Assembly: GCF_030219325.1 (NCBI RefSeq)
Contig: NZ_CP126625.1
Span: 3,274,857-3,338,856 of the forward strand
Direction: 5' to 3'
From: Geothrix sp.
Lineage (GTDB): Bacteria; Acidobacteriota; Holophagae; Holophagales; Holophagaceae
DNA: 64,000 bases
The position numbers and the translations under genes are program-made. The notes beneath the pieces were generated by a model that saw only the letters and a program-made list of their open reading frames with translations, made no database searches and was not told the DNA's origin. This document shows positions 1-64,000 of the stretch, piece after piece (position 1 is the first letter of the stretch; every line of letters begins with the position of its first letter).

Positions 1-390
1 GTGCCCGAGGATGAGTTCAAGGCCTGGTACTTCGGGGGCGAGGATGCCCCCGAGCCCGGCAAGAGCTTCCGTGCCGCCGAGGCCCACCCCGACCTCAAGG
101 GCATGCCCCAGGGCCTGGCCGTGCTCACGGCCAAGGGCTGCCTCGCCTGCCACTCCGTGGACGGCAAGCCCAAGGTGGGCCCCACCCTGAAGGCCCTCTA
201 CGGCCGCGAAGAGCAGGTCCTCATGGCCGGCACCATGAAGGTGGTCCAGGTGGATGACGCCTACCTGCGGCGATCCATCACGAACCCCACTGATCAGGTG
301 GTCCGCGGCTACCCGAACGCCATGCCCAGGACACAGCTCACCGAACAGGAGCTGGACGAGGTCGTGCGCTACATCAAGACCTTGAACTAG
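1..390 (+). CDS. coxB: Cytochrome c oxidase subunit II, C-terminal part with fused cytochrome c domain (5' end outside window)
   Basis: The reading frame is open from the first base, so the GTG at position 1 is probably an internal Val codon and the protein begins upstream. The first residues (MPEDEFKAWY) resemble the end of the cupredoxin domain of subunit II. They are followed by a c-type cytochrome domain with one heme motif CLACH near residue 47 and a probable Met ligand in the NAMP segment near residue 109. This is the arrangement of caa3-type oxidases, where subunit II carries its own heme c and receives electrons from soluble cytochrome c at the outer face of the membrane. The heme-O synthase gene ctaB follows after 10 bases, which supports a cox operon. 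A free-standing cytochrome c is less likely. The CuA-binding part is not visible in this window. Confidence 0.8.
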   Translation: MPEDEFKAWYFGGEDAPEPGKSFRAAEAHPDLKGMPQGLAVLTAKGCLACHSVDGKPKVGPTLKALYGREEQVLMAGTMKVVQVDDAYLRRSITNPTDQVVRGYPNAMPRTQLTEQELDEVVRYIKTLN

Positions 391-400
391 GAGCGTACCC

Positions 401-1294
401 TTGAGCGTGGCCGCCCTTCCCGCCTCGAAATCCCACCCGGTCTCGACCTTCCTGGAGCTGACCAAGCTCCGCATCTCGGGCGCGTCCACCTTCACGGCGG
501 CGGCGGGCTACGTGGCCTTCCTCCGCGGCGCGGACCTGGGCCTGGTGACGACGCTCCTGGGCATCCTGCTGCTGGCCATGGGCAGCAGCGCCCTGAATGA
601 AGTGCAGGAGCACCGCTTCGATGCCCTGATGCCCCGCACGGCGAACCGGCCCATCCCCCGGGGGGACCTGTCCCCGGCCCAGGCTGCGGTCATCGCCACG
701 GTGATGGCCGTCTGCGGCTTCCTGGTGCTGTGGCTCGCCCACAACCTCACCTCGGCCCTGCTCGGGGCCCTGGCCATGGGCTGGTACAACGGCTTCTACA
801 CCCCCCTGAAGCGCGTCAGCGCCTTCGCCGTGGTGCCGGGCTCCCTCATCGGCGCGCTGCCGCCCGCCATCGGCTGGACGGCCGCCGGCGGCAGCCTGGC
901 CGACCCCTCGGTGCTGGCCCTCGCCTTCGTCTTCTTCATCTGGCAGGTGCCCCACTTCTGGCTGCTGGTGGGCCTCCACGCCGAGGGCTACGAGGAGGCC
1001 GGCTATCCCACCCTGGTGAGCGTCTTCGGGCGCCCCCGGCTGTCGCGCCTCACCTTCACCTGGACCTGCGGCACCGCCGCCGCTTGCGGCCTGCTGCCCA
1101 TGTTTCGGGTGCTGGCATCCTGGCCTGCGGAGCTCATGCTGGGCCTCGGCGCGATCTGGCTCATCGTCGGGTCCCTGCCCCTGCTGAAGCCCGGACAGGA
1201 CGCGGTGCTCTACCGCCGCGTCTTCATGAACATCAACCTGTTCGCCCTGGTGCTCACCGCCGCCGTGATCCTGGATCCCTTCTTCGCCCGCTAG
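401..1294 (+). CDS. ctaB: Protoheme IX farnesyltransferase (heme O synthase)
   Basis: A 297-residue polytopic membrane protein of the UbiA prenyltransferase superfamily. It transfers a farnesyl group to heme b to make heme O for cytochrome oxidase. The first Asp-rich-type motif is NEVQEHRFD (about residues 66-74), followed by RTANRPIPRG; the second conserved region is YTPLKR (about 132-137), then LPPAIGW. The usual NxxxDxxxD has Glu in place of the first Asp. The start is a TTG at 401 with an AGGAG Shine-Dalgarno sequence that overlaps the stop codon of coxB, so the two genes are likely co-translated. The gene is followed within 6 bases by the convergent end of a minus-strand gene. Family assignment is firm; the Asp-to-Glu change is seen directly. 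Confidence 0.95.
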   Translation: MSVAALPASKSHPVSTFLELTKLRISGASTFTAAAGYVAFLRGADLGLVTTLLGILLLAMGSSALNEVQEHRFDALMPRTANRPIPRGDLSPAQAAVIATVMAVCGFLVLWLAHNLTSALLGALAMGWYNGFYTPLKRVSAFAVVPGSLIGALPPAIGWTAAGGSLADPSVLALAFVFFIWQVPHFWLLVGLHAEGYEEAGYPTLVSVFGRPRLSRLTFTWTCGTAAACGLLPMFRVLASWPAELMLGLGAIWLIVGSLPLLKPGQDAVLYRRVFMNINLFALVLTAAVILDPFFAR

Positions 1295-1299
1295 CCCCT

Positions 1300-2061
1300 T
1301 CAGGCCGTCAGGTCGATCCGCGCCCCCTGGGCCTTCGCCCCGTCGCCATCCCGGTCTCCATCGCGGTCCCCCGAAGACGCGGGGGGCGTGGTCGAGGCGG
1401 GTGCGGTGGCTGTGGCGGGAGGAGTGGTCGGAGGCGTCACCGGGGTCGTGCTCCCGGCTTCGTGCCCACGATGGTGATGGTGGTGGCCGCGGGCCTGCTG
1501 GATCTGGCCGAAGGCCTCCTGGGCCGCGGTGAGGTCGCCCTTCTGGAGGGCCGTGGCCAGGGCGGCGAAAGGCCCCTGGGCCGTGGCACCCTGGCCCTCC
1601 CGGGACGAAGGACCGTTCCCCGGCCCCCGGGCCTGGAGTGCCGCGAAGGCGTCCCTGGCCCCGGACAGATCACCTGCCTGCAGGGCCTGCCCGAGCTGAT
1701 CGAACAGGGCCTTCATCTGCTTGAAGGAACCCGCCTCAGAGGCCTCGGCCTCCTCGGTCCGGGGATGATGATGCTCCCGGCGCTGCGCCATCTGGGCGAA
1801 GGCGTCCTGGGCCGCGGCGAGGTCGCCTTTCTGCAGGGCATCCGCCAGGGCCGCGAAGGGGTTCCGGGACGCAGTGCCCCCGGGATCCTGGGATGGGGCC
1901 TCCGGTGCCGAGGCCGGGCGCAGGGCGGCAAAGGCGGTCCGCGCGGCCGAGAGGTCCCCGGCCTGGAGGGCCTGCCCCAGCTGATCGAACAGGGCTTTGC
2001 GCTGGGCCCACGAACTTGGCGGGACCGAGGTGGTGGTGGAGGTGACGCTCAGATCTGACAT
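1300..2061 (-). CDS. His-rich tandem-repeat protein of unknown function
   Basis: A 253-residue protein not assigned to any characterised family. The ATG at 2061 is chosen because it is preceded by GGAGGGG at good spacing; the frame is open further upstream but without such a site. The body consists of two copies of a unit of about 95 residues, each made of two half-repeats (LGQALQAGDL..A..AFAAL and ALQKGDL.AAQ.AF.Q). Each unit ends in a His-rich stretch (EHHHP, then HHHHHRGH). The DNA period is about 285-288 bases. The C-terminus is a Thr/Pro/Ala linker followed by RDGDRDGDG. No signal peptide or membrane segment is evident. The half-repeats look helical (TPR-like in feel, without a match I can name), and the His clusters could bind metal; both are guesses. 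Confidence 0.75.
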   Translation of the reverse strand: MSDLSVTSTTTSVPPSSWAQRKALFDQLGQALQAGDLSAARTAFAALRPASAPEAPSQDPGGTASRNPFAALADALQKGDLAAAQDAFAQMAQRREHHHPRTEEAEASEAGSFKQMKALFDQLGQALQAGDLSGARDAFAALQARGPGNGPSSREGQGATAQGPFAALATALQKGDLTAAQEAFGQIQQARGHHHHHRGHEAGSTTPVTPPTTPPATATAPASTTPPASSGDRDGDRDGDGAKAQGARIDLTA

Positions 2062-2304
2062 GACCCCTCCTTGGGTTCGGTTGGAAGGGGACTCCATTCC
2101 CATTCCTGGCGGCTCGATGTGTATCGGCCACGGCGGGGGCAAGCTTGAGAAAAATTGTCAGCACAGCCGTGTCCGGGATCCGCCTGACCTCCAGCCGGCC
2201 GCCCGAGCGGGAAGGCTCCGGCCCGGCAGAACGGTCGGCGGCCCCTGGGGTACACTCTCGGCCATGCCCCCCCACCGTCCAGCAGGAACCCCCGAGGTCC
2301 ACCC

Positions 2305-5300
2305 GTGGATGTGACCCGTTTCCTCGGCACCCACCGCTACACCTGGCTCACCGAGCTGGGTCGGGGGGAGGGCTGCTCCTGGCACCTGATGCGGCGTGAG
2401 CTGGATGGCACCCGCTTCCTGGCGCAGCTCTGGTCTCCCCTGCCCAACGACCGCGACCTCGACCACATCCGTGACACCTACCTCGCGCGGTTCCTGGATG
2501 CCACGCCCCTGGACCCCGTCATCAGCCACCTGGGTTTCGACGGGGAGCAGGCCTGGTACCTCCAGGCGATCCAGGGCGCGCCGCTGGCCCGGCTCTGGGC
2601 CGGCTGGGGCGAGGCCCAGCGCGAGGCCCTGCTGGCACACCTCGGCGACCAGCTCGGCCGGGATCCCCACCCCCGGTTCCTGCATCCCGAGGTCATCACC
2701 TTCCGGCCCGGCCTCACCCAGGTTCCCCGGGTCATCGGCGAGGCCCCCTGGGGGCTCGAGGTGGTGGCGGGATTCCTGCCGCAGACAGCCCCGGCTCCGG
2801 CCCTGTCCGAGGATCTGCCCTGGAACCACCCGCGGGACCTCTCCGAGCCCATCGCCCGTCCCCTCCGGGGCCGCAGCCAGGAACTCCCCTACCTCAAGTC
2901 CCTCATGCTGGGCTTCAGCGCCCCCATCCCCATGGAACGCATCGTCCTGCTCCAGGGCGAAGAGGGCGTGGGCAAGGAGCACCTGGCGGCCTTCGCCTGC
3001 GCCGTGGCTGAAGGGGAAGGGATCTGGGTCCACCACCTGGCGGCCTCCGCCGACGAGTCCCCGGGGCGCTTCCTGGGTCGGCTCCTCGAGGCCCTGCTCG
3101 GCGGCAGCGAAGTGGATTTCTACGCGGAGCGGCCCGAGGCCGCCAAGACCCTCTCCCTGCGGGTCCAGGCCTTCGCCTTCCTCACCGGGGGGCGCCACGT
3201 GAACGGCCAGGAGACCGGGCCCGAGCCGGAGGAGGTCAAGGCGGCCCTGGAGGCCCTGGATTTCGCCGGCCTCCTGCATCACCGCCTCATCCACCTCTCC
3301 GGCCTGGACCGCGCCACGCCCGGCGTGCTGACCCTCATCCGGGAACTGGTCCATGCCTCCTCCCTGCCCTGGCTGCTCTCCCTCACCACCGGGGCCCAGG
3401 GGGCGGGCCTGAGACCCCTCATCGCGCAGCTGCGCGGCGAACAGGCGGCGGCGGTGGTGGGCGTGAACCGGCTGGAGGACGAGGATCTGCGCCTGGTGCT
3501 GGAGGACCTGCTGGGCCGACACGACCTGCCCGAGTCCTTCCGCACCGACCTGATCACCCAGAGCCTCGGCAATCCCGGGCTGCTCCGGAACTTCCTGGAA
3601 CTGGCCCACCAGTCCGGGACCCTCACCTGGGATCGGAACCAGTGGTTCCTGGTGCCGGGCCAGCCCACGACCCTGCGGGCCGAAGAAGACCTGATGCGCC
3701 AGATCTTCCTCGGCCGCCTCCAGCGGCTGACGGCAGCCTCGGCCACCCTGGTGCGCCTGCTGGCCCTGGCCGAGCGGCCGCTGCCCACCAGCGCCCTGGG
3801 GCGGCTGCTCGGCCTCCAGGACGAGGCCCTGGAAGATGCGCTGCACGGCGCCGTGGGGTCCCGGCTGGCCCAGCTCCAGCGCGGCCACGCCCTGATCCCC
3901 GACCCGCGCTGGCGGGAGCTGGTGCTGGGCCACACGCCCCAGCCGGAGCTCAAGCGGCTGGCCCGGGCCCTGTCCGCGGCCTTCCAGGAGCAGGGCTGGG
4001 ACTGCCCCGTGCCCCTGCAATCCCTGGCCTCGGACGAGGCCACGGCGCTGGCCTCGGTGCTCACCTCGCTCGACCACGCGACCAGTGGCTCCCCGGAGGA
4101 GGTGCGGCGGATCGTGGGTCAGGCCCTCCAGCTCAGGCCGGCGCCCCGGGAGGAGGCCCGTCTCCACGAGCATCTGGCGGACGCCTGGGCCGCGGGCGTC
4201 CGCCTTCCCGAGGAGGTCGCGGAGCGCTCCCCCTACGAGGAGGCCCTGCTGTCCCTGGGCCGGGCCCTCGGGGCCCTGGCCCATGGCGCCAACGACGACG
4301 AGAGCCGCCTCACCGCCGCCCGCCTCTTCCGCAAGCGGGCCACCCTGCTCCTGCGCCTGCGGCGGCCGGCCGAGGCCCAGGAGGCGCTCCAGTTCGCCTC
4401 CGAACGGCTGACCGATCACCCCCTGCATCCCGAACAGCCCCGCCTGCGCCTGGCCCTCGGGCAGCTGCACCTGCTCCAGGGCCACCTCACCAAGGGCATC
4501 CGCGCCCTGGAGGAGGGGCTGCATCCCCAGGGTGGCTTCAAGCCCCTGCCCCAGGACCAGGCGGCCCTTCTGCTCGCCCTCGGGCAGGCCCTGGCCGGCC
4601 AGTCCCAGTTCCTCCGGGCCGCCTCCATGCTGCAGTCGGCCCAGCGGATGCTCGAGCACGCCCAGGGGTTCCGCAGCCTGGTCTCCGTGCAGATCGCCCT
4701 GGCCCAGGTCCGGCTCGCACAGGGCCAGTCCGAGGCCTGCATCCACCTCCTGCGGGAGGCCCTCCAGACCGCCCGGATGCAGGGTGACACCACCCTCCAG
4801 GCCAAGGGACACCTCGCGCTCGGCATGGTCCGCAGCCTCCAGCAGTTCCTCGGCCCCGCCCTGTCCCACCTGGACCGGGCCCTGGCCCGGGCGCAGCGCC
4901 TGGGCGACGCGGCCCTGGTCTCCCTCATCCAGATCTGGCGGGCCCGCACCTTCGCCGCCATGGGCGATTCCGTGGCCGCCGACCACGCCCAGTTCGAGGC
5001 CCTGGCCACCCAGCCGCCGCTCCTGTCGCCCGAGGAGCAGGGGGACCACCTCTTCCTCCAGGGCGAGGTCGCCCGCTTCCGCAGTGCCTGGCGGGACACG
5101 GCCCGCCTCTTCCGGGCCGCGGCTGAGCACTACGAATCCACGGGCCTGCTCTGGCGCCAGCGCCTCGCCCAGCTCCGCTACAGCCAGGCCGTGGCCCGGG
5201 AGGCCCGCCAGTCGCGTCTCGAGGCTCCCGAGCAGGGCTGGGCGATCCTGGAGAACCTGAAGGGGCCCGTCGAGGGCTCCGGGTCACGGTGGCTCGACCT

Positions 5301-5709
5301 GGAGTGGCACCGCGCCCACGCCCTGCTGCTGTCCACGGTCCCGGCCACCGAGGCCGTGGCGCTGGAGTCGCTGGAAGCCTGGAGCGAGGTCCAGGCCGCG
5401 GCCCGGGACCTGCAGTTCCCCGCGCTGATCCTCGAGGCCAGCGCCGAGGGCGCCCAGCTGCTGCTGCAGCGGGGCGAGAAGCTGGGGGCCCGGGCCCGCA
5501 TGCAGGACGCCTTCCCCAGCTTCCAGCAGCTGTGGGCCCGGCTCCCCGAGGGTCAGGAGACCAGCTTCCTGGGCCGGGAGGACCTCCACCGCTTCCGCCA
5601 GACCGTGGAGGCCGTGGGCCTCCGGTTCATCCAGCCCGAGCGGGCCGATCCGCTGGTGGACTGGACGCCCACCCAGATGAACCTGCCTGCCTTTCCCGAT
5701 CCGGGATGA
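2305..5709 (+). CDS. Large regulator-like protein: degenerate kinase-like domain, STAND-type ATPase-like domain, helical repeats
   Basis: A 1134-residue soluble protein starting at a GTG with GAGGT upstream. Residues 1-170 resemble the N-lobe and hinge of a Ser/Thr kinase (YTWLTELGRGEGCSWH as a glycine-rich loop), but the beta-3 Lys and the HRD and DFG motifs are not found. Around residues 180-480 lies an AAA/NACHT-like region with a P-loop-like GEEGVGKEH near residue 217; the Ser/Thr after Lys is replaced by Glu. The Walker B candidate LIHLSGLD near residue 331 also departs from consensus. From about residue 600 to 1050 the sequence is Ala/Leu/Arg/Gln-rich with TPR-like helical repeats. The order resembles PknK/AcoK- or MalT-like regulators, but no DNA-binding domain is visible at the C-terminus. 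Architecture is inferred by eye; the partner and signal are unknown. Confidence 0.75.
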   Translation: MDVTRFLGTHRYTWLTELGRGEGCSWHLMRRELDGTRFLAQLWSPLPNDRDLDHIRDTYLARFLDATPLDPVISHLGFDGEQAWYLQAIQGAPLARLWAGWGEAQREALLAHLGDQLGRDPHPRFLHPEVITFRPGLTQVPRVIGEAPWGLEVVAGFLPQTAPAPALSEDLPWNHPRDLSEPIARPLRGRSQELPYLKSLMLGFSAPIPMERIVLLQGEEGVGKEHLAAFACAVAEGEGIWVHHLAASADESPGRFLGRLLEALLGGSEVDFYAERPEAAKTLSLRVQAFAFLTGGRHVNGQETGPEPEEVKAALEALDFAGLLHHRLIHLSGLDRATPGVLTLIRELVHASSLPWLLSLTTGAQGAGLRPLIAQLRGEQAAAVVGVNRLEDEDLRLVLEDLLGRHDLPESFRTDLITQSLGNPGLLRNFLELAHQSGTLTWDRNQWFLVPGQPTTLRAEEDLMRQIFLGRLQRLTAASATLVRLLALAERPLPTSALGRLLGLQDEALEDALHGAVGSRLAQLQRGHALIPDPRWRELVLGHTPQPELKRLARALSAAFQEQGWDCPVPLQSLASDEATALASVLTSLDHATSGSPEEVRRIVGQALQLRPAPREEARLHEHLADAWAAGVRLPEEVAERSPYEEALLSLGRALGALAHGANDDESRLTAARLFRKRATLLLRLRRPAEAQEALQFASERLTDHPLHPEQPRLRLALGQLHLLQGHLTKGIRALEEGLHPQGGFKPLPQDQAALLLALGQALAGQSQFLRAASMLQSAQRMLEHAQGFRSLVSVQIALAQVRLAQGQSEACIHLLREALQTARMQGDTTLQAKGHLALGMVRSLQQFLGPALSHLDRALARAQRLGDAALVSLIQIWRARTFAAMGDSVAADHAQFEALATQPPLLSPEEQGDHLFLQGEVARFRSAWRDTARLFRAAAEHYESTGLLWRQRLAQLRYSQAVAREARQSRLEAPEQGWAILENLKGPVEGSGSRWLDLEWHRAHALLLSTVPATEAVALESLEAWSEVQAAARDLQFPALILEASAEGAQLLLQRGEKLGARARMQDAFPSFQQLWARLPEGQETSFLGREDLHRFRQTVEAVGLRFIQPERADPLVDWTPTQMNLPAFPDPG

Positions 5710-5717
5710 AAGACTTG

Positions 5718-5982
5718 GACAGGATTAACAAGATTAAAAGCTTGATTAACAGGATTTAAATGCAAACAATTTCAATCAACCGCAGATGTCGCAGATGTCG
5801 CAGATTCACGCAGATGAAAAATTGGAGACAGACTTTTGTGCTGGGGCTGTGACCCATCTGCGTCATCTGCGTCATCTGCGGTTTCAATGTTTGATCCTGA
5901 AATCCATCCAGCCGCGTGACGCCGAAAACAGGGTGGGTTTTTAATCCTGTTAATCCATCTTTTCAATCCCGTTAATCCTGTC
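5718..5982. repeat. AT-rich nested inverted-repeat element (non-coding)
   Basis: This accounts for most of the 330-base gap before panB. The outer arms are GACAGGATTAAC-type words at 5718-5757 and their reverse complements (GTTAATCCTGTC type) at 5943-5982. The inner arms are three head-to-tail CGCAGATGT-type words plus a fourth CGCAGATG at 5781-5817, mirrored by three CATCTGCGT-type words at 5855-5880. The core between them (about 5820-5854) is unique. Base composition is clearly lower in GC than the flanking genes, and the short frames across it do not look like proteins. The symmetric layout suggests a mobile or structured intergenic repeat. Similar CGCAGATGACGCAGAT-type words occur between genes in other bacteria as far as I recall, but I could not check this. 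Confidence 0.75.
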
Positions 5983-6039
5983 TCCGCCTTTTGGTGGTTT
6001 CATAGAAGCCCCAGGCTTCGACCTTCCAGCGGAGACCCC

Positions 6040-6903
6040 ATGAGCCACCTGCCCGCCGATTCGCGCGCCCGCATCACCCTGTCCCAAGTCCATACCTGGC
6101 ATCGCTCAGGACGGAAGCTGGTGATGGTCACCGCCTATGACGCCGCCACCGCCCGCATCGCGGACGCCGCAGGGGTGGACGTCATCCTTGTGGGGGACAG
6201 CGTGGGGAATGTCTGCCTGGGCTTCGAGAACACGCTGCCCGTGAGCATGGCCATGATGAACCACCACCTGGAGGCCGTGGCCCGCACCCGCCCCAACGCC
6301 ATGCTGGTGGCCGACCTGCCCTACCTGAGCTTCCACCTGAGCGTGGAGGACACCCTGCGCAATGCCGGGGGCTTCCTCCAGCGGGGAGCCCAGGCCGTGA
6401 AGCTCGAGGGGGGTGCCAAGCGCCTGCCCATGATCCACGCGCTCATCGACGCGGAGATCCCCGTCATGGGCCACCTGGGCCTCACCCCCCAGAGCGTGAA
6501 CCCCATGGGCGGCTTCAAGGTGCAGGGCAAGCACAAAGCCGAGGCCCTGCGCCTGCTGGAGGATGCGCAGAAGCTGCAGGACGCGGGGTGCTTTGCCCTG
6601 GTGTTGGAAGGCATCCCGGCGGAATTGGCGGCCAAGGTCACCGAGACCATCGAGATTCCCACCATCGGCATCGGGGCCGGCCCCCACTGCTCGGGTCAGG
6701 TGCTGGTCTTCCACGATGTGCTGGGCCTGCTGCCCGGCACCTCCCCGAAATTCGTCCGACGCTATGCCGAAGGATTCGAAGACCTACGGGTCGCCTTGGC
6801 CACCTGGGCCGAGGATGTGCGGGGGGGAGGGTTCCCGGATGAGCGGGAATCCTATACCCTTCCAGAAGCCGTTCGTCCGGCTTTGACCCAGTGGCGCCCC
6901 TAG
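6040..6903 (+). CDS. panB: 3-methyl-2-oxobutanoate hydroxymethyltransferase (ketopantoate hydroxymethyltransferase)
   Basis: A 287-residue protein of normal length for PanB, the first committed enzyme of pantothenate synthesis: alpha-ketoisovalerate plus methylene-tetrahydrofolate gives ketopantoate. Conserved stretches are visible: MVTAYDAATARIAD near the start, VGDSVGN (metal-binding Asp) near residue 50, KLEGG near residue 120, and GHLGLTPQSV followed by the IGIGAGP loop near residue 208. A TIM-barrel cytosolic enzyme. The ATG follows CGGAGA at good spacing; a small hairpin GAAGCC-CCA-GGCTTC lies at 6005-6019 in the leader. panC follows after 46 bases, which makes a pan cluster. Identity is firm. 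Confidence 0.97.
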   Translation: MSHLPADSRARITLSQVHTWHRSGRKLVMVTAYDAATARIADAAGVDVILVGDSVGNVCLGFENTLPVSMAMMNHHLEAVARTRPNAMLVADLPYLSFHLSVEDTLRNAGGFLQRGAQAVKLEGGAKRLPMIHALIDAEIPVMGHLGLTPQSVNPMGGFKVQGKHKAEALRLLEDAQKLQDAGCFALVLEGIPAELAAKVTETIEIPTIGIGAGPHCSGQVLVFHDVLGLLPGTSPKFVRRYAEGFEDLRVALATWAEDVRGGGFPDERESYTLPEAVRPALTQWRP

Positions 6904-6949
6904 GGGCCCCCTTGGTAAGCTGGCAGGTGTCTTCTGAAGGATCCCGCTT

Positions 6950-7828
6950 TTGTCCATGCGAGTTGTCCGTACCATCGCTGATTTACGAGCCCTGCTCCGT
7001 CCCTTGAGGGAAGCAGGGAAGCGGATCGGCTTCGTCCCCACCATGGGTTTCCTCCACGAGGGCCACGCGGCCCTGATCCGTCAGAGCGCCGCCCGCTGCG
7101 ATGCCACCGTGGTGTCGATCTTCGTGAACCCCACCCAGTTCGGGCCCAGCGAGGACCTGGCCAGCTACCCCAAGGACCTGGAGCGGGACCAGAACCTCTG
7201 CCTGGAAGCCGGCACCACCGTGCTCTTCCTCCCCGAGGCCGCCGAGATCTACCCCACGGGCTTCCAGACCCACGTGGAACCCGGCCGCCTGGCCGACCCC
7301 CTCTGCGGGCGCTTCCGCCCCGGCCACTTCCGCGGGGTTGCCACCGTGGTGGCCAAGCTCTTCAACATGGTCGAGCCCGACCTGGCCTTCTTCGGCCAGA
7401 AGGACTTCCAGCAGACCGTGGTCATCCGGCGCACGGCCCGGGACCTGAACCTGCCCGTGGACGTGGTGGTGGTCCCCACGGTCCGGGAGGCCGATGGTCT
7501 GGCCCTGAGCAGCCGCAACACCTACCTCGACGAGGATGCCCGGCGCCGGGCGCTCCGGCTGAGCGAGGGCCTGCTGGCCGCGAAGGCCGCCTTCGATGGC
7601 GGGGAGCGGGACGCCGCCAGGCTGGTCGAGATCGCCCGGAAACCCCTCGCCGGGGTGGATTCCGTCCAGTACCTCGAACTGGTCGACACCCAGAACCTGG
7701 AGCCCATCCAGGGCCAGGTGGACCGCAGTGCCGCCCTTTGCGTGGCGGCCTATGTCGGCAGCACCCGGCTCATCGACAACGTGCTGCTCACCCCCCCCAT
7801 CACCGAGGCCACGACCAGCCCCGCCTGA
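6950..7828 (+). CDS. panC: Pantothenate synthetase (pantoate-beta-alanine ligase)
   Basis: A 292-residue cytosolic enzyme that joins pantoate and beta-alanine with ATP by way of a pantoyl-adenylate. The HIGH-like motif appears as MGFLHEGHAAL (about residues 31-41), the pantoate/ATP site as FGQKDFQQ (about 147-154), and the KMSKS-like segment as LSSRNTYL (about 184-191). The TTG at 6950 is preferred because GAAGGA lies 8-9 bases upstream; the in-frame ATG at 6956 would be 15 bases away. It follows panB and precedes panD, separated from the latter by a small secreted-protein gene. Identity is firm; the start is likely but not proven. Confidence 0.96.
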   Translation: MSMRVVRTIADLRALLRPLREAGKRIGFVPTMGFLHEGHAALIRQSAARCDATVVSIFVNPTQFGPSEDLASYPKDLERDQNLCLEAGTTVLFLPEAAEIYPTGFQTHVEPGRLADPLCGRFRPGHFRGVATVVAKLFNMVEPDLAFFGQKDFQQTVVIRRTARDLNLPVDVVVVPTVREADGLALSSRNTYLDEDARRRALRLSEGLLAAKAAFDGGERDAARLVEIARKPLAGVDSVQYLELVDTQNLEPIQGQVDRSAALCVAAYVGSTRLIDNVLLTPPITEATTSPA

Positions 7829-7931
7829 CCCCGCACGGCCGGCTCATCCGATCGGCGTATGGTCCTGCCCTCAGAATGAACCTAGGCTGGGGGTGCCCTG
7901 CTGTCTGAGGCCCCTTGCCCTGGAGTCGCCC

Positions 7932-8414
7932 ATGTTCCGTCCCTGCCTGACCGTCGGCCTGATCGCCGCCATGGCCCTGCCCGCCCTCGCCCGCCCAGAC
8001 CGCCCGGAAGACAAGGAGCGCCGCCGGGAGTGGAAGGAGGAGCAGAAGGAGGACCGCCACTACTGGAAAGAGCACGACCGCCGCGAGCGGGAGTACTGGA
8101 AGGAGCGGGAGGGCCGCGACCACCACGCCCACCGCTATGAGGACGACCGGGACCACGACCGTGGCCGTCGCCATGTCGCCCCGCCCTGGATGAACGGCTA
8201 TTGGCGGTCGGACGAGACCCGGCGCTACGTGGCCCTGGTGCCGGGTGATCCCTCCCGCATGTATGTCTTCCTGGACGGCCGCTGGGTGCTGCGCCAGGTC
8301 CGGGACCCGAGGGCCCGTCTGGACCTGGAGGGCGCCTTCCGCCTGCCCATGGCCCCCCCGCCCATCGCCCCGCCCCGGATCGGGCTGGATCTGCACGTGG
8401 TGCTGTTCAATTGA
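7932..8414 (+). CDS. Small secreted protein with a highly charged segment, unknown function
   Basis: A 160-residue protein with a clear Sec signal peptide (MFRPCLTVGLIAAMALPALA, residues 1-20). Mature residues 22-75 are extremely rich in Arg, Glu, Lys, His and Tyr with repeated REYWKE/HYWKEH words. A more ordinary region follows: PPWMNGYWRSDETRRYVALVPGDP and VFLDGRWVLRQ, ending in a Pro-rich tail and LHVVLFN. The charged part resembles periplasmic RcnB-type proteins in composition, but I do not claim homology. The gene sits between panC and panD without an obvious link to pantothenate synthesis. The ATG at 7932 is the one that gives the signal peptide; the frame is open further upstream. Confidence 0.7.
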   Translation: MFRPCLTVGLIAAMALPALARPDRPEDKERRREWKEEQKEDRHYWKEHDRREREYWKEREGRDHHAHRYEDDRDHDRGRRHVAPPWMNGYWRSDETRRYVALVPGDPSRMYVFLDGRWVLRQVRDPRARLDLEGAFRLPMAPPPIAPPRIGLDLHVVLFN

Positions 8415-8428
8415 GTAGGTAAAAATCG

Positions 8429-8461
8429 AGCATGGACCCGGGGTAATCCTGGGTCCATGCT
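8429..8461. other. 11-bp inverted repeat (hairpin) upstream of panD
   Basis: AGCATGGACCC at 8429-8439 is mirrored perfectly by GGGTCCATGCT at 8451-8461, with an 11-base loop. Read on the plus strand it is not followed by a T-run; read on the minus strand it is followed by CGATTTTT. It lies between the end of the secreted-protein gene and the panD start, so it may slow transcription or act as a leader structure. No minus-strand gene here needs a terminator. Confidence 0.5.
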
Positions 8462-8504
8462 TATGCGTTGGCCGGGACTCCACGGAGCCTGGACCGGAGG
8501 ATGC

Positions 8505-8903
<399 letters not shown>

Positions 8904-9052
8904 GAAGAATAAAATCCAATCCCGGAACCTTTGACCGTTGGCGCGGCATCCAAGGGTCATGGTAGAAATGATTCACCCTTCGGTCTGGTACGACCCTGGG
9001 GCCCGCGGTGGGGGCAAGGCGACCCCCTGCAAAGTTCTGAAAGGTTGGTTTT

Positions 9053-10582
9053 ATGGAAGTCCGCAAGTCCCTGGTGGTCAATTCGACCCCCCTGGAGACG
9101 CGCATCGCCCTGCTTGAGAACGGCCAGCTCTGCGAGCTGTTCCTCGAACGGACGATGAACAAGAGCCAGGTGGGGGATGTCTACAAAGGCCGGGTGGCCA
9201 AGCTGCTCCCCGGCATGCAGAGCGCCTTCGTCAACATCGGCGGCGTCAAGGACGGGTTCCTCTACCTGGATGACCCCGTCGCCCAGCGCTTGGGCGTCGA
9301 CCTGTCCGCCGAGGAGGAAGGCGAGGAGACCCCCAGCGAGGACCTGCCACCGCCGCCGCCGCCCCTGCCGCCCCTCAAGGAGGGCGAGGAGACCCTGGTC
9401 CAGGTGGTGAAGGATCCCATCGGCTCCAAGGGCCCCCGGCTCTCCCGGCACCTGAGCTTCCCCGGCCGCTTCCTGGTCTTCATGCCCGGCATCGACCACA
9501 TCGGCATCTCCCGCAAGATCACCGATCCCGAGGAGCGCGATCGCCTGCGCGAGCTGATCCGCGCCCACGCCCAGCCCGGCGAGGGCTTCATCGTCCGCAC
9601 CGCCGCCATCGGCGAAAAGGACGAGGACCTGGTGGGCGACGTGGTCTTCCTGCGCCGCCTCTGGGAGGGCATCCAGGCCAAGGCCGAGACCGTGCCGGCC
9701 CCGGGCCTCGTCTGGCAGGACCTGCGCCTGCTGCAGAAGGTCATGCGCGACATCTTCCGCGAGGAGGTCTCCACCTTCTGGGTCGATGACGACGCCGCCC
9801 ACCGCGAGGTGGTCTCCTTCGTCGAGAACATCCACCCCGAGTGGTCGAACCGCGTGAAGCGCTTCACGTCTGACCTGCCCATCTTCGAGGCCTTCGGCAT
9901 CGAGTCCGAGATCGACTCCGCGCGCCAGCCCAAGGTCTTCCTCAAGCACGGCGGCTCCATCGTGCTGAACCAGACCGAGGCCCTGGTCAGCGTGGACGTG
10001 AACACCGGCAAGTTCGTGGGCAAGAAGGATCTCGAGGAGACCGTCTACCTCACCAACCTCGAGGCCATCCCCGAGATCGTGCGCCAGCTGCGGCTGCGCA
10101 ACCTGGGCGGCATCGTGGTCATCGACTTCATCGACATGGTGGATCCACTCCACCGCGACGAGGTGCTGGCCCGGTTCCAGGAGGAGCTCAAGCGGGACCG
10201 CAACCACGCCCGCGCCGGAGGCATCTCCGAGTTCGGCCTGGTGGAGCTCACCCGCAAGCGCACGGGCCCCTCCCTGGAGCGCCAGCTCACCCAGCCCTGC
10301 CCCACCTGCAACGGCGCCGGCCGCACCCAGAGCCCCGAGACCTCCCTGCTCAAGGCCTACCGCGAGCTGGTGCGCCTGGGCGAGCGCCTGCGCGGGGCCG
10401 ACGTGCGCCTGACCCTGCACCCCGAGCTCTCCGCTTCGCTCCACCAGGAGTCCCGCGAAAGCCTCATGCAGCTGGCCCGCCTTCTGGGCGCCCGGGTGTC
10501 CTGGATCGAGCGCGCCGACACCCCCCGCCACGCCGTGGTCATGGACCTGCAGTTCCCCGGCCAGGACAGCGCCAGCGCCTGA
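9053..10582 (+). CDS. rng: Ribonuclease G family endoribonuclease
   Basis: A 509-residue protein close to the usual RNase G length. RNase E/G enzymes cut single-stranded RNA in rRNA maturation and mRNA decay. The N-terminal S1 domain (VGDVYKGRVAKLLPGMQSAF, about residues 40-60) is split by an acidic and Pro-rich insertion ([18 protein letters not shown], about 90-108). The catalytic Asp residues lie in SVDVNTGK (about 315-322) and VVIDFIDM (about 356-363). The Zn-link motif CPTCNGAG is near residue 420. It lacks the long C-terminal scaffold of RNase E. The ATG has GAAAGG upstream. A TTGACC sequence at 8931 is a possible -35 box, but I found no convincing -10. Two 72-bp direct repeats follow the stop. 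Confidence 0.93.
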   Translation: MEVRKSLVVNSTPLETRIALLENGQLCELFLERTMNKSQVGDVYKGRVAKLLPGMQSAFVNIGGVKDGFLYLDDPVAQRLGVDLSAEEEGEETPSEDLPPPPPPLPPLKEGEETLVQVVKDPIGSKGPRLSRHLSFPGRFLVFMPGIDHIGISRKITDPEERDRLRELIRAHAQPGEGFIVRTAAIGEKDEDLVGDVVFLRRLWEGIQAKAETVPAPGLVWQDLRLLQKVMRDIFREEVSTFWVDDDAAHREVVSFVENIHPEWSNRVKRFTSDLPIFEAFGIESEIDSARQPKVFLKHGGSIVLNQTEALVSVDVNTGKFVGKKDLEETVYLTNLEAIPEIVRQLRLRNLGGIVVIDFIDMVDPLHRDEVLARFQEELKRDRNHARAGGISEFGLVELTRKRTGPSLERQLTQPCPTCNGAGRTQSPETSLLKAYRELVRLGERLRGADVRLTLHPELSASLHQESRESLMQLARLLGARVSWIERADTPRHAVVMDLQFPGQDSASA

Positions 10583-10583
10583 C

Positions 10584-10737
10584 CGACCGCCGGGTCGCAG
10601 AAGGGCCTGCGGGGCAGGCCCTGGCGCGGGGCCCCGGCGAGGAGGTCATGCCACGCGACCGCCGGGTCGCAGAAGGGCCTGCGGGGCAGGCCCTGGCGCG
10701 GGGCCCCGGCGAGGAGGTCATGCCGCGCGACCGCCGG
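10584..10737. repeat. 72-bp tandem duplication downstream of rng
   Basis: Units at 10584-10655 and 10656-10727 are identical except for one base (CCACGC against CCGCGC), followed by the first 10 bases of a third copy. Each unit contains a perfect GC hairpin, GGGCCTGC-GGG-GCAGGCCC, and a second GC-rich dyad around GCGCGGGGCCCCGGCG. The array begins immediately after the rng stop codon and ends before the convergent HAD gene. Near-identity suggests a recent duplication, perhaps of a terminator-like or REP-like unit. No T-run follows the hairpins. Confidence 0.9.
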
Positions 10738-10749
10738 CTCCCTCGCCCC

Positions 10750-11451
10750 TCACCCCAAACAGGTCGGACAGCGCATGCCGTCCTGCAGGCCCTGGATGAG
10801 CTCGGGCACCCTGTCCAGGCTGCGCACCTCGTAGATGGGGTGGTCGGGGTCGTGGTCGGGGCGCGGCTTGGCTTCGCGGTTCACCCAGATGGCCGTCCAC
10901 CCGGCTGACACGGCGCCCTCCACATCGTCCGTCCAGCTGTCGCCCACCATCACGAGGTTGCCGGGGAACACCCCCAGCTTGCGCTGCACCGCCTCGAAGG
11001 CGGCCGGTTCGGGCTTGAGGGCGCCGATCTCGGCGCTGAGGATCCGGGTGCGGATCCGCCCGGCGATGCCGAGGCGGTCCAGCAGCTCCAAGCCGAAGGT
11101 CTGGGTATTGGAGAGCAGCGCCACCCGGGCCAGGTCCCGCACCGCACCTACGGCCTCAGGGGAACCCGCGAAACACTCGGCCTGCCGGCCCGCCTCGAGA
11201 AAGGCCTGGGCCATGCCGTCCACCTGGGCCCCGTCCAGGCCCGCCCGGTCCTGCCAGGCTTCCAGGAAGACCCGCACCGACGGGTAGGCCTGCACCATGC
11301 CATCCCGCATCAGGGCCGGGAACAGGTGCGCCTGCTCGGGCCGCAGCAGCTCCTTCATCCGCTGGAAGGGGCTCCCCGCCGGGCTGAAGACCAGCGTGTT
11401 CCAGAGGTCGAAGACGACAGCGCGGATCAACGGAGGTCCGTCATGACCCAC
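10750..11451 (-). CDS. HAD-superfamily hydrolase
   Basis: A 233-residue cytosolic HAD-like protein. Motif I is FDLWNTL (about residues 14-20): the nucleophilic Asp is present, but the second Asp of DxD is Trp, as in haloacid-dehalogenase-like and some other members. Motif II is LLSNT (about 112-116). Motif III Lys lies in GALKPEP (about 143-149). Motif IV is GDSWTDD (about 171-177). A cap domain lies between motifs I and II. Substrate cannot be predicted. The GTG start at 11451 overlaps the end of the upstream lipoprotein gene by 11 bases, so the two are probably translated together. The C-terminus has a CPTC pair of unknown meaning. Confidence 0.85.
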   Translation of the reverse strand: MGHDGPPLIRAVVFDLWNTLVFSPAGSPFQRMKELLRPEQAHLFPALMRDGMVQAYPSVRVFLEAWQDRAGLDGAQVDGMAQAFLEAGRQAECFAGSPEAVGAVRDLARVALLSNTQTFGLELLDRLGIAGRIRTRILSAEIGALKPEPAAFEAVQRKLGVFPGNLVMVGDSWTDDVEGAVSAGWTAIWVNREAKPRPDHDPDHPIYEVRSLDRVPELIQGLQDGMRCPTCLG

Positions 11452-11941
11452 TGCCCTTGCTGGTGCGGAAGGGCACGCCGAACTCGATGCCCAGGATCTC
11501 GAAGCGGGCCTCGCCGGCCAGGCTCCAGGTGGCGGGTTCCTGGCGCAGGACCGCGCCGGACAGCGGGCCCCAGGCGGTCTTCAGGTCGTTGTAGCCCAGG
11601 GCCACATCCACCTTGAGGACGCTGCGGCCCTTGGGGGCGATGTCGGCGCCTTCGGGGAAGCTCACCGAACCCAGGGCGAAATCGCTGCCCTTGGCGTTCA
11701 GCTTCAGGTCGCCCGCGACGCGCCGGGTGCGCAGGTGCTGGTCCGACGGGTTGTCCACGCCCACCTCCAGCCGCAGCCTCAGGCGCGACTGCTCCAGGGG
11801 GAAGGCCAGCTCGACCTTCGGCTCCACGCGGTCCAGCGTGAACCGCAGCTGCCGGGCCGCTTCCTCGTACTTCAGGGCCGGGCTGAGGGCCTCGCAGCCG
11901 ACCAGGAGCAGCAGAGCGGGCAGGACCAGCAGCCGTCGCAT
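11441..11941 (-). CDS. LEA14/WHy-like lipoprotein
   Basis: A 166-residue protein with a lipoprotein signal peptide and lipobox LVGC (Cys16). The mature part reads like the LEA14/water-stress-and-hypersensitive-response (WHy) beta-sandwich: FTLDRVEPKVELAFPLEQSRLRLRLEVGVDNPSD, in which the VxNPxx-type motif is VDNPSD. These domains occur in envelope lipoproteins of many bacteria; a specific role here is unknown. It lies one base after queD and overlaps the HAD gene, so the three form a minus-strand operon. Family assignment is moderately sure. Confidence 0.8.
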   Translation of the reverse strand: MRRLLVLPALLLLVGCEALSPALKYEEAARQLRFTLDRVEPKVELAFPLEQSRLRLRLEVGVDNPSDQHLRTRRVAGDLKLNAKGSDFALGSVSFPEGADIAPKGRSVLKVDVALGYNDLKTAWGPLSGAVLRQEPATWSLAGEARFEILGIEFGVPFRTSKGSGS

Positions 11942-11942
11942 C

Positions 11943-12299
11943 TCAGGCCCCCCGGTAGATCACGCAGTTGTCGGTGGTCTCGTAGACCTCGATCTGGCAG
12001 AGCGCAGGCAGCTCGGGCTTCAGCTGCTCCCAGATCCACACCGAGATGTTCTCGGCGGTGGAGAGGGGGATCAGGTCGTTGAGGAAGCGGTGGTCGAGCT
12101 TCGAGATGACCTTCTCGACCACCACCTTCGACAGGTCGTCGAAGTCGATGATCATGCCGGTCTCGGCGTTCACCTGCCCCTCCAGCAGCACGAAGAGCTT
12201 GTAGCTGTGGCCGTGCAGGTTCCGGCATTTGCCCGGGTGGTTGTAGATGAAATGGGCGGCTTCGAACCAGTACTCTTTGCGCAGGATCATGGCACTCAC
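11943..12299 (-). CDS. queD: 6-carboxytetrahydropterin synthase (QueD family)
   Basis: A 118-residue protein of the PTPS/QueD family, which turns dihydroneopterin triphosphate into 6-carboxy-tetrahydropterin on the queuosine pathway. The zinc ligands are His16 (EAAHF) and His29/His31 (LHGHSYKL); the catalytic Cys is Cys25 in GKCRNLHGH. Later conserved pieces are DFDDL, LDHRFLND and PTAEN-like STAENISVWIW, followed by the C-terminal Glu in VYETTDN. Another ATG at codon 4 is possible. The gene is first of a minus-strand group with the lipoprotein and HAD genes; neither neighbour is a known queuosine gene. PTPS-like enzymes of other specificity cannot be excluded. Confidence 0.88.
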   Translation of the reverse strand: MSAMILRKEYWFEAAHFIYNHPGKCRNLHGHSYKLFVLLEGQVNAETGMIIDFDDLSKVVVEKVISKLDHRFLNDLIPLSTAENISVWIWEQLKPELPALCQIEVYETTDNCVIYRGA

Positions 12300-12303
12300 G
12301 ATG

Positions 12304-12327
12304 AAAAGGCCCCGCAGCGGCGGGGCC
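12304..12327 (-). terminator. Rho-independent terminator after the SLBB export gene
   Basis: GGCCCCGC at 12308-12315 pairs with GCGGGGCC at 12320-12327 around a 4-base loop. On the minus strand the stem is followed by TTTTC. It lies between the stop of the SLBB gene (12360) and the start of queD (12299), so it separates the polysaccharide genes from the queD group. Confidence 0.85.
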
Positions 12328-12359
12328 CTTCATTCTACCAGGACTGCATCCGGGGGCCC

Positions 12360-14780
12360 TCAGCGCCAGCGGATGGCGTTCAGCAGCAGGGCGATGGGAG
12401 TCAGGGCCGCCAGGTCATCCTGCCAGGCCGTGTCCCGGCGGATGCGCTGGGGCACGATGACCGTATCCCCGGGCTCGACGGTCTTCCCGTTCACCCAGGA
12501 GTCCACAATGCGGCCATCGGCCTTCACCAGTCGGATGTTCCAGGAATCGGCGTTGCGGGTCAGGCCGCCGGCCGTCTTGAGCAGGTCTGCCACCTTGCTG
12601 CCCGGAACCACCTTGTAGGTGGCGAAGGGGCTGGCCGTCTCGCCCACCACGTAGGCCGCGTCGGTCTGCCGGGGGATGATGACGTCATCGCCGTCCAGCA
12701 TTTCGACATCCTGCCCCCGGTCGCCCTTGAGGGCCCCCTCGAAGTTCACGACCATGCGGTTCAGCTTGGCATCGCTGAGGCCATGCAGGATCGGGGGGCG
12801 GAACAGGGCCGTCTTCTGGGCCTGGCCGGCCGAGGTCTCCCGCTCCACCAGCAGCTTGGTCTCGTTCAGGCGACCCAGGATGTCGGCCACCCCCTTGGCC
12901 TGCGGATCCCCGCCGCCCTGGAGCGACCGCAGGAAGATCCCAGCCTTGGGCATGGCCTCCGGGGTGAGCCCCCCGGCCCGCTGGATCAGCTGGCTGAGGG
13001 TCGGCTTGTCCTGGTCCAGCACATAGGTGCCCGGCCGCGCGACCTGCCCGCCGATGTGCACCACACGATGCGTGCGGTAGTCCGGCTTCTCATAGAGGCT
13101 GAGCGTGTCATAGGGGTCGACCCTCGGGTTGAGGGTGTCGTCCCTCAGGGAGACCGGGCTGCCCGCCTCGGTCGACAGCAACCGCTCGAGGTCCAGGCGC
13201 AGGACCTGGCTGGGCTTCCCATCCTTGGTGTGGGCCAGCTCCGCGTAATAGCGGTTGGCGGAGAGCTGGGGAATGCCTGCCCGGAACACCAGATCCGAGG
13301 CGCGCATCCCCTCGAACCAGTCGAAGGTGCCGGGGTGCGTGAAGGGGCCGATCACGGTCACCTTCCGCGGAAGGCGGAAGTCCGTGATGGTGTAGAAGGT
13401 CAGGCGGTCCCGCGGCTCCAGGGCCAGGTTGTGGCTGACATCCCCCTCCAGGGCCTTCGCCACGTCAAAGGTGAGGAGTTCCTGCCGCTCGTCCCGATAG
13501 GTCCGCACCAGCTCTCCGCGGCCGAGGTAGGTGTCGGGCAGGAGCTGCTCCTGCCCCGCCAGCAGGTCCCGCACCCGCAAGCCCGGCTTGTGGGCAAAGC
13601 GTCCCGGCACCCGGATGCGGCCGGCCACCTCCACCACGCCCTCGGTTCTCTCGGTCTGGACCAGGGCCCGCACCACATCGTTGAAGAAGAGCCGGGTGTC
13701 CCGCAGGGCCTGATCGGTGTTGGGGATGTTCTGGACACTGATGACCCCGTTCGGGTCCACCCGCTGCAAGGTGAGAAAGCTGGAATAGGCCGTGGGCAGC
13801 AAGCCGCCCATGAAGCGCACGGCATCCAGCGCGCTCTCCTGGCCCTTCAGCTCCAGCTGGATTCCGGTCGCGCCCTCCCCCGTCTCGCGGCTTGGGGCAG
13901 CCACCCGCAGGAAGGCGCCCTCCATCAGCACCCGGATGCCCACGATCGGAACGAAGATCACGTCCCCGCTCTGCAGGCTGAAGTTCACATTGCCCCTTCC
14001 CTCGGCGCGCAAGGGGTAGAGGTCCAGGTGGTGGATGACCTGGCCGCCCCGGACCACCCGGATGTCCCGGAAGCTCCCGGCGCTGGTGGGGCCGCCCGAC
14101 AGGCCCAGCACGTTCACCAGGGAGCTGAGGCTCGACACCAGGAAGGAACCGCCCTTGTAGACCTCACCGAGGACGAAGACCCTGACCTCGCGCAGCTTCA
14201 TGACCTGCAGATCCACGTTCGCCCGCGAGAACTGGCGGGCCACCAGCCCCTGCACGGCCTGCTTGGCCTTCCCCAGGCTCAACCCGGCCACCTTCACCGA
14301 GCCGACCTTGGGAATGACGATCTCCCCTCGACCATCAACCTGGGCGGGGACGTCGAAGGTCGCGCTGCCATACACGTTGACGGAGAGCACGTCGCCCGCG
14401 CCCAGCACGTAGTCCTCGGCAATGCCGCCGTCGGTCGTGGCGGAAGGGTTCGCCTGCCGGGTGTCGAACAGGTCCGCGGCAAATCGGCGCGGGCCCTTGT
14501 CCCGGGCCTTCAGGGCCTTGATCTCCGTTTCGGCTTTGGCGTTCTCCCGGTACTGAAGCTCCTCCTTGGACAGGCCCGTGCGGTTTTCCTCGGCGTCCTT
14601 CCCCTCCGCCGTCTTCGGCGTCAGGGCGCCCTTGTTGGGCGTGGCGTCAGGGGCCTGCTGGATCTGGTTCTGGGGGGCCCCCACGTACTGTTTCAGGTTC
14701 TGCAGGTCCAGTTCCGAGGGTGTCTGCGCGCCGACGACCAGACAGGTGCACATCAGTCCCAAAGGTAGAGTCAGACGCAT
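12360..14780 (-). CDS. SLBB-domain polysaccharide export protein (Wza-like)
   Basis: An 806-residue exported protein. The ATG at 14780 is chosen because it has AAGGGA upstream and gives a signal peptide (MRLTLPLGLMCTCLVVGA); the frame opens 13 codons earlier. After a Gln/Lys/Glu-rich linker, the polysaccharide-export domain begins at YVLGAGDVLSVNVYG (about residue 125). Several SLBB-type modules follow, for example VFVLGEVYKGGSFLVS, VEVAGRIRVPGRFAH, VTVIGPFTHPGTFDW, VHIGGQVARPGTYVL and YVVGETASPFATYKV. Members form the outer-membrane channel or its periplasmic part for capsule/EPS export. It is twice the length of E. coli Wza because of the extra SLBB copies. No lipobox Cys is evident. It follows a WecA-like gene by 57 bases. 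Confidence 0.92.
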   Translation of the reverse strand: MRLTLPLGLMCTCLVVGAQTPSELDLQNLKQYVGAPQNQIQQAPDATPNKGALTPKTAEGKDAEENRTGLSKEELQYRENAKAETEIKALKARDKGPRRFAADLFDTRQANPSATTDGGIAEDYVLGAGDVLSVNVYGSATFDVPAQVDGRGEIVIPKVGSVKVAGLSLGKAKQAVQGLVARQFSRANVDLQVMKLREVRVFVLGEVYKGGSFLVSSLSSLVNVLGLSGGPTSAGSFRDIRVVRGGQVIHHLDLYPLRAEGRGNVNFSLQSGDVIFVPIVGIRVLMEGAFLRVAAPSRETGEGATGIQLELKGQESALDAVRFMGGLLPTAYSSFLTLQRVDPNGVISVQNIPNTDQALRDTRLFFNDVVRALVQTERTEGVVEVAGRIRVPGRFAHKPGLRVRDLLAGQEQLLPDTYLGRGELVRTYRDERQELLTFDVAKALEGDVSHNLALEPRDRLTFYTITDFRLPRKVTVIGPFTHPGTFDWFEGMRASDLVFRAGIPQLSANRYYAELAHTKDGKPSQVLRLDLERLLSTEAGSPVSLRDDTLNPRVDPYDTLSLYEKPDYRTHRVVHIGGQVARPGTYVLDQDKPTLSQLIQRAGGLTPEAMPKAGIFLRSLQGGGDPQAKGVADILGRLNETKLLVERETSAGQAQKTALFRPPILHGLSDAKLNRMVVNFEGALKGDRGQDVEMLDGDDVIIPRQTDAAYVVGETASPFATYKVVPGSKVADLLKTAGGLTRNADSWNIRLVKADGRIVDSWVNGKTVEPGDTVIVPQRIRRDTAWQDDLAALTPIALLLNAIRWR

Positions 14781-14837
14781 ATTCGTTCCCTTGCACAAGG
14801 TCCACGGGGGCTGATCCAACCTAGCATGTGCCCGGAT

Positions 14838-15908
14838 TCATGCCACCTGGTTCGGACCGGAAGCCTGCTCGAGATCCTTGAGGGGCCGCAGGGGAACGGC
14901 CACCTTCGCGGGATCCACCCGATCCCGGAAGGCGGTGAGGGCCAGGAAGACCAGCGCGGCCAGGCCCAGCAGCGAGGTCGCATTGTGGCCCGGAAAGCTC
15001 AGCGCGCGACTCATGGGAAGCGCGGCCAGCGACAGGAGGACCAGCGGCACCAGCCAGGCCCGCTGGGAACCCAGGCGATCCACGAGGAAGTGGTGCAGGT
15101 GGCTGCGGTCCGCATGGCCCAGGGGCACCCGCTTCCACTTGCGGACCGACACCACCAGGGTGACGTCCACGGCGGGATAGGCGAACACCCAGAGCATGAG
15201 GTTCGCGTTGGCCACGGCGAAGGCCTTGGCCGTCAACACGGCGAACAGCGTGCCCAGCATCAGGCTCCCGCAATCGCCCAGGAAATGGCGGGCCTTGGGG
15301 TAGTTGAGGAGCAGGACGGCCATCACGCCACCGAACAGGAAGCCACCGGAGGGCGCGTGCCCCAGGACCAGGCCGAACAGGGAGAGCAGCAGCAGGCTGT
15401 ACCCCATGGAGAGCCCATTCAGCCCATCGATCAGGTTGTAGGCCTGGGGAATGGACCAGAACCAGAGGGTGAGCAGCGTGACCGTCACCAGGGGGTGGTC
15501 AGGCAGGGACAGCCCGAGAAAGTGGATGCGGGTCGTCAGCTGGCTCAGCTCGGGTGCCATGTCGACAGCCAGGAGCAGGGCGATGCCAAGCCCGCAGATG
15601 GCCTTGTAGCGCGAGCGCAGGTTCAGGCGGTCGTCCAGGAAGCCCATCAGGGCCATGCCATGCACCGCGGCCCATTCCACCCGGTCGATGGGCAGCGGGC
15701 ACTTCCCGAGCGCCAGCAGGCCCGTCAGCAGGATCCAGAGCGCCAGCCCGGCGGTCAGGGCCGTGGGCGCCCGGTGCTGCTTCCGCGGATCGGGATGGTC
15801 GGTCCAGCCCAGGGGCGCGACCCAGCGGATGCAGGCCAACGAGATCACGAAGGTGATCGCGGCGCCGATCCCGACACAGATGAGCGTTGAATCCTGGAAA
15901 GACGGCAT
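14838..15908 (-). CDS. WecA/MraY-family undecaprenyl-phosphate sugar-1-phosphate transferase
   Basis: A 356-residue membrane protein with about ten hydrophobic segments. Characteristic motifs of the polyprenyl-phosphate N-acetylhexosamine-1-phosphate transferases are present: MGFLDDR (about residues 87-93), YNLIDGLNGL (about 156-165), HFLGDCGSLMLG (about 208-219) and the cytoplasmic HADRSHLHHFL loop (about 266-276). It probably starts a lipid-linked saccharide by moving a sugar-1-phosphate from a UDP-sugar onto undecaprenyl phosphate at the inner face of the membrane. WecA rather than MraY is favoured by length and by the SLBB export gene downstream. The sugar is unknown. Confidence 0.88.
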   Translation of the reverse strand: MPSFQDSTLICVGIGAAITFVISLACIRWVAPLGWTDHPDPRKQHRAPTALTAGLALWILLTGLLALGKCPLPIDRVEWAAVHGMALMGFLDDRLNLRSRYKAICGLGIALLLAVDMAPELSQLTTRIHFLGLSLPDHPLVTVTLLTLWFWSIPQAYNLIDGLNGLSMGYSLLLLSLFGLVLGHAPSGGFLFGGVMAVLLLNYPKARHFLGDCGSLMLGTLFAVLTAKAFAVANANLMLWVFAYPAVDVTLVVSVRKWKRVPLGHADRSHLHHFLVDRLGSQRAWLVPLVLLSLAALPMSRALSFPGHNATSLLGLAALVFLALTAFRDRVDPAKVAVPLRPLKDLEQASGPNQVA

Positions 15909-16362
15909 GGAGGTGCCCCAAAGTCTATGGGGTGGCGTGGAAGAGTTCGAACCAACGGACCCGGCCTGGAGGGGCGGGGGTTGAGTCGGGAAAAGAACAA
16001 TTGGAAGACCCCATCATCCAGTCTCCACATAAGGATGGGCAAGTAAAATTCCGGTAATGAGGACTGACAAGTTGTTTTGAATATGGGAACGGCTTCCGGC
16101 GTTTATTTCTCATCGGCAGCCTTCGGCGGGAGTCCAGTTTCGTGCTCCGGCCTCCCGGGATTCGGCGTCGGGCGGAATTCGCGGTAGGATGAATCTGCCG
16201 ATTTTCACCTGCTCCCCTTCGGCGGCGACCTCTGCAGGAAGCCCACCTCCCCCTCCTGATCCAGGACTCGGCGGACGGGTTTCATGGAGCGATCGCAGGA
16301 GACCCGGGTCGGTACCCGGGATCTGGGGGAGCCACCGCGGGCCCGAGGGCCCGGGAGACTGC
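15909..16362. other. Divergent regulatory region between the WecA-like gene and pnp
   Basis: This 454-base stretch holds no convincing gene. The part near 16020-16110 is AT-richer than its surroundings and contains the minus-strand promoter candidate listed separately. Close to pnp there is a short GC dyad (GGGCC-CGAG-GGCCC, about 16340-16354) just before the ribosome-binding site. No rpsO gene, which often precedes pnp, is found here. Confidence 0.6.
16042..16070 (-). promoter_or_regulatory. Candidate sigma-70-type promoter for the WecA-like/SLBB genes
   Basis: On the minus strand TTGTCA (16070-16065) and TTTACT (16047-16042) are separated by 17 bases. They match the -35 and -10 consensus at 5 and 4 of 6 positions in the AT-richest part of the gap. 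The start codon of the WecA-like gene lies about 130 bases downstream. Prediction from sequence only. Confidence 0.4.
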
Positions 16363-18549
<2,187 letters not shown>

Positions 18550-18568
18550 GCCCCGGAGGCATTCCAGC

Positions 18569-18600
18569 GAAGAGGGCCCCTCCCGGGGCCCTCTTCCTTT
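18569..18600 (+). terminator. Rho-independent terminator of pnp
   Basis: A perfect 12-bp stem, GAAGAGGGCCCC (18569-18580) with GGGGCCCTCTTC (18585-18596), encloses TCCC and is followed by CTTT. It lies 20 bases after the pnp stop and in front of the convergent end of the sugar transferase gene. The short T-run is weak, but the stem is very strong. Confidence 0.8.
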
Positions 18601-18613
18601 GCCGGGTCCCCTG

Positions 18614-19282
18614 CTACTCCCAGTGGTGCCGGAGCAGGTCGGGCGGAGGCGGCAGCTCCCGGAACCAGCGCAGGGGCTTGAGTCCCGGGTTGAGGATGGC
18701 CAGGACGGTCAGGATGATCAGCTTGAAGTAGAGGTACAGGCTGACGTGCCGGGCGTACCACAGCTCCAGGGCCCCCTTGTAGGGGGCGGCCACCTGGTCG
18801 TGCACCCACTTGGGCTCGTGCTCCGGATGCCGGAGGATCCTCTCCTCGTCCCTGAAGAAGAGAGAGCCCATGCCCGATAGCCCGGGCTTCATGCCCTTGA
18901 TGGCCTCCTGCTGCTCCGGCGAGTAGAGGTCGAAGTGGGATGCCACGACGGGCCGGGGGCCGATGACGCTCATCTGCCCCAGCCACACGTTGAAGAGCTG
19001 GGGAAGCTCGTTGATCTTCGTCTTCCGGAGCAGCCTCCCGAAGGGCAGCACCCGGGGGTCCCCGGCCTGGGTGATGAACCCCCCCGGCAGGTTCGGGCTG
19101 TTCAGGAGCATGGTGGCGAACTTGAACACGCTGAAGGGCCGTCCGCCCTGCCCGATGCGCGTCTGCAGGTAGAAGACGTGGTGCTCGCCCGTGCAGGCGA
19201 GGATGAGCATCACCGGCAGCAGGATGGGCAGCAGCACCAGGATGGCGAGGCTCGAGAGGATGAAATCGAAGGTCCGGATCAC
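18614..19282 (-). CDS. Initiating sugar transferase (monotopic phosphoglycosyl transferase family)
   Basis: A 222-residue protein of the bacterial sugar transferase family (PglC/WbpL/WcaJ core). An N-terminal membrane segment (about residues 7-30) is followed by FYLQTRIGQGGRPFSVFKFATM, LPFGRLLRKTKINELPQLFNVW and MSVIGPRP. These enzymes load the first sugar phosphate on undecaprenyl phosphate. In the usual DELPQL signature the catalytic Asp-Glu pair is replaced by Asn-Glu (INELPQL, codon AAC), which is odd for a covalent-catalysis enzyme. Two late hydrophobic segments (about 186-199) are present. The GTG start follows directly on the stop codon of the CapD-like gene, with no spacer, so the two are coupled. 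A second initiating transferase (WecA-like) is encoded nearby. Confidence 0.88.
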   Translation of the reverse strand: MIRTFDFILSSLAILVLLPILLPVMLILACTGEHHVFYLQTRIGQGGRPFSVFKFATMLLNSPNLPGGFITQAGDPRVLPFGRLLRKTKINELPQLFNVWLGQMSVIGPRPVVASHFDLYSPEQQEAIKGMKPGLSGMGSLFFRDEERILRHPEHEPKWVHDQVAAPYKGALELWYARHVSLYLYFKLIILTVLAILNPGLKPLRWFRELPPPPDLLRHHWE

Positions 19283-20488
19283 TTACATCCTTCCATCAAG
19301 GTACTTCCCGGTCTCCAGGTGATGGAACTCCGGCAGGAGGTTGAAGAACAGGTCCACGATGTCCTGCTTGGTCCAGCGGCCACTCTGGCGGAGCCGCTCG
19401 ATCTCCCGGAGGAAGGCCTGGAGGTGCGAAGGGTCGGCCGTGGCCGCGTTCTTGACGATGCCGATGGAATCGAAGCGCCCCAGGTCCACCTCCTCGGAAT
19501 CCGTGAAGAACTCCTCGAAGTCCTTCTCCCCGGTGGTGTCGCTCTGGAAGAAGTAGCAGGGCCAGCGGCCCTGCCTCGGGGCTGAGGCCATCCGTTCCCG
19601 GGCCTCGTCCTCGGTGTCGCAAAGCAGGGGCTCGAGCCCCTTCGCGGCGAGATACCGCTCCGCGATGGAGGAGAAGGTCACGAGGTTGAGCTCGGCCGAC
19701 AGCTTGGGGAAGAAGATGTCCCGGGATTCGCCGAGCAGGGCCGACATGAGGCAGAGCTGCCCGGCCTCCTCCGGCGTGAGGAAGTACCGCCGGACATCGT
19801 TGGGTGCCGAGATCGGCTGCCCCTTGGCCAGGCGCATGTTGAAGCCGTGCAGCAGGCTGCCATCCGAAAAGGCCACGTTCGCGAACCGGGCCGTGGAGAT
19901 GGGCATGGCCTCCGACGAGGAGAGCAGGTACATCTCCATGATCCGCTTCGAGGCCCCCATCATGTTCACGGGATTGGCCGCCTTGTCGGTGGACACGCAG
20001 AAGTACTTCCGGGCGCCTGAGTCCGCGCCCAGCTTCAAGGTGGACAAGGTGTTCAGGATGTTCACCTGGATCATGCGCATGAGCGTGTAGGGGTCCTTCT
20101 CGCTGCGCACGTGCTTCAGGGCGGAGAGGTTCAGGATGTAGTCGTAGGGCCCTTCGGCGCGGAAGAACGCCTCGAACTCCGGAGATCCCGCGTCCAGGGC
20201 GAAGGTCCTGAAATCGCCCTTGATGTAGCCATGGGAGCTGCGGATGTCCCGGACCAGTTCCACCAGGTTGTTCTCATTGATATCCACGGCATGCAGGACC
20301 CGCGGATTGCGGGAGAAGATCTCCAGCGTGACCGCCTGGCCGATGGACCCGGCAGCGCCGATGATCAGGAACCTCGAATGTTCGACCGTTTCGGACAAGG
20401 CCGCCCCGTGACGCCCAAGGTCCTCCCTGAGGAGATGCTTGCTTCTTCCGAGCATGCCAAGCAGGTCTCGCGAATCAAGTGCGCTCAA
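19283..20488 (-). CDS. CapD/FlaA1-like nucleotide-sugar 4,6-dehydratase, short soluble form
   Basis: A 401-residue extended SDR enzyme without the membrane domain of long CapD/PglF proteins. The NAD-binding GAAGSIG lies near residue 45. The active-site region STDKAANPVNMMGASKR (about 163-179) is typical of the FlaA1/PglF group, which have Lys but not the usual Tyr of YxxxK. SALKHVRSEKDP (about 122-133) is another group signature. They dehydrate UDP-GlcNAc or a similar sugar to a 4-keto-6-deoxy form. I prefer the TTG at 20488 because GGAGG ends 9 bases upstream; the GTG at 20497 would overlap that site. The C-terminal 100 residues are unusual for the group. It is coupled to the sugar transferase downstream. 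Confidence 0.85.
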   Translation of the reverse strand: MSALDSRDLLGMLGRSKHLLREDLGRHGAALSETVEHSRFLIIGAAGSIGQAVTLEIFSRNPRVLHAVDINENNLVELVRDIRSSHGYIKGDFRTFALDAGSPEFEAFFRAEGPYDYILNLSALKHVRSEKDPYTLMRMIQVNILNTLSTLKLGADSGARKYFCVSTDKAANPVNMMGASKRIMEMYLLSSSEAMPISTARFANVAFSDGSLLHGFNMRLAKGQPISAPNDVRRYFLTPEEAGQLCLMSALLGESRDIFFPKLSAELNLVTFSSIAERYLAAKGLEPLLCDTEDEARERMASAPRQGRWPCYFFQSDTTGEKDFEEFFTDSEEVDLGRFDSIGIVKNAATADPSHLQAFLREIERLRQSGRWTKQDIVDLFFNLLPEFHHLETGKYLDGRM

Positions 20489-20679
20489 GAAAACCACCCT
20501 CCAGAAGACCCGCCCAGAATGCGTTCAATCGCCCCTCGGTAGAGTATCGAAATCAATCTGTGATCTGCTGCGAGTCTAGTGCAATTCCTGACGCGGCCAA
20601 CCGCCCTCTTTGCGCGGAGACTGGGAATCGGCTCAGCGATTCTCCCCGCACGGGAAGATGAGGATCGACACCTGCGTGG

Positions 20680-22521
20680 CTAGTGTGGCGCCTTCGGCAT
20701 CTCGTACCGATAGAGCTCCGAGCCGCTGGCAAAGTAGAGGAATCCCCCCTTGATGACCATGCCTGCCGTGATCGGCTTGGGGGGCCGTGCCACCACCTGC
20801 ATGGTCTGCGTAGCAGGGTCGATGGCGAAGATCCCGGCTGCCGGGTGCCCGGCCAGGCCCCAGATCCGACCATCGGCCCCGAGTTGTACGGAGCTGTAGA
20901 CGGTGCCGCCAGGGAATGGGAGCTCTTTGCGGAACAACAGGGCCCGCCGGTCCGGATCGAAGGCGAACCATGTCCGCCCTCCGATGCCATAAAGCAGGCC
21001 ATTGGGAGCCATCTGGAGGTTCTCGAATGAGGCAAACCCGGGGAGAACGACCTCGAAAACCACCTTTTTGGCTGCGGGATCGTAACAGAAGAGCTTGGCT
21101 TCCTGCTGAGTGGGGTGGCTGCCCATGCCGCCGCTCACGTTGGTGCCTCCCAGGATGAAGTTCTTCCAAGGACAGAGGGCAACCACGCTCTGGTCCTTGA
21201 TGAAATCCATATGCTGTTCCACCTTCCCGGAGCGTAGATCCCAGAAACACAATGGCCCACCCAGCCTGCCGTAACCGGGAATGGCGCCGATGTAAGCATT
21301 CCCATCCTTGGCCTCGACGAGAGCCAAGGGCCTCCAACCCTTGTCCGCGCCCGCGAAATCAATCCGAACCGGATTGGGAGACTTCGGGTCATCCGAGGGC
21401 GGCTTGGAGGGATCAAGGGAGTACAAGGGTGCGTCAGTTCCGTAGGATGCCATCAACAGGTTTCGCCCACTCGCCAGGAACGAATAGACTTCACCTCCGC
21501 CCAGGTCTGCGAGATCCAGGAACCGTGCTAACCGAGCATCCCAGCGGAAAAGATGTGCCGGGAGTGCGGAACTCCCATAAATCTCGCCATCCGGGCCGAG
21601 GCCGATCCTGAAAATGGGGAGTTCGTTCCCGTCGTATTGGAAGGGGCGGGCCTCCGTCTTTCCGGTCTGAGAGTCCCGATATGTCAGGGTGCGACCCCGG
21701 AGCGCGACTGTCCTGCCGTCTCTCAGACGATCTTGGTACAGCGGCCGGGCTGCTACGTTAGCTTCAATTGGCTTGGCTTCCCAACCCTGCAACAGGAAGC
21801 TTTGCTTGCCTGCCACGGCATAGATCCGACCATCGACGCCCTTGTAGACATTGGCCTGGCCCTGGACCTGGAATTCCGGGGGCAGGACCCCGCGACGCTC
21901 TCCGTCCTTGATCCGGTAGGCCGCGACATTCATCTTGGCGGCGCCGATGCCGGCGTAGATGAACCCGTCTCCGCTGGCCGCCAGGTAGTGGGCGTAGTCC
22001 TCTTTGGGATCCAGCCGCCCAAGATCCTCCACCACCTGGGTGATGGGGTCGAACCGCACCAGTTTGGCGTTGGGGCTGGTCCCACCGTACAACTTGCCGT
22101 CCACGCCAAAGGTCAAATCCCAGATGAAGGATTCTGTGGGGCTGGTCTGCCCCAAGTCCTTATACCTTCCGGTTCTTGGATCCAGTTGCAGGAGATGCGC
22201 ATTGGGCGCGGAACCCACATATATTTTTCCGTCCGGCCCAAGAGTCATGCATCGAGCCGCGAACTCACCCTTGACGGGATTTGGGAATACTTGGGCCTTG
22301 GTGGTAACCAAGTCAATGGCCAGCAGGTCGAAGGTCTTATCCAGGTAGAGGTATGTCGCATAGAGCCGCTCGGAGCCCTCTGTCGGACCTGGGCCCACGG
22401 CGCTGGCGTACTGCCCTCCAATCCCCCGGTAGGTTCCGAGAGTTTCGAAACCCCCGATCGTCTGACCGCCCAATGTGCGGGTCATTGAAACAAGCAAGAG
22501 AGCGCTCGCTAGGGTCCGCAT
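20680..22521 (-). CDS. Secreted beta-propeller-like protein, unknown function
   Basis: A 613-residue exported protein. The ATG at 22521 has GGAGG 6 bases upstream and yields a signal peptide (MRTLASALLLVSMTRTLG). The sequence is a chain of 40-50-residue repeats with words such as LGPDGKIYVGSAPNAHLLQLDPRTG, FGVDGKLYGGTSPNAKLVRFDP, LGPDGEIYGSSALPAHLFRWD, MAPNGLLYGIGGRTWFAFDP and LGADGRIWGLAGHPAAGIFAIDP. This is the pattern of a WD/NHL/SMP-30-type beta-propeller. It lies between the methyltransferase and CapD-like genes of the polysaccharide cluster, about 190 bases from the latter, so it may or may not share that job. No catalytic motif is recognised. Confidence 0.78.
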   Translation of the reverse strand: MRTLASALLLVSMTRTLGGQTIGGFETLGTYRGIGGQYASAVGPGPTEGSERLYATYLYLDKTFDLLAIDLVTTKAQVFPNPVKGEFAARCMTLGPDGKIYVGSAPNAHLLQLDPRTGRYKDLGQTSPTESFIWDLTFGVDGKLYGGTSPNAKLVRFDPITQVVEDLGRLDPKEDYAHYLAASGDGFIYAGIGAAKMNVAAYRIKDGERRGVLPPEFQVQGQANVYKGVDGRIYAVAGKQSFLLQGWEAKPIEANVAARPLYQDRLRDGRTVALRGRTLTYRDSQTGKTEARPFQYDGNELPIFRIGLGPDGEIYGSSALPAHLFRWDARLARFLDLADLGGGEVYSFLASGRNLLMASYGTDAPLYSLDPSKPPSDDPKSPNPVRIDFAGADKGWRPLALVEAKDGNAYIGAIPGYGRLGGPLCFWDLRSGKVEQHMDFIKDQSVVALCPWKNFILGGTNVSGGMGSHPTQQEAKLFCYDPAAKKVVFEVVLPGFASFENLQMAPNGLLYGIGGRTWFAFDPDRRALLFRKELPFPGGTVYSSVQLGADGRIWGLAGHPAAGIFAIDPATQTMQVVARPPKPITAGMVIKGGFLYFASGSELYRYEMPKAPH

Positions 22522-22559
22522 AGGCACCTCCACATTGTTCGAGGGCACGGCGAGGGGCT

Positions 22560-23360
22560 TTATTTATATCCAACCAAATACAAATCTGAACACAAAGTCG
22601 GGAATAGCTGGAGCGGGACATCAACAACGGGCGTGATGGCCCTCACCCACTGCCGCCGATTCAAATAGCCTTGCCAGTTTCTTCCAAAGATTTCCCAACT
22701 CCTCATTCCCATGTCTTTGGCCATATAGCGAAGATCATCGACATCGGGTTCACGGACGTGGCCAACAAACCTCTCCTTCTCGTACCAGGCATCCATTCCC
22801 GACCACTTCCCAAAACCGAACGGAACCGTCATCCGCTTTCGCAGGTTGACGCAGTTCGGCACGCTGATGAAAAACAGTCCTCCAGGAGCCAAGGAGGACA
22901 TCACATCCCTGAAGAGCTTTTTGGGTGAGTGGTGCCAGTGCTCCAGTGAGTCAATCGTGGTTATGACGTCAATTGATCCAGGGCTGAATTCGAGGCCATC
23001 GATGATGAAATCCCGTGTAACTCGCTGGACTCCGTATTTGTCCTGGATCTTGTAGGCTGCCTCAAACAGCGATTCTCGTTTGTTATCTAGGGCATCATTG
23101 TGGAAAACATCCAAAAAATTATCGATGACGATTGTTTCCAGACCAAGCGCAGCGCAAGCAAGTGGAAACAGGCTTATGCCGCCACCGACGTCGCAGAGAG
23201 TTTTCGCGCCGGGTTGGTGCCGTTTAATGAATTCAATCTGGAATGCGACCCTCGGTATGTCCCTGAGGCGGATAGCGGCAACCTCTGGCGGGTACTCTCG
23301 GGCAAGACCTTCAAGCAGGGTTTTGATCTCACTGACGGATGAAGTAAATCCGATGCCCAT
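22560..23360 (-). CDS. SAM-dependent class I methyltransferase
   Basis: A 266-residue protein with a Rossmann-like methyltransferase domain. The SAM-binding motif I is CDVGGGISLFPL (about residues 53-64), an acidic end of strand 2 follows in TIVIDNF, and motif IV-like sequence is SIDVITTIDSLEHWHH with LAPGGLFFISVPN after it. In this setting it probably methylates a sugar of the surface glycan or a lipid-linked chain end; this is inferred from neighbours. I prefer the ATG at 23360, which has GGAG upstream; an upstream TTG at 23423 lacks a good site. The gene is distinctly AT-richer than most of the window, as is the 3' half of the glycosyltransferase gene before it. Confidence 0.8.
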   Translation of the reverse strand: MGIGFTSSVSEIKTLLEGLAREYPPEVAAIRLRDIPRVAFQIEFIKRHQPGAKTLCDVGGGISLFPLACAALGLETIVIDNFLDVFHNDALDNKRESLFEAAYKIQDKYGVQRVTRDFIIDGLEFSPGSIDVITTIDSLEHWHHSPKKLFRDVMSSLAPGGLFFISVPNCVNLRKRMTVPFGFGKWSGMDAWYEKERFVGHVREPDVDDLRYMAKDMGMRSWEIFGRNWQGYLNRRQWVRAITPVVDVPLQLFPTLCSDLYLVGYK

Positions 23361-23447
23361 TTTGTCTCCAGGATTCATGACATTAGCACGCCGTCGAAGC
23401 TCCTTGTGCCCTCCCCCTTTCAAAGGGAAGGTATCCGTGGGAGCGGA

Positions 23448-24485
23448 CTACTGAAAGATCGAATTCGCCCACCCTGTCAGACCATAGGCTCCATTGAACT
23501 CCTTGCTGGGCATGCCCCGGGGTTCACGGAAGAAGGTGGTGGGAACCTCGGGATTGAGCCGGTCAAGGATAAATATTTCGTTCGAGTTATAAAATGAATA
23601 TTTTTTTATATTTACATTTGTGGTAATTAATTTTTTCCCGGCCCCCAATACTTCCAATGTACGCATGGTCAGACCTTGCTGGCCCGGATGTTCAACATCA
23701 ACAATGGCGAAGGATGATCTCAAGACTTCAAGTACGTCCTGATATGGCATTCCCCGGAACATGAAATCAGACAATCGCCTTCCTTTGAATTCTCTCTTAA
23801 TTACTCGAAATAGCCAATAATGTAACCGTGTTGGTAGATAAGGATAAATAAAATACGGAAGCTTCGCTGCATCTGCGCAAGCAACCATGGTCCGGAGGAT
23901 TCTGTACCTGTCGCTGTGGATGGTCCCCACAAAGGAGAAGGCGAAGTCGGGCTGGCCACCTTCCACAGGACCTTCATCGCAGAAGAACAGGGGCCGGAAC
24001 TCGATCGCATAGGTCGCCGCATCACGCTCGTCGAAAGTCAGGCATTTATCAAACAGCTGAAGGTACGGTTCCACCCCCCTGGGGAACTTGTTTTCAAAGG
24101 AATCCCACATGTACAGGATGAACCTGGCTCCCGGGAAGGCCCCTCGGAGCCATTGGACGACTTCCGAATCACATGACTCCGGGCTGATGATGAGCACATC
24201 GTCGTAGGACTTTCCGGCCAGCCGCTCGATGGACCGGCGGAAGTACCGCCTGGAGAACCGCTTCATCAGGGCTGTTGCCAGGCGGAGCATGACTTTCACG
24301 ACGGCGGAGTCACCCAGCCGTTCATTCAGATAGTCGACCCGGGCGCCCCTGCTTCGAAGGTGCTCCACGATCCGCAGCTCATAGCCGAAGAACCGGGGGG
24401 AGATGACCAGGATGGTCCTTCCCCGGAAATCCACCGGGGCTGGCACGTCCACTTCAAGTACCTGATTGGCCTGGTCGGTTCCCAT
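23448..24485 (-). CDS. Glycosyltransferase-like protein of the polysaccharide cluster
   Basis: A 345-residue protein without clear membrane segments. It begins with a Rossmann-like strand (RTILVISPRFFGYELRIVEHLRSRGA, residues 22-47), has LYMWDSFENKFPRGVEPYL (about 124-142), FSFVGTIHSDRYRIL (about 184-198) and a C-terminal EVLGAGKKLITTNVNI (about 287-302). The last resembles the nucleotide-binding region of GT-B enzymes. Members are usually annotated as putative LPS/EPS glycosyltransferases. Donor and acceptor are unknown. Its start overlaps the acyltransferase gene by 32 bases. The part coding for the C-terminal half (about 23448-23880) is much AT-richer than the N-terminal half, which suggests mosaic origin. 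Confidence 0.68.
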   Translation of the reverse strand: MGTDQANQVLEVDVPAPVDFRGRTILVISPRFFGYELRIVEHLRSRGARVDYLNERLGDSAVVKVMLRLATALMKRFSRRYFRRSIERLAGKSYDDVLIISPESCDSEVVQWLRGAFPGARFILYMWDSFENKFPRGVEPYLQLFDKCLTFDERDAATYAIEFRPLFFCDEGPVEGGQPDFAFSFVGTIHSDRYRILRTMVACADAAKLPYFIYPYLPTRLHYWLFRVIKREFKGRRLSDFMFRGMPYQDVLEVLRSSFAIVDVEHPGQQGLTMRTLEVLGAGKKLITTNVNIKKYSFYNSNEIFILDRLNPEVPTTFFREPRGMPSKEFNGAYGLTGWANSIFQ

Positions 24486-25077
24486 CCGGACATCCTACCT
24501 GATCATCAAGCGGCGTAGCGTCGCCTGGCTGCCCCTTCGGCACCAGCCGGCCCGGCACGCCCGCCACCAGACTGTCCGCCGGGACGTCATGCACCACCAC
24601 GCAGTTGGCGGCGACCACCACCCGGTCCTGAAGGGTGATCGATCCCAGCACCTTGGCACCTGCCCCGAGGAACACATCGTCTCCGATGTCGGGGCGCACC
24701 GTCCGGTCGAAGGTGAGGTCCGGGAATTTGGCCCCCACGGTGACGTTGTGGTAGATGACGGCATTCCTCCCGATCCTCCGGGCGCCGAGCACGGTGCCGG
24801 ACGTGTGCGGGAAGAACAGGCCGGGACCGATCTCACAGTCCAGGCCGATCTCCAGGCCGAAGAGCACCATGTTGACCATGGAGACGAGCTTGCCCAGGGG
24901 CCTGAGGTGGTGCTGCCCACACCAGTAGGCCGTCCGGAACAGTGCCACGGGCGCAAAGCGCGGGGAGAACAGGGCCGCCGCCACCTGACCGAGACTGACC
25001 GCCTCGGGCGGGATCTGGCGCCCGGCAAAGTGGTGCTGCCTCGCCACGTCGGCCCGCAGGTTCGGGAAGAGGCTCAT
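24454..25077 (-). CDS. Serine-acetyltransferase-like hexapeptide-repeat acyltransferase
   Basis: A 207-residue protein with an N-terminal helical part and a left-handed beta-helix built from hexapeptide repeats: IGLDCEIGPGLFFPHTSGTVLGARRIGRNAVIYHNVTVGAK, then DIGDDVFLGAGAKVLGSITL and VVVAANCVVVHDVP. The fold and motifs match the CysE-like group, but in this position it more likely O-acetylates a sugar of the surface glycan; this is inference. The ATG overlaps the epimerase stop as ATGA, and the gene also overlaps the following glycosyltransferase, so the three are coupled. Confidence 0.82.
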   Translation of the reverse strand: MSLFPNLRADVARQHHFAGRQIPPEAVSLGQVAAALFSPRFAPVALFRTAYWCGQHHLRPLGKLVSMVNMVLFGLEIGLDCEIGPGLFFPHTSGTVLGARRIGRNAVIYHNVTVGAKFPDLTFDRTVRPDIGDDVFLGAGAKVLGSITLQDRVVVAANCVVVHDVPADSLVAGVPGRLVPKGQPGDATPLDDQVGCPDGNRPGQSGT

Positions 25078-26210
25078 TTCATCAGCCCCTTGTCGAGCAG
25101 GGTGCGGTTGGCCCGGTCCAGCCCATCCTCCGGGAGCGGCTGGCTGTCCACCCAGCGGGCGAAGCCCGCGAGGCCTTCCTCCAGGCTGACCCTGGGCGTG
25201 AAGCCGGTGAGACGGCTGATCAGGGAGATGTCTGCGAAGCAGTGCCGGATGTCCCCCAGACGGTACTGGGCCGTGAGGTGGGTCTTCGAGGCTCCACCAA
25301 AGGCCCGCACCAGCTGGTTGGCCATGTCCCAGACGCTGGTGGGAATGCCCGTTCCCACGTTCATGGTCTGCCCGTCGGTGGCTTCGGACTCGAGGCAGAG
25401 CCGGATGGCCTCGGCGATGTCCTCCACATGGATGAAGTCGCGGCTCTCCTTCCCGTCTTCGAAGATGGGCAGGTCGAGTCCTCGGCGGATCCGGGTGGAG
25501 AAGATCGACAGGATCCCCGTGTAGGGGTTGTGGAGGGACTGCCCCGGCCCGTAGACATTCTGGAAACGGAGGATGGAGAAAGGGATTCCGAAGGCCCCGC
25601 AGGCGATGCGGACAAGGTCCTCCTGCGCGAGCTTGGTGGCGGCGTAGATGGAGGAGGGCCTCGGCCGGGAGGTTTCCGGGGTGGGGATGAGCTCAAGCTC
25701 GCTGCCGCAGGCGGGACAGACCGGATCCCACTGATGGCTGTCCAGACGGTCTGCGGTCCGGGCATCCGGAGCCACCGGACCGCAGGCCCCGCACCGATAG
25801 GCCCCCTCGCCATAGACGGACCTGGACGAGGCAAGGACCACCTTGCGGACCCGGTGCGGGTGGTCCTGCAACCACTGGAGCAGGGCCGCCGTCCCCTGGG
25901 AGTTCACCGCGTTGTACCGGGCCAGCTCATACATGGACTGGGCCGTGCCCGTCTCGGCCGCCAGATGCACCAGCGCGTCCGCGGACCCGAGGGCCTCGGC
26001 GAAACCCTCCGGCTGGCCCGCATCCCCGCGAATGACCTGGAAATCCCGCCCCACGAGCCCCGTGAGGTCGACGACCGGGAGGGCCCCATGGATCTGGGGG
26101 CTGAGGTTGTCGATGGCCACCACGTGGCAGCCGGCATCCAGCAGGCGCCGCCCGAGCCTGAGCCCGATGAACCCCAGCCCGCCGGTGATCAGGATTTTGG
26201 GCTTTGACAT
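25074..26210 (-). CDS. NAD-dependent epimerase, probable dTDP-L-rhamnose 4-epimerase type, with a Cys4 insertion
   Basis: A 378-residue extended SDR enzyme with GGLGFIG near residue 10, the Ser of ASSRSVYGEG near residue 129, and YAATK (Tyr-xxx-Lys) near residue 189. Between the catalytic Ser and Tyr is an insertion with two Cys pairs, CGAC and CPAC, likely a zinc knuckle. The same insertion is a feature of dTDP-L-rhamnose 4-epimerases that make dTDP-6-deoxy-L-talose, as I recall the family. With the rml genes in the same operon, this would add a 6-deoxytalose branch. A UDP-glucose-4-epimerase-like role remains possible. It overlaps the acyltransferase gene by 4 bases. Confidence 0.82.
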   Translation of the reverse strand: MSKPKILITGGLGFIGLRLGRRLLDAGCHVVAIDNLSPQIHGALPVVDLTGLVGRDFQVIRGDAGQPEGFAEALGSADALVHLAAETGTAQSMYELARYNAVNSQGTAALLQWLQDHPHRVRKVVLASSRSVYGEGAYRCGACGPVAPDARTADRLDSHQWDPVCPACGSELELIPTPETSRPRPSSIYAATKLAQEDLVRIACGAFGIPFSILRFQNVYGPGQSLHNPYTGILSIFSTRIRRGLDLPIFEDGKESRDFIHVEDIAEAIRLCLESEATDGQTMNVGTGIPTSVWDMANQLVRAFGGASKTHLTAQYRLGDIRHCFADISLISRLTGFTPRVSLEEGLAGFARWVDSQPLPEDGLDRANRTLLDKGLMK

Positions 26211-26229
26211 GAGACCCCTGAGCAGATGT

Positions 26230-27423
26230 CTAACGAACTTGATGAACCGGTTTAGGCTTCCCGATCTTCACGAAGAAGGCCATCAGGAAAAGCAGCAGGA
26301 ACCCATTGCTGAACAGGATGCCCACAAGACCTGCGACGAACAGCCCCATGGCAAAGAGGATCCACAACGCCTTCAGTGGTTCGTCGTCGGAAATGACCAT
26401 GAACCGCAGCAATGCCCCTGCGATGAACGATATGATCACAACCCCGGTGTAACCCCAATTGATAAATGCTTCAACCAAGTAGACCGCATTGGCGGAGCCG
26501 GTTTCTGTCGCATTCTGGCCACCTTGCGCAAAGAACACGGCCCTTTCGAATTGAATGTTTTTCAACCCGAACAACCATGAAAACACAGAGGTCGTCGCGC
26601 CCCTGAAATACTCGCCCCCAAAGGTTTCATAAAAGGTCCGGAGGGAATCGACGGCCGTAATGATGGGAATCGCGACTGAACGCCACAGAAGGTGTTGCAA
26701 GGGGCCAGCGGCTGCATAATTCATTGAGAAAAACACGTCGCTGTCTTCGGGCTTCATCACTTCGCCCCTCGAACCGGAGAAGTAAGTGACCAACAACAGG
26801 ATGCTGAAGGTGATGGCAAGGAGTTGAATCGGCTTGATCCGCAACCTGATCCTCCCCTGGAACACCAGGTAGATCAGGGGGAACATGGCCTTCAGGAAGT
26901 AGGCCTTCTCCATGAAGGTGATGCAGTAGAACAGGAAGAAGAGGAAGAGGGCCCAGCGCAGGCGGTGGTGGTCGAAGAAGGCCTTGGCGATGGAGTAGGG
27001 GATCAGGGCCCCGGTGAGGATGGCGTGGATGTAGACGAAGGAGGCCTGCCAGCCGGGCCTGGCCTTGAAGAACTGCTCCCGCAGGATGGAGATGGTTTCG
27101 GAATCTGCGCCCCCCAGGGCCGCCACCAGGGGAATCTGTTCCGCCGTGCTCCAGGCGACCACCGCGAAGATCAGGAAGGGCACCCAGAGGAGCAGGATGA
27201 ACTGGTCCACGTCCAGCTGGAGCAGCGGCATGCGGGCCCGGATCTTGACCTGCCAGCCCAGGAAGAAAGCCAGGGCCCCCACCACCGTGATGCCCGCAAA
27301 CTGGAGGGCGTAGATGCTGTCCATGTAGAAGTGGAGGACCAGAGAACCCACCGCATAGATGAGCACCAACAGGATCAGGAACAAGATCCCTGCCGACTCA
27401 GCCCGGGTCAGCGTCTTCAGCAT
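26230..27423 (-). CDS. Wzy-like polysaccharide polymerase (polytopic membrane protein)
   Basis: A 397-residue integral membrane protein with ten or more hydrophobic segments and one long periplasmic-type loop (about residues 215-300). Wzy proteins have little sequence conservation, so the call rests on topology, on its place among glycosyltransferases and on the presence of Wzx and Wzz genes. The ATG at 27423 overlaps the stop of the preceding glycosyltransferase gene (ATGCTGA), which decides the start against a longer frame of 27 codons. The 3' half of the gene (about 26230-26870) is AT-richer than the 5' half. Confidence 0.7.
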   Translation of the reverse strand: MLKTLTRAESAGILFLILLVLIYAVGSLVLHFYMDSIYALQFAGITVVGALAFFLGWQVKIRARMPLLQLDVDQFILLLWVPFLIFAVVAWSTAEQIPLVAALGGADSETISILREQFFKARPGWQASFVYIHAILTGALIPYSIAKAFFDHHRLRWALFLFFLFYCITFMEKAYFLKAMFPLIYLVFQGRIRLRIKPIQLLAITFSILLLVTYFSGSRGEVMKPEDSDVFFSMNYAAAGPLQHLLWRSVAIPIITAVDSLRTFYETFGGEYFRGATTSVFSWLFGLKNIQFERAVFFAQGGQNATETGSANAVYLVEAFINWGYTGVVIISFIAGALLRFMVISDDEPLKALWILFAMGLFVAGLVGILFSNGFLLLFLMAFFVKIGKPKPVHQVR

Positions 27424-28703
27424 GCCGCTTTCCCGGAGACGAGGGAGGTCGCGAAGCGGACGTAGTCGTTCAGCAGGTCCTTCAAGCGATCCCCATCCTG
27501 GCAACGGGGCAGCACCCGAACCCCGTGAATGGCCACCTGGTACAGCTGGCGCGCGATCTCCTCCCGCGTCAAGAGCCGGCAGGTCCCCCCGGCGTAGCGC
27601 TCCAGCAGCTGATCGACATCCGAACCCGCCACGACGGACAGGGGGAAGATCGGCTTGCCCTGCGCCAGGTACTCGAAGAACTTGGCCGAGACCACGCCCT
27701 TGTTCCCCTGCCCCGGGAAGGCCAGGAAGGTGAGGGCGTCGGCCGAGTTCTGGATCGCCTTGGCCCTGGCGTGGGAGACATGGGGGACCAGGACCACGGC
27801 ATCGCCCAGGGGCCGGCCGCTGCGGGCCACCTCCAGGGCCAGCTCCTGGCAGGCCCCCACGAAGATGAGCTGCAGGGTCTCCGACACCTCCGGATGTTCC
27901 GCCAGGAAGTCGGCCACGCCGCCCACGATGGTCGCCAGGTCGTAGAACCCCTCCGGGGTGCTGCCGGTGTAGACCAGCTTGACGGCCCCGGGCCTGATCC
28001 GGGGATCAAGCTCCGTCAGGTCCAGGGTGGCGCGTTCCCCCTGGAAGTAGTGGGTGGCCACGTTGTAGAGGACCTCCACCTGGATGCCATAGGCTGTCTC
28101 GAATTCCTGCCGGAGCCCATGGGACACGGTGCTCACGTGGTCCGCCCTCCGGAGCACGGCGCCTTCAATGGCCCGCTTCAGCCCCTTGATCCCACCCAGG
28201 GCCGGATGCAGGGCCCAGGCATCGCGCATGTCCACCACCAGCTGAACCCGGGAGGGGAGCAGCACCTTGAGCAGGAACCCCACGAAGGCCAGGGCGAAGG
28301 GGGGCGAGGAGCACAGGATGAGCACCCGGTCCCGGGATCGAAGCAGCCGGGTCAGCGCCTTGAAGAACAGCAGCAGGATGTTGGGCAGGTAGAAATCCAC
28401 CAGGGCCAGGTGCTTGATCCGGCGCAGCAGCTTGACCGCCAGCCCTTCGCGGACGGAGGCCATGAGCGGGGCGCGGGTGAGGGCCTCGGCGCGGAAGGCG
28501 AGGAAGGAGGCCTCGTCCTCGAAGCGGGCCACGGTCAGGTGCAGGGAACCCATGACATTGAAAATGGCTATCTCGGCCCCGAGGCCGAGAAACACCTTCC
28601 CCCAGCGCTCCTGCCGGAAGCTGCCCGCCCGCTCGTTCTCGAGCTCGGAGGTGAAGAACCAGACCTTTCGGCCCGGCTCCGTCCTTCCATCCTGATTCGC
28701 CAT
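27417..28703 (-). CDS. Glycosyltransferase, GT4-like
   Basis: A 428-residue GT-B-type enzyme. The N-terminal domain starts at KVWFFTSELENERAGSFRQERWG; the middle has VVDMRDAWALHPALGG and ADHVSTVSHGL; the donor-binding C-terminal domain has VKLVYTGSTPEGF and FFEYLAQGKPIFPL, where the Glu corresponds to the EX7E region. It should add one sugar to the lipid-linked repeat unit on the cytosolic side. The ATG at 28703 follows GGGAGGG; a longer frame upstream lacks support. Its end overlaps the Wzy-like gene by 7 bases. Confidence 0.83.
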   Translation of the reverse strand: MANQDGRTEPGRKVWFFTSELENERAGSFRQERWGKVFLGLGAEIAIFNVMGSLHLTVARFEDEASFLAFRAEALTRAPLMASVREGLAVKLLRRIKHLALVDFYLPNILLLFFKALTRLLRSRDRVLILCSSPPFALAFVGFLLKVLLPSRVQLVVDMRDAWALHPALGGIKGLKRAIEGAVLRRADHVSTVSHGLRQEFETAYGIQVEVLYNVATHYFQGERATLDLTELDPRIRPGAVKLVYTGSTPEGFYDLATIVGGVADFLAEHPEVSETLQLIFVGACQELALEVARSGRPLGDAVVLVPHVSHARAKAIQNSADALTFLAFPGQGNKGVVSAKFFEYLAQGKPIFPLSVVAGSDVDQLLERYAGGTCRLLTREEIARQLYQVAIHGVRVLPRCQDGDRLKDLLNDYVRFATSLVSGKAAC

Positions 28704-28798
28704 GCCGTGCCACCCTCCCCCAAGCTGGAGCGACCCGCCCCCCGGGCCCCATCCCCGTCCTAGATTACGCGACGGGGCCGGCCGCCAGCCCGAACCCA

Positions 28799-30808
28799 TC
28801 AAAGCGACAGATCAAAGGCCCGCCCCCAATACCCCAGGTTGATCACCCTCCAGTACCTGAAATCGAAGCCCTTCTCCCCCGCGGTGACGGCGTCGAAGTC
28901 CGGGAGCAAGCGGTCCGAGAACAGGCCCGGGAACCGCTCCAGTGATTCCTGGATGGCCGTGCGGAACTGCGCCCTGGCCTCACCCTTGAGCCACACCTGC
29001 TCGGCGGTCACGAAGCCCATCTTGTCCTTCCGGTCGAGGATCCGATCGGGCACCAGGCCGCGCATGGCCCCCCGCATCACCCGCTTGGAGACGCCGCCGC
29101 CGATCTTGAACTCCGCGGGCATGGCCAGGCAGGCCTCCACGACCCGGTAATCCAGGAAGGGGGTGCGCGCCTCGATGGAATGAGCCATGGAGTTGCGATC
29201 CTCCCACCGCAGCAGCATGGGCAGGTTGATGGAGGTCAGCTGGGCCAGGGAGACCTGCCGGACCGAGCTGCTGCGTCCGCCGGCGGCCGTGACCGGATCC
29301 TCGGAGAAGGCCTGGCGGTGGCCTTGAGCCAGCCAGTGGCGCTCGGAGAAGGCACGGTCATCGAAGCGGCCCATCAGGCCGATCAGGCTGGGGATCGTAT
29401 AGGCGGCCATGTACCCGAGCGATCGCCGGGGACTGAACCCGGTCTCTCTCTGGATGTTGGTGATTTCCCGGGCCAGCTTCGGAAGGTTGAAGCTGCGGAG
29501 CAGCTCCGCCAGGTAGGCTCCGACATAGCAGGTGTAGCCCCCCAGGATCTCGTCGGCCCCCTGCCCGTCCAGCATCACCGAGACCTGATTCTCCCGGGCG
29601 AGACCGAAGACGCATCTCTGGGCAAAGGTGCTGGTCGAGCCGAAGGGCTCATCCTGGCTCCACACCAGGGCCTCCAGCTCGCGAAAGAGCCGTTCGGGTT
29701 CGGGCGTCGTGAAGATGCCCTGGGCGCCGGTATGCGCGACGATGATCCTGGCGTACTCGGATTCATCGAAGGCCCGTTCCGCCGAGCAGGCCGTGAAGGT
29801 CCGCTGCTGACCGGCGGCGCCCTGCTCGAGCAGGAGCTGCTGCATCAGGCAGACCACCGTGGAGGAATCCAACCCACCCGATAGGCAGGATCCGACCGGC
29901 ACATCGGCCCTGAGCCGCAACCGGACGGCATCCAGCAGCAGCGCGCGGAACGTCTCCTGCGCTTCCGCCAGGGAAGAGCGATGGACCGTTTCCGGGGGGG
30001 CGTACCAAACCGTGGGCTGGAGCCGAGCCTGACGCCCCTCCCGCAACAGGGAGAGGGCCTCCGGAACCTTGATGAGCAGCTGCCCGCCGGGCGGGACCTG
30101 GGTCACGCCCTGGAACATGGTCTCTTCGGAGTGGTCGGACACGCTCCAGACGAGGTAGTCCAACATCCGGCCGAGATTCCCGCGGGCCGCCCAGCCCTCG
30201 AGCGCGGTGAAGGCCTTGATCTCGGAAGCAAAGGCCAGGCCCCTCTCGGTGGACCAGAGGTAGAGGGGCTTCACGCCGAAGCGATCCCGGGCCAGGAACA
30301 GGGTCTCTTCCCGGTGGTCGTAGATGGCCAGGCCCCACATCCCATTGAAGTGGGACAGGCAACCCGTCCCCCAGCAGTCATAGGCCGCGAGGACCACCTC
30401 GGTATCGGTGTGGCTGAGGAAGGTGTAGCCCTTCGCGCTCAGCTCGGCCCGCAGCTCGAGGTAGTTGTAGACTTCACCGTTGAACACGATCCAGTAGCGG
30501 TCCCGGTAGGACATGGGCTGGTGCCCGGCCGCGGACAGATCCAGGATCGACAGGCGCCGGTGTCCCAGGGCCAGGCCGCCCCGGGGACCAAGGGCCGAGT
30601 CGCCCAACCGGCGGGCGGGAAGGTAGGGGGCCCTGGCCTCGAAGATCTCCCCGGGTGTATCCACGCCCCCGTAGGGTTCACAGACTCCATCCTGGACGAC
30701 CAGGAAACCTTCATCATCGGGGCCCCGGTGGCGAAGGATCTGGCCCATGGCCGTCAGCTCCCCGGCCTCGAAGGGCCGGGCTTGCAGAAGGCCGAAAATC
30801 CCGCACAT
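28799..30808 (-). CDS. asnB: Asparagine synthase (glutamine-hydrolysing) family protein
   Basis: A 669-residue two-domain enzyme. The N-terminal glutaminase domain begins MCGIFG with the catalytic Cys2 and continues with RHRGPDDEG and SFLSHTDTEV; the synthase domain has the ATP-binding SGGLDSST (about residues 311-318). Members in polysaccharide clusters often make sugar or uronic-acid amides instead of asparagine; the location suggests this here, but the sequence alone does not decide. The ATG has AAGGA upstream. It lies 37 bases after the flippase gene. Confidence 0.9.
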   Translation of the reverse strand: MCGIFGLLQARPFEAGELTAMGQILRHRGPDDEGFLVVQDGVCEPYGGVDTPGEIFEARAPYLPARRLGDSALGPRGGLALGHRRLSILDLSAAGHQPMSYRDRYWIVFNGEVYNYLELRAELSAKGYTFLSHTDTEVVLAAYDCWGTGCLSHFNGMWGLAIYDHREETLFLARDRFGVKPLYLWSTERGLAFASEIKAFTALEGWAARGNLGRMLDYLVWSVSDHSEETMFQGVTQVPPGGQLLIKVPEALSLLREGRQARLQPTVWYAPPETVHRSSLAEAQETFRALLLDAVRLRLRADVPVGSCLSGGLDSSTVVCLMQQLLLEQGAAGQQRTFTACSAERAFDESEYARIIVAHTGAQGIFTTPEPERLFRELEALVWSQDEPFGSTSTFAQRCVFGLARENQVSVMLDGQGADEILGGYTCYVGAYLAELLRSFNLPKLAREITNIQRETGFSPRRSLGYMAAYTIPSLIGLMGRFDDRAFSERHWLAQGHRQAFSEDPVTAAGGRSSSVRQVSLAQLTSINLPMLLRWEDRNSMAHSIEARTPFLDYRVVEACLAMPAEFKIGGGVSKRVMRGAMRGLVPDRILDRKDKMGFVTAEQVWLKGEARAQFRTAIQESLERFPGLFSDRLLPDFDAVTAGEKGFDFRYWRVINLGYWGRAFDLSL

Positions 30809-30845
30809 ATCAATCCTTGGCTAGGGTGTCGACAACCAACCGGAT

Positions 30846-32123
30846 TTACTCGATCGGCTCGCTGACAAGCTCCGTGGAGGGCCCAGGCACCTTCGAGTCG
30901 TGCCTGATGATGAGGAAGTAGATCAGATAGAGAACGCACTGGTGGACGGCATAGCCGAGCAGGAACCTGTCAAAGCTAGTATGAGCGGCCAGCCAGGGCA
31001 GGATGCTGACGCTGGTCACGAAGAAGCAGACCTGCCAGATCAGGGCATGCCGCAACCGGCCGGTGGTAATCAAAACCGTCGACAGGGGGGACACCGAGCT
31101 GCGCACGAACACCGGCAGGGCGATGATGCAGACGAAGAAGGTGTCGACCCGCCACTTGGGCCCCAGGAAATGATGCAGGCCCCAGGATCCGAAGAAGAAC
31201 ATCACGATCAGCAATGCCAGGCAGCAGGCCCCCAGGATGAGGGCCAGGTTCTTCACCAGGGGCCACACCGGGCGGCGCGCCCGCTGTTCGTCCGAGGCAT
31301 GCTTCAGCATGGCCTGGGAAAGGCTGGCGCTGATGAGGAGCATGGGCGCACCGATGAGCCGCTGGATCTGGGAATACTGCCCCACCTGGGAGAGCCCGTA
31401 CATCGCGGAGATGATCCAGACGCAGACGCTCAGTCCAACCATGTCGAGGACGATCCCCGGCAGAAGGTAGATCGGGAACCTCTTATAGTCCCGGGCGGTG
31501 GCCAGCAGCATGCCGGGGCTTGAGGAGCGGGTCTGCGCGCGGTGTTTCCAGTACACCCAGCCGCTGAGAACCAGACCGCCGGCAAGAAAGGACAGGACAT
31601 AGGACCAGAGCAGTCCGAACAGCGGCAGGATGGCCAACATGGCATAAAGAAATCCCTGCGAGGTTCGCAAAGCTGCCAGCGGGGCGAACCGGCCCTCCCT
31701 CACCAGGAAGGCGGCGACCGCCTGGAACATGGCAGTGCCAACCACCAGCCCGGCCACCAGCCAGGGTTCCCTGATCAGCTGCAGGATGGGGTGGTCGAAC
31801 CAGCGGTGCCAGGGCAGGAAGCAGGCGCAGAAGGCCAGGATGGCCAACGAGGCCGCGATGACCCCGCAGAGCATGAAGATGGGGACCGCAGCCCGCTCCT
31901 CGGCCCCGGGAAGGGCCATTTCATAGCGCAGGCACCCGGCAGCGAGGACGATGCCGGAAATGGAGAGCAGGAGGGCCAGCTCCCCGAACTGGTCCGTGGA
32001 ATAGAGGCGCGACAGGAAGGGGGTCGACGCAAGGACGAAGACATGCCCCATGGCGGTGCCCAAGGCGACCAGGCCCGTATTCTTCGCCAGCCTGAACAGG
32101 GCGGCCGCAGGAGATGGAGTCAT
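30846..32123 (-). CDS. Wzx-like polysaccharide flippase
   Basis: A 425-residue protein with about 12 membrane segments, of the polysaccharide-biosynthesis/MATE-like superfamily. The N-terminus ALFRLAKNTGLVALGTAMGHVFVLASTPFLSRLYSTDQFGELALLLS is typical of O-antigen flippases. It would move the undecaprenyl-linked repeat unit across the inner membrane for the Wzy-like polymerase. The ATG at 32123 has GAAGGA 6 bases upstream; the frame opens 23 codons earlier. Identity as a flippase is firm; its substrate is unknown. Confidence 0.88.
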   Translation of the reverse strand: MTPSPAAALFRLAKNTGLVALGTAMGHVFVLASTPFLSRLYSTDQFGELALLLSISGIVLAAGCLRYEMALPGAEERAAVPIFMLCGVIAASLAILAFCACFLPWHRWFDHPILQLIREPWLVAGLVVGTAMFQAVAAFLVREGRFAPLAALRTSQGFLYAMLAILPLFGLLWSYVLSFLAGGLVLSGWVYWKHRAQTRSSSPGMLLATARDYKRFPIYLLPGIVLDMVGLSVCVWIISAMYGLSQVGQYSQIQRLIGAPMLLISASLSQAMLKHASDEQRARRPVWPLVKNLALILGACCLALLIVMFFFGSWGLHHFLGPKWRVDTFFVCIIALPVFVRSSVSPLSTVLITTGRLRHALIWQVCFFVTSVSILPWLAAHTSFDRFLLGYAVHQCVLYLIYFLIIRHDSKVPGPSTELVSEPIE

Positions 32124-32170
32124 TCGGATCCTTCGAGGGAGAAAGGCCTGGGCATGAAGGCAGTCGGTCG

Positions 32171-33148
32171 TCAGGGAGGCGATAGATACCACGCCACGGT
32201 TGACGCCAGACCCGCCTCAAAGGCCGTCACGGGGGTCCATCCCAATTGCTCGCGAATGCGGGTGGCATCGATGGCGTAGCGCTGGTCGTGCCCTGCGCGG
32301 TCATCCACAAACTGGATCAGGGAACGGCTCATTCCGATCCTGCGGCCAAGGTGGCGGTCCACGGTGTCACACAGGAGCTCAACCAGGTCGATGTTCCTCC
32401 ACTCGTTGTCCCCGCCGATGCAATAGGTCTCACCCGCCGTCCCCGAGGCCATGGCCATTTCAAGGGCGGTGCAGTGATCCTCGACAAACAGCCAGTCCCG
32501 GACATTCTGGCCATTGCCATAGACCGGAATGGCTTCGTCCTTCGCCATGCGGCTGATGGCCAGGGGGATCAGCTTCTCGTTGTGCTGTCGCGGGCCATAG
32601 TTGTTCGAGCAGTTCGTCGTGACGGTATTCAGGCCATAGGTGTGATGGTAGGCGCGCACCAGGTGATCACCGCCGGCCTTGGTGGCGCTGTACGGGCTGT
32701 TGGGGGCGTAGGGCATGCTCTCGTGGAACTTCCCGGCATCGCCCAGGGAGCCATAGACTTCGTCCGTGCTGACATGCAGGAACCGGCAGTTGCGGTCGCC
32801 CCCCCAGGCCTGGCGCGCTGCCTCCAGCATGGAGAACGTGCCGACCAGGTTGGTCTGAATGAAGGCGGCGGGTCCGGAGATGCTGCGGTCCACATGGCTC
32901 TCGGCGGCCAGGTGGAAGATCCTGGTGACCTGGTTTTTCTCAATCAGGCTTCGAACCAATTCCAGGTTCTGGATGTCGTCCACCACGAGCTCCACACCCT
33001 CAAGGTGCTGGATCAGCTTCGGGTCGGCCGCATAGGTCAGCCGGTCCAGCACCAGGATGCGATCACGCGGGTGGGTTCGACACCAGTGATGAACCAGGTT
33101 GCTGCCGATGAATCCTGCTCCGCCGGTGATCAAGATGGTTTCAGACAT
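32171..33148 (-). CDS. rfbB: dTDP-glucose 4,6-dehydratase
   Basis: A 325-residue extended SDR enzyme, second step of dTDP-L-rhamnose synthesis. The NAD-binding GGAGFIGSN is at the N-terminus, the catalytic STDEVYG near residue 123, YSATKAGGD (Tyr/Lys) near 149, and the substrate-binding TNCSNNYGPRQ near 175. DRPGHDQRYAID-type sequence appears as DDRAGHDQRYAID near 285. The ATG at 33148 has GGGAGG upstream and overlaps the end of rfbD by 8 bases. Identity is firm. Confidence 0.95.
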   Translation of the reverse strand: MSETILITGGAGFIGSNLVHHWCRTHPRDRILVLDRLTYAADPKLIQHLEGVELVVDDIQNLELVRSLIEKNQVTRIFHLAAESHVDRSISGPAAFIQTNLVGTFSMLEAARQAWGGDRNCRFLHVSTDEVYGSLGDAGKFHESMPYAPNSPYSATKAGGDHLVRAYHHTYGLNTVTTNCSNNYGPRQHNEKLIPLAISRMAKDEAIPVYGNGQNVRDWLFVEDHCTALEMAMASGTAGETYCIGGDNEWRNIDLVELLCDTVDRHLGRRIGMSRSLIQFVDDRAGHDQRYAIDATRIREQLGWTPVTAFEAGLASTVAWYLSPP

Positions 33149-33995
33149 CGGGCCTCCCATCCAACTCCGGAGCGTCAATCACTTCCCTGAGTGCATCCAT
33201 CCAGGTGGGCATGAGATCAGGCCCCAGCTTCCGCCTTTTCGCGCCATCCAGGACGGAGTAGGCCGGTCGCCTGGCCGGGGTGGGGTACCCGTCGCTGGTG
33301 CATGGACTGAGGTCTGGAGCCATCCCCTTGGCTTCAAAAATGGCCTTGGCGAACTCGTGCCACGTGGTTTCCCCCGCGCAGGAAGCATGAACGAGCCCAT
33401 GCCAGCCATGCTCTGCCGCGGCCAGCAGCTGTCGGGCCAAGGCCCGGCAGGAGGTGGGCGCGCCCCACTGGTCGTCCACGACCCGAAGGGGGCGCCCTTG
33501 GGCGGCGGCGGCAAGCATCGTATTGAAGAAGTTCTTGCCCCAGGCGTCATAGAGCCAGCTGGTCCGCGCGATGAGGTGCCGTGAGCACCGGGCTGCCTGG
33601 TACTCACCTTCAAGTTTGGTGCGGCCATAGACCGAGGTCGGGTTGGTGGGATCCTCCTCCCGATAGGGCTTTCTGCTGGTGCCATCGAACACGTAGTCCG
33701 TGCTGATCTGGACCAGAAGGGCCCGTTGCGCCTCGCAGGCTTCGGCCAGCCACCCCACGGCGGTGGCGTTGATCAGAACGGCCAGCTCGGGTTCCGACTC
33801 GCAGCGGTCAACCTGGGTGAAGGCTCCGCAATTGATCAGGATGTCCGGGCGAACCTGCGCGACAACCCGGCGAATGGAATCTGGATCGCTCAGATCAAGA
33901 ACCGACTCCTCCGGAAGGATCAGTTCGTGTCCCAGCCAGGTTTTGCGGAGGGCCTGGGCCAGCTGTCCGGCCCCCCCTGTGACCAAGACCCGCAT
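33141..33995 (-). CDS. rfbD: dTDP-4-dehydrorhamnose reductase
   Basis: A 284-residue SDR enzyme for the last step to dTDP-L-rhamnose (NADPH-dependent reduction of the 4-keto group). It has GGAGQLAQ near residue 7, STDYVFDG near 97 and YGRTKLEGE (Tyr-xxx-Lys) near 121, then RTSWLYD. Length is normal. Its start shares one base with the stop of the rfbC-like gene and its end overlaps rfbB, so the rml genes are tightly coupled. Confidence 0.94.
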   Translation of the reverse strand: MRVLVTGGAGQLAQALRKTWLGHELILPEESVLDLSDPDSIRRVVAQVRPDILINCGAFTQVDRCESEPELAVLINATAVGWLAEACEAQRALLVQISTDYVFDGTSRKPYREEDPTNPTSVYGRTKLEGEYQAARCSRHLIARTSWLYDAWGKNFFNTMLAAAAQGRPLRVVDDQWGAPTSCRALARQLLAAAEHGWHGLVHASCAGETTWHEFAKAIFEAKGMAPDLSPCTSDGYPTPARRPAYSVLDGAKRRKLGPDLMPTWMDALREVIDAPELDGRPDV

Positions 33996-34495
33996 CAGAG
34001 TTGCGCCCTGCGCGCCCTCTCGTCCTTCACGAAGGGGTTCTCAGGGTCATCCTCATGCCGGATTTCATCGATTGCCTCGGACTTTCCCGTCCCCATGAAG
34101 AGGCGATCCGGGCAATTGATGACGAACCCGGGCTCGTGGCTGATGCAGCGATAGCAGTGGACCACGCCCTTGGGGATCAGGGCAGAACCGGGGTTGTTCA
34201 CCCCCATCGCCGCCTCCATGCGGTTCAGATAGGTCGGGCTCTCAGGCCGGTTGTCCCACAGGGTGAGCAGGAAGTCGCCAGGCCCGACCCAGCAGAAGAG
34301 ATCGGCCTGGTCCACATGCTCATGCGGGCCCCGGAGCACACCCGGATTCGTCACGCTCACATAGGACATTTCGGGGCGGAACCAAGTTGGCAATTCATCG
34401 TGACGGAAGATCTCCGCCAACCACCCGCGCTCATCCACGAACTTGCGAAAAGGGGTGATCACCACGCCTTCAATGGGACCCTTGCGGAACTCCAT
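33995..34495 (-). CDS. rfbC: dTDP-4-dehydrorhamnose 3,5-epimerase-like cupin
   Basis: A 166-residue cupin of the RmlC-like family. The N-terminus GVVITPFRKFVDERGWLAEIFR matches the family. The active-site RGPHEH (His near residues 58-60) replaces RGLHYQ, and the strand DFLLTLWDNRPESPTY replaces the usual DV-VDLR-SPTF. IPKGVVHCYRC corresponds to IPxGFAHGF. It is therefore a divergent member, yet it lies exactly where rmlC should be, between rfbA and rfbD. I infer 3,5-epimerisation of dTDP-4-keto-6-deoxyglucose; a single-site epimerase is possible. Confidence 0.82.
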   Translation of the reverse strand: MEFRKGPIEGVVITPFRKFVDERGWLAEIFRHDELPTWFRPEMSYVSVTNPGVLRGPHEHVDQADLFCWVGPGDFLLTLWDNRPESPTYLNRMEAAMGVNNPGSALIPKGVVHCYRCISHEPGFVINCPDRLFMGTGKSEAIDEIRHEDDPENPFVKDERARRAQL

Positions 34496-34497
34496 GC

Positions 34498-35241
34498 TCA
34501 GCTCCTTTCAATGGCTGCCCGAAAGGGGATGTCTTCCCGGCCCGCCAGGTCATTGGCATGGGCGAGACTCGGGAAGGTGCCTGCGTCGGTCCACCATCCA
34601 AGGAAAACCCCAAAGCTCAGTTCGCCCCGGGCGATGTAGGCATTGTTGACGTCCGTGATCTCCAGTTCACCCCGACCCGAAGGCTTCACGGTCCGGATGA
34701 TGTCAAACACGGCCTCATCGTAGAAGTAGATGCCCGTCACAGCCAGGTTCGATTTCGGCGCAGCCGGCTTCTCCTCGATCCCCAGCACTCGATCGTCCTT
34801 CACGTCCGCAACGCCGTAACGCTGCGGATCCTCCACGGGCTTCAGGAGAATCCGGGCTCCCCGTCCCTGCCTTCCAAAGGCCTCGACTTCCGGCCCAAGG
34901 GCGTCCTTGAAGATGTTGTCCCCCAAGATCACGCACAGGGAGGATCCGCCGGCGAAATTTTCGGCCAGGCCCAGCGCCTGCGCAATGCCACCGGCCTCGT
35001 CCTGAACCTTGTAGGTGAACCGGCAACCGAACTCTCTCCCCGAGCCGAGAAGCGAGACCACGTCCCCCATATGCTCTGTACCGGTGACGATCAGGATTTC
35101 CTCGATCCCAGCTTCCTTGAACTTCCACAAGGGATGCCAAATCATTGGAACCTGCCCGACTGGCAACAGGTGCTTGTTCGTAACCTTTGTCAGGGGGAAT
35201 AGACGCGAGCCTGTACCCCCGGCAAGAAGGACGCCTTTCAA
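34498..35241 (-). CDS. rfbA: Glucose-1-phosphate thymidylyltransferase, short form
   Basis: A 247-residue nucleotidyltransferase that starts dTDP-rhamnose synthesis from dTTP and glucose-1-phosphate. The signature KGVLLAGGTGSRLFPLT is at the N-terminus, with KHLLPVGQVPMI (sugar-phosphate Lys), LGDNIF (metal-binding Asp) near residue 107 and GWWTDAGTF near 216. It is about 40 residues shorter than E. coli RmlA because the C-terminal helical part is missing. I choose the TTG at 35241, which is preceded by an AGGGGG stretch at workable spacing and gives the typical MKG N-terminus; a GTG two codons earlier (35247) is the alternative. Confidence 0.88.
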   Translation of the reverse strand: MKGVLLAGGTGSRLFPLTKVTNKHLLPVGQVPMIWHPLWKFKEAGIEEILIVTGTEHMGDVVSLLGSGREFGCRFTYKVQDEAGGIAQALGLAENFAGGSSLCVILGDNIFKDALGPEVEAFGRQGRGARILLKPVEDPQRYGVADVKDDRVLGIEEKPAAPKSNLAVTGIYFYDEAVFDIIRTVKPSGRGELEITDVNNAYIARGELSFGVFLGWWTDAGTFPSLAHANDLAGREDIPFRAAIERS

Positions 35242-35250
35242 GCCCACCCC

Positions 35251-36246
35251 CTAGACTGTCTCTCCACGGTTCGAATTGAGTTTACTTGAGATCCAAGCCC
35301 AATTCGCGATGGCCCAACTCATGGATATTCCCAAGGCAACAGCCAGGCCAACGGCCAGGGATCGCGGAGGGCCGCTCTTTTCGATGGGGAGGTTCCCCTC
35401 GTCAAGCACATTGAGAATCGGCATATCATTCTTTTCCTCAATCAGGGCTTGCTCGTGGGCGATGGTCAGGGTCGTGACAACCTGGGTGCGCAATTTGAAA
35501 TCATTTTCGAGACGCTGTCCCTTGAGGCGCACGGCGGGATCTGAGCTCAGCAGGTAGTTGCGATTTCCCTCGAGGAAGGCGTGGAAGGACGCTTCGGAAC
35601 GACCCATCTCGTCTCGAGCTTCGACCAGCCGCTTTTCCGAAAAGGCTGCCTTCACGCCGCCTCGCGTCCTTGCCCGACTGGAGACGAACTCATCCAGCAA
35701 GGCCACCACTTGCCGGGCGACTTCCTGGCTGAGCTGAGGGCTCTCGGTTTCGACCGAGATCGTGATGAGCTTGGTCTTGATGTCCCGGCTGACGCTGATT
35801 CGCTTCTGCAGTGCCTTCACGGCCCGATCCAGGTTCCGCTTTCCAAGGTAATCGTACAGGCTCTGCTCGCGCGTTTCAGTGGCTCCGAAGTACCAACTTC
35901 GGATGCCAAACCTGAACCGGCTTCGCAGCAACGCCTCCCGCAGCGTCCGGCTATTGAGAATGTCGACCAGGACCGCATCGGGGCTTTCCTGGCCGGGGAT
36001 GCTCAGGCCCATGGCAGCGGCGGCGTACCCGGCGCCTCCACCACCCCGCTGCTCGGCGGGAAGGATCCGCGTCTCCGATTTGTATTGATTTGGCAATAGG
36101 AGCAGGACAATGCCAGTCAGCAATCCGATCGCCAGACCAATTCCAAGGTGACGGCGGAACTGGGACCAGCCTTTCTGCAAGTGGCCAAGCCAGACTTGAA
36201 GAGGGGGCTGTGGTTGGGTGGTGTGGGAGAGAGTCGGCTCGGGCAT
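35251..36246 (-). CDS. Wzz-like chain-length determinant protein
   Basis: A 331-residue inner-membrane protein with a first membrane segment (HLGIGLAIGLLTGIVLLLLP, about residues 34-53), the Wzz-type start of the periplasmic domain (QYKSETRILP), a long helical periplasmic region with coiled-coil character (about 130-280), and a second membrane segment near 300-320. No Walker motifs, so not a fused BY-kinase. It sets the modal chain length in Wzx/Wzy systems. It is the first gene of the minus-strand run that ends at 18614. The gap to rfbA is only a few bases. Confidence 0.85.
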   Translation of the reverse strand: MPEPTLSHTTQPQPPLQVWLGHLQKGWSQFRRHLGIGLAIGLLTGIVLLLLPNQYKSETRILPAEQRGGGGAGYAAAAMGLSIPGQESPDAVLVDILNSRTLREALLRSRFRFGIRSWYFGATETREQSLYDYLGKRNLDRAVKALQKRISVSRDIKTKLITISVETESPQLSQEVARQVVALLDEFVSSRARTRGGVKAAFSEKRLVEARDEMGRSEASFHAFLEGNRNYLLSSDPAVRLKGQRLENDFKLRTQVVTTLTIAHEQALIEEKNDMPILNVLDEGNLPIEKSGPPRSLAVGLAVALGISMSWAIANWAWISSKLNSNRGETV

Positions 36247-36405
36247 ATGGAATCCAGGCTACCAGACGGTCAGTTGGGGGGCGTCAGACCAATAGTGCCA
36301 GGGGCGCCTCGGCTGGGGAGAAACTCCAGGCAACCGCTCACGCATCTCCGTTCCAAGACCAGCAGGGACCTGCCTTGCTCCTTGGGTCGATTTTCATCGA
36401 GCGTC

Positions 36406-36437
36406 AAAAAATCCGGGGAGGGTTGCCCCTCCCCGGA
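36406..36437 (-). terminator. Rho-independent terminator of the multicopper oxidase gene
   Basis: A perfect 11-bp stem, TCCGGGGAGGG (36412-36422) with CCCTCCCCGGA (36427-36437) and loop TTGC, is followed on the minus strand by six T residues (36411-36406). It lies 33 bases after the stop codon at 36470 and isolates this gene from the Wzz-like gene downstream. Confidence 0.93.
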
Positions 36438-36469
36438 TGTCTTCCTACTGCTGGTGAAAGGTCCCAGGA

Positions 36470-39400
36470 TCAATTCGTCCTGGAGTTCCAACCACCCGTC
36501 GGTGCAATGACATTGGTGAAGCTGCGCGCTGCGGGAGCGTAGACCTTCCCGAGACCGGAGTAGGTCAGGGTTCCGCTCCATCCCCGCGGGACGACCATGG
36601 TGAAATTACCGTTCGCATCAGTGGTGGTCGTACCAACACCGCTGGCAGTGATGGTCACTCCGGCCACTCCGACTCGTGGAGCACTGCCGTTGATGTAGAC
36701 CTGGCCGGTGATGCTGACGCCTGTGACTGCGAAGTTCAGGTTGGCCTGGTTCGTGGTCAGGGCGGCGTACGTGTAGTTCACTGGGTTGAAGGTATAGCCA
36801 TTGCGGGTGGCAGTGACGGTGCCGGTCCAGGGTGAGTTGATGGTGCGCGTGTAGTTGCCAAGCGCATCGGTGGTGGCAGTGATGCCGCCGCCGAAGTTCA
36901 CAGTCACGTTCTGCATGGGCAGCCCGCCATTCGTGATGTTGCCCGAGAGCACCACCACGGCCGTCGCACGGTAGTTCTGGCCAGCCTGGACGTTGATCAC
37001 GTTGTTATAGCCGCGCACCGCCGGAGCGAAGGTGTAGCCGGCGAGGCTCGGTGTGGCCGTTCCGGTCCAGCCCCTGGGTACGTCGTGGCTGTAGACGCCG
37101 TTGGCATCCGTGATGGCCGTGCCAGCGCCACCGCTGAAGGTGATGGTGACGCCCGCGATCGGGATGATCGGAACACCGTTGATGTAGACCACGCCAGCGA
37201 TGGGAACCGCAGCCACGGCCGTGTAGTTGGTGACGGTGTTGACGGTGAGGTTGGTGTAGGTGTTCGAAGGCGCGGTGAAGAGGTAACCGGCCTTGCTGGG
37301 AGTGACGGTGCCGGTCCAGCCCGCGTTGACGGTGAAGGAGTAGGAGCCGTCAGCAGCGGTGGTGGTGGTGCCACCGGTGTAGGTCATCGTGACGCCCGCG
37401 AGAGGTGTGGCAGCGGGAAGGAACGTGACGACGCCGGAGACAGTCGCCGTGGCGGCTGCGAAGTTCTGGACAGCGTTCTGGCCAGGGGTGGTGAGGTTCA
37501 TCGCGGCGGACACGGCGGGCAGGAAGACGAGCGTGCCCGAAGTGGCCGTGACGGTGCCAGACCAGGGAACCGGGGTGGTGATGGTGTAGTTCCCCAGCGC
37601 GTCAGTGACTGCGGCGGTGCCGGTGCTGGGCGTGATGGTGGCACCCGCAAGCGGGGCACCATTGAGCGTGACATTGCCAGTGACCGTCGCGAAAGCGGTG
37701 GCCGTGAAGTTCTGGCCACTCAGGTTGGCGGGCCCGAGGGGGCCAAGGGTGCGCAGCGCCGGTGCGAAGGTGTAGCCGAACAGGGCAGGCGTAAGGGTGC
37801 CGGCCCAGCCGTTGGGGACGGTGGCGGTGTAGTTGCCCGTGCCATCGGTGATGGCGACATAGCCGCCATTGCTGAAGGTGAGGGCGACGTTGGCCAAAGG
37901 TCCGCTAAGGGTGCTGACCATGCCGGACACCTGGATGGTGTTCGGGGCATTGACGCTGGCGGTATTGGAGGGCACGGCATAGCCGGCCTGGTTCCAGGCG
38001 ACCACCTGATAGTCGTAGGCCGTGCCGGGGGCAACGGTGAAATCGCTGAAGTTGTTGACGTTGGGGACGACGGTGGCGATCTCCGCGAAGGTGCCGGCAC
38101 CGCCGGGGCTGCGCTGGATGGAGAAGCCGACTTCGTTGGTGGCATTGTCGGTCCAGGCCAGATCGGCGCGGCTGGGCACGCCCATGGTCGCCGTCAGGAG
38201 GGTGGCACCCGCAGGTACGGTGGTGGCCACGACCAGCTTCTCGGGACGCATGAAGTCGTTCTCTTCGTGGCCGAGGATGTGGCAGTGCCACACGTATTCC
38301 CAGCCGAAGTCCTGCGGGGCATTGGAGTAGCCAGCGGCCTGGTTGCCGGTCGCGGGATCCGTGGCATTGACAGAAATGTTCGCGGGCTGCAGGACGTCCA
38401 TCGACCGGAAGCTGTTGGGAATGGCGAAGGGCAGCCGCGGGGACAGGGGCCGGAAGGCGACGATGATGTCTTCCAGCGGGTTCATGCGGACGGTTTCCTT
38501 CCAACCGATTTCGTTGGGTTGGGGCAGGCTGACTGCGCCGTCCCAGCCAACACGGTTGACGATCTGCACATCATAGAGGTGGAAGTGCACGGGGTGGGTG
38601 TCCACACCGTTGTGGGTGATCTTCCAGATCTGGGTTTCGCCATCATTCAGGACTTCCGTGATGGGATCGCGGTAGCCGAGGGGGATGGTGGTCTGGATGT
38701 TGAAGTTGGTGCCGGGGACTTCCACGCCGAGGGTGGCGTTCATCCGGCCGTAGTCGAGCTCGAAGAGCTCCTGGATGGCCTTGTTGAGGAAGGAAGGATT
38801 GACCTGGACGCCGTTTTCCGTGGCGATGAAGCCGGGGAGGGCAGGCAGGACGGCATTGGGGTAGAAGCTGAAGTCCTGGATGCGGGCGAAGGAATCCCGG
38901 GTGACGGTCCGGTTCAGAGCGCTGTTGTAGGCGATCTGGGGAATGATGGGCAGGTGCTGGTCTTCAGCGAAGGCGCTCGCTGCGGTGGCGGTGCCCGTGA
39001 AGGCCGCGTTGAGGGCGGTAACATCAAAGGCCGGGTTCACGCCAGCATTCACCACGACCTGCATGATGGTGCGGGTGTTGGGGCCGAAGCCAGGCAGGGT
39101 GGTCGCCGCGCCGCCGGACGTGGTCTGGTCGACATCGCCGGTGTAGTAGTCCAACCGGGAATCGAAGGCGGGCACCGGGGCAGGCGCGTCGTTGTAGAGG
39201 ATGAGCGTCTTGCCGGCGAAGGCGGAGAAGTCGACGATGACGTCAGCGCGCTCGGCGGGTCCGAGGAAGAGGCCGTGGTTCGTGACGTTGAGCACCACGA
39301 TGTTGCGGCGGTTGTACTCGTAGTTCACCGGCTGGGCGGGGAGCACCGCGGGAGTCGGGAGGAAGCCGCTCTCGTTGCCGATCTGGATCCAGGACGGGCC

Positions 39401-41182
39401 AGCCGTGAGGGGATCCGGCACGCCGCCAGCGCGGCCATCGGTGGGCCAAGTGGCCGGCCAGGCGACGTTGGGCGTGGCGGGAACCATCGTGACGTCCTTG
39501 CCCGTGGCATCAGCCACAAACCAGGACAGGTTCCACATGCGGTCGTTGGCAGCATTCAAGACGCGGAAGCGGTAGGCCTTGGGATCCACCGTGGTGGTGG
39601 GATAGGGCGTGCCGTTGACCAGCGGGGTGTCCATGAAGGCTTCGGGCACCAGGGAGGGATTGGGCGTGCCGGGATAGGTGGTCCCATTGGGATCACCGAT
39701 GACCGGCTCTTCGCCGTGCACCAGGCCAGCCGCTGCGGTCAGCGGGGGCCAGAACCACGGGCCGTAGTCCCACCGACCCATGGCATTGGCGCCGGAGATG
39801 TCGGCAGGGTTCTGGTTGGGCATGTAGACGTGGGGATACCAGAGGGCGCCATCGCCGCCGTACTTGGCCACGTCCCACGTGGGATCGGTGCCGCCGGCGA
39901 CGCCGACGGTGCCGAGGGTGGTGGTGTCGACGAAGGTCTTGTCCTGGATGATGAGGGGGATGCCATAGCGGTACACGCCAGCAGGATCGCCCTGGTCGGG
40001 GAGGATCCCGGCGTTGATGAGCCGTTCATCCGTGGGGCTGGTGATCAGGTAGCCGGCGGCCTCGCCGGCATACACGTTCAGGCGGGTGAGGCCGAACGCG
40101 TGATCGTGGTAGAACATCAGGCGGCCGCTCTGCTGGTTGGTCCAGAAGTAGGTGGCGATGCCATCGGTGGGGGTGGCGCCAGCGGCCATGTCGGGCACGT
40201 TCTGGAAGACCGCGCCCTTGGGGTAGCTGGTGGTCTCACCGGCGGGGGTGACCCACTGGTGCGGCGTGCCGTCACTGATCCAGGGGCTGAGGCCACCATG
40301 GAGGTGGAACTCGGCGCGGTTCTCGGTGAAGGTCTCAGTCCCACCGTTGAGCCCGATGCCGGCGCCCATGAGGGTGGTGTCCACGGGGAGGAAGAGATCG
40401 CCGGGGCGACGGCCCGTGGCGGGGTTCACCGGACCGACGGGCAGCATGTTGGTCATCTTCACGCGGACGGGGCGGTCCTTGGTGGCGATGATGACGGGCC
40501 CGAGGTACTGAGTGTTGGCACCGGTCGTCGCGTTGGCGACGGACTCAGCGAGCGGGTTCAGATCCTTGTAACCACGGAACTTGGTGGCGTTCAAATCCGT
40601 GTGCACCTTCTGGGTGTACTCGGTCACGCCGATTTCGTAGTAGTCCGCTCCGGGATAGGTGATCTTGTCGGGCACGGCCACGGGGATGAAGTTCCCCAGG
40701 TTGTTCGGGTGCGCGGCGCTGAGGCCGGGCAGCGTATCAATGAACTTGTGGATGGGCTTGGTGTTGTGCCAGTTGGAGGCGGTGCCGAACATGTAGTCCG
40801 GCTGTGCGAGCTGGAAGCCAGGGCCAGGGACGAGCACACTCTGGGGGCCACCGGCCTTGGCCTTCGCGGCGGTCGCTCTGGCAGCGCCGAGAGAAGCCGC
40901 GGGGTTGGTGCCCAGGGTCTGGGGATCGACCTTGCCACCCTTGGCCTTGAGGGCCGCCTGCTGGCGCGCGGCTGCGGCTGCCCGCGCGGCGTTCAGCTGG
41001 CCACGGCGGTTGGCCCGTTCCACGACGGCGGCACGATCGCCACCGGCCTGGGGGGCCATCGTGCGGTTCTGGCCAGGAGCCTCGGCCGGAGCCTTGGCTG
41101 TGGCCGGAGCCGCTGCCTGCGCGCCGAATCCCAGGAGAAGGGACGCGGCCAGCGCGAGCAGTTGTTTGAACCTTGTGAGCAT
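36470..41182 (-). CDS. Large secreted multicopper oxidase with fibronectin-like domain and six C-terminal repeats
   Basis: A 1570-residue exported protein. The ATG at 41182 has GAGGTG upstream and gives a signal peptide (LLALAASLLLGFGAQAAA). Four copper-site motifs of multicopper oxidases are visible: FHLHGG near residue 292, YHDHAFG near 357, HPVHFHLYD near 864, and the T1/trinuclear HCHILGHE near 969. A fibronectin type III-like domain follows (about 1005-1090), then six repeats of about 80 residues (about 1090-1570) with words like TDANGNY and GWTGT-TP--GYTFAPA. The repeats resemble carboxypeptidase-regulatory-like or Ig-like surface domains. Geobacter sulfurreducens OmpB is a large multicopper protein with a fibronectin domain needed for Fe(III)-oxide reduction; similarity of architecture is inferred here, not measured. 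An SCO copper chaperone and a heme protein gene lie upstream on the same strand. Confidence 0.9.
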   Translation of the reverse strand: MLTRFKQLLALAASLLLGFGAQAAAPATAKAPAEAPGQNRTMAPQAGGDRAAVVERANRRGQLNAARAAAAARQQAALKAKGGKVDPQTLGTNPAASLGAARATAAKAKAGGPQSVLVPGPGFQLAQPDYMFGTASNWHNTKPIHKFIDTLPGLSAAHPNNLGNFIPVAVPDKITYPGADYYEIGVTEYTQKVHTDLNATKFRGYKDLNPLAESVANATTGANTQYLGPVIIATKDRPVRVKMTNMLPVGPVNPATGRRPGDLFLPVDTTLMGAGIGLNGGTETFTENRAEFHLHGGLSPWISDGTPHQWVTPAGETTSYPKGAVFQNVPDMAAGATPTDGIATYFWTNQQSGRLMFYHDHAFGLTRLNVYAGEAAGYLITSPTDERLINAGILPDQGDPAGVYRYGIPLIIQDKTFVDTTTLGTVGVAGGTDPTWDVAKYGGDGALWYPHVYMPNQNPADISGANAMGRWDYGPWFWPPLTAAAGLVHGEEPVIGDPNGTTYPGTPNPSLVPEAFMDTPLVNGTPYPTTTVDPKAYRFRVLNAANDRMWNLSWFVADATGKDVTMVPATPNVAWPATWPTDGRAGGVPDPLTAGPSWIQIGNESGFLPTPAVLPAQPVNYEYNRRNIVVLNVTNHGLFLGPAERADVIVDFSAFAGKTLILYNDAPAPVPAFDSRLDYYTGDVDQTTSGGAATTLPGFGPNTRTIMQVVVNAGVNPAFDVTALNAAFTGTATAASAFAEDQHLPIIPQIAYNSALNRTVTRDSFARIQDFSFYPNAVLPALPGFIATENGVQVNPSFLNKAIQELFELDYGRMNATLGVEVPGTNFNIQTTIPLGYRDPITEVLNDGETQIWKITHNGVDTHPVHFHLYDVQIVNRVGWDGAVSLPQPNEIGWKETVRMNPLEDIIVAFRPLSPRLPFAIPNSFRSMDVLQPANISVNATDPATGNQAAGYSNAPQDFGWEYVWHCHILGHEENDFMRPEKLVVATTVPAGATLLTATMGVPSRADLAWTDNATNEVGFSIQRSPGGAGTFAEIATVVPNVNNFSDFTVAPGTAYDYQVVAWNQAGYAVPSNTASVNAPNTIQVSGMVSTLSGPLANVALTFSNGGYVAITDGTGNYTATVPNGWAGTLTPALFGYTFAPALRTLGPLGPANLSGQNFTATAFATVTGNVTLNGAPLAGATITPSTGTAAVTDALGNYTITTPVPWSGTVTATSGTLVFLPAVSAAMNLTTPGQNAVQNFAAATATVSGVVTFLPAATPLAGVTMTYTGGTTTTAADGSYSFTVNAGWTGTVTPSKAGYLFTAPSNTYTNLTVNTVTNYTAVAAVPIAGVVYINGVPIIPIAGVTITFSGGAGTAITDANGVYSHDVPRGWTGTATPSLAGYTFAPAVRGYNNVINVQAGQNYRATAVVVLSGNITNGGLPMQNVTVNFGGGITATTDALGNYTRTINSPWTGTVTATRNGYTFNPVNYTYAALTTNQANLNFAVTGVSITGQVYINGSAPRVGVAGVTITASGVGTTTTDANGNFTMVVPRGWSGTLTYSGLGKVYAPAARSFTNVIAPTGGWNSRTN

Positions 41183-41343
41183 GGTGCACCTCGCTTTGGA
41201 GTGAAAAAGAAGAAGGAAGAAGGGAGAGCGCGCAAAAGAACGAGAGGGGAATCGCAGCCAAGCCATTCCAGATGAAAGGAGACCGGGTGCGACAACTTGT
41301 CCTAAAGAGAATCCAAGCGTCGGCCGGATACACATTTAGAGGT

Positions 41344-41361
41344 ATGGGTAGATCTACCCAT
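41344..41361. promoter_or_regulatory. Perfect 18-bp palindrome upstream of the multicopper oxidase gene
   Basis: ATGGGTAGATCTACCCAT is its own reverse complement. It lies in the 269-base gap between the Kelch lipoprotein gene and the multicopper oxidase start, 162 bases before that start. A palindrome without loop suits a dimeric repressor or activator better than a terminator, and no T-run follows. I found no clear -35/-10 pair around it. No regulator gene is adjacent. Confidence 0.45.
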
Positions 41362-41451
41362 CGACGGGGTAGGAACCATGTAAATTGGAATCAATACAGT
41401 GGTTGTGAGACTAAGACTCAACCTTTTGGTCGCTTCGACTCACCACGCGCA

Positions 41452-43080
41452 TCAGAAATAGAGTTCGGCACTCGCCAGGTAGGCGGTGTTGCCCGCCCCA
41501 CCCACGATCAGGACCTTCCCGTTCGGCAGGGTGGTCGCCGTGTGGAGCTCCCGGATCTCGGCCATAGAACCGGTCGCCGCGCAGAGTCCCGTGCCAGGGT
41601 CATACAGCTCGGCCACCGAGAGCAGGGGCGCGGGGCTGCCTGTGCCCACCCCCCCGACGATGAGGACGGTCCCATTGGCCAAGAGGGCAGCCGCGTGGTA
41701 CTGGCTTCTCGCCGTGACCAGGCTCCCTGAAGCGGAGAAGGTCCCGGCGGACGGATCATAGAGCTCCGTGGCGGTGGTGGTGGCCCCACCCACCACCAGC
41801 ACCTTGCCGCTCGCGAGGAGCGTGGCCGTGTGATAGGAGCGGGCAGCAGCCAGGACTCCGGTGGCGGCGAAGGTGCCAGTCCCGGGATCGTACAATTCTG
41901 CCGTTGCCAGCTTGTTGCCCTGGAAGAATCCGCCAGCGATCAGGACCTTGCCCGTCCCCAGGAGCGTGGCGCTGTGGGTGGCCCGGGGGCTCAAAGGTGC
42001 GTTGGCCGTGGTGGTGAATAGTCCCGTACTTGGATCGTAGATCTCGGCACTTGCGACGTAGGTGGTTGCCCCATTGCGCCCCGATACGATCAGGACCTTT
42101 CCACCCTGCAGCAGGGTTGCGGAATGGTCGGACCGGGCTGCCTGCAGGCTGCCTGTGGTGGGGGTGAAGGTTCCGGAAGTGGGATCATAGACCTCGGCAG
42201 TGGCCGTGGTCGTGACGAAATTGACGCCCCCGGCGATCAGGACCTTGCCGTCGGCCAGGAGCGTGGCGGTGTGGTGATCGCGGGCGGTGGTGAGCGGGCC
42301 CGTCGCGGTGAACAAGCCGGTGGCTGGATCATAGAGCTCGGCACCACTCATGCTGTTGCCGTTGAATCCTCCGACGATCAGCACCTTGCCATTCTGCAGC
42401 AGGGTGGCGGTGTGGGAGTACCGGCCGTTGGTCAGGCTGCCGGTGGCGGTGAACGTGCCGGGCCCGGCCAGGCTGACGGTGAGGATGGCCGCCGCGCTGG
42501 TGACGCTGGCGGTCGTGGCATCCACGACCTGGACCGTGAAGCTGCCGCCATTGTCTGCGAGGGCGGTGGCAGGGGTGGTGTAGGACGCCGAGGTGGCCCC
42601 GGGGATGGCGACGCCGCCGAGCAGCCACTGGTAGGAGAGTGTTCCGGTGCCAGTGGCCACCACGGTGAAGGTGGCCGTCTGGCCCACCAGGACCCACTGG
42701 CTCGCGGGCTGGGTGGTGATGGCAAGGGTGACCGGATCATTGACGGTGATGCTGATCGAGGCGGTGGCACTGCCGGCACTGTTGGCACCCGTCACGGTGT
42801 AGGTGGCGGTGGCGGTCGCCAGCGTGGGCGTCCCCGTGATCACCCCCGAGCTGGCGTTGAGGGCCAGGCCTGCGGGAAGCGCCGGGCTGACGGAATAGGA
42901 ATCGATGCTGCCGCCACTGTGGGTGGGGTTGTTGGCCGGTATGGCCGTCCTGGTGGTGTACACGGCGGGGTTGGAGCTGTAGACGAGGCCTGTGGGCGCC
43001 TCGGCCACATCCTTGCAGCCCGTGACCAGCATGGCCAGCCCGAGCAGCATTGCCGACAGCCCACACCGGACCCGTTGCAT
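41452..43080 (-). CDS. Kelch-repeat lipoprotein with putative Ig-like domains
   Basis: A 542-residue lipoprotein: signal peptide with lipobox VTGC (Cys22). Residues about 30-115 look like a putative-Ig cadherin-like domain (SYSVSPALPAGLALNASSGVITGTP), and about 118-205 like an Ig-like domain (PASQWVLVGQTATFTVVATGTG). The remaining part is a Kelch-type propeller of about seven blades of some 48 residues, with the core HTATLL--GKVLI-GG and AELYDP-TG-F. It is probably anchored at the outer membrane, facing outwards or to the periplasm. It follows the cytochrome/binding-protein gene by 67 bases and precedes the multicopper oxidase gene. Function is unknown; binding of a surface ligand is a guess. 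Confidence 0.85.
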   Translation of the reverse strand: MQRVRCGLSAMLLGLAMLVTGCKDVAEAPTGLVYSSNPAVYTTRTAIPANNPTHSGGSIDSYSVSPALPAGLALNASSGVITGTPTLATATATYTVTGANSAGSATASISITVNDPVTLAITTQPASQWVLVGQTATFTVVATGTGTLSYQWLLGGVAIPGATSASYTTPATALADNGGSFTVQVVDATTASVTSAAAILTVSLAGPGTFTATGSLTNGRYSHTATLLQNGKVLIVGGFNGNSMSGAELYDPATGLFTATGPLTTARDHHTATLLADGKVLIAGGVNFVTTTATAEVYDPTSGTFTPTTGSLQAARSDHSATLLQGGKVLIVSGRNGATTYVASAEIYDPSTGLFTTTANAPLSPRATHSATLLGTGKVLIAGGFFQGNKLATAELYDPGTGTFAATGVLAAARSYHTATLLASGKVLVVGGATTTATELYDPSAGTFSASGSLVTARSQYHAAALLANGTVLIVGGVGTGSPAPLLSVAELYDPGTGLCAATGSMAEIRELHTATTLPNGKVLIVGGAGNTAYLASAELYF

Positions 43081-43147
43081 AAATACCTCAATCAGCGGAA
43101 GACGACATCACCCAGAAGGATATCCCAAGTGGGCAGCCAGCCCAGTC

Positions 43148-44860
43148 TCAGTGGGTCACCCATTCGCTTTTCCGGACCAGTCGCGGCTCCGGGCCCGGGC
43201 TGAGCTGCATGATGTAGCAGCCCTTGGAGGCGTACCGCTGACCCGGTCCGAAGCTCAACCGGAGGTAGTCCGGAAGCACCTGGTCGCGCTGCATCCCGAT
43301 GCGGTCCATGAAATTATCCCGGTAATAGTTTCGATCCATGTCCATGAGCCCCTGGATCAGGATCTGGATCATCGAGTAGGTCCGGGTGGCGATGCGGGTC
43401 TCGGGGTTCCGGTTCGTGAAGCCCGCGAACAAGCTGTTGGCGTACTTGGAGACATTTGGTTCCACCTGGGGATCCCGATACGGGTAGGTCAGCCAGGTGA
43501 AGGGCCTCGCCTGCTCGGGCAATTTGTAAATCTGCGCGCCAAGGCGACTGGATGCCAGGAACACGAACTTGGGCATCTCAGGGCGGCCCGCCAGGTCCCC
43601 AAGGGCCTCAAAGCAGCTCGCATCCGTCCACAGCAGGACCGCGGTGGGTTGCTCCCGCTGCAGGATGGCGCCCAACGTTACCGCATCCACTTGCTCTCCC
43701 TTGCCGAGGCGGATTTGCTTGGCCACCCCAAGTCCCAGTTCCTGCCAGGTCTCCCGGAAGCCAGCGGAGAGATCGCGGCCCTCCGGGCCCTCCTGGACGA
43801 TCTGCAGGACACGTTCAGTAGCCGCGCGTTCGTCCAGGCTCTGGAGGTACCTGGCGGCCGCCTGGCCCTCCTGGTAGTAACCCTTGGAGAAGTACTGGGT
43901 GTACCAGTCGGTCTCAGAGACCACCGGCAGGTCGGTGAGGGGGAAGAGGCAGGGCAGCCTGTGGTTCTCACAGAAGGTGTGGATGGGTCTCCACTCTCCG
44001 TAGGAAATCCCGCCCAGCAGCGCGAACACGGGTTCCTTTGCCAGGTAGGCCGACAGCTGCCGGTCCCAGGTTTCGGGCGCGCCCTTCAGCCGCCAGACCG
44101 ACAACGACAGCTTCCGGTAGGCACCGCTCATTTCACTGCCGCCGGGCGCGAGGTACATCCGGTTGCCGAACCCACTGGAGAGCTGGTTGTGCCGGGCCAC
44201 ATAGTTGTTCATGGGCGCGAGCATGGCCTCCTGATCTTCGGGGCGGACTTCCTCCGTGATGACCGTGGCGAACCGGATGGTGGTGGCATCCACGCCGGGG
44301 GACCACTCCGCCGACAGGTTTCTCAGGTAATGGACCAGGACGGCCATGTCCTTGTCCTTGAGTTCATAGCGTGGCATGGCCGCGTGCAGCTCGTAGCCGG
44401 AGGGATCGATGCCGACGCGGATGACGCGGGCCAGCGCCGGATCCGTGTAGGCAGGCCGAGCCTGCGGGTTCTGGAGCTTCAGCTCGGCCCGCTCTTCAGG
44501 ACTGAGGTTGGGGAATTTCCAGTACCTCGGCTGGGCAAGCTTGGCGCCATTGGTGGGTAGGGTCACGATGCCCCCTTCCCAGGACCCAAGCCCCCCGCGC
44601 AGGTGGCAGCTCGCGCAGCTGAACGAGGTACCTGCCACGGGCACATCCGTGCTGACGACGGACTGCATGGGCTCACCCGAGGGGAGGATGCCTTCCCGGT
44701 ACATGCGCTCACCCAGGGCCAGGGCCTTGGCTTCAGGAAGGCCCGCGATGGTCTTCGGCTTCTTGTCCCGCGCCAGAGCGGGCGGCGCCAGCAGCAGGCT
44801 GAGGCCCAGGATCCCGGCCAGGATCCGCCCGAAGGAGTTCGACCACCCCGCCCCGCTCAC
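43148..44860 (-). CDS. Cytochrome c domain fused to a periplasmic substrate-binding protein
   Basis: A 570-residue exported protein. I choose the GTG at 44860, which overlaps the SCO stop as GTGA and has GGGGA upstream; an ATG at 44881 is possible. Signal peptide residues about 10-31. The heme c motif CASCH is near residues 82-86, in a cytochrome domain reaching to about 190 with a candidate Met ligand in AAMPRYELKDKD. From about 195 to the end is a Leu/Ile/Val-binding-protein-like (type I periplasmic binding protein) domain: IRFATVITEEVRPEDQEAMLAPMNNYVARHN, then LLGGISYGEWRPIHTFCENHRLPCLFPLTDLP, and FSKGYYQEGQAAARYLQ. No transporter gene is adjacent, so it may be a redox sensor or receptor, not a transport protein. 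Confidence 0.85.
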   Translation of the reverse strand: MSGAGWSNSFGRILAGILGLSLLLAPPALARDKKPKTIAGLPEAKALALGERMYREGILPSGEPMQSVVSTDVPVAGTSFSCASCHLRGGLGSWEGGIVTLPTNGAKLAQPRYWKFPNLSPEERAELKLQNPQARPAYTDPALARVIRVGIDPSGYELHAAMPRYELKDKDMAVLVHYLRNLSAEWSPGVDATTIRFATVITEEVRPEDQEAMLAPMNNYVARHNQLSSGFGNRMYLAPGGSEMSGAYRKLSLSVWRLKGAPETWDRQLSAYLAKEPVFALLGGISYGEWRPIHTFCENHRLPCLFPLTDLPVVSETDWYTQYFSKGYYQEGQAAARYLQSLDERAATERVLQIVQEGPEGRDLSAGFRETWQELGLGVAKQIRLGKGEQVDAVTLGAILQREQPTAVLLWTDASCFEALGDLAGRPEMPKFVFLASSRLGAQIYKLPEQARPFTWLTYPYRDPQVEPNVSKYANSLFAGFTNRNPETRIATRTYSMIQILIQGLMDMDRNYYRDNFMDRIGMQRDQVLPDYLRLSFGPGQRYASKGCYIMQLSPGPEPRLVRKSEWVTH

Positions 44861-45435
44861 AGGATCCCCACTTTCTTGCATTCATCCATGAACTCGGAGG
44901 AGCTCATCAGGCCGAAAAGGCGCACCCACTGCCCGGTCTTGGGATCCCGGATCAGGGTCAGGGGGTAGTGCAGCATCTTGTTGGGGATGTAGGCATTGAA
45001 GGCGTGCATCACCTTGTCGATGTCCTCCCGCTTTCCGGTGAGGAAATCCCAGCCTGGCTTGGCGCGGTACCGCTTGAGGTAGTCGCGCATCACCTTGGGC
45101 GTATCGTTCTCCGGATCGATGGAGATGGAGATGAGACGGGCCTTCGCGGCCTGGCCCGGCAGTTTCAGCTGGAGGTTGGCGTAGCCCGCCGACAGGACGG
45201 GGCAGATGGTCGTGCAGGTCCCGAAGATGAAGTCGACGATGATGGGGTCGTTGGTCTCCAGCAGGGTCTTCAGCTTCACCTTGGTCCCATCCTGGTTCAC
45301 CAGGGTGACATCGGGCACGGTGTAGGCCTCGATGGTCCGTTTGACGGGGGGAGGCGCCTGGGCCGAGAGGCTGCTGGCCAGGGCGGCGCAGATTCCAAAC
45401 AGCAATCCGGCCGTGTGCCACATGCGTCGAGTCAT
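44857..45435 (-). CDS. SCO1/SenC family copper-binding thioredoxin-like protein
   Basis: A 192-residue exported or membrane-anchored protein (hydrophobic N-terminus, about residues 6-26). The copper site CTTIC (Cys74, Cys78; CxxxC) and a later His in MLHYPLTLI (near 152) fit the SCO family, as does SIDPENDTPKVM near 115. SCO proteins deliver copper to the CuA site of cytochrome oxidase or act as thiol reductants. Here it is coupled to the cytochrome/binding-protein fusion gene and lies in the same strand run as a multicopper oxidase, not next to the cox genes at the other end of the window. The ATG at 45435 has GGAGGA upstream. Confidence 0.92.
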   Translation of the reverse strand: MTRRMWHTAGLLFGICAALASSLSAQAPPPVKRTIEAYTVPDVTLVNQDGTKVKLKTLLETNDPIIVDFIFGTCTTICPVLSAGYANLQLKLPGQAAKARLISISIDPENDTPKVMRDYLKRYRAKPGWDFLTGKREDIDKVMHAFNAYIPNKMLHYPLTLIRDPKTGQWVRLFGLMSSSEFMDECKKVGIL

Positions 45436-45563
45436 GCCTGGTTCCTCCCGATGATCGCCTGGTGAATGACGGCCGCAGGATGAGGGCCGACGACCGTGGA
45501 CTGATTTTACGCAGCCCCCGCGGAATCCGTTCAATTCCCGGAGCGGAACCCGGCCCAGATGCA

Positions 45564-45587
45564 AACGGCCCGCCGAAGCGGGCCGTT
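45564..45587 (-). terminator. Rho-independent terminator of rpoC
   Basis: AACGGCCCGC (45564-45573) and GCGGGCCGTT (45578-45587) form a 10-bp stem that on the minus strand closes a stable TTCG tetraloop and is followed by TGC after the stem's own TT. It lies 22 bases past the rpoC stop. The T-run is short. Confidence 0.8.
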
Positions 45588-45609
45588 CTGGACTACATGG
45601 TTCTACTAC

Positions 45610-49848
<4,239 letters not shown>

Positions 49849-49892
49849 GTGGACCTCTCAAGTATTCGTCGGAAACGGAAGCGGAAACGAGA

Positions 49893-54284
<4,392 letters not shown>

Positions 54285-54568
54285 GGTTCGCTCCAGGTAA
54301 AGTTGGCGGAACCTTCTATGGACGGCACGCGGCACGGCATTTCACAGCTGCGGGCCTTGAGCAAAGACGGCTTTGTCCCAGGGCTGGAAGCCCCGGTACG
54401 GGATTACGTGAGGTGGTGCGGGGTGCCCCGGTACGAACCGATGGCCACCCTGCCACCCAGCGGTGGAAGGTGCGGCCCAGGAACGAGGATGGCGCTGCGA
54501 CGGCGGGCGTTTGGCAACCAGGGGCCTTTATGAAGGCGGTCCATCCGGGAGTCCGGACGGAAGGAATA

Positions 54569-54596
54569 ATCGTACCATATCCAGACAGAACCGCAA
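54569..54596 (-). promoter_or_regulatory. Candidate promoter for rpoBC
   Basis: On the minus strand TTGCGG (54596-54591) and TACGAT (54574-54569) are 16 bases apart. The -10-like box is within the AT-rich stretch GGTACGATTATT. The -35-like box overlaps the 3' arm of the hairpin just upstream. Sequence-based prediction only. Confidence 0.4.
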
Positions 54597-54630
54597 AGCG
54601 TAAGGTGCGAGAGGCACCCCACGCTTTGCG
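54592..54630 (-). terminator. Hairpin after rplL, possible attenuator
   Basis: CGCAAAGCGT (54592-54601) pairs with ACGCTTTGCG (54621-54630); inside it GGTGC (54604-54608) pairs with GCACC (54614-54618). The result is a 10-bp plus 5-bp interrupted stem 19 bases beyond the rplL stop. No clear T-run follows on the minus strand, so partial termination or processing seems more likely than full termination. Confidence 0.5.
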
Positions 54631-54648
54631 TTAATGCTGCGATAAAAG

Positions 54649-55026
<378 letters not shown>

Positions 55027-55075
55027 GATGGCCTCCTAAAATTCGAAATGGGGTTTTGGATTCGGGGTTGGGGTG

Positions 55076-55564
55076 CTACTCGCCGGCCTTCTGCTTGCGG
55101 ATGCCATCGAGGGCGACCGCCAGACCGGAGATGGGATAGGTCATGAGGTAGAGCAGCTTGGCGATCAGCACATCGCGGCTGGGCAGCTCGGCCAGGACCT
55201 GGAGCTGCTTGGCGTCGATCAGCTTGCCATCCATGACGCCGGCCTTGAAGGTCGCCGCGGGATTGTCCTTCAGGAAGCCATTGATGGCCTTGGCCATGGC
55301 AACGACGTCGTCGTTGGTGGTGGCGATGGCGCTGGCGCCCTTGAAGGAACCGCCCAGGGCCTCGAAGGACGTATCCTTCACGGCCAGGCGGAGCAGGGTG
55401 TTCTTGCTGACACGATACTGGGCCTTGCTCTCGCGGACGCTCTTGCGGAAGGCGGTGTCCTTCTCGACCACGAGGCCCTTGAATTCGATCACGACGGCCG
55501 AGGTGGCGGACGCGAAGGTTTCCTTGAGTTCGGCGACTTCGGCGAATTTCTTGGTCTTTTCCAT
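55076..55564 (-). CDS. rplJ: 50S ribosomal protein L10
   Basis: A 162-residue protein that anchors the L7/L12 stalk to 23S rRNA. The N-terminus MEKTKKFAEVAELKETFASATSAVVIEFKGL and YRVSKNTLLRLAVKDT are characteristic. The ATG at 55564 has AGGAGG upstream; the frame opens 8 codons earlier without such a site. It begins 10 bases after the rplA stop. Confidence 0.96.
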   Translation of the reverse strand: MEKTKKFAEVAELKETFASATSAVVIEFKGLVVEKDTAFRKSVRESKAQYRVSKNTLLRLAVKDTSFEALGGSFKGASAIATTNDDVVAMAKAINGFLKDNPAATFKAGVMDGKLIDAKQLQVLAELPSRDVLIAKLLYLMTYPISGLAVALDGIRKQKAGE

Positions 55565-55574
55565 GGTCAGCCTC

Positions 55575-56264
55575 CTACTTCTCAACACTGGTGTTGAGGG
55601 TGACCGAGGGGCCCATGGTGGAGGCGATGTAGATCGTCTTCACGTATTTCCCCTTTGCCGTGGCGGGCTTGGCCTTGTGGACGGCATCGATGAGGGCCTT
55701 GGCGTTCTCTTCCAGCTTCTCGACGCCGAAGGAGAGCTTGCCGACGCCAGCGTGGATGATGCCGGTCTTGTCGACGCGGTATTCCACCTTGCCGGCCTTG
55801 ATCTCCTTGATGGCCTTGGCCACGTCGAAGGTCACGGTCCCGGTCTTGGGGTTGGGCATGAGGCCGCGGGGACCGAGCACTTTGCCCAGTCGGCCGACGC
55901 CCTTCATCATGTCGGGGGTCGCGACGAGGGCATCGAAGTCGAGGAATCCGCCGGCGATCTTCTCGACCAGCTCGTCCCCGCCCACGATCTCGGCGCCCGC
56001 AGCTTCCGCTTCCTTGATCTTCTCGCCGCCTGCGATCACAGCCACACGCATGGTCTTGCCCGTTCCGTGGGGCAGGACGATGGTGCCGCGGACCATCTGG
56101 TCCGCGTGGCGGGGATCCACTCCGAGCCGCATGTGCACTTCCACCGTCTCGTCGAACTTGGCGAATGCCGTGTCCTTCACGATGGTGAGAGCGTCCTTCA
56201 GCTCATAGGGGCGATCTTCGATCTTGGCCGCGGCAGCCCGGTACTTCTTTCCAGGTTTTGCCAT
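55575..56264 (-). CDS. rplA: 50S ribosomal protein L1
   Basis: A 229-residue protein of normal length, binding 23S rRNA at the mobile L1 stalk and, in many bacteria, its own mRNA. Conserved pieces include [35 protein letters not shown] and [14 protein letters not shown] near residue 125. It starts 136 bases after rplK. Identity is firm. Confidence 0.97.
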
Positions 56265-56400
56265 AGTGGCTCCATTCGAACAATCTCCCGCGATGTCGGT
56301 CGCGGTGGCCGGGATCGCCGCACGACGCGGCTTTCCAACAAAAAACGAGAATCAACAACAGGGTTCGCGCGGGCTTGGGACCCACGCGAGAGAGAATGGC

Positions 56401-56832
56401 CTAATCGATGACGTCGACGCCCATGGAGCGGGCGGAGCCGGCGATGGAACGGACGGCGGCCTCGAGGCTGCCGGCGGTGAGGTCGGGCATCTTGACCTTG
56501 GCGATCTCGGCGAGCTGGGCCTTGGTGATCTTGCCGACCTTGGTCTTGTTGGGCGTGGCGCTGCCCTTGTCCAGGCCGAGCTTCTTCTTGATGAGCACGG
56601 CGGCGGGCGGGGTCTTCAGGATGAAGCTGAAGCTGCGGTCGGCGTAGACGGTGATGACGACGGGCAGCGTGGTGCCCTTCTCGACCGCGCCCACGGACTT
56701 CGCGTTGAACTGCTTCACGAACTCCATGATGTTCACGCCGTGCTGGCCCAGGGCCGGACCGACGGGAGGTGCCGGGGTGGCCTCGCCCGCGGGCAGCTGC
56801 AGCTTGATGTAGCCAGTGATCTTCTTTGCCAT
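56401..56832 (-). CDS. rplK: 50S ribosomal protein L11
   Basis: A 143-residue protein of normal length, part of the GTPase-associated centre. The N-terminal Pro-rich helix ([28 protein letters not shown]) and the rRNA-binding C-terminal domain ([30 protein letters not shown]) are clear. It begins a group rplK-rplA-rplJ-rplL after the terminator that follows nusG. Confidence 0.97.
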
Positions 56833-56918
56833 GGGGATGCTCCCGCGGGGGATTCCGGCACATGCCGGCGACGTCCGCCTTGAGGGTGGGGATCCTGGGG
56901 ACCCGCCAACCGGGGTTG

Positions 56919-56948
56919 AAAAGGTCCCGGCCGAAAGAGGCCGGGACT
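56919..56948 (-). terminator. Rho-independent terminator after nusG
   Basis: GGTCCCGGCC (56923-56932) pairs with GGCCGGGACT (56939-56948; outermost pair G-T) around the loop GAAAGA. On the minus strand the stem is followed by four T residues. It lies between nusG (stop 56999) and rplK (start 56832), so rplK should have its own promoter, as in E. coli. Confidence 0.82.
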
Positions 56949-56998
56949 GGAAAGTCTACCAAAAGGACCTCGAAAAGTCCTTAGGAGATATGGAAACC

Positions 56999-57643
56999 CT
57001 ACCGTTTTTCGACCTGGATGAAGTCCAGCTCGACGGGGGTGGATCGGCCGAAGACGGTCACCATGACCTTGATGGTGGAGCGCTCCTCGTGGATCTCCTC
57101 CACATCGCCCTCGAAGTTGGCGAAGGGGCCATCGATGATGCGGACCTTCTCGCCCTTCTCGAAGTGGTACTTGGGCTTGGGCTTCTCCTGGGTCTCTTCG
57201 GTGTGGTGCATGATCTGCCGGACTTCCTCGTCCGTCAGGGGCGTGGGCCGCTTCTTGTTGGCCCCCACGAAGCTCGTGACCTTGGGCGTGTTCCGGACCA
57301 GGTGCCAGTCGGCATCGGCCATCTCCACGGAGCCATCGGGCTTGCGCTCGACCTGGATCTGCACGAGCAGGTAGCCGGGGAACGACTTGCGCTTCTTGAC
57401 GACGCGTTCCTTCTTGCCGGACTTGGCGTCGACCTTCATCTCCTCGTAGGTCTCCTCGGGGATCTGGATGTCGCCGAAGCTGTCCTGCCGCTCCTCCATC
57501 TGGATGCGCTGGCGGAGATGCTCCATCACCTTGGCTTCATAGCCGGAGTAGGTGTGGATGATGAACCACTTCAGTTCGCGGCCCTGAGGCTGGGCCGTGG
57601 CGTCCTGCGGGGTGTCCTGGGGAATGCTCACGAGATCGGTCAT
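56999..57643 (-). CDS. nusG: Transcription termination/antitermination protein NusG
   Basis: A 214-residue protein, about 30 longer than the E. coli form. The NGN domain starts KWFIIHTYSGYEAKVMEHLRQRIQ and includes KSFPGYLLVQIQ; between them is a charged insertion (PEETYEEMKVDAKSGKKERVVKKR, about residues 64-87). The C-terminal KOW motif is FEKGEKVRIIDGPFANFEGDVEEI (about 155-178). It binds RNA polymerase, and links it to Rho or the ribosome. It is 13 bases after secE. Confidence 0.97.
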   Translation of the reverse strand: MTDLVSIPQDTPQDATAQPQGRELKWFIIHTYSGYEAKVMEHLRQRIQMEERQDSFGDIQIPEETYEEMKVDAKSGKKERVVKKRKSFPGYLLVQIQVERKPDGSVEMADADWHLVRNTPKVTSFVGANKKRPTPLTDEEVRQIMHHTEETQEKPKPKYHFEKGEKVRIIDGPFANFEGDVEEIHEERSTIKVMVTVFGRSTPVELDFIQVEKR

Positions 57644-57656
57644 GCCTGCCTCCGCT

Positions 57657-57851
57657 TCAGCGAGTCTTCAGGAAGAAGTACGCGAAGCCCTTGGAGAGAA
57701 CCCAATCCACGGACCAGAGGAAGGCCCCCACGAACACCGAAACGACGACCACCGTCCAAGCGGAGGTCATCACCTTCTCCTTGGTGGGCCAATCCACCCG
57801 GTCGAGTTCGGCGAAGAGATCCTTGGCCTGCTGCTTGATGGCACCGATCAC
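57657..57851 (-). CDS. secE: Preprotein translocase subunit SecE
   Basis: A 64-residue single-spanning subunit of the SecYEG channel. The amphipathic conserved part ELDRVDWPTKEKVMTSAWTVVVVSVFVGAFLWSVDWVL carries the WPTKEE-type motif followed by one membrane helix (about residues 32-52). The start is GTG with GGGGTCC upstream. Only 30 bases separate it from the U-tract of the preceding terminator, so transcription presumably depends on read-through or on a promoter inside the tRNA-Trp/terminator region. Confidence 0.95.
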   Translation of the reverse strand: MIGAIKQQAKDLFAELDRVDWPTKEKVMTSAWTVVVVSVFVGAFLWSVDWVLSKGFAYFFLKTR

Positions 57852-57881
57852 GATGGACCCCGTGGAATGGACGTCGATCAG

Positions 57882-57917
57882 AAAAACCTGGCCCCGAGCG
57901 GGAGCGCCGGGGCCGGG
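57882..57917 (-). terminator. Rho-independent terminator between tRNA-Trp and secE
   Basis: CCTGGCCCCG (57887-57896) pairs with CGGGGCCGGG (57908-57917, one G-T pair) around an 11-base loop. On the minus strand five T residues follow directly (57886-57882). It closes the tRNA-tuf-rpmG-tRNA unit, fully or partly. Confidence 0.85.
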
Positions 57918-57920
57918 AAG

Positions 57921-57996
57921 TGGCAGGGGAGACAGGGTTCGAACCCGCGACCTGCGGATTTGGAGTCCGCTGCTCTACCAGCTGAGCTACTCCCCT
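57921..57996 (-). tRNA. tRNA-Trp (anticodon CCA)
   Basis: Acceptor arms AGGGGAG (57996-57990) and CTCCCCT (57931-57925) pair perfectly. The anticodon loop is CTCCAAA with CCA, the T arm contains GGTTCGAACC, and CCA is encoded at the 3' end. It lies between rpmG and secE, the same place as in E. coli. Confidence 0.97.
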
Positions 57997-58002
57997 GTGG
58001 GA

Positions 58003-58030
58003 CCGCCCGGCGACTGGTGGCGCCGGGCGG
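58003..58030 (-). other. GC hairpin between rpmG and tRNA-Trp
   Basis: CCGCCCGGCG (58003-58012) is mirrored perfectly by CGCCGGGCGG (58021-58030) with an 8-base loop. No T-run follows on the minus strand. Position suggests a processing structure in front of the tRNA. Confidence 0.5.
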
Positions 58031-58051
58031 GGAACCCTTGGATCCCGAGCC

Positions 58052-58201
58052 CTACTTGGACTCGCGATGGATCTTGTAACCACCACAGAAACGGCAGAAC
58101 TTGTTGAATTCAAGCTTGCCCGTGGTGGTCTTCTTGTTCTTGGTGGTGCTGTAGTTCTTGCGTTTGCATTCCTGGCACTGCAGGTGAACGATGTCGCGCA
58201 T
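58052..58201 (-). CDS. rpmG: 50S ribosomal protein L33
   Basis: A 49-residue protein: MRDIVHLQCQECKRKNYSTT at the N-terminus, then KNKKTTTGKLEFNKFC and RFCGGYKIHRESK. Two CxxC pairs (Cys9/Cys12 and Cys36/Cys39) make this the zinc-binding form of L33. The ATG at 58201 follows AGGAGGTCACC. It lies between tuf and tRNA-Trp, 32 bases after tuf. Confidence 0.96.
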   Translation of the reverse strand: MRDIVHLQCQECKRKNYSTTKNKKTTTGKLEFNKFCRFCGGYKIHRESK

Positions 58202-58233
58202 GGTGACCTCCTAAGTCGGAGGGCGGATCGGCC

Positions 58234-59427
<1,194 letters not shown>

Positions 59428-59478
59428 GAATGCCTCCTGAAAGGTGGGAGAGAAGATGAAGGGGAACTGTGCAAAAGG

Positions 59479-59553
<75 letters not shown>

Positions 59554-59621
59554 TTTGAACGCTCCCGCCGCCCGGCGGGTGACTTGACCGTCTTCCGGAG
59601 TGGTCCGGACGACGGGGAGGG

Positions 59622-59698
<77 letters not shown>

Positions 59699-59747
59699 GT
59701 GGAACTCCGAGTACGGGACCCAGCCATCTGGAAGAGCTCCAGGGGAC

Positions 59748-59834
59748 TGGTGCCGAGAGAAGGATTCGAACCTCCGTAACGCGTTGCGTGGCAGATTTAC
59801 AGTCTGCTGCCATTAACCACTCGGCCATCTCGGC
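59748..59834 (-). tRNA. tRNA-Tyr (anticodon GTA)
   Basis: An 87-base tRNA with a long variable arm (class II). Acceptor arms GCCGAGA and TCTCGGC pair; the anticodon stem CAGAC/ATCTG region encloses TGTAAA with GTA. CCA is encoded at 59750-59748. It is first of the tRNA-Tyr, -Gly, -Thr, tuf series. Confidence 0.97.
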
Positions 59835-59991
59835 ATGCTTGTCCGGCGCCCCTCCCGGGGCTTGTCAAACCTATCCGGGTTGCCCCGGGGAGGCATCCCT
59901 TCGAAGCCCCTTGGAGCTTCGTGTCAGGGTCACTGCGAGGCAGGGCTTTCCTGACAGGGAACTCGAAAGGTATCACGGCAACGGGACACCC

Positions 59992-60738
59992 TCAAGGGGA
60001 AACTTCTGAAGTGGGGTGGCTTCGTCGCGCCACCACGCGGAAGAGCGTGACCGCCGCGGCGGCAGACACGTTCAGGCTTTCGATGCCGCCCGGCATGAGG
60101 ATGTGCAGCAATCCGTCGCAGCGCTCCCGGATCTTCAAATGCAGCCCCTCCCCTTCGGCCCCCAGGACCAGCACCGTGGCACGATCGAAGGGCTCGTCCA
60201 GGTAGTCGCGACTGCCCTCGCCCGCCGCCAGGCCGTAGATCCAGGCGCCGACCTCCTTCAGGTCATCCAGGGCGCGGCCGAGGTTCACCACGCGGCACAC
60301 CGGCACCCGGCCGGCGGTGCCGGCGCTGGCGCGGATCACGGTCTCGTTCACCTGGGCGGATCGCCGTTCCGGCAGCAGCACCCCATCGACGGCGACTGCC
60401 GCAGCGGAACGCAGGATGGCCCCCAGGTTGTGCGGATCCGTCACCCCGTCCAGAGCGAGCACCAGGGCCGCATCACCCTTCGTCTTCAGGCGGGCCACCA
60501 CGTCTTCGAAATCCGTGTATGCGAAGGCTGTGCCCTCGCCCAGGACGCCCTGATGGCGCTGCCCCTGGCTGCGCCGGTCCAGACCCTCCATGGGCTCGCG
60601 ATGCACGACCACACCTGCGGCGCGGGCTTCGGAGACCAGCTTGGCCACCCGCCCGAAGGCCGCCGGGGCCACCCACAGGGAGTGCAGCTCCCCCCGCGAC
60701 AGGGCCTCTTCGCAGGCATGGGGGCCGAGGTATCGCAA
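59992..60738 (-). CDS. rlmB: 23S rRNA 2'-O-ribose methyltransferase, RlmB-like (SPOUT family)
   Basis: A 248-residue TrmH/SpoU-family enzyme. The short N-terminal substrate-binding domain (YLGPHACEEALSRGELHSLWVAP) matches RlmB. Motif 1 is LDGVTDPHNLGAILRSA, motif 2 VLVLGAEGEGL, and motif 3 MPGGIESLNVSAAAAV, forming the trefoil-knot SAM site. RlmB methylates G2251 of 23S rRNA; the exact target here is inferred. I choose the TTG at 60738 because the N-terminal domain begins there and the preceding gene ends at 60741; the longer frame (to 60909) overlaps that gene fully. The Shine-Dalgarno sequence is weak. Confidence 0.85.
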   Translation of the reverse strand: MRYLGPHACEEALSRGELHSLWVAPAAFGRVAKLVSEARAAGVVVHREPMEGLDRRSQGQRHQGVLGEGTAFAYTDFEDVVARLKTKGDAALVLALDGVTDPHNLGAILRSAAAVAVDGVLLPERRSAQVNETVIRASAGTAGRVPVCRVVNLGRALDDLKEVGAWIYGLAAGEGSRDYLDEPFDRATVLVLGAEGEGLHLKIRERCDGLLHILMPGGIESLNVSAAAAVTLFRVVARRSHPTSEVSP

Positions 60739-60740
60739 GG

Positions 60741-62120
60741 CTAGAACGTCTTCTTGAAACCGAGGGCCAGGAGATGACCCATGCCCTCCATGCGGACGCG
60801 GGTGCCGACCGAACGGAATCCGGACCAGCTCCAGACGCCATTCAGGCGGCTGGTGTCCTGGTCTTCGCTCTGCCGGTACTGGTAGCCCAGGTTCAGCTCG
60901 CCCCCCCACACCTTGTAGCCGGCGCCGAAGGAGAAGGCCGCCGTGCGCGATCCGCCGAGCAGGGGCTCGGTGCTGCCCTCCTCCACGCTCCGCTGATCCA
61001 GAGCCAGGCCGCCACGCAGGGTCCAGAACTTTCCGAGTTCCACTTCCGCAGAGAGGTTCAGGCCCAGGTGCCCCCGGCCCCGGGGCAGGTCGGTCGGCGC
61101 CGAGACGGTTCCCGACGGCGTCTCGACCGTGGCGAAGGTAGGCACCCGCAGGCTGGCCGAGGTCCAGCGCAGGTCCGCCTCCCAGGTCATCATCGGGGTG
61201 AGGCGGTGGCGCAGGCCGAAGGTGGTCTGCGAGGGGAGTTCCAGAGTGCTCGAGCCCGCCTTGGGGGTGGATCCGGCCAGCAGGACGCTGGCGCGGGCGC
61301 TGGCGCCGAGCGGCGCGGTGCTCAGCCCGTCGTTGGCGTAGAAGCCCAGCGGGGCATCCCGGAATTCCGCCTTCAGGCCGAGGTCGCCCTTCAGGCCCGA
61401 CTGATGGGCGAAGCCCAAGGTCCAGCGCGGGTTGATCGCCCAGCGAACCCCCAGGGAGTAGCTGGGCACCACCTTGTCCCCGCCCTGCCCGATCCGATGT
61501 TCCACCAGGCCGTTCACCGCGTTGGAACCCGAGACCGGCTGGGTCGGATCGTTGGGCACATTGAGACGCATGACGCTGCTGGAGTCGTACGAGAGGCGGG
61601 CGACGCCCAGGCCGAGTCCCACGGAGAGATTGGGGCTGAGGGTCCAGGCCGATTGGCCTTCCAGACGGCGCGCCGACAGATCGATCCCGTCGCCCAGGTA
61701 GCGGCTGGGGGCATTGTCCAGGAGCCTCGAGTGGCGGAGGTAGGGTTCGTCCAGCTTCAGCCCCAGCGTCAGCGTCGGCGACAGGCGGGCAGCCAGGCCG
61801 AAGGCCCCGAGGGTCCGGTTCCGGTCGTAGCTGAAGTAGGTCGTCCGGACCGCCGTCTGCTCCGACTCCAGGCTCTGCTGGGTGGATGACATCTCCAGGC
61901 CCATGGCCAGGTAGAAGCCCCCCTTCTCCTTGAGGGAGGCGAGCAGCGCGGGATTGGTGGCGGCGGCTTCCAGGCTGTAGCCGTAGGCCACCTGGGCGCC
62001 GCTTCGCGAGATGCCCACGGGATCTGCGGCCGGCAGGGCCATGCTCTGGGCGGCCACTGGAAGGGCGGCCAAGCCCACCGCCAGCCCCATCCCGACACTT
62101 CCACGAACCAGCTGGACCAT
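60741..62120 (-). CDS. FadL/OmpP1-like outer-membrane beta-barrel transport protein
   Basis: A 459-residue outer-membrane protein with a signal peptide (about residues 1-24). It has SRSGAQVAYGYSLEAAATNPALLAS (a FadL-type N-terminal region), many amphipathic beta strands ending in alternating aromatic residues, and a C-terminal Phe (GFKKTF), the usual signal for barrel assembly. FadL-like proteins import hydrophobic compounds; the substrate is unknown. The ATG at 62120 has GGAGG upstream. The rlmB-like gene follows two bases later, so co-transcription is likely. Confidence 0.85.
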   Translation of the reverse strand: MVQLVRGSVGMGLAVGLAALPVAAQSMALPAADPVGISRSGAQVAYGYSLEAAATNPALLASLKEKGGFYLAMGLEMSSTQQSLESEQTAVRTTYFSYDRNRTLGAFGLAARLSPTLTLGLKLDEPYLRHSRLLDNAPSRYLGDGIDLSARRLEGQSAWTLSPNLSVGLGLGVARLSYDSSSVMRLNVPNDPTQPVSGSNAVNGLVEHRIGQGGDKVVPSYSLGVRWAINPRWTLGFAHQSGLKGDLGLKAEFRDAPLGFYANDGLSTAPLGASARASVLLAGSTPKAGSSTLELPSQTTFGLRHRLTPMMTWEADLRWTSASLRVPTFATVETPSGTVSAPTDLPRGRGHLGLNLSAEVELGKFWTLRGGLALDQRSVEEGSTEPLLGGSRTAAFSFGAGYKVWGGELNLGYQYRQSEDQDTSRLNGVWSWSGFRSVGTRVRMEGMGHLLALGFKKTF

Positions 62121-62233
62121 ACCTGACGCCTCCCGAGACACGCTTCTTGAATGGCTCGAACCCGGGAAGGGTTCAAACCGAAGACTCCAGGATCGCCAAA
62201 AGGGCACGAATCACCAAGCGCATTCCGCTCAGG

Positions 62234-62524
62234 TCAATGCTCAGACTCGCCCATGAAGCGCACCAGCAGGCGATCCACCAGTTCCCAGACCTCCAGCAGG
62301 GCCGCCAGGCACATGACGAGGCCGGCCCCCAGGGCGAGCGCCCGGCCCCAGGGCCCCATGACCGCCCGGCAGAGGCCCGGCCACTGCCAGAACAGGGACG
62401 GCAGCCTCAGCCGGCCATAGAAGGCCAGGGTCGACAGGAGCATCCCGCCCCACAGCAGGTAGAAGAACCTCAGCGCTCGGAAGAGGACGTCCCAGGCGAA
62501 GGGACGGGGTCGGGGGGCAGGCAT
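62234..62524 (-). CDS. Small membrane protein of unknown function
   Basis: A 96-residue protein with a Pro/Arg-rich N-terminus and two hydrophobic segments (about residues 17-36 FYLLWGGMLLSTLAFYG and 61-82 ALALGAGLVMCLAALLEVWEL), so probably inserted in the inner membrane. I do not recognise a family. It lies 29 bases after the histidine kinase gene and may belong to the same transcript. Confidence 0.6.
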   Translation of the reverse strand: MPAPRPRPFAWDVLFRALRFFYLLWGGMLLSTLAFYGRLRLPSLFWQWPGLCRAVMGPWGRALALGAGLVMCLAALLEVWELVDRLLVRFMGESEH

Positions 62525-62553
62525 GGAGGGTTCAGCATACCGTGACCCACTGC

Positions 62554-63705
62554 TCAGTCATCCCCCGGAAGCTCGATGAAGAAGCGGGTGCCTTCGGTCC
62601 AGTTGCTGGTGAACCCCACCACTCCGCCCAGGACCGTCTCGCCCAGCAGCTTCATCCCGTAGGTCCCCAGCCCCCGTCCGCGGTTCGCCTTGGTGCTGAA
62701 AGAGCGCTGGAAGACCCGGTCCGCGACCTCGGGGGCCATGCACCCCGGGTTCTCGACGACGAAGCGGGGGCGGCCGGCACGGCGCTCGAACCAGATCCTG
62801 GCCAGCCCCCCGGGCGGCATGGCCTCCAGGGCGTTCACCACCATGTTGCTGAGGATCCGGCAGAGGATGCTCGGGTCGGTGCGCAGGCTGCCAGCTTCCG
62901 GAGAGATGGGCATCCGGATCAACCGGGAGGCCACGTCCGCACCCAGGGCCACTTCCAGGGCATCAAGCACCCCTGCGCAGGGCACGCGGCGCAGGTCGGG
63001 TACCAGCTCGCCGCACTCGGCCTGCAGGAGGCGGCGCTGGGCGTCCACCTCGGCGGTCAGGTGGCCCGCCATGTCGAGCACGTGCCCGGCCACGGAGGTG
63101 GCATCGGCCCCGGCGCCCTGGAGGATCTCCGCCCAGCCCTTCAGACCCTGGAGGGAGTTCATGAGGTCGTGGATGAAGATGCGCTCCAGGGTCTCGCGCC
63201 GCTTCAGGGCGCTGATGTCCCGGAGGGTGAGCAGGGTCAGGGGGTGCCCTGCCACCACGATGGAGGAGGTCCTCACCGCGAACTCCCGCGCTTCCCAGCG
63301 TCCGTCCCGGTGCAGGCTGATCAGGCATTCCCCTCCGGAAGGCTGACCCGTGGCCTGCGTCGCCAGGATGGACAGCAGGGCCCCGCAGCGGCGGCAGGCC
63401 CGGGAGCTGCCGCAGCCATCGGGCCCCTCTCCGGCGTGGATGCACTCCATGGTCTCGCCCAGCCTCAGCCCCCGACACCGCGTCGGCCCATCCAGCGCCA
63501 GCGCGTCGAGCAGCACGGGGTTGGCCGCGAGAATCTGACGCTGGCCGTTGAGGATCACCGCATAGCTGTCCACCGCCTCCAGGACTGCGTGGACCGTCGC
63601 GTCATCGAGGCAGAGGTCGACCTGATCATTCAGCTCTCCAGGCGTGGCCCGGCCCTGGGGCGCGAAACTGCCCCCCTGCCCAGACGGCCCGCCTGCCTTG
63701 GTCAT
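62554..63705 (-). CDS. PAS-domain sensor histidine kinase with a Cys-rich PAS segment
   Basis: A 383-residue soluble kinase. Residues about 30-160 form a PAS domain (VLEAVDSYAVILNGQRQILAAN) that contains CIHAGEGPDGCGSSRACRRCGA with four Cys and one His near residues 88-108; such a segment could hold a metal or cofactor or act as a thiol switch. The phospho-acceptor is in IFIHDLMNSLQGLKGW (His near 178). ATP-binding boxes: N box SNMVVNALEAM (near 290), G-type GRGLGTYGMKLL (near 346). Without membrane segments, it should sense a cytosolic signal. No response regulator is in view; the partner is unknown. Confidence 0.88.
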   Translation of the reverse strand: MTKAGGPSGQGGSFAPQGRATPGELNDQVDLCLDDATVHAVLEAVDSYAVILNGQRQILAANPVLLDALALDGPTRCRGLRLGETMECIHAGEGPDGCGSSRACRRCGALLSILATQATGQPSGGECLISLHRDGRWEAREFAVRTSSIVVAGHPLTLLTLRDISALKRRETLERIFIHDLMNSLQGLKGWAEILQGAGADATSVAGHVLDMAGHLTAEVDAQRRLLQAECGELVPDLRRVPCAGVLDALEVALGADVASRLIRMPISPEAGSLRTDPSILCRILSNMVVNALEAMPPGGLARIWFERRAGRPRFVVENPGCMAPEVADRVFQRSFSTKANRGRGLGTYGMKLLGETVLGGVVGFTSNWTEGTRFFIELPGDD

Positions 63706-63788
63706 TCATACCTCGTGGGACAAGTATGTCGAGCCAGGGTCATCCGGCAATAAGGGGTTTCCCTACCTGAAACCCCGAACTCCGGCCT

Positions 63789-64000
63789 TCAACCGCGCAG
63801 AATCTGCCAGCCCAGACGAAGGATCAGGGCACCCACCACCCCGATGAAGACACCCCGAACCCAGCGGCTGCCCTTGCTGAGTGCCACGTGGGCCCCCAGG
63901 TAGCCCCCCACCCCATTGGCGGCCGCCATCCCCAGGGCCACGGAGGGGAGCCAGCTCCCCTGCCAGACGAAGAGTCCCATGGCCGTCAGGTTCGAGGCCC
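63789..64000 (-). CDS. TauE/SafE-family membrane permease, C-terminal part (5' end outside window)
   Basis: The frame continues past the window edge: the codons before the ATG at 63980 read ASNLTA, so that ATG is internal. The visible 70 residues (ASNLTAMGLFVWQGSW, AAANGVGGYLGAHVALSKGSRWVRGVFIGVV) match the last helices of TauE/SafE (sulfite/anion exporter-like) permeases, including the GGYLGA repeat motif. Substrate unknown. Confidence 0.8.
   Translation of the reverse strand, partial: ASNLTAMGLFVWQGSWLPSVALGMAAANGVGGYLGAHVALSKGSRWVRGVFIGVVGALILRLGWQILRG

Follow-up and report, generated by a model that had tools for sequence, protein, structure and literature searches.

The window analysed here is a stretch of 64,000 nucleotides (G000:C1:3274857-3338856) from the single-contig, 3.73-Mb genome of a Geothrix sp. 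Four genes with Pfam support lie on its minus strand in the order SCO-MofC-Kelch-MCO, together with a conserved cis element and an intrinsic terminator (Table 1). A copper/heme module of four genes, running in one direction and ending at a strong terminator, had been proposed from the DNA alone, and this description was borne out. Export signals, also anticipated for all four products, were recognised by eye: type I signal peptides in the SCO, MofC-like and MCO proteins, and a lipobox (LVTGC) in the Kelch protein. The small gaps that had been described hold for the first three genes, where SCO and MofC-like genes overlap by 25 bp and the MofC-Kelch gap is 67 nt, but not for the Kelch-MCO gap, which is 269 nt long and contains the conserved cis element; the MCO gene is not tightly within an operon of the other three. 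According to the ORF list, rpoC is the upstream neighbour of the cluster, and sugar-nucleotide/exopolysaccharide genes lie downstream. Elsewhere in the window, four tRNA genes were found with Rfam at 57924-59834, on the minus strand.

Table 1. Features of the four-gene cluster, in window coordinates
Feature	Position	Strand	Details
SCO1/SenC copper chaperone	44857..45435	-	192 aa, PF02630 E=8e-20
MofC-like cytochrome c/Peripla_BP_6 fusion	43148..44881	-	PF00034 + PF13458
Lipoprotein with Kelch beta-propeller and two Ig-like domains	41452..43080	-	Kelch_4 E=7e-35, He_PIG E=6e-10
Probable operator: conserved cis element AATTTACATGGTTCCTACCCCGTCGATGGGTAGATCTACCCATACC	41341..41386	-	161 nt upstream of MCO ATG
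Giant secreted multicopper oxidase (MCO), 1570 aa	36470..41182	-	Pfam, CotA-like core
Intrinsic terminator	36411..36438	-	12-bp stem (9 GC pairs), T run; 31 nt past MCO stop

The SCO protein, one of four encoded in the genome, carries a CxxxC motif at C74/C78 (CTTIC). In the MofC-like protein there is a single heme site, CASCH at residues 89-93, and alignment showed Met169 to be invariant; its binding domain was predicted to adopt a type I periplasmic-binding fold that resembles branched-chain/aromatic-binding proteins, in a model of moderate quality (pLDDT 62). Experimental proof of the role of MofC was not found in the literature searched. The Kelch lipoprotein has cysteines only at positions 6, 22 (lipobox) and 500, i.e. 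one besides those of the signal sequence. Its assignment as a copper-radical (galactose/glyoxal) oxidase was considered and rejected, as there are no candidates for the Cys-Tyr cofactor; the GlxA model was matched only in part, scoring 57.6 bits where its cut-off is 800.

For the MCO, the longest ORF opens at 41335, and the start was set at 41182 based on the signal peptide, the ribosome-binding site and alignment with relatives. The protein comprises a CotA-like core (residues ~130-990), an Fn3-like segment (~990-1085) and about six carboxypeptidase-regulatory-like beta-sandwich repeats that continue to the C-terminus. The core matched CotA laccase by sequence (E = 1e-35), and its predicted fold (mean pLDDT 80, TM ~0.8 on the target) was that of CotA/bilirubin oxidase, CueO not being the closest. 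All four copper motifs are present (HLHGG, FYHDH, HPVHFH and WHCHILGHEENDFM), and the type-1 (T1) axial position, Cys+10, which aligned with Met502 of CotA, is Phe. No equivalog in an NCBIfam search reached its own cut-off. One motif of the Fe(III)-binding EXXE type was found where 0.65 would be expected by chance, so that its presence is uninformative. The CotA fold, along with a match to a phenoxazinone-synthase-type model, would fit an extracellular laccase that acts on phenolic or humic matter, or cross-links the cell matrix, and does not use metals as substrate; the exopolysaccharide genes downstream and the likeness of the MofC binding domain to aromatic-compound binding proteins, among others, point in the same direction. 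That likeness was read from the model of moderate quality (pLDDT 62), and we regard a role of this kind as decidedly unlikely.

Every giant MCO of Holophagaceae whose motif was scored has axial Phe, except that of G070, which has Met. In a tree built from 89 MCO cores by a quick method, with some long branches, the distribution of Phe and Met requires about five changes, and axial Phe has therefore been gained or lost repeatedly. A strict tie between axial Phe and MofC was also considered, and was rejected because Geobacteraceae pair SCO-MofC with axial-Met giant MCOs. Homologues of the giant MCO with 50-57% core identity were found in Geobacter argillaceus, Geomonas and Geomesophilobacter, and genera such as Neobacillus and Micromonospora also carry the same MCO family. 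Redox potential depends on more than the axial residue. By analogy with laccases, in which axial Phe accompanies higher T1 potentials and a Met-to-Phe replacement raised the potential by ~60 mV in one enzyme (PMC6487685), the T1 potential of the Geothrix MCO may be high.

Conservation of the four-gene order, which the original prediction had put forward as a check, was examined in 77 Holophagaceae genomes, using E below 1e-100 as the threshold for giant-MCO homologues. Such homologues were found in 24 genomes, as were MofC-like genes; 22 genomes contained both, 51 neither, and two each contained one without the other (Fisher P = 7e-15, uncorrected for phylogeny). The cluster itself was present in 20 genomes and missing from many Geothrix genomes. 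Its order was complete in 12 of these (including G017 and G041, whose MCO is cut by a contig end), cut by contig ends in 5, and variant in 3, namely G014 (rearranged), G021 (without SCO) and G043 (without SCO and Kelch nearby). The genes are thus kept together among Holophagaceae genomes, often directly downstream of rpoC, and the recurrence of rpoC as upstream neighbour in six relatives with flanking sequence suggests that the cluster was inherited vertically. Strong MofC-like matches came from only 10 of the 297 Acidobacteriota genomes, and 8 of these 10 belong to Holophagaceae. The separation of the MCO gene by 269 nt with a cis element of its own might be taken to mean that the four genes are chance neighbours without joint function, but the conserved order and the co-occurrence (P = 7e-15) make this very improbable. 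In one Holophagaceae MAG (G038:C142; L085, L098, L109), several giant MCO genes stand in tandem beside a single SCO-MofC-Kelch set. The record JAJTBC010000239.1 (L090), labelled as a Bacillota MAG, corresponds to G061, which was placed in Holophagaceae by genome search; the NCBI label looks wrong.

SCO-MofC pairs, or MofC alone, were also found with other MCO partners. Two further sets occur in the same genome, one (L066, G000:C1:225000-243000) with MofC-like and SCO genes and a 735-aa axial-Met MCO, the other (L067, G000:C1:2574000-2592000) with a MofC-like gene and a 736-aa axial-Met MCO. Outside the family, the pair or MofC alone lies near giant MCOs with axial Phe (L202, L203, L206) or axial Met (L208, L234, L235, L238), near small MCOs (L209), and near split Cu-oxidase proteins in Geomonas (L212) and Paraburkholderia (L249). 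The SCO-MofC-MCO neighbourhoods at L202, L203 and L206 (Geobacteraceae and kin) resemble the published ompB cluster. Around some MofC-like copies, e.g. L200 and L210, the stretch examined contained no Cu-oxidase gene. Mainly because the pair stays constant while the MCO partner varies, these arrangements suggest that SCO-MofC services secreted copper oxidases, through either maturation or electron transfer.

Several of these loci have features of their own. In Paraburkholderia (L249, 5008-16427) and on Cupriavidus metallidurans megaplasmids (L171, L170), MofC-like genes are clustered with genes for secreted Ig/cadherin-repeat proteins of 2500-2700 aa; the Paraburkholderia cluster also encodes two split Cu-oxidase proteins, with type II secretion genes nearby, and in the Cupriavidus cluster a PpiC-type isomerase follows SCO. 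At L210 in Geobacter argillaceus, a MofC-like gene with no MCO nearby stands beside NosL-like and ABC transporter genes (by eye), hinting at copper handling.

Copper detoxification was also weighed, in which the MCO would be a cuprous oxidase like CueO, and SCO and MofC would handle copper as its partners. The adjoining SCO gene, a weak match to the CueO model and the NosL-like neighbour in Geobacter argillaceus (by eye) are consistent with it. The giant secreted architecture with adhesive repeats, the absence of a copper pump or CueR-like gene from the cluster and a nearest fold of CotA/bilirubin oxidase type, not CueO, argue against it, and we consider it quite unlikely.

In the Kelch-MCO gap, a block of ~45 nt is conserved where the gaps of relatives otherwise barely align. 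Its core is a perfect palindrome, ATGGGTAGATCTACCCAT (41344-41361), with a third half-site, TACCC, upstream. With up to 3 mismatches allowed, 27 of 39 Holophagaceae MCO records had the core upstream, against 1 of 65 others; these counts are not independent, as the records include repeated loci and some truncated ORFs. None of ~3000 background stretches drawn at random from the window contained it. The element stands before giant MCO genes and not before the SCO gene, and a regulon search of the whole genome with up to 2 mismatches returned one site only. Because the 269-nt gap holds this conserved palindrome, unique in the genome, the MCO gene may thereby have a regulation of its own, distinct from that of the other three. 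No Rfam family matched the element at the gathering threshold, and weaker hits were unconvincing. Two competing hairpins can be drawn, with some compensatory change, and the pair counts are compatible with a hairpin as well as with a symmetric DNA operator. A DNA operator is probable, and is preferred over an RNA switch because an inner palindrome pair is broken in 5 of 18 sequences. The half-site TACCCAT may resemble NarL-type heptamers. Two similar palindromes, ATAGGTAAAACTACCTAT and ATAGGGTGAACTACCTAT, head an MCO gene set in a Thiodictyon MAG, a gammaproteobacterium (L143, upstream of 8667), where they are perhaps bound by the same regulator family.

From Geobacter, Leptothrix and Fe(II) oxidisers, ompB/mofA-like MCO genes have been described that are clustered with genes for MofC-like proteins (cytochrome c plus a periplasmic-binding domain) and, in some cases, SCO1/SenC (PMC5566968). 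The Geothrix cluster matches this published description: it has a large exported MCO (export signal by eye) with all copper motifs, a MofC-like gene and a SCO1/SenC gene adjoining mofC. It is of the OmpB/MofA type, extended by the Kelch gene. MofB peptidyl-prolyl isomerase is absent among the four genes, as it is from G. sulfurreducens, so that membership of the ompB form is not excluded by its absence. No report of such a cluster for Geothrix was found in the literature searched.

The host encodes an aa3-type oxidase with its own adjoining SCO gene, a cbb3-like oxidase and cytochrome bd, and a third COX1-family member is likely a nitric oxide reductase, the COX1 class labels being a reading from score and length. 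With the aa3, cbb3-like and bd oxidases in the genome, use of O2 is plausible. Presence of COX1 as such was discarded as a test of O2 dependence, since a COX1-family match was obtained in every genome of the genus searched. The module probably serves a secreted, copper-loaded MCO that oxidises an external reductant with O2, where we infer both the substrate and the direction of electron flow. In the periplasm, Cu(I) would come from SCO, whose gene overlaps mofC; MofC would give or take electrons, either for the copper-loading step or for the oxidase. The MCO would then be exported and held at the surface or in the matrix by its C-terminal adhesive-type repeats, perhaps with the Kelch lipoprotein. 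There, an external reductant, which could be Mn(II), Fe(II), Cu(I) or phenolic/humic matter, would be oxidised at a high-potential type-1 copper, and O2 would be reduced to water. Expression of the MCO would be set separately by its own conserved upstream element.

The original prediction had likened the MCO to the large multicopper protein with a fibronectin domain that is needed for reduction of insoluble Fe(III) in Geobacter. The cluster type is indeed that of ompB (PMC5566968), but the Fn3 match reached only 17.1 bits (E=0.0066), below the cut-off of 25. On this reading, the module would serve to reduce insoluble Fe(III)/Mn(IV) oxides, the function claimed for OmpB of Geobacter sulfurreducens, which is secreted by a type II system, with the MCO as a surface electron-transfer or mineral-binding protein; the genus Geothrix includes Fe(III) reducers (PMC8100337), and the homologues in Geobacter argillaceus, Geomonas and Geomesophilobacter also agree with it. 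We nevertheless judge it unlikely: many Geothrix genomes do without the cluster, the MCO family extends to genera such as Neobacillus and Micromonospora, and EXXE motifs, being at the chance level, lend it no support. O2-dependent oxidation is favoured over Fe(III) reduction because the MCO has the full set of oxidase copper ligands and an axial Phe, and the host has aa3, cbb3-like and bd oxidases.

A further suggestion, which we make tentatively and with more doubt than confidence, is that an Fe(III)-reducing Geothrix possesses a high-potential secreted metal oxidase under a dedicated regulator of a private palindromic operator (half-site TACCCAT), and so could take part in both directions of the Fe/Mn cycle, depending on O2. 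If true, the operator would be undescribed, as would an RNA switch, should the site be one instead. Opposite roles have been ascribed to OmpB/MofA-type oxidases: in Geobacter they are linked to Fe(III) reduction, in Leptothrix to the oxidation of Mn/Fe. According to the literature, their functions still require verification. A conserved cluster with a T1 signature that is easily recognised, in a genus that can be cultured and in which the cluster is present in some species and absent from close relatives, offers a clean comparison, and the conserved element could help to show when enzymes of this kind are produced.

Of the known systems, the ompB cluster of Geobacter sulfurreducens (GSU1394-GSU1398; PMC5566968) shares with that of Geothrix a giant secreted MCO, a MofC-like cytochrome c homologue, an adjoining SCO and the lack of mofB; Geothrix differs in the Kelch lipoprotein between MofC and MCO, the weak Fn3 match and the lack of EXXE enrichment. 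With mofABC of Leptothrix discophora and relatives (PMC5566968, PMC8218464), it has in common a large MCO and a MofC-like cytochrome, some of these clusters also having a copper chaperone, whereas the Geothrix cluster is without the MofB peptidyl-prolyl isomerase, contains the Kelch gene and has another gene order. In mats of Fe-oxidising Leptothrix, MofA ranks with the most highly expressed genes (PMC11412304). Fold and the four copper motifs are shared with CotA laccase/bilirubin oxidase, from which the Geothrix MCO differs by axial Phe in place of Met502, about three times the length, C-terminal repeats, and a linked cytochrome and SCO. The two small clusters of the same genome likewise have a MofC-like gene beside an MCO, and SCO in one case, but their MCOs are of ~736 aa with axial Met, and they have neither the Kelch gene nor the conserved element.
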